From: Sphingobacteriia bacterium
GTDB lineage: Bacteria > Bacteroidota > Bacteroidia > NS11-12g > UBA9320
NCBI GenBank assembly: GCA_008080835.1
Contig: VMDK01000028.1
Span: 1 to 52,452 of the forward strand
Reading direction: 5' to 3'
DNA length: 52,452 nt
This document shows positions 1-52,452 of this stretch, piece after piece (position 1 is the stretch's first letter; each line of letters starts with the position of its first letter). The notes beneath the pieces are model-generated. The model was not told where the DNA came from and did not search any database. It saw only the letters and a list, made by a program, of their open reading frames with translations. The translations under genes were made by a program, and so were the position numbers.

Positions 1-1
1 A

Positions 2-853
2 TTTCCGGAAGATTCTTGGGTCGTGTGTTATGAAGTTGATGTTTCCAGTGCAGTGGACTCTTACGTGCACGCGCTCTACTGGACCGTGACCACTATGACC
101 ACAATTGGTTACGGCGACATCACTCCTGATCGACTCGTTGAAATGATCTTCGTGATCATAGTTATGCTCCTGGGTGCGTCTATGTACGCCTACGTGATTG
201 GTAATATCGCATCCCTGGTCAGTAATATAGACGCCGTCCGTTCCAAGTATTATGGCAAAGTAGAAATGCTCAACAGTTTTTTGATAAGCCGGGGCACACC
301 TTCACATCTCATACACGAACTCAATGGTTATCACGATTACGTGTGGGACCGGCATGGCGGACACGGAGCGGATGTCTTGCTGGAGGAATTACCCAAACCC
401 TTGCGTACAAAACTAATGACCCATCTCGCCAAGGATCTGCTTGAGAATGTGCCTCTATTCCGTTCGGGAAGTTCGCAACTGCGAGAGGAGTTGCTCGCTT
501 CACTCGGAAGCATCACCTATCCACCGGGTTAACCGGTCATTAGAGAGAATAGCTTCGGCGATACGGTCTATTTCTTGTCGGAAGGCCACATCGACATCAT
601 TCGACTATCCGAAGACAAGAACTTCGGAGAACTGCACGCAGGTGATTACTTCGGATACATGTCCGTGATATCTGGTGACAGAGCCACGGTCACGCTTAGG
701 ACCACCACCTATTGCGATCTATTCACTTTGAGTAAAGCCGATTTCGATCGACTGCAAAGAACCTATCCGGAAGTTTCCAAACTTCTGAAGGATGTAGGTA
801 AAGAGGACAAGGATCGAGATGCACTTTGGGAAAAAGAAGAGGTGATCATTTGA
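2..853 (+). pseudogene. Potassium channel with C-terminal cyclic-nucleotide-binding domain, 5' end outside window, interrupted by in-frame TAA at 530-532
   Basis: Frame 2 reads FPEDSWVVCYEVDVSS..TMTTIGYGDITP (K+ selectivity filter GYGD), then ..ASLGSITYPPG*PVIRENSFGDTVYFLSEGHIDIIRL..GDYFGYMSVISGDRATVTLRTTTYCDLF (cNBD). The ORFs at 23-532 and 575-853 are in the same frame. Confidence 0.85.
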
Positions 854-929
854 TCATGCGAGCTCAAGTCCTTCCAAGCTTGTTATCCCAATTTTTTAGA
901 CCTACCACTTTCGCTATTTTTGGTTCCGG

Positions 930-1313
930 ATGATCTTTAAAGAAAGAATTCTACCTCTGTTACTATCGACCGTCTGGATCAGTTTGTCGGAATTTATTCG
1001 GAATCAATTTCTGTTGGGTTACACTTGGAAGGACCATTACCAACAGCTCGGCTTACAATTTCCAAATGAACCCGCGAACGGAGCCATATGGGGATTATGG
1101 TCATTGGTGCTTGCCGGGTTGATTCTGGTCATATCGCGACGCTTCAGCGTATTTGAGACATTCGTGATCACTTGGGTTGCAGCGTTCGTTCTGATGTGGT
1201 TAGTAATTGGAAATCTTGGAGTGCTACCAACGACAACCCTGTTCTACGCACTTCCTTTAAGTATGGTTGAGATCTATGGAGCAGCATGGATCACAGCAAA
1301 ACTGGCTCCTTAA
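930..1313 (+). CDS. Hypothetical membrane protein (about 4 TM segments)
   Basis: Complete ORF with hydrophobic segments; no family recognised. Confidence 0.7.
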   Translation: MIFKERILPLLLSTVWISLSEFIRNQFLLGYTWKDHYQQLGLQFPNEPANGAIWGLWSLVLAGLILVISRRFSVFETFVITWVAAFVLMWLVIGNLGVLPTTTLFYALPLSMVEIYGAAWITAKLAP

Positions 1314-1322
1314 GCTGAGACT

Positions 1323-2213
1323 ATGAAGAGTTATAACACGAAGAACTGGTTCACCGTATTCACACTTTACCGACAGGACACCCTGAACCTGCTGTGGCCA
1401 ATTCTGTTACTTCTGGCTGTCTATACCCTAGGGGTTGACTATTGGCTGATGCAAAATCCTCAAGTTGAGAATTCTGTTATCCTCAAGAATATCGGCATCA
1501 TCCACAGTTTACTCGGGTTGGTCATATCCCTTTTGTTGGTTTTCCGAACAAATACGGCATATGACAGATGGTGGGAAGGACGCAAACACTGGGGAGCATT
1601 GGTCAACAATTGCAGGAATATGGCCTTGCGACTCAACGCTTTACTGAAACCTGAGAACAAAACGGACAGGGAGTTCTTTTCCAGCTTTATCGGTGTCTAC
1701 TGTAAAACCCTGGATCAGCATCTGAAGTCAGTGGCTTTAGGATTAGAGTTGGATGAAACAGAACACCCCGAGCTACGCTCATTGAAACCAATGAAGCACG
1801 GTCCCAACCAGATCGCAGCCAAAATTCATGAACGGATGTATGAGTTGGGTCGTGAAGGAGAGATCTCACAAGAAGAAATGTTGAGCCTGAGCGGTAACGT
1901 GAATGCGCTAACCGATATATGCGGGGCCTGTGAACGGATCCGAAACACACCAATCCCATTTAGTTATGCTGCATTCATCAAGAAGTTCATCATATTCTAT
2001 GTGATCAGCCTACCCTGGAGCTTAGCAGCAAATCTCGGATTCTGGAGTGTGTTCGTAGTGGTCTTCATAATGTATGCGTTCGGAAGTCTTGAAGTGATCG
2101 CGGAAGAAATAGAAGAACCATTTGGGGATGATCCGAACGATCTACCCACCGGCAAAATGGCTAAAAATATTGCTGTGAACGTCGAGGAGATCCTTCTGCA
2201 TGATTCAGAATAA
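1323..2213 (+). CDS. Bestrophin-like family (UPF0187) anion channel
   Basis: LLVFRTNTAYDRWWEGRKHWGALVNNCRN motif and C-terminal EEIEEPFGDDPNDLP, typical of bacterial bestrophins. Confidence 0.88.
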   Translation: MKSYNTKNWFTVFTLYRQDTLNLLWPILLLLAVYTLGVDYWLMQNPQVENSVILKNIGIIHSLLGLVISLLLVFRTNTAYDRWWEGRKHWGALVNNCRNMALRLNALLKPENKTDREFFSSFIGVYCKTLDQHLKSVALGLELDETEHPELRSLKPMKHGPNQIAAKIHERMYELGREGEISQEEMLSLSGNVNALTDICGACERIRNTPIPFSYAAFIKKFIIFYVISLPWSLAANLGFWSVFVVVFIMYAFGSLEVIAEEIEEPFGDDPNDLPTGKMAKNIAVNVEEILLHDSE

Positions 2214-4656
2214 ACCATTCAAATCGTTGAATATGTACCACTTAAACAAAATATTGCTGTTCGTTTTCTCTTTTTTAAGCCTGAACATATTTGCTCAGGA
2301 AGGCCTGACCTACCAGAAACCTCCACAAGAGATCCTTGAGCTTGCAGATGTAGAACTGGCTCCAACACCGTACATGGATGATCGGTCCGAGTTCATGGTC
2401 CTGGTGTACAGGGATGCATATAAGAGCATCGACGAGCTAAGTCAGAATGAACTACGTTTAGCCGGTCTGCGCATCAATCCAGATCGGAACATTGGCAGTC
2501 GGGTCACCTACTACCGCAAGTTGGAAGTGAAAAAGGCCAATTCAAAAACGGCGACTCAGGTGACCGGTTTACCGGAACAACCTCAGCTGAGTAATTTCCT
2601 GTGGTCCCACGACCAAAAGAAAATGGCATTTACTCATACAGGTAGTGAGGGCGTGGAGCTTTGGGTTTTGGATGTAAAGAATGCTAGTGCGAAAAAGATC
2701 TCGAATACCATCCTGAACGCGAATATGGGGCGACCCATGATCTGGTTCAAGGATGATCGCTCACTACTGGTCAGGGCTCTTCCTGAGGATAAGAAAGAAC
2801 TGACCATTAGGGATAATGTTGTTCCTACAGGACCGACCATTTCCGTGAGCGACGGCGCCAAAGCGCAGAACAGAACGTATCAGGACCTATTGAAGAATCC
2901 CGTTGATGAACAGAATTTTGAGATCCTTGCAACTTCAGAACTCGTTAAAATAGTTTTAGATGGTGTTGTGCAGAAGTGGGCAGAAGCCGCTATGTATGAT
3001 CGGATGACCTTTTCACCTGACGGGCACCTTATACTCATCTCTCGAGTTGAAAGACCATTTTCTTACATCGTCCCGTATTACAGATTTCCGGAGATCTCGG
3101 CCATTTACAAAGAAAGTGGAGAGTTGGTGGAAGTTGTGAATGAAGTGCCCCTGACTGAGGTTTTGCCAAAAGGCTTCATGGCTTCCAGAACCGGAAGAAG
3201 ATCCATTAATTGGAGAGCCGACAGACCTGCCACTATCTATTGGGCTGAAGCTCTTGACGGAGGGGATCCCGAGACGGAAGTGGAATATCGCGACGCTGTG
3301 TACCAATTGTCTGCTCCATTTACAGGAGACCCTCAGTTGCTTATAAAAACCAAGGACCGCTACCGGGGAGTCGCGTGGGGAAATGATGAACATGCCTTTG
3401 CTTACGACTATTGGTGGAATACGAGGAACACTAGGATATACGAATTCGATCCAAATGACAATTCACGCGAACCGAAGATCCTTTCCGATCGGAATTATCA
3501 AGACATCTACAGTGATCCGGGAGGGCCGATGTTCGTGGACAATGACTACGGAAGAAGTGTGGTCTACATAGAGAATGACAAGGTGTTCCTGGCTGGAGAT
3601 GGCCATACACCAGAAGGCCAATTCCCTTTTATCGACGAATTCGATCTCAACACACTGAAAACTGAACGGATCTATCAAAGCCCGTACAAGGATAAATTAG
3701 AGAACATACTTCGTCCGGTGAACATGGAGAAAAGGTGTTTTTTGGTTCGGCTTGAATCACCAAATGAGTTTCCAAACTATTACATCCGTGATCTGAAAAA
3801 AGGAAATGAGCTGACACAGATCACGTATAATGTCAATCCGTTCAAGGGCCTGGAAAATGTTCATAAGGAGTTGATCAAATACAAGCGCAATGATGGACTT
3901 GAATTGAGCGGTACTTTATATCTGCCTCCGGGGTATGACATGGAAAAGAAAGAGAAGTTACCTATGCTACTTTGGGCTTATCCACGGGAATACAAAGACA
4001 AAAGCAGTGCAGGTCAGACAGCCAGCAACCCCAATGCATTCACCTATCCGTACTACGGTTCATTCATTTATTGGGTGATGCGCGGTTATGCGGTCTTGGA
4101 TGATGCAGCTTTTCCTATTGTTGGTGAAGGAGATGCAGAACCCAACGATGATTTCAGGGAACAGCTTGTTGCCAACGGAAAAGCAGCCATAGATGCCTTA
4201 GACAGTTTGGGATATATCGACAGAAGTCGTGTTGGAGTAGGAGGACACAGCTATGGCGCCTTTATGGTGGCAAACCTACTTTCTCATTGTGACTATTTCG
4301 CTGCAGGAATTGCACGGTCAGGAGCATACAATCGTACCCTCACCCCATTCGGATTTCAAAGCGAGGAAAGGTCGTACTGGGACGCCCCAGAAGTTTATTA
4401 CACCATGTCGCCGTTCATGCATGCCGACAAAATGGACGAACCTCTCCTGTTGATCCATGGAGAAGCGGATAATAATTCGGGAACATATCCCATGCAAAGT
4501 GAGCGCTACTTCAATGCGCTTAAAGGTCTTGGATCCACAGCCCGCCTGGTAATATTACCAAAAGAGAGTCATGGCTACAGAGCCAAAGAATCGATCCTGC
4601 ACCTTCTTTGGGAACAGGATCAATGGCTGGAAAAATACGTGAAGAATAAAAAGTAG
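2200..4656 (+). CDS. S9 family peptidase (prolyl oligopeptidase/glutamyl endopeptidase-like), secreted
   Basis: Signal-peptide-like N-terminus ending FAQ; GGHSYGAFM nucleophile motif; LLIHGEADNNSGTYPMQSER; C-terminal ESHGYR. Confidence 0.9.
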   Translation: MIQNKPFKSLNMYHLNKILLFVFSFLSLNIFAQEGLTYQKPPQEILELADVELAPTPYMDDRSEFMVLVYRDAYKSIDELSQNELRLAGLRINPDRNIGSRVTYYRKLEVKKANSKTATQVTGLPEQPQLSNFLWSHDQKKMAFTHTGSEGVELWVLDVKNASAKKISNTILNANMGRPMIWFKDDRSLLVRALPEDKKELTIRDNVVPTGPTISVSDGAKAQNRTYQDLLKNPVDEQNFEILATSELVKIVLDGVVQKWAEAAMYDRMTFSPDGHLILISRVERPFSYIVPYYRFPEISAIYKESGELVEVVNEVPLTEVLPKGFMASRTGRRSINWRADRPATIYWAEALDGGDPETEVEYRDAVYQLSAPFTGDPQLLIKTKDRYRGVAWGNDEHAFAYDYWWNTRNTRIYEFDPNDNSREPKILSDRNYQDIYSDPGGPMFVDNDYGRSVVYIENDKVFLAGDGHTPEGQFPFIDEFDLNTLKTERIYQSPYKDKLENILRPVNMEKRCFLVRLESPNEFPNYYIRDLKKGNELTQITYNVNPFKGLENVHKELIKYKRNDGLELSGTLYLPPGYDMEKKEKLPMLLWAYPREYKDKSSAGQTASNPNAFTYPYYGSFIYWVMRGYAVLDDAAFPIVGEGDAEPNDDFREQLVANGKAAIDALDSLGYIDRSRVGVGGHSYGAFMVANLLSHCDYFAAGIARSGAYNRTLTPFGFQSEERSYWDAPEVYYTMSPFMHADKMDEPLLLIHGEADNNSGTYPMQSERYFNALKGLGSTARLVILPKESHGYRAKESILHLLWEQDQWLEKYVKNKK

Positions 4657-4666
4657 TCTGCTCGGA

Positions 4667-5107
4667 TCAACCTTTCTTCAGGTTGTCGAGATAGGCCATC
4701 GCCTCTTTCTTTCCCATTTTTCGAACAGCAGCCAATCTTGCGAGTTGGGCTTTGCGAGGTCGTGTTGCGCCTTTCTCCCAATTGTAAATGGTTAGACCGG
4801 AAACTCCGACCAGTTTACCATAATCGTTGGCAGAAAGTCCAAGACGTTGACGTTGAGACTTCAACCCTTTCGCGGTAAATCTCAATTTGGTCTCTTCAAG
4901 CTCTTTTACTTCAGGAGTGATATCACTGAAGATCTTGCTCTCAAGAAGTGCGACTTTTCTTTCGAGGCGAGTATTCTTGCGCTTGAGAGATGCAATGTCT
5001 CTGCGGTGCTGCGCTGAATTCTTCTTCAATGTCTCCATCTCCTTGCGGATCTCTTTCCGCGCAATTCGACTGATCTCTTCTTTTAATACGGTTGCTACGT
5101 TAGGCAT
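4667..5107 (-). CDS. Helix-turn-helix (XRE-like) DNA-binding protein with N-terminal coiled coil
   Basis: C-terminal LKSQRQRLGLSANDYGKLVGVSGLTIYNWEKGATRPRKAQLARLAAVR reads as an HTH_3/XRE fold; N-terminal charged heptads. Confidence 0.8.
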   Translation of the reverse strand: MPNVATVLKEEISRIARKEIRKEMETLKKNSAQHRRDIASLKRKNTRLERKVALLESKIFSDITPEVKELEETKLRFTAKGLKSQRQRLGLSANDYGKLVGVSGLTIYNWEKGATRPRKAQLARLAAVRKMGKKEAMAYLDNLKKG

Positions 5108-5272
5108 CGAATGTGTGTTAAAATGTACTAGGTTTCTATCTTTAAACGCTTGACGCGCTGTGAAAGTCGGTGCAAGTCTATATACTTAACATCATTATAA
5201 CAAGCGAACTAGTCAAATGTTATTTATAGAACTTTTGCATTTTTCAATTTTAATACCGGTCAACTTTGAACA

Positions 5273-5290
5273 GTGTGATATAAGTCACAC
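5273..5290. promoter_or_regulatory. Candidate CRP/FNR-family operator GTGTGA-TATAAG-TCACAC
   Basis: Perfect 6+6 bp inverted repeat containing TGTGA-N6-TCACA. Confidence 0.45.
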
Positions 5291-5617
5291 CTGATGTATG
5301 AGTAATATCTGTCGCTCAAACCTTCAGTGACAGGGAAATTTTCCTCAATCCGGGTCAAAGTCTGTCTGTTATTCGATTCATTATCAACATCTTGATTCAA
5401 ATTATAATTTAGGGTATCTAAATGTCACTGATATTTGGTACAAAACACGATGTATACAAACTACAGGAAGTGTGAACATCGTGACATGATTCTGAATATT
5501 CGATGAACAGTTCGATCACCAAAAAATTGACAATCGGATGGAGAAGTATGAGGTCAGGATATAGATTCCATCAGATCGACACACTCTAGGAGCGGAATGA
5601 TATTTTGTGGAAATCCC

Positions 5618-5625
5618 TACTTTTG
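5618..5625 (+). promoter_or_regulatory. Candidate -7 element (TACTTTTG) upstream of accA
   Basis: Matches Bacteroidetes TAnnTTTG consensus, 19 nt before the accA ATG. Confidence 0.4.
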
Positions 5626-5644
5626 ACGGCTCTAAAGTGGGAAC

Positions 5645-6607
5645 ATGATATACTTGGATTTTGAAAAACCGATAGAGGAATTGATGGAGCAACTCGACAA
5701 GGCTCGTGAGACGCACAAGAAGGGCAAAGTCGATATGAGTGATACCATCAGTCAGCTGGAGAAGAAGATAGAATCAACCAGACGGTCATTGTACAAGGAC
5801 CTGAGTGGTTGGCAAAAAGTTCAGGTCTCTCGTCATCCTGATCGACCATACACGAATGATTACATTAAAGCTCTGACTAAGAACTTCACAGAGCTTCATG
5901 GTGATCGCAATGTAGGTGATGATAAAGCGATCGTTGGCGGATTGGCAACCATCGATGGTCAACCGGTAATGATCCTGGGTCATCAGAAAGGACGTAATAC
6001 CAAGGACCGACAATATCGGAACTTCGGAATGCCGAATCCTGAGGGTTATCGAAAAGCTCTTCGACTGATGAAGCTGGCAGAGAAATTTGACATCCCAGTT
6101 ATCACCTTAATTGATACTCCTGGTGCATCTCCGGGGTTGGAAGCAGAGGAACGCGGACAAGGTGAAGCGATCGCTAAGAACCTATTGGAAATGTCGGTTC
6201 TCAAAGTACCTATCATTTGCATCGTGATCGGCGAAGGTGCATCCGGTGGAGCTTTGGGAATTGGCGTTGGTGATAGGATCGTTATGCTGGAAAATTCGTG
6301 GTACTCGGTCATCTCACCTGAAAACTGCTCTACCATCTTGTGGCGTAGCTGGGAACACAAAGAGCAAGCGGCAGAAGCTCTTAAACTCACAGCTGACAAC
6401 ATGCTGGAGAATGGATTGATCGACAAGATCATCAAAGAACCGGTTGGTGGTGCTCATTGTGATCCGGATACCATGTACAAAACCATGAAAACGGAGATCA
6501 AGCGTTTGCTTAAAGAACTGCTTCCTATTGAGAAAGATGAGCTTGTTGCTCAGCGCATCGACAAATTCTCAAATATGGGAGTTTACACCGAAGAGGCTGC
6601 GGAGTAG
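5645..6607 (+). CDS. accA: Acetyl-CoA carboxylase carboxyltransferase subunit alpha
   Basis: Typical AccA sequence: [78 protein letters not shown]. Confidence 0.96.
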
Positions 6608-7182
6608 AGATAAGCTCCGGCTGAAGGACCTAGATTGAACAATAGGTCGAGGATGCTCAACCCATTCACGAATCCGAGTTTTTCCTGGAAAACTTGTAAG
6701 TACTGTCCATCGTAATCAGTAAGATTTACTGTTCTGTGGTCAAATGGGGTTTCCTTCAAATAGTCTCTTGTGAACACAACTTCAGGCTCGATCTCAAGCT
6801 TGTTCATGCTCCATCTCAATGCCCTTTCATTGAACTCCATCAGCGATCCTGTTGCACTTTCGAACAGCTCGTTCAACTCGTCTTTGTAGAATTCAAAAAA
6901 TGGTGAACGATTATAGCCGGCTTCAAGGCTGCGATAGTGGTGAACCTGCCAATTCTCACGACTATCAATGAGCGTATCGGCAAAGGATGTTCTGCTCTTT
7001 TTTACTGTCGGAACAATTAGATTCATTCGACCATTCGGTCCACAGATCTCATATCTGTTGCGATACGTTTGCTTGATCCAACTTTCATGGATCTCAATTT
7101 CGCAGGGGTGATTCAGAAACAATAACCACCATTCGATCGGAGGAAAGAGGTAGAATGGTAATACGTGTTTCTCGCTGCTCAT
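6583..7182 (-). CDS. WbqC family protein
   Basis: [37 protein letters not shown].. pattern of the WbqC-like family; 3' end overlaps accA by 25 bp (convergent). Confidence 0.8.
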
Positions 7183-7679
7183 TTTGAAGCTCCCACGAGG
7201 TCATACAGAAGTTCAGATACACTCTTGTTCAGGATCGGATGAACAAAACCGGGAATGATCTCATTCAAGGGTTCCAGGACAAACGAACGCTCCGGAATAT
7301 GAGGGTGAGGAATTCGAAGATGATCTCCTTCAAAGATCAGGTCGCCAAAGAAGATCACGTCAATATCAATAAGTCGAGGGCCCCATTTTTCTTTCCTGAC
7401 CCTTCCGAGTTTCGACTCTATATCGAGAATGGTATCTAATACGCGCATTGGTCGTAGATCCACGTGAAACACTAACGCCTGGTTCAGGAAGTTGTCTTGA
7501 TCCGTTTTGCCCCATGGCTCTGTATCGAATATACTTGAAGCTCTTACTGCCTTTCCGAAATGCTCTTCCAGGAGATCCTTGGCCTTGGAAAGAACCCCCA
7601 TACGGTCTCCCATATTGCTTCCAAGGAGGAGAACGAGTTCTTCATTGTGGTAAGGGCGATCGGTTGTATTGATATCCAT
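7179..7679 (-). CDS. folK: 2-amino-4-hydroxy-6-hydroxymethyldihydropteridine diphosphokinase
   Basis: LLLGSNMGDR..FDTEPWG..DQDNFLNQAL..GPRLIDIDVIFFGD..IPHPHIPERSFVLEPL HPPK signatures. Confidence 0.95.
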   Translation of the reverse strand: MDINTTDRPYHNEELVLLLGSNMGDRMGVLSKAKDLLEEHFGKAVRASSIFDTEPWGKTDQDNFLNQALVFHVDLRPMRVLDTILDIESKLGRVRKEKWGPRLIDIDVIFFGDLIFEGDHLRIPHPHIPERSFVLEPLNEIIPGFVHPILNKSVSELLYDLVGASK

Positions 7680-7766
7680 ATGCGACTAAGTCACAAAATA
7701 AGGACAGCTCATCGAATACAGCTTCATACGTCAACGATAATTGTGATATTGACCTATCTTTGATTC

Positions 7767-8168
7767 GTGGACTTTTTCGAGATCATAGCATTTGTAGTCG
7801 GGCTTCTGTATTTCCTTTCCAGATCTAACAAAAAGGACAAGAATAAGAAGCGTACTACACCCCGACCGGCAAATCGTCCCCAACAACGCCAGCCGCAGTC
7901 GCAGCAACCTGCAGATAAAGAGCAAAGCCTGGAAGATATTTTCAGAGAGATCATGCGCCAGCAACAACCACAGCCAAAAGTGGAGGTTGTGAAGGAGAAA
8001 CCTGTAGAACCTGCTGTAAAAGAGCCCGTTATGCCAAGTGTAATACCAACTGTAAGTGCGAAACCGGCCAAATCAACGAAAGTAGACCACGACCATGAGC
8101 ATCACCCGGAGATCGATCTGAAACAAGCGATTATCTACGATGCCATTTTGAATCGCCCTGATTACTGA
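7767..8168 (+). CDS. Hypothetical membrane-anchored protein with Q/P/K-rich linker
   Basis: GTG start; one N-terminal TM segment followed by low-complexity RPANRPQQRQPQSQQ. Confidence 0.6.
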   Translation: MDFFEIIAFVVGLLYFLSRSNKKDKNKKRTTPRPANRPQQRQPQSQQPADKEQSLEDIFREIMRQQQPQPKVEVVKEKPVEPAVKEPVMPSVIPTVSAKPAKSTKVDHDHEHHPEIDLKQAIIYDAILNRPDY

Positions 8169-8662
8169 TCTAGCTCGTCGTCTTCTTTTTTAAAGACCCA
8201 CAGCTTCTGACCAGTGAAACTCACTGATGCACTGGCAATAGTTGCCAAGAGGAATGCGAACAATTTGTCCGTTTTGAACGCGAACCATTGAACCACATCT
8301 CCGCTGGCCTTAGGTGTGATCAATGCCATCTCGTTATCAGGGAGAAATTGGATCGATCCTCGGTTTACGGATATATTAATCACAAAGGCGATCGCGTATA
8401 ACAAGATGAAATTCCGCAAGCGACGATTGTTCTTATCGTTTTGTCTCCAGGTCCAGAACTTGTTGAGATTGTACGTTACGAATGTGCCACCCAGAAAACC
8501 ACATGCCTTGAAAATATCGTTGCCGTGGATCGGTCCCACGATATCACCTTCCAATCCCGTGAAGATCACGCCCAGACCATAGTAGACTGAGAAGTCGGCA
8601 AGTACAGCGATCACTCCACTTATTGTGAATTTGGTGACTTCTTTGGTCGTTTGGTAGAGCAT
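8162..8662 (-). CDS. GtrA family membrane protein
   Basis: KFTISGVIAVLADFSVYYGL..GGTFVTYNLNKFWTW.. typical of the GtrA fold. Confidence 0.85.
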   Translation of the reverse strand: MLYQTTKEVTKFTISGVIAVLADFSVYYGLGVIFTGLEGDIVGPIHGNDIFKACGFLGGTFVTYNLNKFWTWRQNDKNNRRLRNFILLYAIAFVINISVNRGSIQFLPDNEMALITPKASGDVVQWFAFKTDKLFAFLLATIASASVSFTGQKLWVFKKEDDELDQ

Positions 8663-8746
8663 GGGTTTTACTTCGGCAAAGAAAACGAATCTCCACCAAT
8701 GAGTCGTGGTGTTGGGATCAGATTGGAATCCGTATCTTCGGAGTCC

Positions 8747-9340
8747 ATGAATTTGAAGAACCTGTCTCTAGTATCAGTCGTGCTTCTTGGAATGAGCCTG
8801 GGAAGCTGTAAGAACCGCAAACCTCCGGTCGTAAAAGACAATCCCGAACCGACGGTGATCAGTATTGAATCGAGTGAAAGTGAATACGCCAAAAGCGAGG
8901 ATGATCTCGCAAACCTGATCATATCAGTTATAAAATCACCGGAGAGTTTCAGTGACCTAGGAGTGTACATGGCAACGGTAGATGTGGTGAGAAAACTTGA
9001 ACCTGATTTCACCAAAGGAAAAAGCGATGGTGAAGTTGACGATCGAATGTTACAACCGTCAATCATGAGGATGAAGGAGAATTTTGAGAAGCTCAACGTT
9101 CATCTCACTGATAATGGTGTCGATCTTTCTCAGCTCGAATTACTCAATATCAATCGCGAGTCAGTCGAAGTTGAATCGGAAGAGGATGCTTCAGATGTGA
9201 TGAGCATTGACTTGTTTCAACTGGATCTTGCTGACAAGTCCAATATGTTTTCAGCAGCTTTCACTACCCTTGGACAAGGAAAAGACCTGTATGTGTTCGA
9301 ATTGATCATAATTTATCCGCAGGTTAAACCGCGCGGATAG
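8747..9340 (+). CDS. Hypothetical lipoprotein
   Basis: Reannotated start MNLKNLSLVSVVLLGMSLGSCKNRKPP with lipobox-like LGSC. Confidence 0.6.
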   Translation: MNLKNLSLVSVVLLGMSLGSCKNRKPPVVKDNPEPTVISIESSESEYAKSEDDLANLIISVIKSPESFSDLGVYMATVDVVRKLEPDFTKGKSDGEVDDRMLQPSIMRMKENFEKLNVHLTDNGVDLSQLELLNINRESVEVESEEDASDVMSIDLFQLDLADKSNMFSAAFTTLGQGKDLYVFELIIIYPQVKPRG

Positions 9341-9407
9341 GTCGGTCTTTAGACTGTAATATCACGTCAAAATAATATTGGCAATAATTAATTCGACAGC
9401 TTAGGCT

Positions 9408-9415
9408 TATATTTG
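9408..9415 (+). promoter_or_regulatory. Candidate -7 element TATATTTG upstream of guaB
   Basis: Exact TAnnTTTG match 35 nt upstream of the guaB ATG. Confidence 0.45.
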
Positions 9416-9450
9416 CGCGGCAAATGATATAAAGTCTTAATTGTTTGCCA

Positions 9451-10920
9451 ATGTCCTCTTCTTCTAATCCCAAGATCACTTTACACGGCCTTACTTTCGA
9501 CGATGTCCTCGTATTGCCGCGGTATTCAGAGATCCTTCCACGCGAGGTTGATACCACTACTCAGCTCACTCGCGATCTGAGAATTCAAATCCCGATAGTA
9601 TCCGCAGCTATGGATACTGTGACGGAAGCACGTCTTGCCATTGCTCTCGCTCGAGAAGGTGGGATCGGAATGATCCACAAGAACATGAGCATTGAGCAGC
9701 AAGCAGCTGAGGTGAAAAAGGTCAAGCGCTCGGAAAGTGGTATGATCAAAGATCCGATCACGTTGCATGGGGATGCGACTTTAGCGGATGCGCTTGGTAT
9801 CATGAAGGACAACAAGATCGGTGGGATACCGGTCACCGACCAAGAGGGCAAACTGGTTGGGATCATTACGAACCGAGATCTTCGCTTTGAGAAGCAATTG
9901 GACAAAAAGATCTCTGAGGTGATGACCAAAGAGAACTTGATCACTACGGATGCGGCTACTGATCTCAACATGGCCAAGGATATTCTCCAGCGTCACAAGA
10001 TCGAAAAGCTTCCCGTAGTAGAGAATGGAAAGCTCGTTGGACTGATCACATTCAAGGATATTGAGAAGGTCAAGCATCACCCAAATTCAGCAAAAGACAA
10101 TTACGGAAGACTATTAGTTGGTGCAGCTTTGGGAGTGACTTCAGATACCATGGATCGGGTGGCAGCACTTGTTTCCGAGGAAGTGGATGTGGTTACACTT
10201 GACACGGCTCATGGACATAGTAAAGGAGTGGTCAATGAACTCCAGAAGATCAAATCGGCATATCCGGATCTGCAAGTGATCGTCGGGAATGTCGCCACGG
10301 CGGACGCCGCCAAACTATTGGCTGACTCAGGGGCTGATGCGGTCAAAGTAGGAGTTGGTCCGGGTTCGATATGTACGACAAGGGTGATTGCCGGTATCGG
10401 TGTTCCTCAGCTCAGTGCTATCATGGAATGTGCCCGAGCCTTGAAAGGTTCAGGTGTGCCGATCATTGCAGATGGTGGTATCCGCTACAGCGGTGATGTT
10501 GTCAAAGCGATAGTAGCCGGAGCCAGCACCATCATGGCGGGATCATTGTTTGCCGGAACAGAAGAGTCCCCGGGAGAAACGAGTTTTTACGAAGGTAGAA
10601 AGGTCAAGAGCTATCGAGGTATGGGATCGATCGAAGCGATGCGCAAAGGTTCCAGCGACCGATACTTCCAGGATGCCGAAGCAGAAATTCAAAAGCTCGT
10701 ACCGGAAGGCATTGTAGGTTCCGTTCCTTACAAAGGGCAACTCGCCGAAGTCATCTACCAATACGTAGGAGGTTTAAGAGCCGGTATGGGATATTGCGGA
10801 GCTCCTGACATAGCATCATTGCAAACTGCGAACTTCACTAAGATCACCAACTCGGCGATGCGTGAAAGTCATCCTCACGATGTGACGATCACTAAAGAAG
10901 CACCTAACTATAGTAGGTAG
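9451..10920 (+). CDS. guaB: IMP dehydrogenase
   Basis: [38 protein letters not shown]; two CBS domains; [20 protein letters not shown] catalytic loop; ATG at 9451 preferred over the ORF-track TTG. Confidence 0.97.
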
Positions 10921-10924
10921 GCCG

Positions 10925-13420
10925 TTACTTCTTCAGGAATTCTGCCTTGTAGATATTCCCTCCGGAGCTCAACTGCAAAATGTACATTCCGTTGGCTAAT
11001 TCGCTAACGTTTAAGCCACTTCGACGCATTTCACTCACGCTGGTCGACACTACTTTGCGCCCTTCTACATCGAAAATGGATATAGATCCAGATGCGAGGT
11101 CTGTCTCTAAGTTCAGTACATGACTAGCCGGGTTTGGATAGATCACGAATGGGTTGAACACACTTTGTGATATTCCCGTTCCGAACGTCGTCTCGAGTTC
11201 CTCACTAGCGGTGTCTGATGAACAGTGATTGCTCACGATCAATTGCGCGGTATATGTTGCTGCAGTAGGGTACAAATTGGTCGGATCTGCTTCTGTTGAG
11301 GTGTTTCCATCTCCAAAATCCCATGCATACTCATCGGCAGATTCCCCGGTAAATGTGAAGTCGACTTGTCGACCATCAATGTTTGAAGTGAAATCAGCAA
11401 CTGCAGACTTGGTAACGTGAATTTCTCCACTGACACTGTCACTGCTTCCACAAGAGTTCACTGCTCTCACATACAGACCATAAGGCCCTCCTTCGAGTAC
11501 CCAGTAAACGGTGACCATGGTGTCTTTGAAGCTTCCATCGATATTGCCTCCGGTTGGTACTTCCCATAAGTACTCCGTGGCATCGGGAACCGAGCTGATC
11601 ATGTAGCTAAATTTTCCCGTACAAACTGAATCGTCGAATGCGAAAGCCTGCGGAGCAATGGGTGGCGGTGGAGCCACTTGAACGATCTTGCTAGCTGTAT
11701 CCGATCCAAAATCATTGGTCACGATCAGGCGAACGGTCTTTTCACCGCTTGTAGAATACGAGAATGTATGAGGACCTTTTGTGCTTGCTGCGGCAGGGCT
11801 TGCATTATCTCCCAAATCCCAACTGTATTGCTTGACGATTCCCTCGCTCTGATCCGTGGCGGTGATGTTTACACTGGGACAAACGTCCACAACACTCAAG
11901 GCAAATAAGGCTTTCGGTTTGGTTATGTTACAGGCAATTTGCTGAATGGGCTCATGACGACCCGGTCCGCAACCATTGTTGACTTTGCTCTTCTCCCTCA
12001 CATATATTCCACCCGCTACATCGTAGTTGTCGAGTTCTACACTTCGATCTCCCCGGCCCAATGAATAGTGCATGATCTTCTCATCGTCAATGACGTGACC
12101 TAATTGATGTCCATGGCCCAACTCGTGGACGGCAACACTTTCGAAATCATATTTACTGCTTCCCGGATTACCTGTTCCGTAATACCAGTTGTACGTTGAG
12201 TCGAATTCGATATCGAGCTCGTCTGCGTACCAATGCAGATTCGTTCCTTGGTAGCAGCCTTTGTACCAGCTGTAGCAAACACCGAGTTTACTGTCGCCGA
12301 ACTTCGTATGTCGTACCACATTGACTCCTTCGCGTTCGATGTCGTCAATATTGGTGTCATCCCCCACGTCCCAATTGACCAAAGTACCGCATCTCCATGT
12401 TTCAAGTGCTCTCATGAAACTATTCACTGCGTCATCATGCAAGCGGAACTTGCGGTTCATCTGCCATGTATACCCACCATTTGAGTTGTCGTTCACGTGA
12501 TCGATAGGCCAATATGCTGTATCGACCGTAGTGTTTCCAAAGCTCACATTCAAATGAGAGTATGCAACGAAAAGATCACTCGTGGTGGTTACACTTTCGT
12601 TCGTATTGTTAGTAATACGCACTTTTCCCGTACCTGCCCGACTAGGAACATATACCTCGATCTTCGAATTGCTCCAAGACTTGTAGCTTGTTCCCCATTG
12701 CGGCTTGTAAAAACGTCCGTCTCCGTAGTTCGCATCTCGGAATTCCACTTTCCCTGACCCACGTGCAATGTAGAAATTCCCACCGTTGATGGTCAGGAGA
12801 ATTTGCGTACCCGCTGCCACTGTATCCTTACTCCAGGAAGTGATGAACGGAGCTGAGATTGGTTTGATATTATCATTCTCCCAAGGAGCTTTTTCGATCA
12901 CAACAGGTGTCTTCTCAGTGTAATTTGTGAGTTCCTCATGGAGGATAGGTCGCCCGTCATATTTTTTATAGTAACTGAAGGCCTCATTTGTATGAATGTC
13001 ATACTTGATGAAACTCTGGACACTTGCGCTAGGAAGGTAAACAGTTCCTTCAAGTCCAAGTTTCTTGGCCATAGCCTCATCTTCTTTCATCAGAAACACT
13101 CCGAATTCAGAAGCTTCCACTTGCAATGAAGGTTCCGCCTTGAGCATGTCCAAACCAACTCGTCCACCTACGGTGATGAGTTTCACATTTTGGGATGAGC
13201 TGACGTTCCCATCAAAGATCTTATACACTTTGAGCGTGTTCACCGTGTAGATCATACTGTGGGTCTTGTCCCATTGAGATGCACGGTCTACCACTTGAGC
13301 TTCCACAACCAGATCGCTGAGGCGAACTCGTTTTTCCAGGCTGTATGGTTCAATAACGCATTGCGCGAACGACTGGATGGTCAGGAATGCTATGGCAATA
13401 AAGGCTAGTGATTTTTTCAT
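10925..13420 (-). CDS. Secreted matrixin-like zinc metalloprotease with IPT/TIG-like and PKD domains and T9SS type A sorting domain
   Basis: Signal peptide ..IQSFAQ; VAVHELGHGHQLGHV; PKD motifs YAWDFGDGNTSTEADPTNLYPTAATYTAQLIVSN; C-terminus VIYPNPASHVLNLETD..GMYILQLSSGGNIYKAEFLKK. Confidence 0.88.
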   Translation of the reverse strand: MKKSLAFIAIAFLTIQSFAQCVIEPYSLEKRVRLSDLVVEAQVVDRASQWDKTHSMIYTVNTLKVYKIFDGNVSSSQNVKLITVGGRVGLDMLKAEPSLQVEASEFGVFLMKEDEAMAKKLGLEGTVYLPSASVQSFIKYDIHTNEAFSYYKKYDGRPILHEELTNYTEKTPVVIEKAPWENDNIKPISAPFITSWSKDTVAAGTQILLTINGGNFYIARGSGKVEFRDANYGDGRFYKPQWGTSYKSWSNSKIEVYVPSRAGTGKVRITNNTNESVTTTSDLFVAYSHLNVSFGNTTVDTAYWPIDHVNDNSNGGYTWQMNRKFRLHDDAVNSFMRALETWRCGTLVNWDVGDDTNIDDIEREGVNVVRHTKFGDSKLGVCYSWYKGCYQGTNLHWYADELDIEFDSTYNWYYGTGNPGSSKYDFESVAVHELGHGHQLGHVIDDEKIMHYSLGRGDRSVELDNYDVAGGIYVREKSKVNNGCGPGRHEPIQQIACNITKPKALFALSVVDVCPSVNITATDQSEGIVKQYSWDLGDNASPAAASTKGPHTFSYSTSGEKTVRLIVTNDFGSDTASKIVQVAPPPPIAPQAFAFDDSVCTGKFSYMISSVPDATEYLWEVPTGGNIDGSFKDTMVTVYWVLEGGPYGLYVRAVNSCGSSDSVSGEIHVTKSAVADFTSNIDGRQVDFTFTGESADEYAWDFGDGNTSTEADPTNLYPTAATYTAQLIVSNHCSSDTASEELETTFGTGISQSVFNPFVIYPNPASHVLNLETDLASGSISIFDVEGRKVVSTSVSEMRRSGLNVSELANGMYILQLSSGGNIYKAEFLKK

Positions 13421-13472
13421 GGTGAGTTATTCGTGATCAAATATCGCGAATTTCTCAGCTTCGTGCTCAGGT

Positions 13473-14468
13473 TCAGATCGCAACCTCTTCTCCAACGAAT
13501 TCTTCACGGATCTCATTGAGGATCTGAATCACTTCTTCAGAAGAATCCGCTTGTACAAGGCGCATTCTATAAGGCTTGAAATGTGGGATTCCTTTGAAGT
13601 AATTGCTATAATGTTTGCGCATCTCGAAGATTCCGAGACGTTCCCCTTTCCATTTGATCCCTTCTTCAAAGTGCAGCTGACAGACATCTACGCGCTCGGT
13701 CATTCCCGGTGCAGGGAGCTCCTCACCGGTTTTCATGTAATGCTTGATCTCGTTGAAGATCCATGGGTAACCGATAGCTGCTCGCCCGATCATGATACCT
13801 TGCACACCATATCTGTTGCGATATTCGACGGCTTTCTTCGCGGAGTCAATGTCGCCATTCCCGAATATCGGGATATGGATCTTCGGATCCTGAGCGATCT
13901 CACCGATCAGAGACCAGTCTGCCTCACCCTTGTACATCTGCTTTCTAGTCCTGCCGTGAATACTCAAGGCTTGGATCCCAATATCTTGTAACCGATGCGC
14001 TACATCTACAATGTACTTTGTGTTATCATCCCAACCGAGTCTCGTTTTGACTGTCACCGGTAGGTGAGTGCTGTCGACGATCTCCTTGGTCATTTCAACC
14101 ATCTTCGGAACATCCTGAAGCAAGGCGGCTCCCGCTCCTTTGCACGCAACAGCCTTCACCGGACATCCGTAATTGATATCGATAATATCCGGTTGAGCTT
14201 CCGTGGCGATCTCGGCAGCTTCTTTCATCACTTCGATATCGCTACCGAAGATCTGTATCCCGATCGGTCGCTCATAACCGAAAATGTCAAGTTTCTGGAC
14301 ACTCTTAGCCGCATCACGGATCAGACCTTCCGAGGAGATGAACTCTGTGTACATCACGTCAGCACCATTGGCTTTACACACCTTTCGGAAAGGTGGATCG
14401 CTCACATCTTCCATGGGCGCCAGTAACAATGGGAATTCCCCAATTTCTATATCCGCTATTTTAACCAC
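13473..14468 (-). CDS. dusB: tRNA-dihydrouridine synthase
   Basis: LLLAPMEDVSDPPFRKVCKANGADVMYTEFIS..DINYGCPVKAVACKGAGAALL..VKTRLGWDD..IHGRTRKQMYKG..GNGDI. Confidence 0.95.
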   Translation of the reverse strand: MVKIADIEIGEFPLLLAPMEDVSDPPFRKVCKANGADVMYTEFISSEGLIRDAAKSVQKLDIFGYERPIGIQIFGSDIEVMKEAAEIATEAQPDIIDINYGCPVKAVACKGAGAALLQDVPKMVEMTKEIVDSTHLPVTVKTRLGWDDNTKYIVDVAHRLQDIGIQALSIHGRTRKQMYKGEADWSLIGEIAQDPKIHIPIFGNGDIDSAKKAVEYRNRYGVQGIMIGRAAIGYPWIFNEIKHYMKTGEELPAPGMTERVDVCQLHFEEGIKWKGERLGIFEMRKHYSNYFKGIPHFKPYRMRLVQADSSEEVIQILNEIREEFVGEEVAI

Positions 14469-14489
14469 CTTTGCAAAGGTAAAAATTGG

Positions 14490-15407
14490 ATGCGACTCGG
14501 AAGACCACCTAAATACTCCTATTTATCTCATTTGCTGATCACAGTGGGAGTTCTGCTGTTAAGCATGTTCATCTTTAACGCGATAGGTGAACGACTCACG
14601 CTCACCTTCTGGGATATCAAAGTAAGTGATCTCGATTTCGACATGCCGCGTGATCTGGAAATGAGCGAGGTCTATGCATTGAAACTCTCACAGCTCATGT
14701 TCGGCTTGTCTTTCGTATTCACGGCATTCATTGCCACCAGAGTTTTCAGATACCGCTTATTGTCCTTCACTGCTCTCGATCGAGGAACATTGCCGGTGCT
14801 GGTTCTCAGTGCTGTGTTGCTTTATGTGGTCTTCACTCCATTCGCGACCTGGCTGATCAATGTGAATGCAGCATTGGAAATGCCAGAAAAGTGGGAATCT
14901 GTATTCATGAAAATGGAGTCACGAAGTGACAACATTTATAATGCGCTTTTGCAGCAGAACTATGGACCACACCTTTTCGTGAACCTGATGGTAATGGCAT
15001 TATTGCCAGCGTTCGCGGAGGAAATTCTATTTCGAGGTGTTCTACTTCGCATTTTCAAAAGTTGGACGGATAATATTCATGTGGGTGTGCTGCTTACGTC
15101 CTTGTTGTTTGCCGCATTGCACTTCCAACCATACAAGTTCCTGCCGATGGTCATGCTCTCGGGATTGCTCTGTTATGTCTTTTATCTCACGGGTTCACTC
15201 TGGGTTCCGATATTGATTCATTTCCTGAATAATGCTTTGGTGATAATCAGTCAAGCGATAAAGGACGGAGGTTCTGCACCCGAATTTCTGGGTGATGAAT
15301 TTCAATTCATGGAATATATCGTGATAGGCAGCCTTGTGCTGACCATCATTCTGATCCGGACCCTCTGGATGCGCTCCACAAAAAAGATCGAATTACATTT
15401 TGAATAA
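14490..15407 (+). CDS. CPBP family intramembrane glutamic endopeptidase
   Basis: MALLPAFAEEILFRGVLLRIFKSW (EExxxR motif) and LLFAALHFQPYKFLPM, ending in LWVPILIHFLNNALV. Confidence 0.92.
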   Translation: MRLGRPPKYSYLSHLLITVGVLLLSMFIFNAIGERLTLTFWDIKVSDLDFDMPRDLEMSEVYALKLSQLMFGLSFVFTAFIATRVFRYRLLSFTALDRGTLPVLVLSAVLLYVVFTPFATWLINVNAALEMPEKWESVFMKMESRSDNIYNALLQQNYGPHLFVNLMVMALLPAFAEEILFRGVLLRIFKSWTDNIHVGVLLTSLLFAALHFQPYKFLPMVMLSGLLCYVFYLTGSLWVPILIHFLNNALVIISQAIKDGGSAPEFLGDEFQFMEYIVIGSLVLTIILIRTLWMRSTKKIELHFE

Positions 15408-16239
15408 TCTGACCTTGAGATTGATGACGGGGAGTGTCTATGTGGGGATCACCTGCCTGGCATTGCTTTGGCGACATGAGTCGGCCTTGATCTTTCATAT
15501 GCTCATTGCCGGTTTCTGCGCTTATGAGTTGCTCCTGTTGATCTCTCCAAAGGAATCCTTGGCAAATCGGTTGATCGGGACTGCTTCAACACTTGCAGTT
15601 TCGGGATTTGCGTATATCAATCAGGATAGTCTGATCAATGCCGGCTATTTCAATTACATATTCATCTTCGTCGGATTGGTTTTCATGGCATATGTACTGC
15701 TCTCATCGAAGAAGGATCCGATCTCAGATTTGAGCGGACTGATGTTGAGTTGGATCTACATTGGTGTATCTCTGGGATTATTTTTCCGGATCGGTCAAAT
15801 GGAGTTAGGCGGTGAAACTATGAGCCTTTTTCCATTCGAAGGAGGCCCAATTTTGCTCGTTCTTGCACTGATCTGGGTGAATGACAGCTTCGCGTATGTA
15901 TTCGGCAGATTACTTGGCCGTCACAAACTGGCCCCGACCATTTCTCCCGGTAAGACGATCGAAGGATTCGTTGGTGGAGTTGTGGCATGCATTGTTGTGG
16001 CATACTTCCTGGGAGGGGAGCTCGCGCCTTTGAAAAGCAATTTCCTGGCCGGGTTAGGTGCTGTGATCGCGATCTCAGCTAACCTGGGCGACCTGTTTGA
16101 ATCGAAGATCAAGAGAACCCTGGGCGTAAAAGACTCAGGATCAGCGTTACCCGGTCATGGTGGTTTCCTGGATCGATTTGATTCGGTGCTCTTTGCAGGG
16201 CCTGCAGCCTACGCATTTTTGTCCTTTTACGGCATCTGA
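15400..16239 (+). CDS. cdsA: Phosphatidate cytidylyltransferase (CDP-diglyceride synthase)
   Basis: LIWVNDSFAYVFGRLLGRHKLAPTISPGKTIEGFVGG..GDLFESKIKRTLGVKDSGSALPGHGGFLDRFDSVLFAGP; TTG start, overlaps the previous gene. Confidence 0.95.
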   Translation: MNNLTLRLMTGSVYVGITCLALLWRHESALIFHMLIAGFCAYELLLLISPKESLANRLIGTASTLAVSGFAYINQDSLINAGYFNYIFIFVGLVFMAYVLLSSKKDPISDLSGLMLSWIYIGVSLGLFFRIGQMELGGETMSLFPFEGGPILLVLALIWVNDSFAYVFGRLLGRHKLAPTISPGKTIEGFVGGVVACIVVAYFLGGELAPLKSNFLAGLGAVIAISANLGDLFESKIKRTLGVKDSGSALPGHGGFLDRFDSVLFAGPAAYAFLSFYGI

Positions 16240-16273
16240 CCATTTTCAGGTCAAAATGTTCAACATTATTAGA

Positions 16274-16302
16274 TTGTTTCCTTTGGTTCTTTTATAGCTT
16301 TG
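16274..16302 (+). promoter_or_regulatory. Candidate promoter TTG-N18-TAGCTTTG upstream of the Glu/Leu dehydrogenase gene
   Basis: -33 TTG (16274-16276) and -7 TAGCTTTG (16295-16302). Confidence 0.4.
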
Positions 16303-16324
16303 CCGCAAGATTCAAGCAGATCAT

Positions 16325-17605
16325 ATGACTGTTAAATACAAAGAACCTGCTCCGATCCATGGCGAATTGAACCCACTGGATTCTATGATGGAGCGGTTTT
16401 CAGTTGCGGCTGAGATACTCGGTCTCGACGAGAGCATGTACAACGCTCTCAAATCCCCTGAAAAATCTGTGGCAGTATCACTGCCTGTAACCATGGACAA
16501 TGGCAAGATCGAGGTCTTCGAAGGCTTCCGAGTGGTGCACTCTGCCAAGCTGGGCCCTTCTAAAGGAGGGATCCGTTACGCTCCGAGTGTGAACATCGAC
16601 GAAGTAAAAGCCCTTGCCGCATGGATGACATGGAAATGTGCTGTTGTAGGTATTCCTTACGGAGGAGCCAAAGGTGGTATCAAATGTAACCCACGAGAGA
16701 TGTCTCAAGGCGAACTCGAGCGTTTGACCCGTGCGTACACAGTAGCAATGGCCGACGTGTTCGGACCAGAAAAGGACATCCCTGCACCAGACATGGGTAC
16801 CAACCCTCAGATCATGGCCTGGATCATGGATGAATACTCCAAATTGAAAGGAGTTGCGAGTCCGGCTGTGGTAACCGGTAAGCCGCTTGTACTAGGTGGT
16901 TCTCTTGGGCGTGTTGAAGCCACGGGTCGTGGTGTCATGGTGTCTGCTCGTAGTGCAATGGGTAAATTGAAGATGAACCCCAATAAGGCCCGAGCTGCGG
17001 TTCAAGGATTTGGGAACGTGGGAAGCATTTCTGCGAAACTGCTTGAATTGCAAGGAGTGAAGATCTGTGCGATCAGTGATGTCACTGGAGCATACATGAA
17101 CGAAGGCGGCATCGATATCGAAAAAGCCATCGCTTATGTCGAGCAGAACGGAGGGAACCTAGAAGGATTCACCGGTGCCGACACATGTACCAATGAAGAG
17201 TTGTTAACAGCAGACGTGGATGTTCTGGTTCCTGCTGCATTAGAGGATCAGATCACATCTAAAAATGCCGATAAGATCAAAGCTCGATTGATCGTAGAAG
17301 GGGCAAATGGTCCTACTTCAGCCAATGCGGATTCCATCCTGAACGATAAAGGTGTAATGGTGGTTCCGGATATCTTGGCAAATGCCGGAGGTGTGAGTGT
17401 TTCTTACTTCGAGTGGGTACAGAACCGTTTGGGTTACTTCTGGACGGAAGAGCGCGTCAATCGTCGTGCTGACCGGATCATGAAACAAGCCTTCGAAACC
17501 GTTTTCGCCGCATCTAAGAAGTACAACGTGAACATGCGAATTGCTGCTTACATTACAGCGATCGACAAAGTTGCCAGTACCAAGCAAATCAGGGGAATCT
17601 TCTAA
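16325..17605 (+). CDS. Glu/Leu/Phe/Val dehydrogenase (glutamate dehydrogenase)
   Basis: GFRVVHSAKLGPSKGGIRYAPSV..MTWKCAVVGIPYGGAKGGI..PDMGTNPQIMAWIMDEYS..VQGFGNVGS. Confidence 0.95.
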   Translation: MTVKYKEPAPIHGELNPLDSMMERFSVAAEILGLDESMYNALKSPEKSVAVSLPVTMDNGKIEVFEGFRVVHSAKLGPSKGGIRYAPSVNIDEVKALAAWMTWKCAVVGIPYGGAKGGIKCNPREMSQGELERLTRAYTVAMADVFGPEKDIPAPDMGTNPQIMAWIMDEYSKLKGVASPAVVTGKPLVLGGSLGRVEATGRGVMVSARSAMGKLKMNPNKARAAVQGFGNVGSISAKLLELQGVKICAISDVTGAYMNEGGIDIEKAIAYVEQNGGNLEGFTGADTCTNEELLTADVDVLVPAALEDQITSKNADKIKARLIVEGANGPTSANADSILNDKGVMVVPDILANAGGVSVSYFEWVQNRLGYFWTEERVNRRADRIMKQAFETVFAASKKYNVNMRIAAYITAIDKVASTKQIRGIF

Positions 17606-18258
17606 TGATCCATCGCGAAGGGTATGGCATATTGATCGTTACCCTGCTCACTTTGCTTGCAGTTAATCTGCTGCTACTCCGGTATTCGGACATACAGTGG
17701 CTGAAGGGTCTCGTGCTTTTCGCCAGTGTGGTGATCTTTTTTCTATTCCTGCAGTTTTTCCGTAATCCTCAACGCAATTGGGTTGTGAAAGACGGAGCTG
17801 TCATCGCACCTGCCGATGGCAAGGTGGTGGTCATACAAGAAGTGGATGAACCCGAATACCTCAAGGACAAGCGCGTACAGGTCAGCATATTTATGTCCCC
17901 TTTCAACGTGCATGTCAATCGGAACCCGATCAGCGGTTTGGTGAGCTATTTCAAATATCATCCCGGTGAGTATTTGGTGGCATGGCACCCGAAATCAAGT
18001 ACCTTGAATGAGCGCACTACTACCGTCATCAAGCATCATAGCGGAACAGAGGTCCTGTTCCGTCAGATCGCCGGAGCTGTAGCCCGAAGGATTCGTTACT
18101 ATATCGATGAGGGAGACTCCGTTGAGCAGACCAAAGAAATGGGTTTCATTAAATTCGGAAGCCGTGTCGATGTGTTTTTACCACTCAATGCCAAAGTGGA
18201 GGTTGAACTCGGTCAAAAGACCAAAGGCGGTCAGACGATCCTTGCTTCATTGCCGTGA
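17605..18258 (+). CDS. psd: Phosphatidylserine decarboxylase family protein
   Basis: VIAPADGKVVVIQEV..VSIFMSPFNVHVNRNPISG..IKFGSRVDVFLP (Gly-Ser cleavage region). Confidence 0.92.
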   Translation: MIHREGYGILIVTLLTLLAVNLLLLRYSDIQWLKGLVLFASVVIFFLFLQFFRNPQRNWVVKDGAVIAPADGKVVVIQEVDEPEYLKDKRVQVSIFMSPFNVHVNRNPISGLVSYFKYHPGEYLVAWHPKSSTLNERTTTVIKHHSGTEVLFRQIAGAVARRIRYYIDEGDSVEQTKEMGFIKFGSRVDVFLPLNAKVEVELGQKTKGGQTILASLP

Positions 18259-18323
18259 ACTGACGGTTCACAGATACTGCATCAATTCCCGATTCGTTAA
18301 ATTTGTCTGAAACAAGGACTATC

Positions 18324-18551
18324 ATGAAAAAATTATTTATAACACTCTTCGCGGTTGCGGCATTCGGATTTGGCTCCATGGCTTCAGTTACAACTGATGC
18401 TGCTGCAACTCAAACGGAATACTCCATAAAGGACAAAAAGCCTAAGAAGAAAAAGAAGAAGAGCGATGCGGCTTGCGAGAAAACCGCAACAAAATCATCT
18501 TGCTGTTCTCACGCTAAAACCGGTTGCTCGAAAGCTTCTTCGGAAAAGTAA
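18324..18551 (+). CDS. Small secreted or periplasmic Lys-rich, Cys-rich protein
   Basis: Signal peptide MKKLFITLFAVAAFGFGSMAS, then KDKKPKKKKKKSDAACEKTATKSSCCSHAKTGC. Confidence 0.65.
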   Translation: MKKLFITLFAVAAFGFGSMASVTTDAAATQTEYSIKDKKPKKKKKKSDAACEKTATKSSCCSHAKTGCSKASSEK

Positions 18552-18559
18552 ACTGATCC

Positions 18560-18910
18560 ATGGCTAAGCTGTCGGTAGAAGTGCTGGAACAGATCCGTGC
18601 GAAGATCCTTTCTAAAATGGAACGCACTCGCTCGGATATTGAGGAGTTGAAAGAGCTGACAAAGCCCATTGCACCGGAGAATTCCATCGGTCGTATAAGC
18701 CGTATGGACGCCATCAATAACAAAAGCGTTAACGAAGCGGCTCTGCGAAATTCGCGGGATAAGTTAGGCCGTCTCGAGCGTACGCTCAAGGAGTTGGAGT
18801 TATCACATTTCGGCACCTGTCGACAGTGTGGAAACGCTATCGAAGTTGAAAAACTCCTGGTCATGCCGGAGAGCGTTCGATGCGTCACTTGCGTGAAATC
18901 TACGAGTTAG
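18560..18910 (+). CDS. TraR/DksA-type zinc finger family protein
   Basis: FGTCRQCGNAIEVEKLLVMPESVRCVTC C4 zinc finger after a coiled-coil N-terminus. Confidence 0.85.
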   Translation: MAKLSVEVLEQIRAKILSKMERTRSDIEELKELTKPIAPENSIGRISRMDAINNKSVNEAALRNSRDKLGRLERTLKELELSHFGTCRQCGNAIEVEKLLVMPESVRCVTCVKSTS

Positions 18911-19516
18911 TTGAAGGATACTTTAGCAAAATATCTACCGGAGAAAAGCGTGGATCCGGTAGTTGAACTGATCCGTGATCAGGATCTGCATTTTCGCATC
19001 TCCAAACCCCGGAAGACCAAACTTGGAGACTATCGATCACCGCAGCGCAGAGGTCCACATAAGATCAGCGTGAATGGCGATCTGAACAAGTATTCATTCC
19101 TGATCACATTCTTGCATGAATACGCCCATTTACTGACGTATTCCACCTACAAGAGGAGGGTGGATCCGCACGGACCAGAATGGAAGTCAGCATTTGGAAA
19201 GTTGCTTTCGAGGTTTCTATCTATGAATATCTTCCCCGATGATATCGCTGTAGAATTGCATGCACTGATAGACGACCCATCAGCGGGTCATTATTCCAAT
19301 GCAAAGTTGGCGGAGGTACTTCATAGATACGACAATACTGAACATACCCTCCTTCAGGACCTTGAAGAGGGAACGCCATTTACCATTTCAGGCAAAAGGG
19401 CATTTGTAAAAGGAGAACTTGCAAGAAGCAGGTACCGATGTCGCAGCCTGGACAACAATAAGATGTACTTCGTCCACAAGCTGGCTCCCGTTCAGATCAT
19501 CGACCAAAACAATTAA
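18911..19516 (+). CDS. SprT-like domain protein (putative metalloprotease fold)
   Basis: FLITFLHEYAHLLTYSTYKRRVDPHGPEWKSAFGKLL: HExxH plus downstream His; TTG start. Confidence 0.8.
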   Translation: MKDTLAKYLPEKSVDPVVELIRDQDLHFRISKPRKTKLGDYRSPQRRGPHKISVNGDLNKYSFLITFLHEYAHLLTYSTYKRRVDPHGPEWKSAFGKLLSRFLSMNIFPDDIAVELHALIDDPSAGHYSNAKLAEVLHRYDNTEHTLLQDLEEGTPFTISGKRAFVKGELARSRYRCRSLDNNKMYFVHKLAPVQIIDQNN

Positions 19517-19545
19517 TCACTAATTTCACCATCAAAATCACATCC

Positions 19546-20649
19546 ATGAGAAGATTGATATATCTGGTTCTGTTCCTGTTACCAGTGGCAACTTTTGCCC
19601 AGACGGAAGGGACAGCGAAGCTTTCAACAGTGCTGACTTGCGATGCCACTCCGGTCAAAAGTCAAGGACGCACAGGAACTTGTTGGAGCTTTTCGACCAC
19701 CTCATTTTTGGAGTCTGAACATCTGCGTGAGACAGGAGAAATACTGGACCTGAGCGAGATCTATACGGTGCGAAAGATCTATGTAGAGAAGGGCGAGAAA
19801 TATCTTCGTTATCATGGAACATGTAACTTCAGCCAGGGAAGTTTAGGCCATGATGTGATCCACTCGTATAAAAAATATGGCATGATGCCGGAATCTGTTT
19901 ACGATGGCATGAATGGTGACACCATGCACAATCATAGCAAGCTAGTTCCCGACCTGAAACAATACCTCGATTCGATCCTGGTACATCTTCCGATCTCACC
20001 GACATGGCGAATCGGATACAATGCTATTCTCGACCAGCATCTGGGAATTTTGCCGGATATGTTCGAGTACGACGGTAAGATGTACAATGCACGTTCATTT
20101 GCCAGAAATGTCGTTGCTCTGGACGACCAAGAATACATTGGATTCACGTCCTTCACGCACCAGGATCTGCATGAGAATGTGATCGTGGAAGTGCCGGACA
20201 ATTTCAGTAACGGAAGGTATTTCAATCTTTCGTTGGATGAATTGATGACCGTAATGGAACATGCTCTTGGCAAAGGGTTTACGATCGAATGGGACGGGGA
20301 CGTAAGTGAACGCGGATTCAACTCGCGTAGCGGATTTGCCGTCTTCAGTTCTGATACAGCAGCATTGAAGCTGTCTCCGGAGATGATCACAGAGGATGAA
20401 GCGAACGCAGAAAGAAGACAGGAATTGTTCGACAATCTCAGCACTACTGACGATCATCTAATGCACATAACAGGAGTATCCCGAGCGGAGGACGGAACGA
20501 AGTTCTTCATCACTAAGAATTCATGGGGAACGAGAGCCGGTATGGAAGGTTACATGCACATGTCTGAGAACTATGTGAAAATGAAAACGGTCTGTATCAT
20601 CGTCAATAAGAAGGCTGTTCCACAAGATATCCTTGAGCTCATGAAGTAA
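19546..20649 (+). CDS. C1 family peptidase (bleomycin hydrolase/aminopeptidase C-like)
   Basis: [22 protein letters not shown] Cys active site; HLMHITG His; [21 protein letters not shown] Asn. Confidence 0.93.
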
Positions 20650-20701
20650 TCCAGGCAAGTCATTCCATATTCGATCCTCCTTTTCCGAGAGGGTAAATTG
20701 C

Positions 20702-20709
20702 TATATTTG
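20702..20709 (+). promoter_or_regulatory. Candidate -7 element TATATTTG upstream of mscL
   Basis: Exact TAnnTTTG match, 25 nt before the mscL ATG. Confidence 0.45.
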
Positions 20710-20734
20710 GTCTGAAACAATTAATAGCATACGT

Positions 20735-21151
20735 ATGGGAATGATGAAAGAATTTAGGGAGTTCGCGATGCGAGGCAATGTCATCGACATGGCCGTGGGT
20801 ATCGTGATCGGAGGAGCGTTCGGTAAGATCGTATCCTAATTGGTTAAAGACGTGATCATGCCTCCAATTGGGATGGCATTGGGTAACGTGGACTTCTCTA
20901 ACCTGAGCTTCGTGTTGAAAGAAGCGGTGATGGAAAGTGGTGAAGTAGTGGCTGAGGCTGTCACTGTCAACTACGGACTCTTCATCAACACGGTGATCGA
21001 GTTCATCATCGTGGCGTTCGCCATTTTCATGGTGATCAAAGGCATGAACAAGATGAAAAAGAAAGAAGAAGAACCAGCTCCGGCTCCGGATCCCGGACCG
21101 AGTGAAGCAGATCTTCTCACAGAGATCCGCGACCTTTTGAAAAAGGATTAA
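20735..21151 (+). pseudogene. mscL: Large-conductance mechanosensitive channel with in-frame TAA at 20837-20839
   Basis: Reads [61 protein letters not shown].. in one frame; E. coli MscL has ..[21 protein letters not shown], so the stop replaces the second Ser of KIVSS (TCA>TAA). Confidence 0.9.
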
Positions 21152-21154
21152 TAG

Positions 21155-21181
21155 AAAGGGCTTCGAAAGAGGCCCTTTTTT
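21155..21181 (+). terminator. Rho-independent terminator downstream of mscL
   Basis: AAAGGGC-loop-GCCCTTT followed by a T run. Confidence 0.85.
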
Positions 21182-21299
21182 AATGTAAAGTGTAATTGGT
21201 CATTTGGCCGGATCACGGCAGGCATAACTAACTAGGTAAGTTGTCGCTGCACTTCAGTATCCGTTGAAAGTTTCTCATGACTATATTTGGGCAGCTCGT

Positions 21300-23225
21300 A
21301 TGAATCGCTCCATTTTCCTCACACTTTGTTTTTCCTTCAGCCTTACCTCCTTCGGTCAGTGGAATACAGGACTCATAGATTCGCTGCAGCAGGCTTTTGA
21401 TGCCGCTGATACATCTTATGTGAGGGGAAATATCAACCGACTTTTAGAAGAGAAGGTGGCTCCGGGCGATCCATTGATCGAATTTCACGTAGACTCCAAT
21501 TCGTACTACTTTTTCGGATTTGTCAACCAATTCAATGGGATACAAGCCCTGCACCGTAATGATCTTAAAAAAGCATCCGACCTCTTCACAAAAGCACGAA
21601 CCTATTTTGAAATGGCCGGGGATGACCATGGATTTCATCATTCCGGTTATTTGATTTCACATGCAGAGTCGCGCTTGGGGGTCTTCAACCAAAGTTCTGC
21701 GTATTTGATCCCGGCGCTGAATTACTTCAAGGAAAAGGGAGATACTGCTTCTGTCATTCCAATTTTGAAAGGACTTAGCTATGCCTATTACATGGGCAAA
21801 GACCAGAAAATGGAATCCTATTACCGCGATCAACAGCTCAATTGGTCGATGAATCCATCGTACTGTAATGATCATCTGGAAGCACTCAGAACTCTTTCCA
21901 GGTCCTATCGGGAACAGAATAAATTTGATTCCAGTTTGTACGCGCTGGAGATGCTTCTGGATGAAGTAGCCGATTGTCCGCAGGTGGATTCCAATGATCT
22001 GCTCGGCATGTGCTACACCGAAATGGCTCAAACGAGATTGATGATGGATTCTTCTTACAATGCGGATCCCTTGTTGTATAGGGCATTCCGAAAATTTAAG
22101 CAATCGCACAATCCATTCTGGTGTGGTCACATCTACTCTGTCAGGGCCGATGGCCAATTTATGAATGGCAACTATAAGAGAGCTGTAGAACTAGCTGATT
22201 CCGGCTATCAATACTGTGTCGAGCATGAGCTGGTCAAAGAAAAACGGGATAATCTTAGCGCCCTATATCAAGGCCATGCAGCTCTCGGTAACTACAAGGA
22301 GGCATTTAGATTCTATCAGGAGTATATCCGCATGCAGAGCGTTCTCGATCCCGGTGATGGATGGAGCTTCATGAAGGAGGAAGAGATGAAGCTGAAAGCG
22401 GAAAAAGACAGACTTCTGATGCTGATCGAAAATGAACGAGTTCTGGCGAGTGAAAGCAATCAAAGGAACGTGTACCTGGGATTGGGGTTACTGGTGCTGC
22501 TAATCTCCGTTGGTCTGTGGAGCAGGTTGAGGTTTACGCGCAAAGCCAAAGCATCGATCGAAAAGGAAAAAGAACGCTCGGAGGATCTTCTGCTGAACAT
22601 CCTGCCGGCTCAGATCGCCGATGAACTCAAGTTGAATGGTTCCTCCAGAGCCCGAAGCCATGATATGGTCACCATACTCTTCACCGATTTCAGACAATTC
22701 ACTCAAACCGCTGAGCGCCTCTCCGCTGAAGATCTGGTTCAGGAACTGGACTATTGCTTCAGTAAGTTCGATCAGATCTGTGAGAAATATAATATCGAAA
22801 AGATCAAGACCATCGGCGATGCATATATGGCTGTTGGAGGAATAGATGACCAGGAAGAAGGATCTTGCCTTCGTACGGTTCAAGCCGCATTGGAGATGTC
22901 GGCTTTTATGAAGGAGCGATACCTAGAAAGACAGAAAGAAGGAAAATTCGGATTCGAAATGCGTGTCGGTCTGCACACGGGTCGAGTCGTGGCCGGAATC
23001 GTTGGAGTCAAGAAATTCCAATACGATATCTGGGGTGACACGGTGAACACTGCATCTCGCATGGAATCAAATGGTGAGGTAGGCAAGGTGAATATCTCTC
23101 ATACAACCTACGAACAGATCAAAGACGATCCAACTTTGACCTTTGAATCCAGAGGAAAAATCGAAGCCAAAGGCAAAGGGGCAATCGACATGTTCTTTGT
23201 AGCCAGACAGCAGATAATCGCCTGA
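21300..23225 (+). CDS. TPR-containing membrane adenylate/guanylate cyclase (class III)
   Basis: Signal peptide, TPR-like helices, one TM (YLGLGLLVLLISVGLW), then LLLNILPAQIADELKLNG..VTILFTDFRQFTQTAE..IKTIGDAYMAVGG..MRVGLHTGRVVAGIVGVKKFQYDIWGDTVNTASRMES. Confidence 0.93.
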   Translation: MNRSIFLTLCFSFSLTSFGQWNTGLIDSLQQAFDAADTSYVRGNINRLLEEKVAPGDPLIEFHVDSNSYYFFGFVNQFNGIQALHRNDLKKASDLFTKARTYFEMAGDDHGFHHSGYLISHAESRLGVFNQSSAYLIPALNYFKEKGDTASVIPILKGLSYAYYMGKDQKMESYYRDQQLNWSMNPSYCNDHLEALRTLSRSYREQNKFDSSLYALEMLLDEVADCPQVDSNDLLGMCYTEMAQTRLMMDSSYNADPLLYRAFRKFKQSHNPFWCGHIYSVRADGQFMNGNYKRAVELADSGYQYCVEHELVKEKRDNLSALYQGHAALGNYKEAFRFYQEYIRMQSVLDPGDGWSFMKEEEMKLKAEKDRLLMLIENERVLASESNQRNVYLGLGLLVLLISVGLWSRLRFTRKAKASIEKEKERSEDLLLNILPAQIADELKLNGSSRARSHDMVTILFTDFRQFTQTAERLSAEDLVQELDYCFSKFDQICEKYNIEKIKTIGDAYMAVGGIDDQEEGSCLRTVQAALEMSAFMKERYLERQKEGKFGFEMRVGLHTGRVVAGIVGVKKFQYDIWGDTVNTASRMESNGEVGKVNISHTTYEQIKDDPTLTFESRGKIEAKGKGAIDMFFVARQQIIA

Positions 23226-23363
23226 TCCAAGGCTATTCACTGACGATCATTTATCGTGTTAGATCCACACTTCCGGAATATGATTGTTATTGGCACATGG
23301 CCAAGAATATTTTGTGAGGGCAACTGTTAACTAAATTTACGAAGAGAAATCGCTGTTAAGCCT

Positions 23364-24743
23364 CTACAGCGTCTTTATCTCCGCAACCAACTTTGTGATC
23401 GCGGCCTTTGCGTCCCCGAACAACATGCTCGTATTGTCGTGGAAGAACAACTCATTCTCGATACCCGCATAGCCCGGCTTCATACTCCGCTTGTTCACCA
23501 CAACCTGTTTTGCATTTTCCACGTCCAGGATCGGCATACCGTAGATCGGACTGCTCGGATCGTTGTGCGCGGCGGGGTTAACCACGTCGTTCGCTCCCAC
23601 TACGAATACGACATCGGTAGTCGGGAATTCCGGATTGATATCGTCCATTTCCACGAGCTTGTCGTATTCCACATTTGATTCCGCCAAAAGGACGTTCATA
23701 TGTCCGGGCATTCGTCCGGCAACCGGATGAACAGCATATTTTACGCTCACTCCACGTCCTTCGAGCAACTCTTCCAATTCGTGGATCACGTGTTGGGCCT
23801 GGGCGACGGCCAAACCGTAGCCGGGTACCACGATCACACGACTGGCGTAGTTCATCATGATAGCCACGTCCATCGGACCGACTTCTTTGATCGAGCCTTC
23901 GATCTGAGTGCCTGACCCTGCGGCTGCACCTTCTCCGAACGCACCAAAGATGACATTCTTCAACGGACGGTTCATCGCGTTACACATGGCAAACGTGAGG
24001 ATCGTTCCTGCGGACCCTACCAGAATCCCACCCGTAAGCATTACCATATTTCCATAAAGGAATCCACCAAAGGCGGCTGCCAATCCGGTGAAGCTGTTCA
24101 ACAACGAGATCACAACAGGCATGTCCGCTCCACCGATCGGGATCACGAACAGAACACCATATGCCAGTGCAACGGCAAAAAGCAAATACACCATCGTTTC
24201 GTCGTGCGTGCCGCTCATCACGATGTAAACACCGAATGCTACGATACCGATCATGATGATGGTATTTAGAATATTGTACTTCGGTAGTCGGATTGCTTTA
24301 CGCATCGTTCCGTTCAATTTCATGAACGCGATCATACTTCCTGAGAAGGATACACTTCCTATCACCATTCCCGCTACGATCGTGGAGATCGCAACCGGAT
24401 CACCCACGTTGTGGTGGAATTCGATCAAGCCGATCAATGCCGCACAGGCGCCACCCATTCCGTTGAATAGCGAAACCAGCTCGGGCATCTGTGTCATTTG
24501 TACCTTCTTGGCGGTCATCCAGCCGGCAATAGTACCAACTGCGATCGCTCCGAAGATCAATATGTAAATGATAGGCGCCACCTCTCCCTCGTGGAAGATC
24601 AGCGTTGCCGCAATAGCCATGACCATCCCGACCGCAGCGATGAGGTTTCCGTTCCGTGCGGTATTCGGATTTCCGATCATCTTCAATCCGATCACGAAAG
24701 TGATGGACGAGATGAGATATATGATTTCCAATAAGTGCTCCAT
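23364..24743 (-). CDS. pntB: NAD(P) transhydrogenase subunit beta
   Basis: Multi-TM N-terminus plus VPGYGLAVAQAQHVIHELEELLEGRGVSVKYAVHPVAGRMPGHMNVLLAESNV, KPGYAGIENELF. Confidence 0.95.
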   Translation of the reverse strand: MEHLLEIIYLISSITFVIGLKMIGNPNTARNGNLIAAVGMVMAIAATLIFHEGEVAPIIYILIFGAIAVGTIAGWMTAKKVQMTQMPELVSLFNGMGGACAALIGLIEFHHNVGDPVAISTIVAGMVIGSVSFSGSMIAFMKLNGTMRKAIRLPKYNILNTIIMIGIVAFGVYIVMSGTHDETMVYLLFAVALAYGVLFVIPIGGADMPVVISLLNSFTGLAAAFGGFLYGNMVMLTGGILVGSAGTILTFAMCNAMNRPLKNVIFGAFGEGAAAGSGTQIEGSIKEVGPMDVAIMMNYASRVIVVPGYGLAVAQAQHVIHELEELLEGRGVSVKYAVHPVAGRMPGHMNVLLAESNVEYDKLVEMDDINPEFPTTDVVFVVGANDVVNPAAHNDPSSPIYGMPILDVENAKQVVVNKRSMKPGYAGIENELFFHDNTSMLFGDAKAAITKLVAEIKTL

Positions 24744-24755
24744 GTGCTATCCGGT

Positions 24756-25079
24756 CTATTTCTTGGGTTTCTTTTTGAACATTTCCAACATACGGTCCGT
24801 GACCACAAACCCACCAACAACATTGAGCGTTCCGAGTAGCACTGCCAGGGTGCCCAGGATTAAGGCGGGGATATTGTCGGGTTCCGAATTAAGCATCACG
24901 ATGATGGCCCCAACGATCACCACACCGTGGATCGCATTGGCTCCCGACATCAACGGGGTGTGCAAGACAGCGGGTACATTTCCAATGACCTCAACTCCAA
25001 CGAATATCATCAGGATGAGTATGTAAACCATTTCTATATGGTCACCCAGAAAATTCAGTGCATTCTCTATGATCTCCAT
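24756..25079 (-). CDS. NAD(P) transhydrogenase subunit alpha part 2
   Basis: Short membrane protein HTPLMSGANAIHGVVIVGAI..GTLNVVGGFVVTDRML, the C-terminal half of PntA encoded separately. Confidence 0.93.
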   Translation of the reverse strand: MEIIENALNFLGDHIEMVYILILMIFVGVEVIGNVPAVLHTPLMSGANAIHGVVIVGAIIVMLNSEPDNIPALILGTLAVLLGTLNVVGGFVVTDRMLEMFKKKPKK

Positions 25080-25085
25080 GGTAAA

Positions 25086-26180
25086 TTATTTGCGTTTTTG
25101 TCCTTGATAAGTGATGATGGTCGCATCCGTGATCTCTTCTTCCAGATCGAGATTGAACTCCCCTTCAGGAGCCAAATGCAACAAATAGGTGGCCAGGTTC
25201 TTGGCAAAAAGTTCGCTGGCATTGGTTGATAGTGTAGAAGGAAGATTTGGGATACCCATGATCTTCACTCCGTGTTTCTCTACGACTTTTCCCAATTCAC
25301 TGAGCGTACAATTCCCTCCTTGCTCAACAGCCATATCCACGATCACCGAACCGAATTTCATTTGTTTTACCTGATCCTCTGTGATGAGCACCGGCGCTTG
25401 ACGTCCTGGTACTAGCGCAGTGGTAATCACTAGATCTGCGAAGAACAAACTCTTGTCGACAGCTTCCTTTTGCTTCCGTTTGTACTCCTCCGAAACCTCT
25501 CCGGCATATCCGCCTTCTGATTTCACTTCACCTTCGACGGTGATGAATCTTGCTCCCAGCGATTCAGCCTGTTCTTTGGTCTCAGGCCTTACGTCCGTAG
25601 CTTCCACCACAGCACCTAATCGTTTGGCTGTCGCGATAGCTTGAAGACCGGCTACTCCCACTCCATAAATGAGTACTTTGCTCGGTTTGATCGTCCCGGC
25701 AGCCGTAGTCATCATCGGAAAGATCTTCGTGAGTTGTTCCGTACCTAAAAGCACGGCTTTGTACCCGGCTAGGTTCGACTGAGAACTGAGTACGTCCATA
25801 CTCTGAGCACGGGAGATCCGTGGGATCGCATCCATACTACAGGCGGTTACGCCTTTACTCGCCAGTTTCTCACAACGTGCTCCTTCCGACAAGTGATAGA
25901 GCAGCGAAATGGTCGTTTGACCATTGCGGAGTTTGTCGATCTCGTCATCCTCGAATGGATTGATCTTGGCGATGGCATCCGCCTTTGCGAAGATCTCATC
26001 GCGATCAACCACTTTGGCGTGATTCGACTCGAAGTCCTCATTGCTGAATGCAGACTTCAGACCTGCGTCTTTCTCCACCAGCAATTCATATCCTTTGTCG
26101 TGTAATTGAGCGCAAACCTGAGGGGACATCGCTACCCGATTTTCCCCGGATCTGCTTTCCTTTAAAATTCCTAAGATCAC
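25086..26180 (-). CDS. pntA: NAD(P) transhydrogenase subunit alpha part 1
   Basis: GILKESRSGENRVAMSPQVC..KVLIYGVGVAGLQAIATAKRLGAVVEATDVRP..VIVDMAVEQGGNC. Confidence 0.94.
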   Translation of the reverse strand: MILGILKESRSGENRVAMSPQVCAQLHDKGYELLVEKDAGLKSAFSNEDFESNHAKVVDRDEIFAKADAIAKINPFEDDEIDKLRNGQTTISLLYHLSEGARCEKLASKGVTACSMDAIPRISRAQSMDVLSSQSNLAGYKAVLLGTEQLTKIFPMMTTAAGTIKPSKVLIYGVGVAGLQAIATAKRLGAVVEATDVRPETKEQAESLGARFITVEGEVKSEGGYAGEVSEEYKRKQKEAVDKSLFFADLVITTALVPGRQAPVLITEDQVKQMKFGSVIVDMAVEQGGNCTLSELGKVVEKHGVKIMGIPNLPSTLSTNASELFAKNLATYLLHLAPEGEFNLDLEEEITDATIITYQGQKRK

Positions 26181-26248
26181 AATTATTCGGTGTTATGACG
26201 GTAAATCTAATTCATTAGCACATCCTGTGCAATTTGCAAAAGAAATGA

Positions 26249-26271
26249 GGCCGGAATTGATCCGGCCTCAA
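26249..26271 (-). terminator. Terminator downstream of the PKD/T9SS gene
   Basis: Perfect 8-bp inverted repeat GAGGCCGG-AATTGAT-CCGGCCTC with a T-rich tail on the minus strand. Confidence 0.7.
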
Positions 26272-26310
26272 CAAACAAAACACAAGAAAACCAAAAGTAT
26301 CCCGGCTCCA

Positions 26311-28684
26311 TCAACGGACAGCGATCTGTCGCGTATGAGTCATCGCTGACCCTTTGACTCGAAGCCAGTACATTCCCGGTTTTAAAGCAAGTTTTCTAAT
26401 ATCGATGCTCACCTTTTCGGAGAGAACCTTGTAACTATTGGAATAGACAAGTCGTCCGCTAATGTCAACCAGATCAATGGCGACATTCTTGTTCAATTCG
26501 GCATTCTCAAATTCGATGTGTAGAACCGAATGTGTTGGAACCGGATATACCTTCATTCCATGCTCAACAGCAAGGTCAAACACCCCAACACCTCCAACTT
26601 GAATTTCTACTTGTTCTTCAGTCATACAATCGAACGGACTCCAAGCTCTTAGTATCACTGTTCTCTTGCCTTCCTGAGTGAACGTATATTTTGGGCTCAT
26701 TTCCGTGCTGGTTGAACCATCAGGGAATTCCCATTCGTAGCTTCTGGCATTTCCTACAGATGCTGTGAACGTGAGTTCAGTGTTCACATCGATCTGTGTT
26801 TGAGATACTGAAATCGAAACTCTTGGCCCTGCCTCGATCAACACCAGGTGGCTGTCTGTATCTGAACCACATCCGTTCTCGACGCGATGTTCGATCACAT
26901 AATGACCGGGTGCCGAGTAGTTATAGAATTCATGGAAAGCATCACGATGACCTTTCTTCGAATTTCCGTCACCATAATCCCAATAATAATCCTGACCAAA
27001 ACTGCTCACCTGATCGAGTAGGATCTCCTCGCCTGTACAAGCCACTTCGGGTTGCAACCAAAACAGCGCTTTAGGAACCATCATGGAATTGAAGATCTTC
27101 TGAGTATATGCCATCCTGTAATCGTGACCACACATATCCTTCAGGGTAGCAACCACAAGATAGTCGCCTCTGTTATTGAACATCCGGTTATAAGGTGTTC
27201 CCTGTCCGCTCATGCCGTCACTGAAAGTCCATTTGACCGAATGGAATTCACGCTGGTTATCTGCACCTACCAAGTAAAATGCTGTATCGGTAACACATAT
27301 ATCAGCATCACTTCCCATTTGTGCGAGAATGCACGGACGGATGAAACTGTTGTTGTGAACATTGATGATATCCGTTGTAGAAGTATAAAGACCACACGAA
27401 TTGATATGCTTGGTCTTGAGTTGATATAGTCCTGCATTCTGATAGGCGTGTGTCATTCTGAAACCGCTGGTATCGAAGATTCTATGGAAGGTACCATCGC
27501 CCAAGTCGATCTCGAATGTATCTCCCTCCTGCATGTATGGAGAGTTGAAAGAAAACTCCTCTCCGGGACAGAACTCCTTAGATGGCAAATAGAGCTGATA
27601 CATAGATGGAGTGAGTCCATTGATCACACGAACTGAATCCATGATCGTACCTGCCTTACCACATTCGGGTTCGATCATCGCTTTTACGACATAGGTTCCC
27701 GGAGTTTGGAACTGGTGATAAACAGAGCTTTTGTCGCTGGTGAATGTGTCCTTAGTTCCATCACCGAAGTCAACAATCGCATAGCTGCTTCCTTGAAGGC
27801 CCACACTCACGTAGACGCCTTGACTAGGACATACTTCCTTTGGATATAAATAGATACTCTGTCCGGGAGCAAATGTATCAGACACCTGAACCGTCTTCTT
27901 GGTGGTGTCAGACCCACATGTATTATACGCGATTGCCATGAGTTCATAGGAACCGGCATTGCTGTATGAGTATTTGAAATCTCGCTTTAACGTCGAGTTT
28001 CCATCACCCGTGAAGGTCTTGATGCTGTCCAATGGTCCGCCTGAACAGGAGGAGCTGAAAAAATTAACGGTTTGACCTGGACAGAGCATATTCGGACCAC
28101 TGATGTTGACGATAGGCTTGGCGGAGTTATCATTGACTACATTGACTGTAGTGGTTCGAGAATCCATTCCACAGTATCCATATACCGTAGCCTTAACCTG
28201 ATACGTGCCGGTGGATGCAAATGTGTGACGAGGAAAACGCAGCTTGCTGGTGGTCCCATCGCCAAAATCCCAATGGATGGAGTCAGAACCTTCAAAAACA
28301 GACCATGGACTCACGGTCAGTTCTGTTCCTAGACATAGATTACTGAAGTTCTGTTCAAAAGAATATTGATAACGGGGTGTTGCATGAGATCTTAGCGCCT
28401 TCCACGCCGTATCTCGATTTCCACTGCCATCAATGGCCACCAGAGAAATCACATAGGTCTTGTCTCCGTATACTTGGTAACTCGTGTTGACAAAAGTTCC
28501 GATACTTAGTCCGTCAACATACCATATGTACGAGGTTGCTCCTGTACTTTGATTGTTAAAGGTCACTGTTGCTCCTGAACAGGCCTCATCTGTAGACAAG
28601 GTAAAATCAGCAACTTGACCTTGGTGTCATTGTTGTTGCAAATGCCAAGACAAGGAGCTGTGCTAGCCGTAGAACTCTATTCAT
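26311..28684 (-). pseudogene. PKD-repeat protein with T9SS type A sorting domain; apparent 1-nt frameshift near 28618-28625 separates signal peptide from mature region
   Basis: Minus-strand ATG at 28684 gives MNRVLRLAQLLVLAFATTMTP then PRSSC*; the shifted frame continues QGQVADFTLSTDEACSGATVTFNNQ.. as the 762-aa ORF, ending VYPVPTHSVLHIEFEN..GMYWLRVKGSAMTHTRQIAVR. Confidence 0.75.
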
Positions 28685-28863
28685 AGTATTTGATTTAACA
28701 TGCCAAAGTTCTTGATTACAACTACCGGATCGAAAGACGATTGTCAAGTGAAAAACTGAAATATGTCGGTAAATATTAGAAGCACATGTTGTGCGAAGGG
28801 TTGCCTTGAATTGATGGGAGATAGTTATTTCAGCTATCTTTACTGCACGTTCAAACAGGGGAC

Positions 28864-29337
28864 ATGCAACGAAAAGTAGACATTTTACTCGCAGAATATG
28901 GCGAGAGTCATCAAAACAAATTGAACAAGGCGGTCCACTGGATCTGCGTTCCTTTGATCATGTTCAGCTTGCTCGGACTGCTGTACAGCATACCATTTTT
29001 CGGACATCGAACATATATCAGCAACTGGGCTTTTGTGTTCGTGATCTTTGTGATCCTTTATTACTTGAGACTATCCCGATCTATGTTTCTGGGCTTTACC
29101 CCCGTCGGGTTATTATTGGTCTACTTGAATCACGAACTTTATCTGTATCTCAATGAGAGCGCTCTTGCTTTGGCAAAAGTGTCATTGTTGATCTTTGCAG
29201 TGGCTTGGGTTGGCCAGTTCATAGGTCATCACATCGAAGGGAAAAAACCTTCATTTCTGAAAGATGTGCAGTTCCTACTGGTAGGTCCTGCATGGTTGAT
29301 GCACTTCGTGTTCGAGCGCTTCAATATCAAGTACTGA
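28864..29337 (+). CDS. Mpo1-like/DUF962 family membrane protein
   Basis: LLAEYGESHQNKLNKAVHWICVPLIMFSLLGLLY..WVGQFIGHHIEGKKPSFLKDVQFLLVGPAWLM. Confidence 0.9.
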   Translation: MQRKVDILLAEYGESHQNKLNKAVHWICVPLIMFSLLGLLYSIPFFGHRTYISNWAFVFVIFVILYYLRLSRSMFLGFTPVGLLLVYLNHELYLYLNESALALAKVSLLIFAVAWVGQFIGHHIEGKKPSFLKDVQFLLVGPAWLMHFVFERFNIKY

Positions 29338-29341
29338 GATC

Positions 29342-32167
29342 CTATTTCTCTGGATTCAGTACCCCCACCATCTTGTTGTTCTTCAAGTATTTAGCAGCAA
29401 CAGTTTGAAGATCCTGAGCGGTTACGGCTTGCACGTCTTCTTCCGTTCTCAACACTTCACCGTAAGGTTTACGATAAACTTCAGCTTGCTGGATCTTAGA
29501 CATCCAATAGCGGTTGCTCTGTACGGATGTTTCCAGTTGCTTGATAACGGTCTCCTTCACCTTGTTCAGCTCTTTTTCGTTTGGCCCATTTTCAATGAGC
29601 TTGGCGATCTCTTCATCGGTGGCTTTGATCAGTGCTTCGACATTCTCAGGGCCACAAGGGAAGGAAACTGAAAAATAGTAACGCTCGTAAGGTACATCGG
29701 ACATTCCGCCATAAGCACCGGAACCATATACTCCGCTCATTTCCTCACGCAGTTTTTCAGTAAGAAGAATTCCCAACACATCTCCGAGCATCTTCATATG
29801 CAGATCTTCCTCAGCCGAATATTCCGCTTCTCCGGAAAAGAGCATTCGGACCATGCTCTTGGGCTCAGATCCTTTTTCTACATCCAGACGATCAGTTCCG
29901 GGCTTGAGACGAACACCAAGATCCTTGTAGGTTTCCTTTTTCGTGGTCGTCTTTAGTGAACCAAGATATGCCGTTGCCAATTCTTCGATCGCCTCCTTTT
30001 CGACATTTCCGACGAAGATGAACACGAAATCCGCAGGGTTAGCGAAACGCTCGGTATAGAGTTTCATAACCGCGTTGTAATCAGTATTCTTCCAATCGTC
30101 ATCTCCCGGAATTCTCCAACGGCGGGAATAATTCGGATATAGGAACTCATTCCATTTCATCGAGAAATGATTGGAAGGATCCACCAGCATCTTGTCCATA
30201 AATGATCGCTCTCTGGTCACAAATGCTTCATAGGCCTCTTGATCCGATCGTGGTTGAGAGAAATACAAATTCACCATTTGCATCAGTTGTTCCAGGTCAT
30301 CCGGTGAACAGCTACCCGACATCTGTTCCGTATAGGTGCTGATCGATGGACGAACGGAGACCTTCTTGCCTGAAAGCACTTTCCTCAGATCGACCTTTGA
30401 AAAGTCGCCCACTCCGGCTTCAGCTATCGCACCCATGCCAAATCGAACTTTTTCATAGATCTCATCACTTGTCAAGCTGGTGCCACCAAGGCTTGTCGCA
30501 TTGAACAGTACTTGATCGTTCTGAAGATCGGTCTTCTTGTAGATCACCCGGATGCCGTTGGACATGGTGAATGATTGCGCGTCAACCTCCGAGATGCTTT
30601 TCTCGGTTAGGATCTTACCCGTGTTTTCCGGGCGGACCATCAGTTCTTCCGGCAACTCATTGTTTTCCAATGGGGCAATGTCTGCGTCCTTGACTTGTTG
30701 GATTACCTCAAGTACTCGACCTTCATCCGGCATGTTCTCGCGATCACTTTCATTTCCGGTGATCACAACAACTGTATTTCCTTCTAATTCAACTTCTTCG
30801 AGGATATTCCTGAGCTCATCCACTTGTAACTTCTCAAGTACCTCAGTCAAGCGATCTTCAAGCCATTCAGGACTTGGAAACGCATCTCCCGTTAAGAAAT
30901 GTTGGACGAGTCTTGAAGCATGATTCCTACTTTGAGTCTTATCCTGCTCTTTCAGCATTGACTCAGCTTGTTGCAACATTTTAAGTTTCGTGCGCTCAAA
31001 TTCAGCCTCGGTGAATCCGAGCATTTTCGCACGATAGAGTTCGGTGAATATGATCTCAATAGCTTCTTCAAACTTGTTTTCAGCGATCATTGCACCCATC
31101 TGCAAAGCGGTCTTAGTGCGTGCCCACATCTCATCCATTGCCGCCCAACTGTATGAAAATGGGGCTCCTGGTTTTTGAGCGATCTCATAGAGCCGATCGT
31201 TCAACATGCTCCATATCACTTCTTCCCGTATGGCTTCTTCGAATTCTTCGTAAGTGCCTTCAACCGTTCGATCCCCACTCTGTTTGATCATGATCTGAAG
31301 CATGTTATAAGCTGCTTCTTCATCTGAATTGACCGACACCAGATAGTCTTGATGATCCGGAACTTTGTATTCGACACGTTCCTGTTCATTCTGCGGATTG
31401 GTCAGCCCGCTGAAGTGACTTTTGATCTTTGCTTCGGCATCCTCGACGGAGATATCTCCAACTACGATCACCGACATCAAATTTGGTCGGTACCATGTAT
31501 TGTAGAAATCCTTAAGCACCTGATGATCAAAATTTTCCAGTATATCCTTCTTTCCGATCGGCAGACGCTCGGCATAGCGCGATTCGTGGAATATCATCGG
31601 AAGATAGTTGTCCATCATGCGTTTGCTAGCTCCAAGTCCTAAGCGATATTCTTCCAGAACCACACCACGTTCTTTATCAATTTCCTCACCGTCAAAGAGC
31701 AGTCCACCTGCCCAATCTTGTAATACCAGGAATCCTTTTTCCAAAAGATCCGCGTCATCGCTGGGAAGCGAAAGCATGTAAACAGTTTCATCGAAACTAG
31801 TATATGCATTCAGGTGAGCTCCGAACTTTACTCCAACCGATTGGAGGTAGTCTACCAACTCATTTTTCTTGAAATGCTCAGAACCGTTAAAGGCCATGTG
31901 CTCGACAAAATGCGCAAGCCCGCGTTGTTGCTCATTTTCCAGAATAGAACCTGCATTTACGACCAGTCGCAGTTCAACTTTATCCTGTGGCTTTTGATTC
32001 GGCATGATGAAGTACTTGAGCCCGTTGTTCAACTTACCGGTTGTCACCTTTTCGTTGAGCGGGACTTTCTTCATTGGGCCTTCGTCCAGATCCGGAGTAA
32101 TATCCGATTGAGCGAATGCCTGTCCTAGCCATAGAATGACCAATGAGAATATACTGAGCTGTTTCAT
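29342..32167 (-). CDS. M16 family (insulinase-like) metallopeptidase, secreted
   Basis: Start reassigned to MKQLSIFSLVILWLGQAFAQ; RGLAHFVEHMAFNGSEHF (HxxEH); two-lobed M16 architecture. Confidence 0.93.
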   Translation of the reverse strand: MKQLSIFSLVILWLGQAFAQSDITPDLDEGPMKKVPLNEKVTTGKLNNGLKYFIMPNQKPQDKVELRLVVNAGSILENEQQRGLAHFVEHMAFNGSEHFKKNELVDYLQSVGVKFGAHLNAYTSFDETVYMLSLPSDDADLLEKGFLVLQDWAGGLLFDGEEIDKERGVVLEEYRLGLGASKRMMDNYLPMIFHESRYAERLPIGKKDILENFDHQVLKDFYNTWYRPNLMSVIVVGDISVEDAEAKIKSHFSGLTNPQNEQERVEYKVPDHQDYLVSVNSDEEAAYNMLQIMIKQSGDRTVEGTYEEFEEAIREEVIWSMLNDRLYEIAQKPGAPFSYSWAAMDEMWARTKTALQMGAMIAENKFEEAIEIIFTELYRAKMLGFTEAEFERTKLKMLQQAESMLKEQDKTQSRNHASRLVQHFLTGDAFPSPEWLEDRLTEVLEKLQVDELRNILEEVELEGNTVVVITGNESDRENMPDEGRVLEVIQQVKDADIAPLENNELPEELMVRPENTGKILTEKSISEVDAQSFTMSNGIRVIYKKTDLQNDQVLFNATSLGGTSLTSDEIYEKVRFGMGAIAEAGVGDFSKVDLRKVLSGKKVSVRPSISTYTEQMSGSCSPDDLEQLMQMVNLYFSQPRSDQEAYEAFVTRERSFMDKMLVDPSNHFSMKWNEFLYPNYSRRWRIPGDDDWKNTDYNAVMKLYTERFANPADFVFIFVGNVEKEAIEELATAYLGSLKTTTKKETYKDLGVRLKPGTDRLDVEKGSEPKSMVRMLFSGEAEYSAEEDLHMKMLGDVLGILLTEKLREEMSGVYGSGAYGGMSDVPYERYYFSVSFPCGPENVEALIKATDEEIAKLIENGPNEKELNKVKETVIKQLETSVQSNRYWMSKIQQAEVYRKPYGEVLRTEEDVQAVTAQDLQTVAAKYLKNNKMVGVLNPEK

Positions 32168-32286
32168 AGTTGCTTTAAATGTGTTTGGGAATTTAATCAT
32201 ACAATTCGGATAGTAGCAGTAGCTGTGCCAAAGGTGATGACAAATTCGACAAACTAATAACACATCGAGTTGTTCCTATTGACATC

Positions 32287-33582
32287 TTGAAAGTCATTCA
32301 TTGGTTTCGAAGAGATCTTCGTCTTGAAGACAACGCCGCTCTTTCTGCGGCTACTCACCACGGTGCCGAAGTCGTGCCAGTGTTCATTTTTGACAAGGCG
32401 ATTTTAGAGAAGCTCGAGGACGAAGATGATAGTCGTGTCAGCTTCATTCATGGCACACTTGCAAACATCCAGCATCGATTACGCGGTTTGGGTTCGGACA
32501 TTCGGGTATACCACGGTTCAGTATCAGAATGTTGGGAGCAGATCGTGAGAGAATGGCAACCTCGTGCTGTTTTTACGAATGAAGATTACGAGCCATATGC
32601 TCGAGAACGTGATTCCGAAGTTCGAGAGCATTTATCGCATAGCGAGATCGAGTTCCACCAATTCAAAGACCACGTGGTCTTTCACAAGGATGAGGTCGTA
32701 AAGGACAATGGGCAGCCCTATACCGTCTACACTCCATACCGCAAGAAATGGATGAGCTTGTTCACGAAGGATCTTATTGAAGAGAAGCCGGTAGACCTCG
32801 GTCAAATGGCCAAACTGAAAGCGAGAGAGCTGATCTCTTTGGAGGAATTGGGCTTTCGCCGTTCTGAAATTCAGGTCCCACCGGCAGATACGAGTGAGTC
32901 ACTTTTGAAGAACTACGCCAAAACTCGGGACCTTCCTGCAGTGCAGGGAACTACGCATATCAGCACTCATCTGCGCTTTGGAACTGTGAGTACACGTGCT
33001 TGCTATCGCAAGGCATGGGATACCAGTGAAACTTGGGTAGGGGAATTGATCTGGCGATCGTTTTTCAGTCAGCTTCTGTATCATTTTCCTCATGTAGTTG
33101 AGAATGAGTTCAAGCCAAAGTACAAGCATATTCCATGGAGAAATGAGGAGGAGGAATTCCAAAAATGGACAGATGGGAAGACGGGTATACCCATCGTAGA
33201 TGCCGGAATGAGAGAGTTGGCACAAACAGGATTCATGCACAACAGGGTACGTATGATCTGTGCTTCGTTCCTTACTAAGAATCTGCTCATTGACTGGAGA
33301 TGGGGTGAAGCCTGGTTTGCCCGTAAACTGACCGACTATGATCTTGCTTCGAACAACGGCAACTGGCAATGGGCCGCAGGTTGTGGAGCAGATGCTGCAC
33401 CTTATTTCCGCGTATTCAATCCCGAAACTCAGTGTGAGAAGTTCGATCCTGAATGGAAATATGTCAAGAGGTGGGTCCCTGAATACGGAACATGGGAATA
33501 TCCGCGGCCAATGGTCGACTTAAAAGCAACGCGCAAGCGATGCATTGATACATTCAAAGCCGCTTTGGATCAGGCACCGTAA
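32287..33582 (+). CDS. Cryptochrome/deoxyribodipyrimidine photolyase family protein
   Basis: VIHWFRRDLRLEDNAALSAA..WTDGKTGIPIVDAGMRELAQTGFMHNRVRMICASFLTKNLLIDWRWGEAWFARKLTDYDLASNNGNWQWAAGCGADAAPYFRVFNP. Confidence 0.96.
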   Translation: MKVIHWFRRDLRLEDNAALSAATHHGAEVVPVFIFDKAILEKLEDEDDSRVSFIHGTLANIQHRLRGLGSDIRVYHGSVSECWEQIVREWQPRAVFTNEDYEPYARERDSEVREHLSHSEIEFHQFKDHVVFHKDEVVKDNGQPYTVYTPYRKKWMSLFTKDLIEEKPVDLGQMAKLKARELISLEELGFRRSEIQVPPADTSESLLKNYAKTRDLPAVQGTTHISTHLRFGTVSTRACYRKAWDTSETWVGELIWRSFFSQLLYHFPHVVENEFKPKYKHIPWRNEEEEFQKWTDGKTGIPIVDAGMRELAQTGFMHNRVRMICASFLTKNLLIDWRWGEAWFARKLTDYDLASNNGNWQWAAGCGADAAPYFRVFNPETQCEKFDPEWKYVKRWVPEYGTWEYPRPMVDLKATRKRCIDTFKAALDQAP

Positions 33583-35993
33583 TCGGTGTATTCTCCCGGA
33601 TCGTATTCCGACATCATATGGTAAATGACCTTGAAGATATCTTCTGCATTTGGTTTGCTGAAGTAATCTCCATCCGTGCCATATGCAGGCCTGTGCGCTC
33701 TTGCTGAAATGGTTCGAGGCTCAGAATCCAAGTAACGAAATGCCTGTTGTTTCTCAAGTACTTGCTGCATCATATATGCAGTGGTTCCTCCAGGAACGTC
33801 TTCATCCATGAATACCACTTTATTGGTCTTTTTGATGGATTCTAGGATCACCTTTTCCGTATCGAAAGGCAACAGTGATTGGACATCGATCAATTCTACA
33901 CTGATACCCAGTTTCTCCAGTTCGTCAATCGCTTGATCGGCCACGCGCAACGTAGAGCCATAACCAACGACAGTGATGTCAGAACCTTCACGCAGAACTT
34001 CCGGAATGCCCGGTTTCAAGGTATATTCTGAGAGATTGTCGGGTTGAACCTCTTTGAGGCGATATCCGTTCAGACATTCCACCAGGATTGCCGGTTCGTC
34101 ACTCTTGAGCAAGGCGTTGTAAAATCCAGCAGCTTGAACCATGTTTCTGGGAACGAGGACGTGCACACCTCGAACCGCATTGATGATCATAGCCATTGGA
34201 CTTCCACTATGCCAGATACCCTCCAGGCGATGTCCGCGGGTACGAATGATCAATGGTACTTTTTGGCCACCTTTTGTACGATACTGCAAGGTTGCTATAT
34301 CATCACTCATTACCTGAATAGCGTAGATCAGATAATCAAGATATTGAATCTCGGCGATCGGACGTAAACCTCGTAGTGCAGCGCCGATCGCTTGCCCAAC
34401 AATGGTATTCTCCCGGATACCCGTATCCATAACTCGGTGCTCCCCGTGCTTTTCCTGCAAGCCGGCAAATCCTTGGTTCACATCACCAATATGTCCAAGG
34501 TCTTCTCCAAAAGCTACAACTCGTGGATCCCGGCTCAACATCGCATCAAAGGTTTTCTGAAGGATCTCATAGCCGTTGAGGGTCAAGCTATTATCGGAAA
34601 ATTGCGCTGCGACTGGTTCCAGATGTTGCAACGATTGCGCTGATTCGCTGAATAATGCTGAACTGTATCGATCAAAGTTGAGTTCGTCAGAATAACCAAT
34701 GTAGTCCACCACTTGCTGACGAGCATCAGATTCTTCTCCCAAAGTAAGGCGAAGGGCTTCATGGACCGCCGCGTGAATGTCTTTGCGAATAGGTGTGCGG
34801 TTGCTTAGGAGTCCTTTCACAATAGCCTCGATAGCATCCGCATTATTACTCGCGCTCTGCAGATCCTTCAATCGGTCAATGGCATTATCGCGATCGGCAA
34901 GGATCGGTTGCAAATAACCGTCCCAGGCTGCCTTTTGCGCATCCTTAACGGCTTGCATCGACTTCTCCTCCAATGCATCGAGTTTCTTCTTGGTTGCGAT
35001 CTTCTTGCCAATGATCCAGTTTCTGAATTGAGTGACACAATCAAATTCCGTCTCCCACTCAAGTCGTTCCGGGCTCTTATACCGCTCATGCGACCCTGAA
35101 GTAGAGTGCCCTTGAGGTTGAGTCATTTCCACGACGTGGATGATCGCCGGTTCATGGGTTTCTCGGCACTTTTTGGCGGCCTCCTGATATGTCTTGACCA
35201 ATCCGGCATAATCCCAACCTTTCACTCGGTAAATAGAATACCCCTGACCTGCATCATCCGTTTGGAAGCCGCTCAAAATCGAAGAAAGGTCTTCTTTGGT
35301 AGTCTGATATTTTGCCGGAACAGAGATGCCATACTCATCATCCCAGATCGAAACAAGCATTGGAACTTGCAACACACCTGCGGCGTTGATCGCCTCCCAG
35401 AACGGGCCTTCACTCGTACTTGCGTTTCCGATCGTACCGAATGCGATCTCGTTACCGCGTCGACTGAAGAATTCGTCTTTGTCGATCGTAGGGGTCTCTC
35501 GATAAAGCTTCGAAGCCCACGCAAGACCAACAAGTCTACTCATCTGACCAGCCGTTGGACTGATATCTGCAGATGAGTTGAACATTTCTGTTTGCTTCAG
35601 CCATTCACCGTTCTCGTCGAGCAATCTCGTTCCAAAGTGCCCATTCATGGACCTTCCCGCTGAACTTGGCTCCGCTTGAACATCTACGTGAGCATACAAC
35701 TGAGCAAAGAATTCCTGTACGTTGCTGATGTCTTTTGCAAACATGAAAGTCTGATCGCGATAGTAACCCGAGCGGAAATCACCTTTGCCAAAGACTTTGG
35801 CCATGGCCACTTGAGCCACTTCCTTACCATCACCGAAGATGCCAAACTTAGCCTTACCGGTCAGAACTTCCTTCCTGCCGAGTAAACTCGCTTGACGACT
35901 TGCAAATGCTACCTTGTAGTCACTGAGTACTTCGTTGACGAAATCCTCGCGACTGATAGATGCCTTGCTTTTTTCTGCTACGGTCTGACTCAT
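33570..35993 (-). CDS. 2-oxoacid (branched-chain/2-oxoisovalerate-type) dehydrogenase E1, fused alpha and beta subunits
   Basis: N-terminal E1-alpha-like region with THEPAIIHVVEMTQPQGHSTSGSHERY; C-terminal E1-beta: FGEDLGHIGDVNQGFAGLQEKHGEHRVMDTGIRENTIVGQAIGAALRGLRPIAEIQYLDY. Confidence 0.9.
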   Translation of the reverse strand: MSQTVAEKSKASISREDFVNEVLSDYKVAFASRQASLLGRKEVLTGKAKFGIFGDGKEVAQVAMAKVFGKGDFRSGYYRDQTFMFAKDISNVQEFFAQLYAHVDVQAEPSSAGRSMNGHFGTRLLDENGEWLKQTEMFNSSADISPTAGQMSRLVGLAWASKLYRETPTIDKDEFFSRRGNEIAFGTIGNASTSEGPFWEAINAAGVLQVPMLVSIWDDEYGISVPAKYQTTKEDLSSILSGFQTDDAGQGYSIYRVKGWDYAGLVKTYQEAAKKCRETHEPAIIHVVEMTQPQGHSTSGSHERYKSPERLEWETEFDCVTQFRNWIIGKKIATKKKLDALEEKSMQAVKDAQKAAWDGYLQPILADRDNAIDRLKDLQSASNNADAIEAIVKGLLSNRTPIRKDIHAAVHEALRLTLGEESDARQQVVDYIGYSDELNFDRYSSALFSESAQSLQHLEPVAAQFSDNSLTLNGYEILQKTFDAMLSRDPRVVAFGEDLGHIGDVNQGFAGLQEKHGEHRVMDTGIRENTIVGQAIGAALRGLRPIAEIQYLDYLIYAIQVMSDDIATLQYRTKGGQKVPLIIRTRGHRLEGIWHSGSPMAMIINAVRGVHVLVPRNMVQAAGFYNALLKSDEPAILVECLNGYRLKEVQPDNLSEYTLKPGIPEVLREGSDITVVGYGSTLRVADQAIDELEKLGISVELIDVQSLLPFDTEKVILESIKKTNKVVFMDEDVPGGTTAYMMQQVLEKQQAFRYLDSEPRTISARAHRPAYGTDGDYFSKPNAEDIFKVIYHMMSEYDPGEYTDYGA

Positions 35994-36104
35994 TCAAAGA
36001 AATTTTAAGCATGTTCCTCCTGGCAGAAAATCACTGCCGAAAGAGGCACAAAACCGAGCTGCAAAAATAGCTAATTGATCTGTACTTTTTACGAGTTGAG
36101 CATT

Positions 36105-37133
36105 CTATAACCTATCCATGATAAAGGTTAAACTAGGCCATAAAGTGGGACCACACATATTGTTCGTTATCAGAACATTAAGTGCACTTTTGATTACTCT
36201 TGATGCTACATTTCCGGAGTTGCTATTGAGGATTCCTCCCTTCAATTCAACGGAGAACCCATTATTCCGGGCCCATTTCCGATACTCCTCGACAGGCAGT
36301 AATCGTTCGGACCAGTTTCCGTTAGTGGGGTCACACGTATTGGATGCCCAATGACGCTCGAATGGGTACTCCCTGTTCTCCAGGAAATTGGCCATATCAG
36401 CGTAGTTCAACCCTCTTGTTGCGGTCGCCAGTTCTCTGGCCTCGTCTGTGTTCTCGATCCCCAGATCCTTCAGGAGATACTCGTAGCGATCCTGCCAATA
36501 GCCCCCATTGGCCGTCTTTGATATAACTCCTTCTTTTTCAGATTCTCTATGTACCTCCTCGAAGTATTTCCTCAACCACAGACAGTATAAATTGGCTGAG
36601 GTATTGTGTACCATCCTTTTGAGGTTAGGATATGGGCTAAGACTGAAATCAAGGGAATACAGGTCATATATGTGCTCCAAGACATCCCGACTGAGAGCTA
36701 TGTCAATGGTAGACGCGACATCTGATGGAATGTGCTCAAGCGATGAAGACAGATAACGATGAGCCCGAAAGCCCAAAGTCTCCGCGAGCAATTCCGCATC
36801 TTTGGTCACAGCGGAATTTTGATCGAGGTAGATCACATTCCCAACGCCCATTGATACCAACATCATACTCATGATGCCAACCCCTCCACCTATGTCGAGA
36901 ACTGTTAACTCCTCAATTGGCGTTTTCAGCCCCTTGAATAGCTCGAATACTAATCGTGAATTTAATTGTATCTCATATTCGATGTTATTCAAGTACTTCT
37001 GTAAGTAATCCTTAGTATATCGTTCTAATATAGATGATTTTGCATCAAATGAATTGAGCTTATTTGTCAATTCATTGAAGCTCTCCTTGTGTAGATCCTG
37101 AAACTTTCGATATGTCGAATTTAGCTTAGTCAA
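36105..37133 (-). CDS. Class I SAM-dependent methyltransferase
   Basis: VLDIGGGVGIMSMMLVSMGVGNVIYLDQN motif I; ALSRDVLEHIYD. Confidence 0.8.
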   Translation of the reverse strand: MTKLNSTYRKFQDLHKESFNELTNKLNSFDAKSSILERYTKDYLQKYLNNIEYEIQLNSRLVFELFKGLKTPIEELTVLDIGGGVGIMSMMLVSMGVGNVIYLDQNSAVTKDAELLAETLGFRAHRYLSSSLEHIPSDVASTIDIALSRDVLEHIYDLYSLDFSLSPYPNLKRMVHNTSANLYCLWLRKYFEEVHRESEKEGVISKTANGGYWQDRYEYLLKDLGIENTDEARELATATRGLNYADMANFLENREYPFERHWASNTCDPTNGNWSERLLPVEEYRKWARNNGFSVELKGGILNSNSGNVASRVIKSALNVLITNNMCGPTLWPSLTFIMDRL

Positions 37134-37788
37134 AACTCTCGATCAGGGTCAAAATACCTGTTTCAAACTCAACAGATACTAATCCATTGTCAGCTACCTC
37201 ATTACTGGAACTCGTTCTATTTGGAACAGTTAGATTGCTTTTATTAAGATTATACTTTAAACCAGAGGTGGTAATATTCTCAATATCTGTAACAGGCATT
37301 AGTGAAATCTTAGATCCCTTCGGATAGTACTTTTCGAACCGCTTTGGTAGTACAAAGCACCTGGAGTGGTCGTCTATGATGTTCACCTTCATCGAATCGA
37401 AGTACTTCGCAATGGAGAGCAGGTTGTTCCAAGTGTGGTCTAGTCTCTTACCGGTAGCCCAGAGAATATTCGCTTTGTCGTGTCCCTTATTGATCAACCA
37501 TTCCATTCCTTTCTCAAGATCTGTCTTATCCTGGTCCGGAGTATGTATCCACTCAATGGGTTGTGACTCCTCGATCTCCTCACGTCGGATATTGACACTA
37601 TCAAAGTCACCGAGGACGGCATCCACTTTTATACCTTTCATCAACGCTCTTTCGAGAGCTCCGTCGAGGACCAGTACCATGGGACTCCATTCCAACAAAG
37701 AGAATAAGAGTTCATCAGAACAACTTTGACCATTGGCCAGGATGAGCGTGGCCTCTTGATTTTCTCGTATGATATGATGTGACGACAT
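37126..37788 (-). CDS. Thiamine diphosphokinase
   Basis: ILANGQ..VLDGALERALMKGIKVDAVLGDFDSV..HTPDQDKTDLEKGMEWLINKG..ATGKRLDHTWNNLLSI. Confidence 0.85.
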   Translation of the reverse strand: MSSHHIIRENQEATLILANGQSCSDELLFSLLEWSPMVLVLDGALERALMKGIKVDAVLGDFDSVNIRREEIEESQPIEWIHTPDQDKTDLEKGMEWLINKGHDKANILWATGKRLDHTWNNLLSIAKYFDSMKVNIIDDHSRCFVLPKRFEKYYPKGSKISLMPVTDIENITTSGLKYNLNKSNLTVPNRTSSSNEVADNGLVSVEFETGILTLIESFD

Positions 37789-37880
37789 TATGTAATTCGT
37801 ACAAAGTGTTCTGAGCCTTTTATTGACTATACTTGCTTGTCGGTCTGCAAATTTAAGCTTCAGCAGATCGGATCGTTAAT

Positions 37881-39950
37881 ATGATTTGCCGTCGTTACAC
37901 GATTAAAGCGCTGCTAGTGCTCATCACAGTTGCATTGTTCAGTGCTTCCTGTATGCGCAGTTCCAAGAGCTGGGACACGCAGTTGGCTGCACCGCTATTG
38001 AACACGTCATTGCAGATCGATGATGTGATCGCGGATTCCTTTCTCATCAAAGCATCTGATTCCAGCTACATATTTTCGTACCGATACCCCTTTGCCATTG
38101 ATAGCTTTGGAGACCACCTGCAAGTTCCAGATACGGTCAATCAAGTTACGGTGTCCCTTGATAAGCTGATCTTGTCTGATAAGGCCCTCACAGACACGAT
38201 CACGTTGCGTGAGATGTCACCTCAGATCGGACTGCTCGATGGAAAGATGGTCGATCTGCCCGCACAGAGTTTTAGCGATGCCGGTGGACAGGACATTGAT
38301 ATCTCTAAAGATTTTTTCAAACGAGCAAAATTCATCGATGGGTATCTGGACCTGGTGATATACAACGATTTGCCGGTTGAAGTAGAGACAATGTCTTTCG
38401 TCCTCAAGAACAAACAAGATGGGCTGGTGATCGCGTCTGACGTATTCACCAATATCCTTCCGGGAGATAGTGTCAAACAGAGTTACAGCCTTGCAGGCAA
38501 AGAGGTTTTGGGAATCCTTGTAGGCGAGATACAGGAAGTCAAAACCTATCCTAGTAACGGAGAAGTTCTGATCGATGCCGACAAGGGTGTTCGAATAGGT
38601 ATGAATGTCCGAGACCTTGAACCGCTATACGCAACGGCCGTTTTCCCAGCGCAGGATCTGGTGACAGATACACAAGAGGTTGGTTATAATTTCGGGAAGT
38701 CTGCGATTACCGAGATGATGGTCTATAAAGGAGAAGTGACCATGACCGTTCACAGCACAATAGAGGAATCGATCAAGCTGGATTACAGGATTCCCTTCTC
38801 TGGCAAGAATGGAGATTTCAGTGCACCATTCACGCAGCTTTTTACCGTACCACCGGCAAAGCCCGGTGAGACTCAGATCGTGGAGCGGAAGATCCCTCTT
38901 GATGATTATGTCATCCAGTATAAAGGCAAAGATCCTCTGAGCGCCCCTTTCTTCAATACGATCTACAGTGAATTAGTTGCCAGTATCGTTTACTCCGGAA
39001 TTGAACGGAGCATATCTCTACAAGATAGCGTATTCATTGAGTTTGGTTTTGTAAATATCAAACCCGCCTATGCGTATGGCGACTTCGGATATGATGAAAC
39101 AACGGTCTTAGAGAGTGCCGACGTGAAGGCCATGAAGCAGCTTGAAGGTGAGATAAATTTTGAAGACATGTGGATGAGTGTGCTGTTGGAGAATAATTTC
39201 GGCATTGAGGCAAATGTGAAAGTGAATCGCTTGAGTTCGATCAATTCAAAAACAGGAACACGGGTGGATCTGAGTAATCCTGACTTAATAGATCAGACGA
39301 TCTTTCTCGCTAAGGCCATTAATTATCCTCCTCTCGAGCCATATAAGAGGAATTTTGTCCTGAACCAATCCAACTCCAATGTGCAATCTTTCCTGGAGAA
39401 CTTACCTGACAAAGTAGAAGCAGATATATACCTTGAGAGTCGGCCATATGGGAGTAATCACTATACGAATTTCGTGTTCAGAGAGAGCTTTCTCAGAGCG
39501 ACTTTGAATCTCAATTTGCCGCTTCAGTTCTCGCTTGGGAACATGCAACTCACTCAAAAGCAGAAGTTTAACCTCACGGATGACGAGAATGTAGATCGAA
39601 TAAAAGAAGGAAGTTTTCAACTCAGGGTAGAGAACGACTTTCCGATCGGTGCTCAAATGAAGCTGGAATTCCTGGATGATGAGGAAAATATCCTGTTGGA
39701 GCTTTTCGCTGATGCGGGTGAGATCCTAGCGGCTGACGTCCCTTCAGGTAAGGAACGTACCGAAAAACCAACCATCAATTATCTCTCTGCACAGCTTGGC
39801 TCACCGGAGATCGAACTGTTGCGTTCTGCGACCAAAGTGCGCACCATAGCTACTTTTAATACGCCCGGAACAAGGCGCTATAAGATGTTCAACGACTATA
39901 GTCTGGATGTTAAACTCAGTGCCGATTTCGTGTATGAACAGAATTTCTAA
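37881..39950 (+). CDS. Hypothetical lipoprotein
   Basis: N-terminal signal with lipobox-like SASC; about 690 aa with no recognised domains. Confidence 0.65.
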   Translation: MICRRYTIKALLVLITVALFSASCMRSSKSWDTQLAAPLLNTSLQIDDVIADSFLIKASDSSYIFSYRYPFAIDSFGDHLQVPDTVNQVTVSLDKLILSDKALTDTITLREMSPQIGLLDGKMVDLPAQSFSDAGGQDIDISKDFFKRAKFIDGYLDLVIYNDLPVEVETMSFVLKNKQDGLVIASDVFTNILPGDSVKQSYSLAGKEVLGILVGEIQEVKTYPSNGEVLIDADKGVRIGMNVRDLEPLYATAVFPAQDLVTDTQEVGYNFGKSAITEMMVYKGEVTMTVHSTIEESIKLDYRIPFSGKNGDFSAPFTQLFTVPPAKPGETQIVERKIPLDDYVIQYKGKDPLSAPFFNTIYSELVASIVYSGIERSISLQDSVFIEFGFVNIKPAYAYGDFGYDETTVLESADVKAMKQLEGEINFEDMWMSVLLENNFGIEANVKVNRLSSINSKTGTRVDLSNPDLIDQTIFLAKAINYPPLEPYKRNFVLNQSNSNVQSFLENLPDKVEADIYLESRPYGSNHYTNFVFRESFLRATLNLNLPLQFSLGNMQLTQKQKFNLTDDENVDRIKEGSFQLRVENDFPIGAQMKLEFLDDEENILLELFADAGEILAADVPSGKERTEKPTINYLSAQLGSPEIELLRSATKVRTIATFNTPGTRRYKMFNDYSLDVKLSADFVYEQNF

Positions 39951-41124
39951 GCTCCTTTTTGCGCTGTTTCTGCTTCAATCATCGATCACCAAGGCACAAT
40001 TAGGCTTACAGGATCGCTTGCGAACGGGTGTTTCTTATGATCTAAACCTCTTCGCACAATCCAATCAATTTGATAAAGACCTCTTCTTCAAATCGTTCTG
40101 GGACGAGGACCTCAAGAATCGACAGCTCGAAAGAACTCCCGGCCAAACGAAGCTAGGCTGGGGAACAGGTCATACAGCGGCATACCAATGGGGTGCACTG
40201 GGCGAGAATGCTTTCAAAAAGATCTACTACGTGCGGTTGTCCTATCACGACCTGCACTCAATCGATCTGGACACAGATCTGACCAAGGTTGCCCTGTTGG
40301 GCAATAGTCATACTCGTGGACAAACTATAGACGTGAACAGTTCAGGAACTGATGCGATCGAATATTCAAGTTTGGGGTTTGGTTTTGAGCGGATATCAGA
40401 TCAGAATAAGCAGATCCGTTACCAGTTGGGGGCGAACATCTTTGCAGGACATTCATTGAATGCCCAAAACACTTCATCTGGCACAATTACAACCGATTCC
40501 ATGTTGGAACATGTGACATTGGATCTGGATTACATTTCACAATCTAAAATGCGAAGTTTGAGTTCCGGAATGGGTCTTGGAATAGATCTTGGTATCTCAA
40601 AGCACACCGGTGACCGCTATTTCAAGATCTCGATCAGAGACCTTGGATTTATCAACTGGAGTAAGACCACCGAACTGGAAAATGCCAGTCGCCCTCAGAG
40701 ATTTGAAGGAGTCTTTGTTCCGGATATTCAGATCTCAGAGTTCAATTGGCTGGATTCTGTAAACAAAGAACTGGTTCTCGAAGAAACACGCTCCGTTCTG
40801 CGATTGACACCATTCAACGTTACGTTGGATGCTGAGTTCCGCTTAAGTACCCAATCAGCTTTAGGATTTAACGCACGATATTTCCATCTCATTGGTTTCA
40901 TCCCTGAGATCAGTGCACAGTATCTCAAGATCTGGAAATCCAACCGAGTATCATTCGGACTGAAGTATGGTGGTTTTGGCGTATTGAGAAGCCATTGTTC
41001 ACTGCTTTTGCAACGACATAACATCCTCAACTTCAAGCTCGACCTGGAAAGTCCGGAGAGCCTGATAATGAACGATTTGCCAATGGGATTGGCGGTTCGT
41101 ACGGGTGTGATCTGGAATCTGTGA
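39934..41124 (+). CDS. DUF5723-like outer-membrane/secreted family protein
   Basis: Start reassigned to MNRISKLLFALFLLQSSITKAQ; beta-rich barrel-like sequence; 17-bp overlap with upstream gene. Confidence 0.6.
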   Translation: MNRISKLLFALFLLQSSITKAQLGLQDRLRTGVSYDLNLFAQSNQFDKDLFFKSFWDEDLKNRQLERTPGQTKLGWGTGHTAAYQWGALGENAFKKIYYVRLSYHDLHSIDLDTDLTKVALLGNSHTRGQTIDVNSSGTDAIEYSSLGFGFERISDQNKQIRYQLGANIFAGHSLNAQNTSSGTITTDSMLEHVTLDLDYISQSKMRSLSSGMGLGIDLGISKHTGDRYFKISIRDLGFINWSKTTELENASRPQRFEGVFVPDIQISEFNWLDSVNKELVLEETRSVLRLTPFNVTLDAEFRLSTQSALGFNARYFHLIGFIPEISAQYLKIWKSNRVSFGLKYGGFGVLRSHCSLLLQRHNILNFKLDLESPESLIMNDLPMGLAVRTGVIWNL

Positions 41125-41142
41125 TCAGATGCTTAGAATGCT

Positions 41143-42429
41143 TCAGCTATTCGCTGCATTCCGAGCATAAAGTGGATATGCCGCCATCAGCTCCTTGACC
41201 ATTTCACCGGTTCTGTGAACTTCAGCATCATCAGCATGATGTTGCAAACAACGGTCGATCAATTCTACGACCTGATCCATAGTATCGGGTGTCATGCCTC
41301 TGGTTGTGATGGCCGCAGTTCCTACTCGGATACCGCTGGTCACAAAAGGTGAACGAGTTTCATTGGGAACCGTGTTCTTATTGATCGTGATATGTGCTCT
41401 GACCAAAGAATCTTCCGCAGTGCGTCCTGTCAGGTCATCAAATTTGTCGCGAAGGTCAATTAGCATCAAGTGGTTATCGGTTCCCCCGGAAATGATCTTA
41501 TAGCCTCTGTCAACAAATGATTTCGCCATCGCTTGAGCGTTATTAATGATCATTTGACCATATTCCTTGAATTCAGGCTGTAGATCCTCTCCGAAGGCGA
41601 TGGCTTTACCGGCAATGGTGTGCTCCAGCGGTCCACCCTGACTACCGGGGAAAACAGCAGAATCCAAAAGTGCGCTCATCGGGCGCAGGTTTCCTTTTCT
41701 ATCCTTTTTACCGAGTGGATTCTCGAAGTCCTGACCCATCATGATCATACCACCACGCGGCCCACGCAGTGTTTTGTGCGTAGTTGTAGTGATGATATGG
41801 CAATGAGGTAGTGGATCGTTCAAGTGTCCCGTGGCGATCAGGCCTGCAGGATGTGAGATGTCTGCAAGCAAGAGCGCTCCGACGCTATCCGCTATTTCCC
41901 GGAATCGGGCATAATCCCAATCTCTGGAGTAGCTGGAAGCACCGCAAATGATGAGCTGAGGTCTTACCTCTTGTGCCTTCTGCTCCACTTTGTCCATGTC
42001 TATGATCCCGTCAGGTTCTACTCCGTAGAAGTGACTATCGTACAGGATTCCCGAGAAATTAACTGGTGATCCGTGGGTGAGGTGACCACCATGACTGAGG
42101 TCAAAACCAAGGATGCGATCACCCGCGTTCAGACAAGCCAGCATGACCGCTGCATTTGCCTGAGAACCAGAGTGTGGCTGCACATTAGCCCATGCTGCAC
42201 CGAAGAGTTCTTTTGCACGGTCAATAGCCAACTGTTCAATTTGGTCGACAACCTCACAACCGCCGTAATATCTCTTTCCGGGAAGTCCTTCCGCATACTT
42301 GTTGGTCAGAACACTCCCTGATGCCCGCATTACCTGCTCTGACACGAAGTTTTCAGATGCTATGAGTTCGATACCATCCTGTTGTCTTTTCAGTTCCTGA
42401 TCGATCAGGTCAAATACTTTCTTATCCAT
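41143..42429 (-). CDS. glyA: Serine hydroxymethyltransferase
   Basis: [71 protein letters not shown]. Confidence 0.97.
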
Positions 42430-42451
42430 TTACTCGCGAATATTTAGCCGA

Positions 42452-42459
42452 CAAATGTA
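42452..42459 (-). promoter_or_regulatory. Candidate -7 element TACATTTG (minus strand) upstream of glyA
   Basis: TAnnTTTG match 23 nt upstream of the glyA start. Confidence 0.35.
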
Positions 42460-42660
42460 ATCAACACATATATATTGAGGTTTATTGACATTTTTTTAAT
42501 AATTTCATCGTCAATTTGCAGCTGTGAAGTGGATCAGCGGCAGATTGAAAAGATAAAATGATGAAGAATTTCCATGTCGGAAGTGACCAAACGTATTGCG
42601 GATTTTTATCCCATGATGGAGGGAGTGACCGATTTATGTTCTTCGTTCAAAGATGATACT

Positions 42661-45600
42661 ATGACTACTATGCCAACCAATCACCTCAATTTGAGGCGGT
42701 ATGGATTGGTGGCGCTGTTCCTTTGTTTGAGCATTTTTGCCCATGCTCAAAATGTCGGGATCAACGCTACCGGAGTGGATCCACATCCCTCTGCCATGCT
42801 CGACGTGAACTCCATCGACAAAGGAGTTCTGGTTCCTCGCCTCACCAAAGCCCAAAAACTTGGTATTCCAGCCCCTGCGACAGGCCTTTTGGTCTATCAG
42901 CTGGACGACACGATCGGATTCTGGTTCTATACCGGGACGAATTGGGAACCTATTTTCCGTACTGTAGAAGCCGGAACCGGGCTGACAGGAGGACAGATCT
43001 ACAGCTATGGAAGGATTGACCTCGCTACAACGGGCGTTGTGCCGGGCACATATGGTAGCTCAGATAGTATACCACGATTCACTGTAAACCAACACGGGCA
43101 GTTGGTTTTCGCCGGTAATGTACCGGTAAATCACCCTTTTGAAAAAGACTCTGTGATCGGAAACGAGATCACTGACACCTTGAATGCCAGAGGAATGCTG
43201 GAAATGTACGGTACAGGTACAACTGCTGATCCGTATCGTCTGGGAATTCGAGCGGGAATCAATATCAATGATATCTGGATCTGGAACGGGAGCAGTTGGA
43301 CGTTCGCTCCCCTTCCGGTCGAGAAGGACAGTGTAGTTGGAAACGAGATCGCCGACACGATCGACACCTACGGATTGATCGGTCGCACGGGTTCCGGCAC
43401 TTCTGCCGACCCATTCATGATCACGGGAATGCCGGGCAATAACCCCGGAGATATCTGGCAATGGAATGGAAACAAGTGGGTGTCCGCCCGATTAGTTTCT
43501 CCTTTGGAACAGGACAGCGTCATTGGTAACGAGATCGCTGATACCATCAATTCACGAGGTATCATTAATCGCACGGGTTCGGGAACGAATGTCGATCCGT
43601 ACAGGATCGAAGTGAACCCGGGTAATACTGTTGGCCAGGTATGGCAATGGGACGGGAACAAATGGGTTCCGCAGACATTGGTGTACCCTCTGGAAAAAGA
43701 CTCCGTCATTGGTAACGAGATCGCTGATACATCGAACGCTCGAGGTATCCTCAACCGATCAGGCAGCGGGACTACCGTAGACCCATACACCGTTGGGATC
43801 AACCCAGGAAAAAATGCTGGGGAAGTCTGGACCTGGGACGGCTCCAAGTGGGTGCCTATGGTTATTGTGCATCCTCTCGAGCAAGACTCTGTGATTGGTA
43901 ATGAAATAGCTGATACTGTTAACGCGCGAGGAATACTCTCAAAGATTGGTTCAGGAACTGCCGCCGATCCTTATATGATCGGTATCAATGCAGGAAATAA
44001 TGTGGGTGAAGTTTGGACCTGGGATGGAACGAACTGGGTACCGACGCCGATCACTCATCCGATCGAACAAGACAGTGTGATCGGTAACGAGATCGCTGAT
44101 ACAACTCTTGCCCGAGGGATTCTCTTGAAAAGTGGAACCGGTACTGCCACTGACCCTTATTTGGTAGGAATCAATCCGGGATCCAATCAAGGAGATGTAT
44201 GGACCTGGGACGGTTCCAAATGGGTACCAATGCCAATAACTCATCCTCTTGAAAAAGACAGCATCATCGGAAATGAAGTAACCGATACACTCAATGCACG
44301 CGGTGTACTTGAAAAATATGGCACAGGCACAGATGCCGACCCATATATGCTTGGTATCAGTGCGGGTAATAATACCGGAGATATCTGGAGATGGAATGGA
44401 TCTACATGGATCGCGGTTCCATTGCCGGTAGAAGTCGATGCTATAATCGGAAATGAAATCTACGACACGATCACAAACGGGTTCCTTGACCTTCAGGGTG
44501 CAGGAACCAATGCTGATCCCAAGCGTGTGGGAATGAAGCCGGGGTCGTTCAATGGCGCTTACTTGCGCTGGAATGGCACGACCTGGTACAGCGATTCGAC
44601 TTACCAGAATACGCTGGATATGGCTTATGACGAAGGAGGTCCGGGTGCCGGTCGCAATATCATTGCGGACTCAGGTCCGGTATTAGTTGAAGGAACTGAT
44701 GGGATCATCGTTCAGGGAACACACGCAAGTGGTGCTTCGATCGGAAGTCCGGGAATGGGCTCAAGAATGATCTACAATCCACGGAAGTCGGCCTTTAGAG
44801 CAGGACGCGCAGGAGGCACTCAATGGGACGTTGCCAATGTAGGTGATTACTCATTTGCAGGAGGCCACAGTACAACAGCCTCAGGGAATTACAGTACCGC
44901 ATTCGGATATGGATCTGTTGCGGATGATATTTACACTTTCGCCGCCGGAGACAGCTCGGCTGCGACCAACCGAAGAGCTATAGCGATCGGTGATCGCACT
45001 TGGGCGAATGGATTATCGTCTGTTTCGATCGGAAAAGAAGCGCTTTCAGAAGGAGAGAATTCAATAAGTATTGGACACCGCACGCGCAGTGAGGGTCCAT
45101 TCAGTGTCTCTATCGGAGAAGAAAGCCACACTCAAGGATTCCACTCATATGCATTTGGATATCAAGACACAGCACAGGGAGATTATAGTGTTGCGATGGG
45201 TTATGACTCCTATGCAGAAGGGGACAGTTCGATTGCGATCGGGATACACACATATACCACAAACCCTTATTCGGTGGCTATAGGTAACCATGTTTACGCC
45301 ATTGCAGATAAGTCGGTAGCTCTCGGGAGTTATGTGTCTTCGAACAACAAGAACGGTTCGTTCATTTTCGGTGATGGAAGTACGACCAATATCCTTCAGA
45401 GTTCAACATTGAACCAAATGACCATGCGTTTCGACGGTGGTTACTATCTCTATACCAATTCAGCCGCTACATTAGGTGTACGCCTGGTGAATGGTGCAAC
45501 GGCCTGGACCACGCTGTCTGACAGAAATACTAAGGAAAACTTTGAAGCTGTTGACGGTGAGTGGGTTATCTCGCAATTGAGACATGTACCGGTTTCAACC

Positions 45601-45894
45601 TGGAACTATATTGAAGGTGATGCAAGCGTTAGGAACATGGGGCCAATGGCTCAGGATTTCTATCATGCATTCCATCTGGGTGGAAGCGATAGTCTGGGGA
45701 TCACGACCTTGAACTTCGATGGTGTGAACCTTGCGGCTATTCAAGCTTTGATCAAAAGGACAGACGACCTGAGTGATACTCAAGCAGAGTTGATCAAATC
45801 TCAGGAAAAGATAAAACAACAGGAAGCTGAGATCAGTGAGCTCCGCGATGAACTAGATGCATTGCGAGAGCGTATCGAGCGTCTGGAGGAATAG
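42661..45894 (+). CDS. Secreted tail-fibre-like protein: eight ~62-aa repeats, YadA-head-like repeats, peptidase S74 intramolecular chaperone domain, C-terminal coiled coil
   Basis: Start reassigned to MTTMPTNHLNLRRYG..FAHAQ signal peptide; repeats DSVIGNEIADT..GSGT..DPY..G..WTWDGSKWVP; YSVAMGYDSYAEGDSSIAIG repeats; SDRNTKENFEAVDGEWVISQLRHVPVSTWNY..MGPMAQDFYHAF. Confidence 0.9.
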   Translation: MTTMPTNHLNLRRYGLVALFLCLSIFAHAQNVGINATGVDPHPSAMLDVNSIDKGVLVPRLTKAQKLGIPAPATGLLVYQLDDTIGFWFYTGTNWEPIFRTVEAGTGLTGGQIYSYGRIDLATTGVVPGTYGSSDSIPRFTVNQHGQLVFAGNVPVNHPFEKDSVIGNEITDTLNARGMLEMYGTGTTADPYRLGIRAGININDIWIWNGSSWTFAPLPVEKDSVVGNEIADTIDTYGLIGRTGSGTSADPFMITGMPGNNPGDIWQWNGNKWVSARLVSPLEQDSVIGNEIADTINSRGIINRTGSGTNVDPYRIEVNPGNTVGQVWQWDGNKWVPQTLVYPLEKDSVIGNEIADTSNARGILNRSGSGTTVDPYTVGINPGKNAGEVWTWDGSKWVPMVIVHPLEQDSVIGNEIADTVNARGILSKIGSGTAADPYMIGINAGNNVGEVWTWDGTNWVPTPITHPIEQDSVIGNEIADTTLARGILLKSGTGTATDPYLVGINPGSNQGDVWTWDGSKWVPMPITHPLEKDSIIGNEVTDTLNARGVLEKYGTGTDADPYMLGISAGNNTGDIWRWNGSTWIAVPLPVEVDAIIGNEIYDTITNGFLDLQGAGTNADPKRVGMKPGSFNGAYLRWNGTTWYSDSTYQNTLDMAYDEGGPGAGRNIIADSGPVLVEGTDGIIVQGTHASGASIGSPGMGSRMIYNPRKSAFRAGRAGGTQWDVANVGDYSFAGGHSTTASGNYSTAFGYGSVADDIYTFAAGDSSAATNRRAIAIGDRTWANGLSSVSIGKEALSEGENSISIGHRTRSEGPFSVSIGEESHTQGFHSYAFGYQDTAQGDYSVAMGYDSYAEGDSSIAIGIHTYTTNPYSVAIGNHVYAIADKSVALGSYVSSNNKNGSFIFGDGSTTNILQSSTLNQMTMRFDGGYYLYTNSAATLGVRLVNGATAWTTLSDRNTKENFEAVDGEWVISQLRHVPVSTWNYIEGDASVRNMGPMAQDFYHAFHLGGSDSLGITTLNFDGVNLAAIQALIKRTDDLSDTQAELIKSQEKIKQQEAEISELRDELDALRERIERLEE
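43138..44607 (+). repeat. Tandem coding repeat, 8 copies of 60-62 aa (180-186 bp)
   Basis: Copies start at 43138, 43318, 43504, 43690, 43876, 44062, 44248 and 44428 (last copy degenerate). Confidence 0.92.
44848..45390 (+). repeat. YadA-head/Hep_Hag-like ~14-aa repeats
   Basis: SFAGGHSTTASGNYSTAFGYGS..SIAIGDRTWANGLSSVSIGKEALSEGENSISIGHRTRSEG.. periodic SxAxG motif. Confidence 0.8.
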
Positions 45895-45897
45895 AGA

Positions 45898-48207
45898 ATG
45901 CTGAAACGGGTTTCCATATCGTTGCTCATTGCACTGAGCAGCTCGGGCGTCTTCGCTCAGGGCTGGGTGAACAACGGCGCCAATGTGGTGCTCACGGATT
46001 CCGTACATGTGGTTGTGACCACGGCAAATGGACACTACCTCAGCAAGAACAGCGGTCTGATCCGTTCCAAACGTGAAAGCTATTTCCACATCCGTGGTAA
46101 CTGGATCAACAATGGTGGAAACGAAGCTATTGCAAGTAATAACGGAACTGTCATCCTGGATGGAGCAATACAACAGATCCTAGGTTCTAGTTCCAGCTCA
46201 TTCAATAATCTTTTACTCACCGGTACAGGTGACAAATACCTTGGCATTGAGACACTCGTGGGGGGTGGACAGCTCGGCTTCAAATCCGGTCAATTGGATC
46301 TCACCAACAAGCGACTCTACCTGAATACAAACACGCTGATCGTCAACAATGAAAAGAACGACGCCATTCAGCGTGCTAACGGTATCATAGTCGGTGAGAC
46401 GAACCCAATTGTAGGGTATAGTTTCGTGCAATGGAATTTCCGTGATCAACCGTTTGGTAATCAGTACGAGATCCCATTCGGAAGCATAGACGATATCTAC
46501 ATACCATTCCTGTTCAACATAGATCAGGATGGGGTATCTAGTTTGGACAGTGGTCATTTGAAAGTAGCCATGTATCCGACCAACCCTCTGGTGGCGTTGA
46601 ACAACAGACCGTTACCGGCAGGTGTTACGAATCTGGACAATGAATATGGGATCGAGAATGACATCAAGAGTCTGGACCGTTTCTATGTGGTTCGCTCGGG
46701 TGGATTTGGGTTCCAGCCTCAATTGAGTTTGATCTTCCCATACATCGATCGCGAGTGGGACCAACTTGCAGGATCACTCAACGATATCGTGGAAGACGAT
46801 CTGGTAGCCGTTCGATATAACAGTGGGAATAACCAATGGAGCTATGATGGTTCGGGTAATGCCGATGCCGGTAACAACAATGTGAATTCTTCTGCAGGGA
46901 GCTCGTTTGCGGGCAATTGGGTCCTGTATAATATTTCTCCTTGCCCTGTCGCTTCGCTTGAATTTGACGAAGTATGCTTTGGCGAGCAAATGGAATTCAG
47001 GAACACATCTACCATTAATAGAGGCTCGATCACAGAAGTTGACTGGGATCTTGGTGGAGTAGCATACTCCGGCCAGGATACGGTGCAGCATTTGTTCCCA
47101 ACAGATGGCACTCAAAATGTTCGACTCATAGTTACATCCGATCGCGGATGCAAGGATACCGTGATCACAACGATTGAAGTTCATCCACTACCGATAATAG
47201 ACTTCGGTTACACGGATACCTGTCTTGGAATGCCAACGATCTTCACCAGTAGAAGTACCACGAGAACAGGTACGCCAATGCTCCATCAGTGGAAATCGCC
47301 GGGTATGACGCCCGGAAGCGGGTCGCAGTTCGCGCATGTATTCCCGGCAATAGGGATGTTTACAATGACCCACATCAGTACGAACTCATGGGGTTGTGTG
47401 GACAGTGCAAGCAAAGACTTTAATGTACGTGAGACGCCACCTGTAGAGTTCTATACGCGAGAGATATGTGAAGGAGAGATCGTGGATTTCGTCGACGAAA
47501 CGGGAGGAGCTTCTGCATTGCGCAGCTGGACCTGGAAGGTTGGAGACGAAGTGATATCATACAGTGATAGTACCAGTCGAAGATTCAGTTTCGCGGGAAC
47601 GTACCCGATCACCTTGATCGTTGAGAACGAGTATGGTTGCATCGACTCTTTCGTTCAACCACAGTTGGTGAAACCTAAAGCGATCGCCGATTTTACGTTC
47701 TGGCCTGACAGGGTGCTGATCAGTGACCCAATAGTTCGATTCTTCGACAACAGTACCAATACCAATATTTACGATTGGGACTTCGGGGATGGTGTAGGTA
47801 GATCCAACCTGATGAATCCTGAGTATACGTATGCCGATACGGGAGCTTATTCAATATTGCTGATCGCCGATAATGACGGACAATGTCCGGATACCGTTCG
47901 CAAGACCATAGTGATCGGTCCGGATCTTAAGATATTCATACCCAACGCCTTTACGCCGCAAGGGCTGGATAATCTGAATGAAACATTTAAGCCGTCCGGG
48001 GTTCTTCAGGGCATGCGCGACTTCCACATGCAGATCTATAACCGCTGGGGTGAAATGCTCTTCGAGAGTTTCAGTATCGACAATCCGTGGGATGGAACCT
48101 ATCGTGGTGTGGAAGTTGAAATGGGCAACTATCTCTACTTGATACGTGTTGTGGATCACCAGCGCAACGAGCACTTCTTCAAAGGGATGGTCATGCTCCT
48201 TCGATAA
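45898..48207 (+). CDS. PKD-domain protein with T9SS type B (gliding-motility/CHU_C-like) sorting domain
   Basis: Signal peptide ..SSSGVFAQ; PKD motif YDWDFGDGVGRSNLMNPEYTYADTGAYSILLIADN; C-terminus IFIPNAFTPQGLDNLNETFKP..MQIYNRWGEMLFES..PWDGTYRGVEVEMGNYLYLIRV. Confidence 0.93.
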   Translation: MLKRVSISLLIALSSSGVFAQGWVNNGANVVLTDSVHVVVTTANGHYLSKNSGLIRSKRESYFHIRGNWINNGGNEAIASNNGTVILDGAIQQILGSSSSSFNNLLLTGTGDKYLGIETLVGGGQLGFKSGQLDLTNKRLYLNTNTLIVNNEKNDAIQRANGIIVGETNPIVGYSFVQWNFRDQPFGNQYEIPFGSIDDIYIPFLFNIDQDGVSSLDSGHLKVAMYPTNPLVALNNRPLPAGVTNLDNEYGIENDIKSLDRFYVVRSGGFGFQPQLSLIFPYIDREWDQLAGSLNDIVEDDLVAVRYNSGNNQWSYDGSGNADAGNNNVNSSAGSSFAGNWVLYNISPCPVASLEFDEVCFGEQMEFRNTSTINRGSITEVDWDLGGVAYSGQDTVQHLFPTDGTQNVRLIVTSDRGCKDTVITTIEVHPLPIIDFGYTDTCLGMPTIFTSRSTTRTGTPMLHQWKSPGMTPGSGSQFAHVFPAIGMFTMTHISTNSWGCVDSASKDFNVRETPPVEFYTREICEGEIVDFVDETGGASALRSWTWKVGDEVISYSDSTSRRFSFAGTYPITLIVENEYGCIDSFVQPQLVKPKAIADFTFWPDRVLISDPIVRFFDNSTNTNIYDWDFGDGVGRSNLMNPEYTYADTGAYSILLIADNDGQCPDTVRKTIVIGPDLKIFIPNAFTPQGLDNLNETFKPSGVLQGMRDFHMQIYNRWGEMLFESFSIDNPWDGTYRGVEVEMGNYLYLIRVVDHQRNEHFFKGMVMLLR

Positions 48208-48269
48208 GGGAGCTTCCGCTTAAATTCTTCTTCAATTTTCGTTATCCTTGAAAGGAAAAAGGATATTCG

Positions 48270-50270
48270 TTGATGTCGTCTCCAAAACGAAAGAAGGGTA
48301 AGAAGCCAATAAAGAAATCGCGTCCTCCACAGACGCAGAAAGTATCTCAGAAACAATCCTCCGGATTTTCACTTCAGAAATATCCCGGAATAGTGATTGC
48401 GATTCTTTCCTTTCTGTTGTACGTCAACACCCTTAACCATCAATTTGCCTTTGATGACGCCATTGTCATAACCGGGAACAGTTTGACTCAGAAGGGTACA
48501 TCGGGTATTCCGGATCTGGTAACAAAGGACTTCTTTGTCGGGATATACGGAGAACATGGAATGGAGCTTACTGGTGGAAGGTATCGTCCCCTTAGCTTAG
48601 TGATGTTCGCCATCGAAATGGAGCTTTTCGGAGAGAAGAAAATCTCGAAATCCGGCAAACCGGTGTTGAGCGCAGATCGCGAACAACTTTACAGTTATAA
48701 CCCCTTCATTGGTCACTTGGTCAACTTGATATTCTACGCACTCAGCGTCTATTTACTGTTTGTGCTTTTAGGCAAATGGTTTCCCAAGCAACCCATGGTC
48801 GCATGGATCGGGGCACTCCTATTCGCTCTCCATCCCATACACACGGAAGTCGTTGCAAACATCAAAAGTCGCGACGAGATCATGGCTCTTTTCTTCTTGA
48901 TCTGTACCTTTTTGCAGATTGATAAAATCGTTCATAATCAGTCAGTTAAGAGTAGCACTCTTGCGGGAGTGTTCTTCTTTCTTGCTGCGATGAGTAAGGA
49001 AAATGCATTCACCTTTATTGTGTTTGTTCCGCTTTTGATCGCAGTGATCTACAAAAAGAGTTGGAAAGACAGTTTCAAAGGTTCTTTGCCGATCTGGATA
49101 GGTGGAATTATCTATTTGGTTTTGAGGACAAGCATGGTTGGGCTCCCTAGCACTGTAGAAACGAATCCATCTATTCTTGAAAACCCATTTGTGGATACGG
49201 ACCCTCTGACCAAGTTCGGAACCATATTCGTAGTTCTTCTTAGGTATGTGATCTTGCTCTTCGTTCCACACACAATGAGCTCAGATTACAGTTACCCGCA
49301 GATCGAGTATGTTGGCTTTGGTGATATAGAGGCATTAGCCGGTTTGGCGATCTATTTAGGAATGGGTGCTTTGTTGATCTATGGAGTGCTCAAGAAGCAG
49401 ACGTATACGTTGTTTCTGGCAGCCTATCTATTGCCGTTGAGTGTAGCCAGCAACATCGTGTTCAATATTGGAGCACCGATGGGAGAGCGCTTTGTGTATA
49501 TGTCGAGCTTTGGATTCGCCACTGGCATTGCTTGGATCATTGCGACCAAGCTGAAAGTTCCAACGTGGAAAGCACTCGAGAGCAATAAAGGGTTGCTTGT
49601 TGCATTGATCGTCTGTGGGGTATTTTACAGCTACAAGACAGTCGGACGCAACGTCGACTGGTACGACAATGAGACCTTATTCACGGCTGATATCGAGAAT
49701 AGTCCAAACAGTGCCAAGATGAATTATTATTTCGCCAACACATTTCTCAAGAAACAAATGGCGGATGAAAAACACACCGATGCAAAGGAATGGTTGGCCC
49801 TTGCAGAAAAGCATTTCACCAAGGCAGTGGAGCTTTATCCCAAATTCGGCCTGGGATGGTATAATTTGGGTTTGGTGAAAGTGCAAAAAGGAGAGGGACA
49901 AGAGGCGCTTCCGTATGCGAAGAGGGCCCTGGAAATTGAACCAGATAATGCAAAAGCAATGGCTCTGTTGGGTCAGATCTATGGTCGTTTCCTCATGCAG
50001 CCGAAGAACGGTATCGCACCTTTGCGCACAGCCATAGAAAAGTTTGGGAATCGAGACCCGGGTGTGGTGCAAAATTTAGCGATCTGCTATGCCATGACCC
50101 AGCAAAATGACAGTGCCGCATACTACTTTGAGTTGGCTTTGAAGAATGACCCGAACAATGTGAAAGTGCTTCAAAATCTGGGAGGACTTATGTTGCAAGC
50201 GGGTCGACAGGAAAAGGCACAAGAATACTTCAGTAGAGCTCAGGCGCTGAGCGGAAATCAAGGACAATGA
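48270..50270 (+). CDS. TMTC-like GT-C membrane protein with C-terminal TPRs (copy 1)
   Basis: FAFDDAIVITGN (GT-C DD motif), GGRYRPLSLVMFAIE, HPIHTEVVANIKSRDEIMALFF; multi-TM; TPR tail. Confidence 0.8.
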   Translation: MMSSPKRKKGKKPIKKSRPPQTQKVSQKQSSGFSLQKYPGIVIAILSFLLYVNTLNHQFAFDDAIVITGNSLTQKGTSGIPDLVTKDFFVGIYGEHGMELTGGRYRPLSLVMFAIEMELFGEKKISKSGKPVLSADREQLYSYNPFIGHLVNLIFYALSVYLLFVLLGKWFPKQPMVAWIGALLFALHPIHTEVVANIKSRDEIMALFFLICTFLQIDKIVHNQSVKSSTLAGVFFFLAAMSKENAFTFIVFVPLLIAVIYKKSWKDSFKGSLPIWIGGIIYLVLRTSMVGLPSTVETNPSILENPFVDTDPLTKFGTIFVVLLRYVILLFVPHTMSSDYSYPQIEYVGFGDIEALAGLAIYLGMGALLIYGVLKKQTYTLFLAAYLLPLSVASNIVFNIGAPMGERFVYMSSFGFATGIAWIIATKLKVPTWKALESNKGLLVALIVCGVFYSYKTVGRNVDWYDNETLFTADIENSPNSAKMNYYFANTFLKKQMADEKHTDAKEWLALAEKHFTKAVELYPKFGLGWYNLGLVKVQKGEGQEALPYAKRALEIEPDNAKAMALLGQIYGRFLMQPKNGIAPLRTAIEKFGNRDPGVVQNLAICYAMTQQNDSAAYYFELALKNDPNNVKVLQNLGGLMLQAGRQEKAQEYFSRAQALSGNQGQ

Positions 50271-52240
50271 GCAAGAAGACGAACAAAACGAAGAAGCGAA
50301 ACAAGGGGAGCCATAACCCAAGGCCAAAAGTCGTTTCATTCAACTGGAAACCGGCCCTTCTGGTGAGTCTGATAGCCTTTATCCTCTACGGAAATACCCT
50401 ACAGCACGAATTTGCATTCGACGATGCCATAGTGATCACGGAGAACAAATTCACCCAAAAGGGATTTGCGGGGATCAGTGAACTGGCGACGAGTGATTTC
50501 TTCAAGGGCACCTTCGACGAAAAAGGAGATGAGCTGTCCGGCGGGCGATACCGGCCTTTGTCACTTGTGATGTTCGCTGCAGAGGCTCAACTTTTCGGCG
50601 AGCCTCAAAAAGAGGCCAATGGCCAGATCCGGAGAAATGATGACGGCGACATACTGTATGACTACCCGGCACAGTTCGGACATTGGGTGAATGTGTTGTT
50701 CTATGCACTCTGTTGCTACTTGTTGTATTATCTGCTCTTCCTGTGGTTTGGTCAGAGAAAAGAATTAGTAGCAGTCCCATTCGTAGCGGCTTTATTGTTT
50801 GCGGTTCACCCCGTGCACTCGGAAGTAGTGGCAAACATTAAGAGTAGGGATGAGATCCTGTCATTGTTTTTCCTACTTGGAACATTGATCTTTTGGCACA
50901 GATGGCTGAAAGATCAGTCGAATAAAAAAACCTTATGGTTTGGACTAGGTGCATTCCTTTTGAGCTTATTGGCAAAGGAGACCCCGTTCACATACATTGC
51001 CATCTTCCCGTTGATCGACTGGGTCGTATACAAAACCCCACAAAAGGATTTGATCAAGCGATCCTGGCCTCTGTGGCTGGTGGCCATTGGCTATCTGGTG
51101 TTGCGCACATCAATGGTCGGCCTGCCTAAGCCCGCAGTAAATACGACCGGAATACTGGATAACCCTTTTGCCACTTCGGACATGGCCGAGAAGCTGGCGA
51201 CCATCAGTCTGATCTGCTGGCGCTATGTGATGTTGTTGGTGGCACCCATCACCATGCGCTGTGACTATTCATTTGAGCATGTCCCGTTTGCTACTTTCGG
51301 TCATCCGGAGGCCCTTATGGGGGTCTTGCTGTACGGAAGTATGATCGTTGCGGCAATCGTATTGTTGAAGAAGCGGAGCATCTATTCGCTCGTCATTGTG
51401 ATGTTCCTGTTTCCACTCTCGGTGGTGACCAACCTGTTCTTCAATATCGGAGCTACGATGGGAGAGCGGTTCTTGTTCGTGCCTTCACTGGCATTTGCGT
51501 TGTTGGTGGCGCTACTGCTTGTTAAATACATGAAATTGAACAGCTTGAAAGTTCAGGCGAATGCTGGTTGGGCGGTTTTGATACTATATGGAATGTTCTT
51601 CTCCTACAAGACCTTTGCCCGCAACCCGGATTGGAAGAACAACGATACCTTGTTCACCAAGGATGTGGAGACCACACCAAAGAGTGCCAAGATGCAGAAT
51701 TATCAGGCACGTATTCTATTCGAGGATTGGCGGGAAGGAAACCGTCAGGCCGAGGATAGGCCTCTGCTCGAACAGGCAAAGTATCACTACGACCGGAGCG
51801 TGCAGATCTACAAAGACTATTTGATGTCGTACTACGACTTGGGCATGGTGAACCTTTACCTGGGTAACAAGGACGAATCCCTGGCAGCCTTGCACAACGC
51901 GTTGAAGTTGAACTACCAGCACGGACCGAGTCATGAGTTACTAGGGCAGGTGCATTACCGCATGACCAAGGATTACAATAAAGCGGCCTTCCACCTTCGC
52001 TATGCCGTGGAGAGGCTCGATCGCAAGCGCGCGACAGCGGGGCGGGACCGGGGAGTGGACTACGCCACTGCAGGCAAGGGCGACAGCGCTGTTATGTACT
52101 TACAGCAGTCGTTGGACATGGATCCGAACAACCTGATGACCTTGAAGAACACCTCAGTGATCTTGCGCCAGTTGGGTCGACCTCGGGAAGCAGACGAGTA
52201 TGCCCGTCGTGCTGCGGCATTGGAGGCGAAACAGCCTTGA
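50267..52240 (+). CDS. TMTC-like GT-C membrane protein with C-terminal TPRs (copy 2)
   Basis: Paralog of upstream gene: FAFDDAIVITENKFTQKGFAGISELATSDFF, GGRYRPLSLVMFAAE, HPVHSEVVANIKSRDEILSLFF; ATGA overlap with copy 1. Confidence 0.8.
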   Translation: MSKKTNKTKKRNKGSHNPRPKVVSFNWKPALLVSLIAFILYGNTLQHEFAFDDAIVITENKFTQKGFAGISELATSDFFKGTFDEKGDELSGGRYRPLSLVMFAAEAQLFGEPQKEANGQIRRNDDGDILYDYPAQFGHWVNVLFYALCCYLLYYLLFLWFGQRKELVAVPFVAALLFAVHPVHSEVVANIKSRDEILSLFFLLGTLIFWHRWLKDQSNKKTLWFGLGAFLLSLLAKETPFTYIAIFPLIDWVVYKTPQKDLIKRSWPLWLVAIGYLVLRTSMVGLPKPAVNTTGILDNPFATSDMAEKLATISLICWRYVMLLVAPITMRCDYSFEHVPFATFGHPEALMGVLLYGSMIVAAIVLLKKRSIYSLVIVMFLFPLSVVTNLFFNIGATMGERFLFVPSLAFALLVALLLVKYMKLNSLKVQANAGWAVLILYGMFFSYKTFARNPDWKNNDTLFTKDVETTPKSAKMQNYQARILFEDWREGNRQAEDRPLLEQAKYHYDRSVQIYKDYLMSYYDLGMVNLYLGNKDESLAALHNALKLNYQHGPSHELLGQVHYRMTKDYNKAAFHLRYAVERLDRKRATAGRDRGVDYATAGKGDSAVMYLQQSLDMDPNNLMTLKNTSVILRQLGRPREADEYARRAAALEAKQP

Positions 52241-52283
52241 TTTTTTTGCGAAATTATTTTGGATTTGTGTTTGCCAATTAATT

Positions 52284-52291
52284 TATATTTG
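52284..52291 (+). promoter_or_regulatory. Candidate -7 element TATATTTG upstream of tRNA-Asp
   Basis: Exact TAnnTTTG match; region upstream is AT-rich. Confidence 0.45.
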
Positions 52292-52352
52292 CAGCCCATC
52301 AAAGGAGGTTATGCCCTCCGGAGGAAGGGGCCTGAAAGGATTTCAGGAAAAC

Positions 52353-52426
52353 GGTCTGGTAGTTCAGTTGGTTAGAATACCTGCCTGTCACGCAGGGGGC
52401 CGCGGGTTCGAGTCCCGTCCAGACCG
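52353..52426 (+). tRNA. tRNA-Asp (anticodon GTC)
   Basis: GGTCTGG/CCAGACC acceptor stem; CCTGC-CTGTCAC-GCAGG anticodon arm; T-loop TTCGAGT; discriminator G. Confidence 0.95.
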
Positions 52427-52452
52427 CTTTGATTATCAATCACTTAAGCCTC

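Follow-up and report, generated by a model that had tools for sequence, protein, structure and literature searches.

A probable T9SS-linked trimeric-fibre cassette and a lineage-specific TMTC-like GT-C pair beside it in a Sphingobacteriia bacterium

We analysed a 52,452-nucleotide stretch of DNA from a Sphingobacteriia bacterium (contig VMDK01000028.1), here called the window, and its last four protein-coding genes are probably best explained as two separate units, a surface-fibre cassette (42661-48207) and a lineage-specific tandem pair of TMTC-like GT-C genes (48273-52240). The first unit is most likely a trimeric-fibre cassette linked to the type IX secretion system (T9SS), and the GT-C pair lies alongside it. 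A preliminary description of this DNA had read the four genes as one locus in which the fibre and its neighbour are glycosylated by dedicated enzymes. Its surface-fibre-like protein with a T9SS type B PKD protein and its GT-C fold were both recovered, but the four-gene dedicated glycosylation locus was not. The present result corrects a plausible but unsupported story of a glycosylation operon that carries its own substrate.

The fibre gene and its PKD partner

All four open reading frames lie on the + strand (Table 1), the first being given from 42574 or 42661 and the third from 48270 with its ATG at 48273. When the frames and their spacing were determined again, the co-directional packing described previously was found unchanged, with gaps of 3 bp and 62 bp (65 bp counted from ATG 48273) and a 4-bp overlap, and the earlier domain calls (an S74 fibre, a PKD protein with a T9SS type B domain and two TPR-tailed membrane proteins) agreed with the Pfam/NCBIfam matches. 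No terminator was detectable by scanning in the approximately 62-bp gap between the PKD gene and the first TMTC-like gene, and promoter and terminator signals at this junction were at or below chance. These same-strand, short-gap genes could be carried on a single transcript in this species. Because the contig ends 25 bp past the tRNA gene, genes downstream of the TMTC-like pair are out of view. We also considered a horizontal origin by composition, but the GC content is not decisive, as it stays at 0.45-0.51 throughout the region and falls no more than slightly around 48-49.5 kb.

Table 1 Features of the fibre and GT-C region of the window.
Feature	Position	Strand	Basis
S74 fibre protein, 1077 aa	42661..45894	+	Domain profiles; orthologues 52-59% identical in seven same-family genomes
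Eight D-S/A-(V/I)-(V/I)-G-N-E repeat cores, span	43147..44457	+	Repeat analysis, spacing 60-62 aa
SDRNTK, predicted self-cleavage dyad (Ser and Lys five residues apart), start of S74 domain	45517..45534	+	Conserved SDxNxK
Fibre partner, PKD protein, 769 aa	45898..48207	+	Domain profiles; orthologues 40-43% identical
T9SS type B sorting domain (CHU_C) of PKD protein	47938-48201	+	Profile matches
TMTC-like GT-C protein 1, membrane GT-C domain and TPR tail	48273..50270	+	Motifs, relatives, AlphaFold
TMTC-like GT-C protein 2	50267..52240	+	42% identical to protein 1; motifs, AlphaFold, Foldseek
tRNA-Asp(gtc)	52353..52427	+	Contig end 25 bp further on

The fibre protein matched YadA_head (1.1e-23) and Peptidase_S74 (1.7e-6; 28.6 bits against a cut-off of 22) in Pfam/NCBIfam, and it is composed of a Sec signal peptide, a conserved N-terminal module, eight repeats of about 62 aa, YadA-head repeats, the Peptidase_S74 chaperone domain and a C-terminal coiled coil. 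The repeat number was missing from the preliminary description; it is exactly eight in the window fibre and again eight in all six full-length orthologues examined, with a spacing of 60-67 aa over the orthologues and the window fibre. The Ser-Lys spacing of the SDxNxK motif is constant in all fibre orthologues, and we take this pair, from its role in S74/MYRF ICA domains, to be the probable self-cleavage dyad. Following this model, the Sec-exported fibre would most likely trimerise under its C-terminal S74 chaperone, which would then cut itself off through the Ser-Lys dyad and leave a fibre with the conserved N-terminal module and the fixed set of eight repeats. Like phage S74 (endosialidase-type) chaperoned trimeric fibres and YadA-type adhesins, the window fibre has Peptidase_S74 and YadA_head above cut-off, and it shares the conserved Ser-Lys spacing. 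Unlike them, it is chromosomal, has a Sec signal and is accompanied by a T9SS-cargo partner, and its Pfam matches include no membrane anchor of the YadA type. No T9SS sorting domain was found in the window fibre by profile search, a point against the cassette model, in which the fibre would have to cross the outer membrane.

The partner gene encodes a protein with a signal peptide, an N-terminal domain of its own, several PKD domains and a C-terminal T9SS type B sorting domain (Pfam/NCBIfam: PKD_4 2.4e-35, CHU_C 4.6e-15, TIGR04131 type B 6.6e-12), the TIGR04131 match covering residues 681-767 with 45.4 bits against a cut-off of 35. With the hydrophobic N-terminus MLKRVSISLLIALSSSGVFAQ and the TIGR04131 C-terminal domain, it has both marks of T9SS type B cargo and shares the TIGR04131/CHU_C signal with SprB and PG1035, among others. 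Cargo of type B is known to be anchored by a PorP-like protein, and sprB and sprF are gene neighbours (PMC9143113). Unlike that arrangement, the PKD gene is partnered by an S74 fibre, and no PorP/SprF-like gene was recognised among the neighbours in the window and seven relatives, as judged without a PorP-like profile; the anchor could lie elsewhere. The window's own genome devotes much to type IX secretion: over 2.39 Mb, its sorting-domain matches number about 85 for type A and 25 for type B.

Conservation shows the fibre gene and the PKD gene to be a genuine unit. The PKD orthologue stands directly 3' of the fibre gene in 7/7 same-family genomes with the fibre, the fibre itself being in pieces in two of them (G005 and G020). 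Upstream, glyA adjoins the fibre gene in every case where the contig reaches it, and the relatives also have the genes beyond it in common. The same pair occurs again in a second family (G049, G051 and G053), and paralogous pairs are present in G001, G014 and G017. What follows the PKD gene varies. The next gene codes for a nucleotidyltransferase in G005 and G007 and for a CDP-alcohol phosphatidyltransferase in G009; in G001, G017 and G020, another S74 gene stands there, accompanied by a small type A T9SS protein. No TMTC gene was found downstream of the pair in any of the seven same-family genomes. The gene order proposed earlier was thus conserved for its fibre-PKD part (7/7 relatives) and not for the PKD/TMTC junction (0/7). 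As a separate observation, two genes at 37881-41124 of the window, the first lipoprotein-like and the next coding for a DUF5723 protein, have reading frames that overlap by 44 bp; the two stay together in the relatives, again upstream of glyA.

S74 genes and T9SS cargo in related genomes

When all loci read were counted, the gene after an S74 gene was a co-directional T9SS-cargo gene in 28/34 cases compared with 19/267 background genes, a set that includes loci picked for having the pair. Using the subset obtained by the S74-family search, the count was 13/22 against a background of 7%, with a Fisher p of 8e-9 that is indicative only, as the genomes are related, top-scoring S74 matches were favoured and the counting was partly by eye; four of the 13 positives are identified by our home-made type B profile only (E about 1e-7 to 1e-9). 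Several S74 proteins in the related genomes themselves have a C-terminal T9SS type A signal. We regard this recurrent order, S74 gene and then T9SS cargo, as good support for a fibre module linked to T9SS. It may also be, as we put forward tentatively and at somewhat less than even chance, that S74 trimeric fibres are a recurrent class of T9SS-tied surface appendages in Bacteroidota, each with its own T9SS-exported partner, and that fibres lacking a sorting signal arrive at the surface together with it, presumably in contact. If the pairing is functional, self-cleaving fibre chaperones of the phage type would build surface appendages via the type IX system, with the partners carrying the export signal. 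None of the papers that we searched names both the chaperone of endosialidase and T9SS.

Individual loci illustrate the range of arrangements. At the S74 loci L205-L224 and L152, the next gene is often type A or type B cargo in the same direction, and at L217 (G040:C3:203000-222900) three tandem pairs of S74 and PKD/type B genes succeed one another on the same strand, their sorting domains being almost identical.

The TMTC-like GT-C pair

Both membrane proteins have strong TPRs, and their TMTC_DUF1736 (PF08409) scores of 17.2 and 20.5 bits are below the curated 27-bit cut-off, so the proteins are filed as TMTC-like and not as TMTC. The family signal becomes clear only with relatives, TMTC_DUF1736 being matched in 46/66 (E<=0.01) and PMT_2 in 44/66 (best 6e-10). 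The motifs DD, YRP and KE(T/Q)xxT are listed for human TMTCs, and full-length prokaryotic homologues have already been noted (PMC7801869). Protein 1 has DD at 48453-48458, YRP at 48582-48590, HPIHTEVVANIKSRDE at 48831-48878 and KENxxT from 48996, and protein 2 has DD at 50420-50425, HPVHSEVVANIKSRDE at 50807-50854 and KETxxT from 50975; the corresponding strings of the pair are FAFDD, GGRYRP and KENAFT/KETPFT. Thus the resemblance to TMTCs with a DD motif, as claimed for this DNA earlier, was upheld by DD, YRP and KE[T/N]xxT in the window pair, and the HP...NIKSRDE-type motifs quoted at that time could be placed at the two longer segments. Over 66 TMTC-like relatives, DD, R-P and K-E are invariant, and the motif cores are invariant or nearly so.

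The GT-C fold that had been expected from structure prediction was obtained. AlphaFold gave a mean pLDDT of 92.8 and a pTM of 0.90 for full protein 1; as the fold search with this full protein returned mostly TPR proteins, the GT-C part of protein 2 was folded alone (mean pLDDT 94.3, pTM 0.94). With that part, Foldseek matched AglB, Pmt4, ArnT, DPY19 and Pmt1/Pmt2 at probability 1.00, and the 17 best PDB matches were all GT-C enzymes or GT-C-like subunits at the same probability. Compared with the solved AglB, Pmt4, ArnT and DPY19 (E 4.6e-5 to 4e-3), the identity is only 11-13% and the TM-score 0.38-0.50 of the query, and there is no PDB sequence-profile match: a profile of the full TMTC alignment hit mostly TPR proteins in the PDB, and one of the GT-C part alone gave no match. 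The label "TMTC-like GT-C protein" is well supported by these predicted structures, and it stands because the TMTC motifs are present.

Eukaryotic TMTCs O-glycosylate cadherin domains. The window pair shares with the eukaryotic TMTC1-4 O-mannosyltransferases (GT-C/PMT clan) the DD of the first loop, YRP, KE(T/N)xxT, a membrane half followed by TPRs, and the predicted GT-C fold. Unlike TMTC1-4, the window proteins score below the TMTC_DUF1736 cut-off and belong to a Bacteroidota NIKxRDE subgroup without a cadherin substrate. The two proteins could not be taken as sisters, as they form with L039 and L041 a small clade that is supported as a whole only, and a phage origin of protein 2 was rejected, as 50,697 phage records contained no match to it.

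Further TMTC-like genes occur in the window's own genome on contigs C1, C6, C70, C98 and C53, those on C1 and C6 being of the same NIKxRDE group and away from any copy of the window fibre. The neighbourhoods of close TMTC genes were read at 80 loci (79 usable), and 12 more came from a scan of 297 phylum genomes, giving 91 examined. No S74 or PKD/CHU_C gene adjoined a TMTC gene at the 79 usable loci or at the 12 phylum-scan loci, and type B signals were found within 10 kb at nine close-TMTC loci and were adjacent at none. The commonest informative neighbour was a GT2 glycosyltransferase gene, directly 3' of TMTC in 10/79 loci and at several of them overlapping by a few bases. This GT2 is possibly a polyprenyl-phosphate-sugar synthase, in keeping with a polyprenyl-phosphate-sugar donor for the TMTC-like enzymes. 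A GT2 that is 64-85% identical across loci adjoins TMTC-like genes at L045, L048, L057, L063, L066, L075, L077, L083, L085, L095 and L112. The nearest relatives of the window pair (L039 and L041) stand beside a cytidine-deaminase-like gene, and full-length fibre is absent from the genomes that hold them. At L153 (G018:C17:1-16000), a second, independent tandem TMTC-like pair was seen, with members from different clades (2188-4329 and 4351-6282) and no fibre gene nearby.

Relation of the pair to the fibre

The dedicated glycosylation locus proposed earlier would have the TMTC-like pair O-glycosylate the adjacent fibre repeats, the PKD domains or both, recruited beside its substrate in this lineage. 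Short-gap adjacency in this one genome, the GT-C fold and the TMTC motifs are in its favour, and so are the sequons of the fibre, in which 19 D-S/T-(A/I/L/V/M/T) sites were counted against 4.4 expected by shuffling. However, this excess is inflated partly by eight copies of one repeat, within which D-S varies to D-G/D-A while GNE is kept, and 14-19 sequons are still present in orthologues whose locus lacks TMTC; most of the genomes concerned are devoid of a close TMTC altogether. The link itself was seen in 0/7 relatives with fibre and PKD and in 0/91 TMTC loci, and the other genes of the NIKxRDE group in this genome, on C1 and C6, also lie apart from fibre copies. As the PKD/TMTC junction is missing in relatives, a functional link between the fibre/PKD genes and the TMTC-like pair is unsupported, and we consider dedicated glycosylation improbable. 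If the fibre is glycosylated, a general system of the phylum is a sufficient explanation. Another proposal would make the TMTC-like proteins the undiscovered enzyme of phylum-wide Bacteroidota O-glycosylation, responsible for placing the initial mannose on D-S/T-x; a review calls the Bacteroidota OTase and core machinery undiscovered and suggests a search for homologues of O-mannosylation enzymes (PMC12871550), and the many D-S/T-x sequons of the fibre would suit such a role. Matches to the GT-C profile are patchy, however, and occur in just 53/297 Bacteroidota genomes, and a close TMTC is missing from most of the relatives that carry the fibre, so that this subfamily cannot be the universal enzyme and the idea is very improbable.

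Activity on a lipid-linked or envelope glycan, as for ArnT, and not on protein would leave the pair with no tie to the fibre. This is still unlikely, though less so than the two proposals above: ArnT is among the structural matches, the neighbourhoods tie no protein substrate to the family and the distribution is patchy, whereas the TPR tail suggests protein interaction, the closest fold matches include the protein glycosyltransferases AglB and Pmt4, and the closest named family acts on protein. Under the two-unit explanation that we prefer, the second unit would be made up of TMTC-like GT-C glycosyltransferases whose TPR tails are periplasmic. Most likely they take a hexose from a polyprenyl-phosphate donor and attach it to an acceptor in the periplasm, which may be something other than the fibre.
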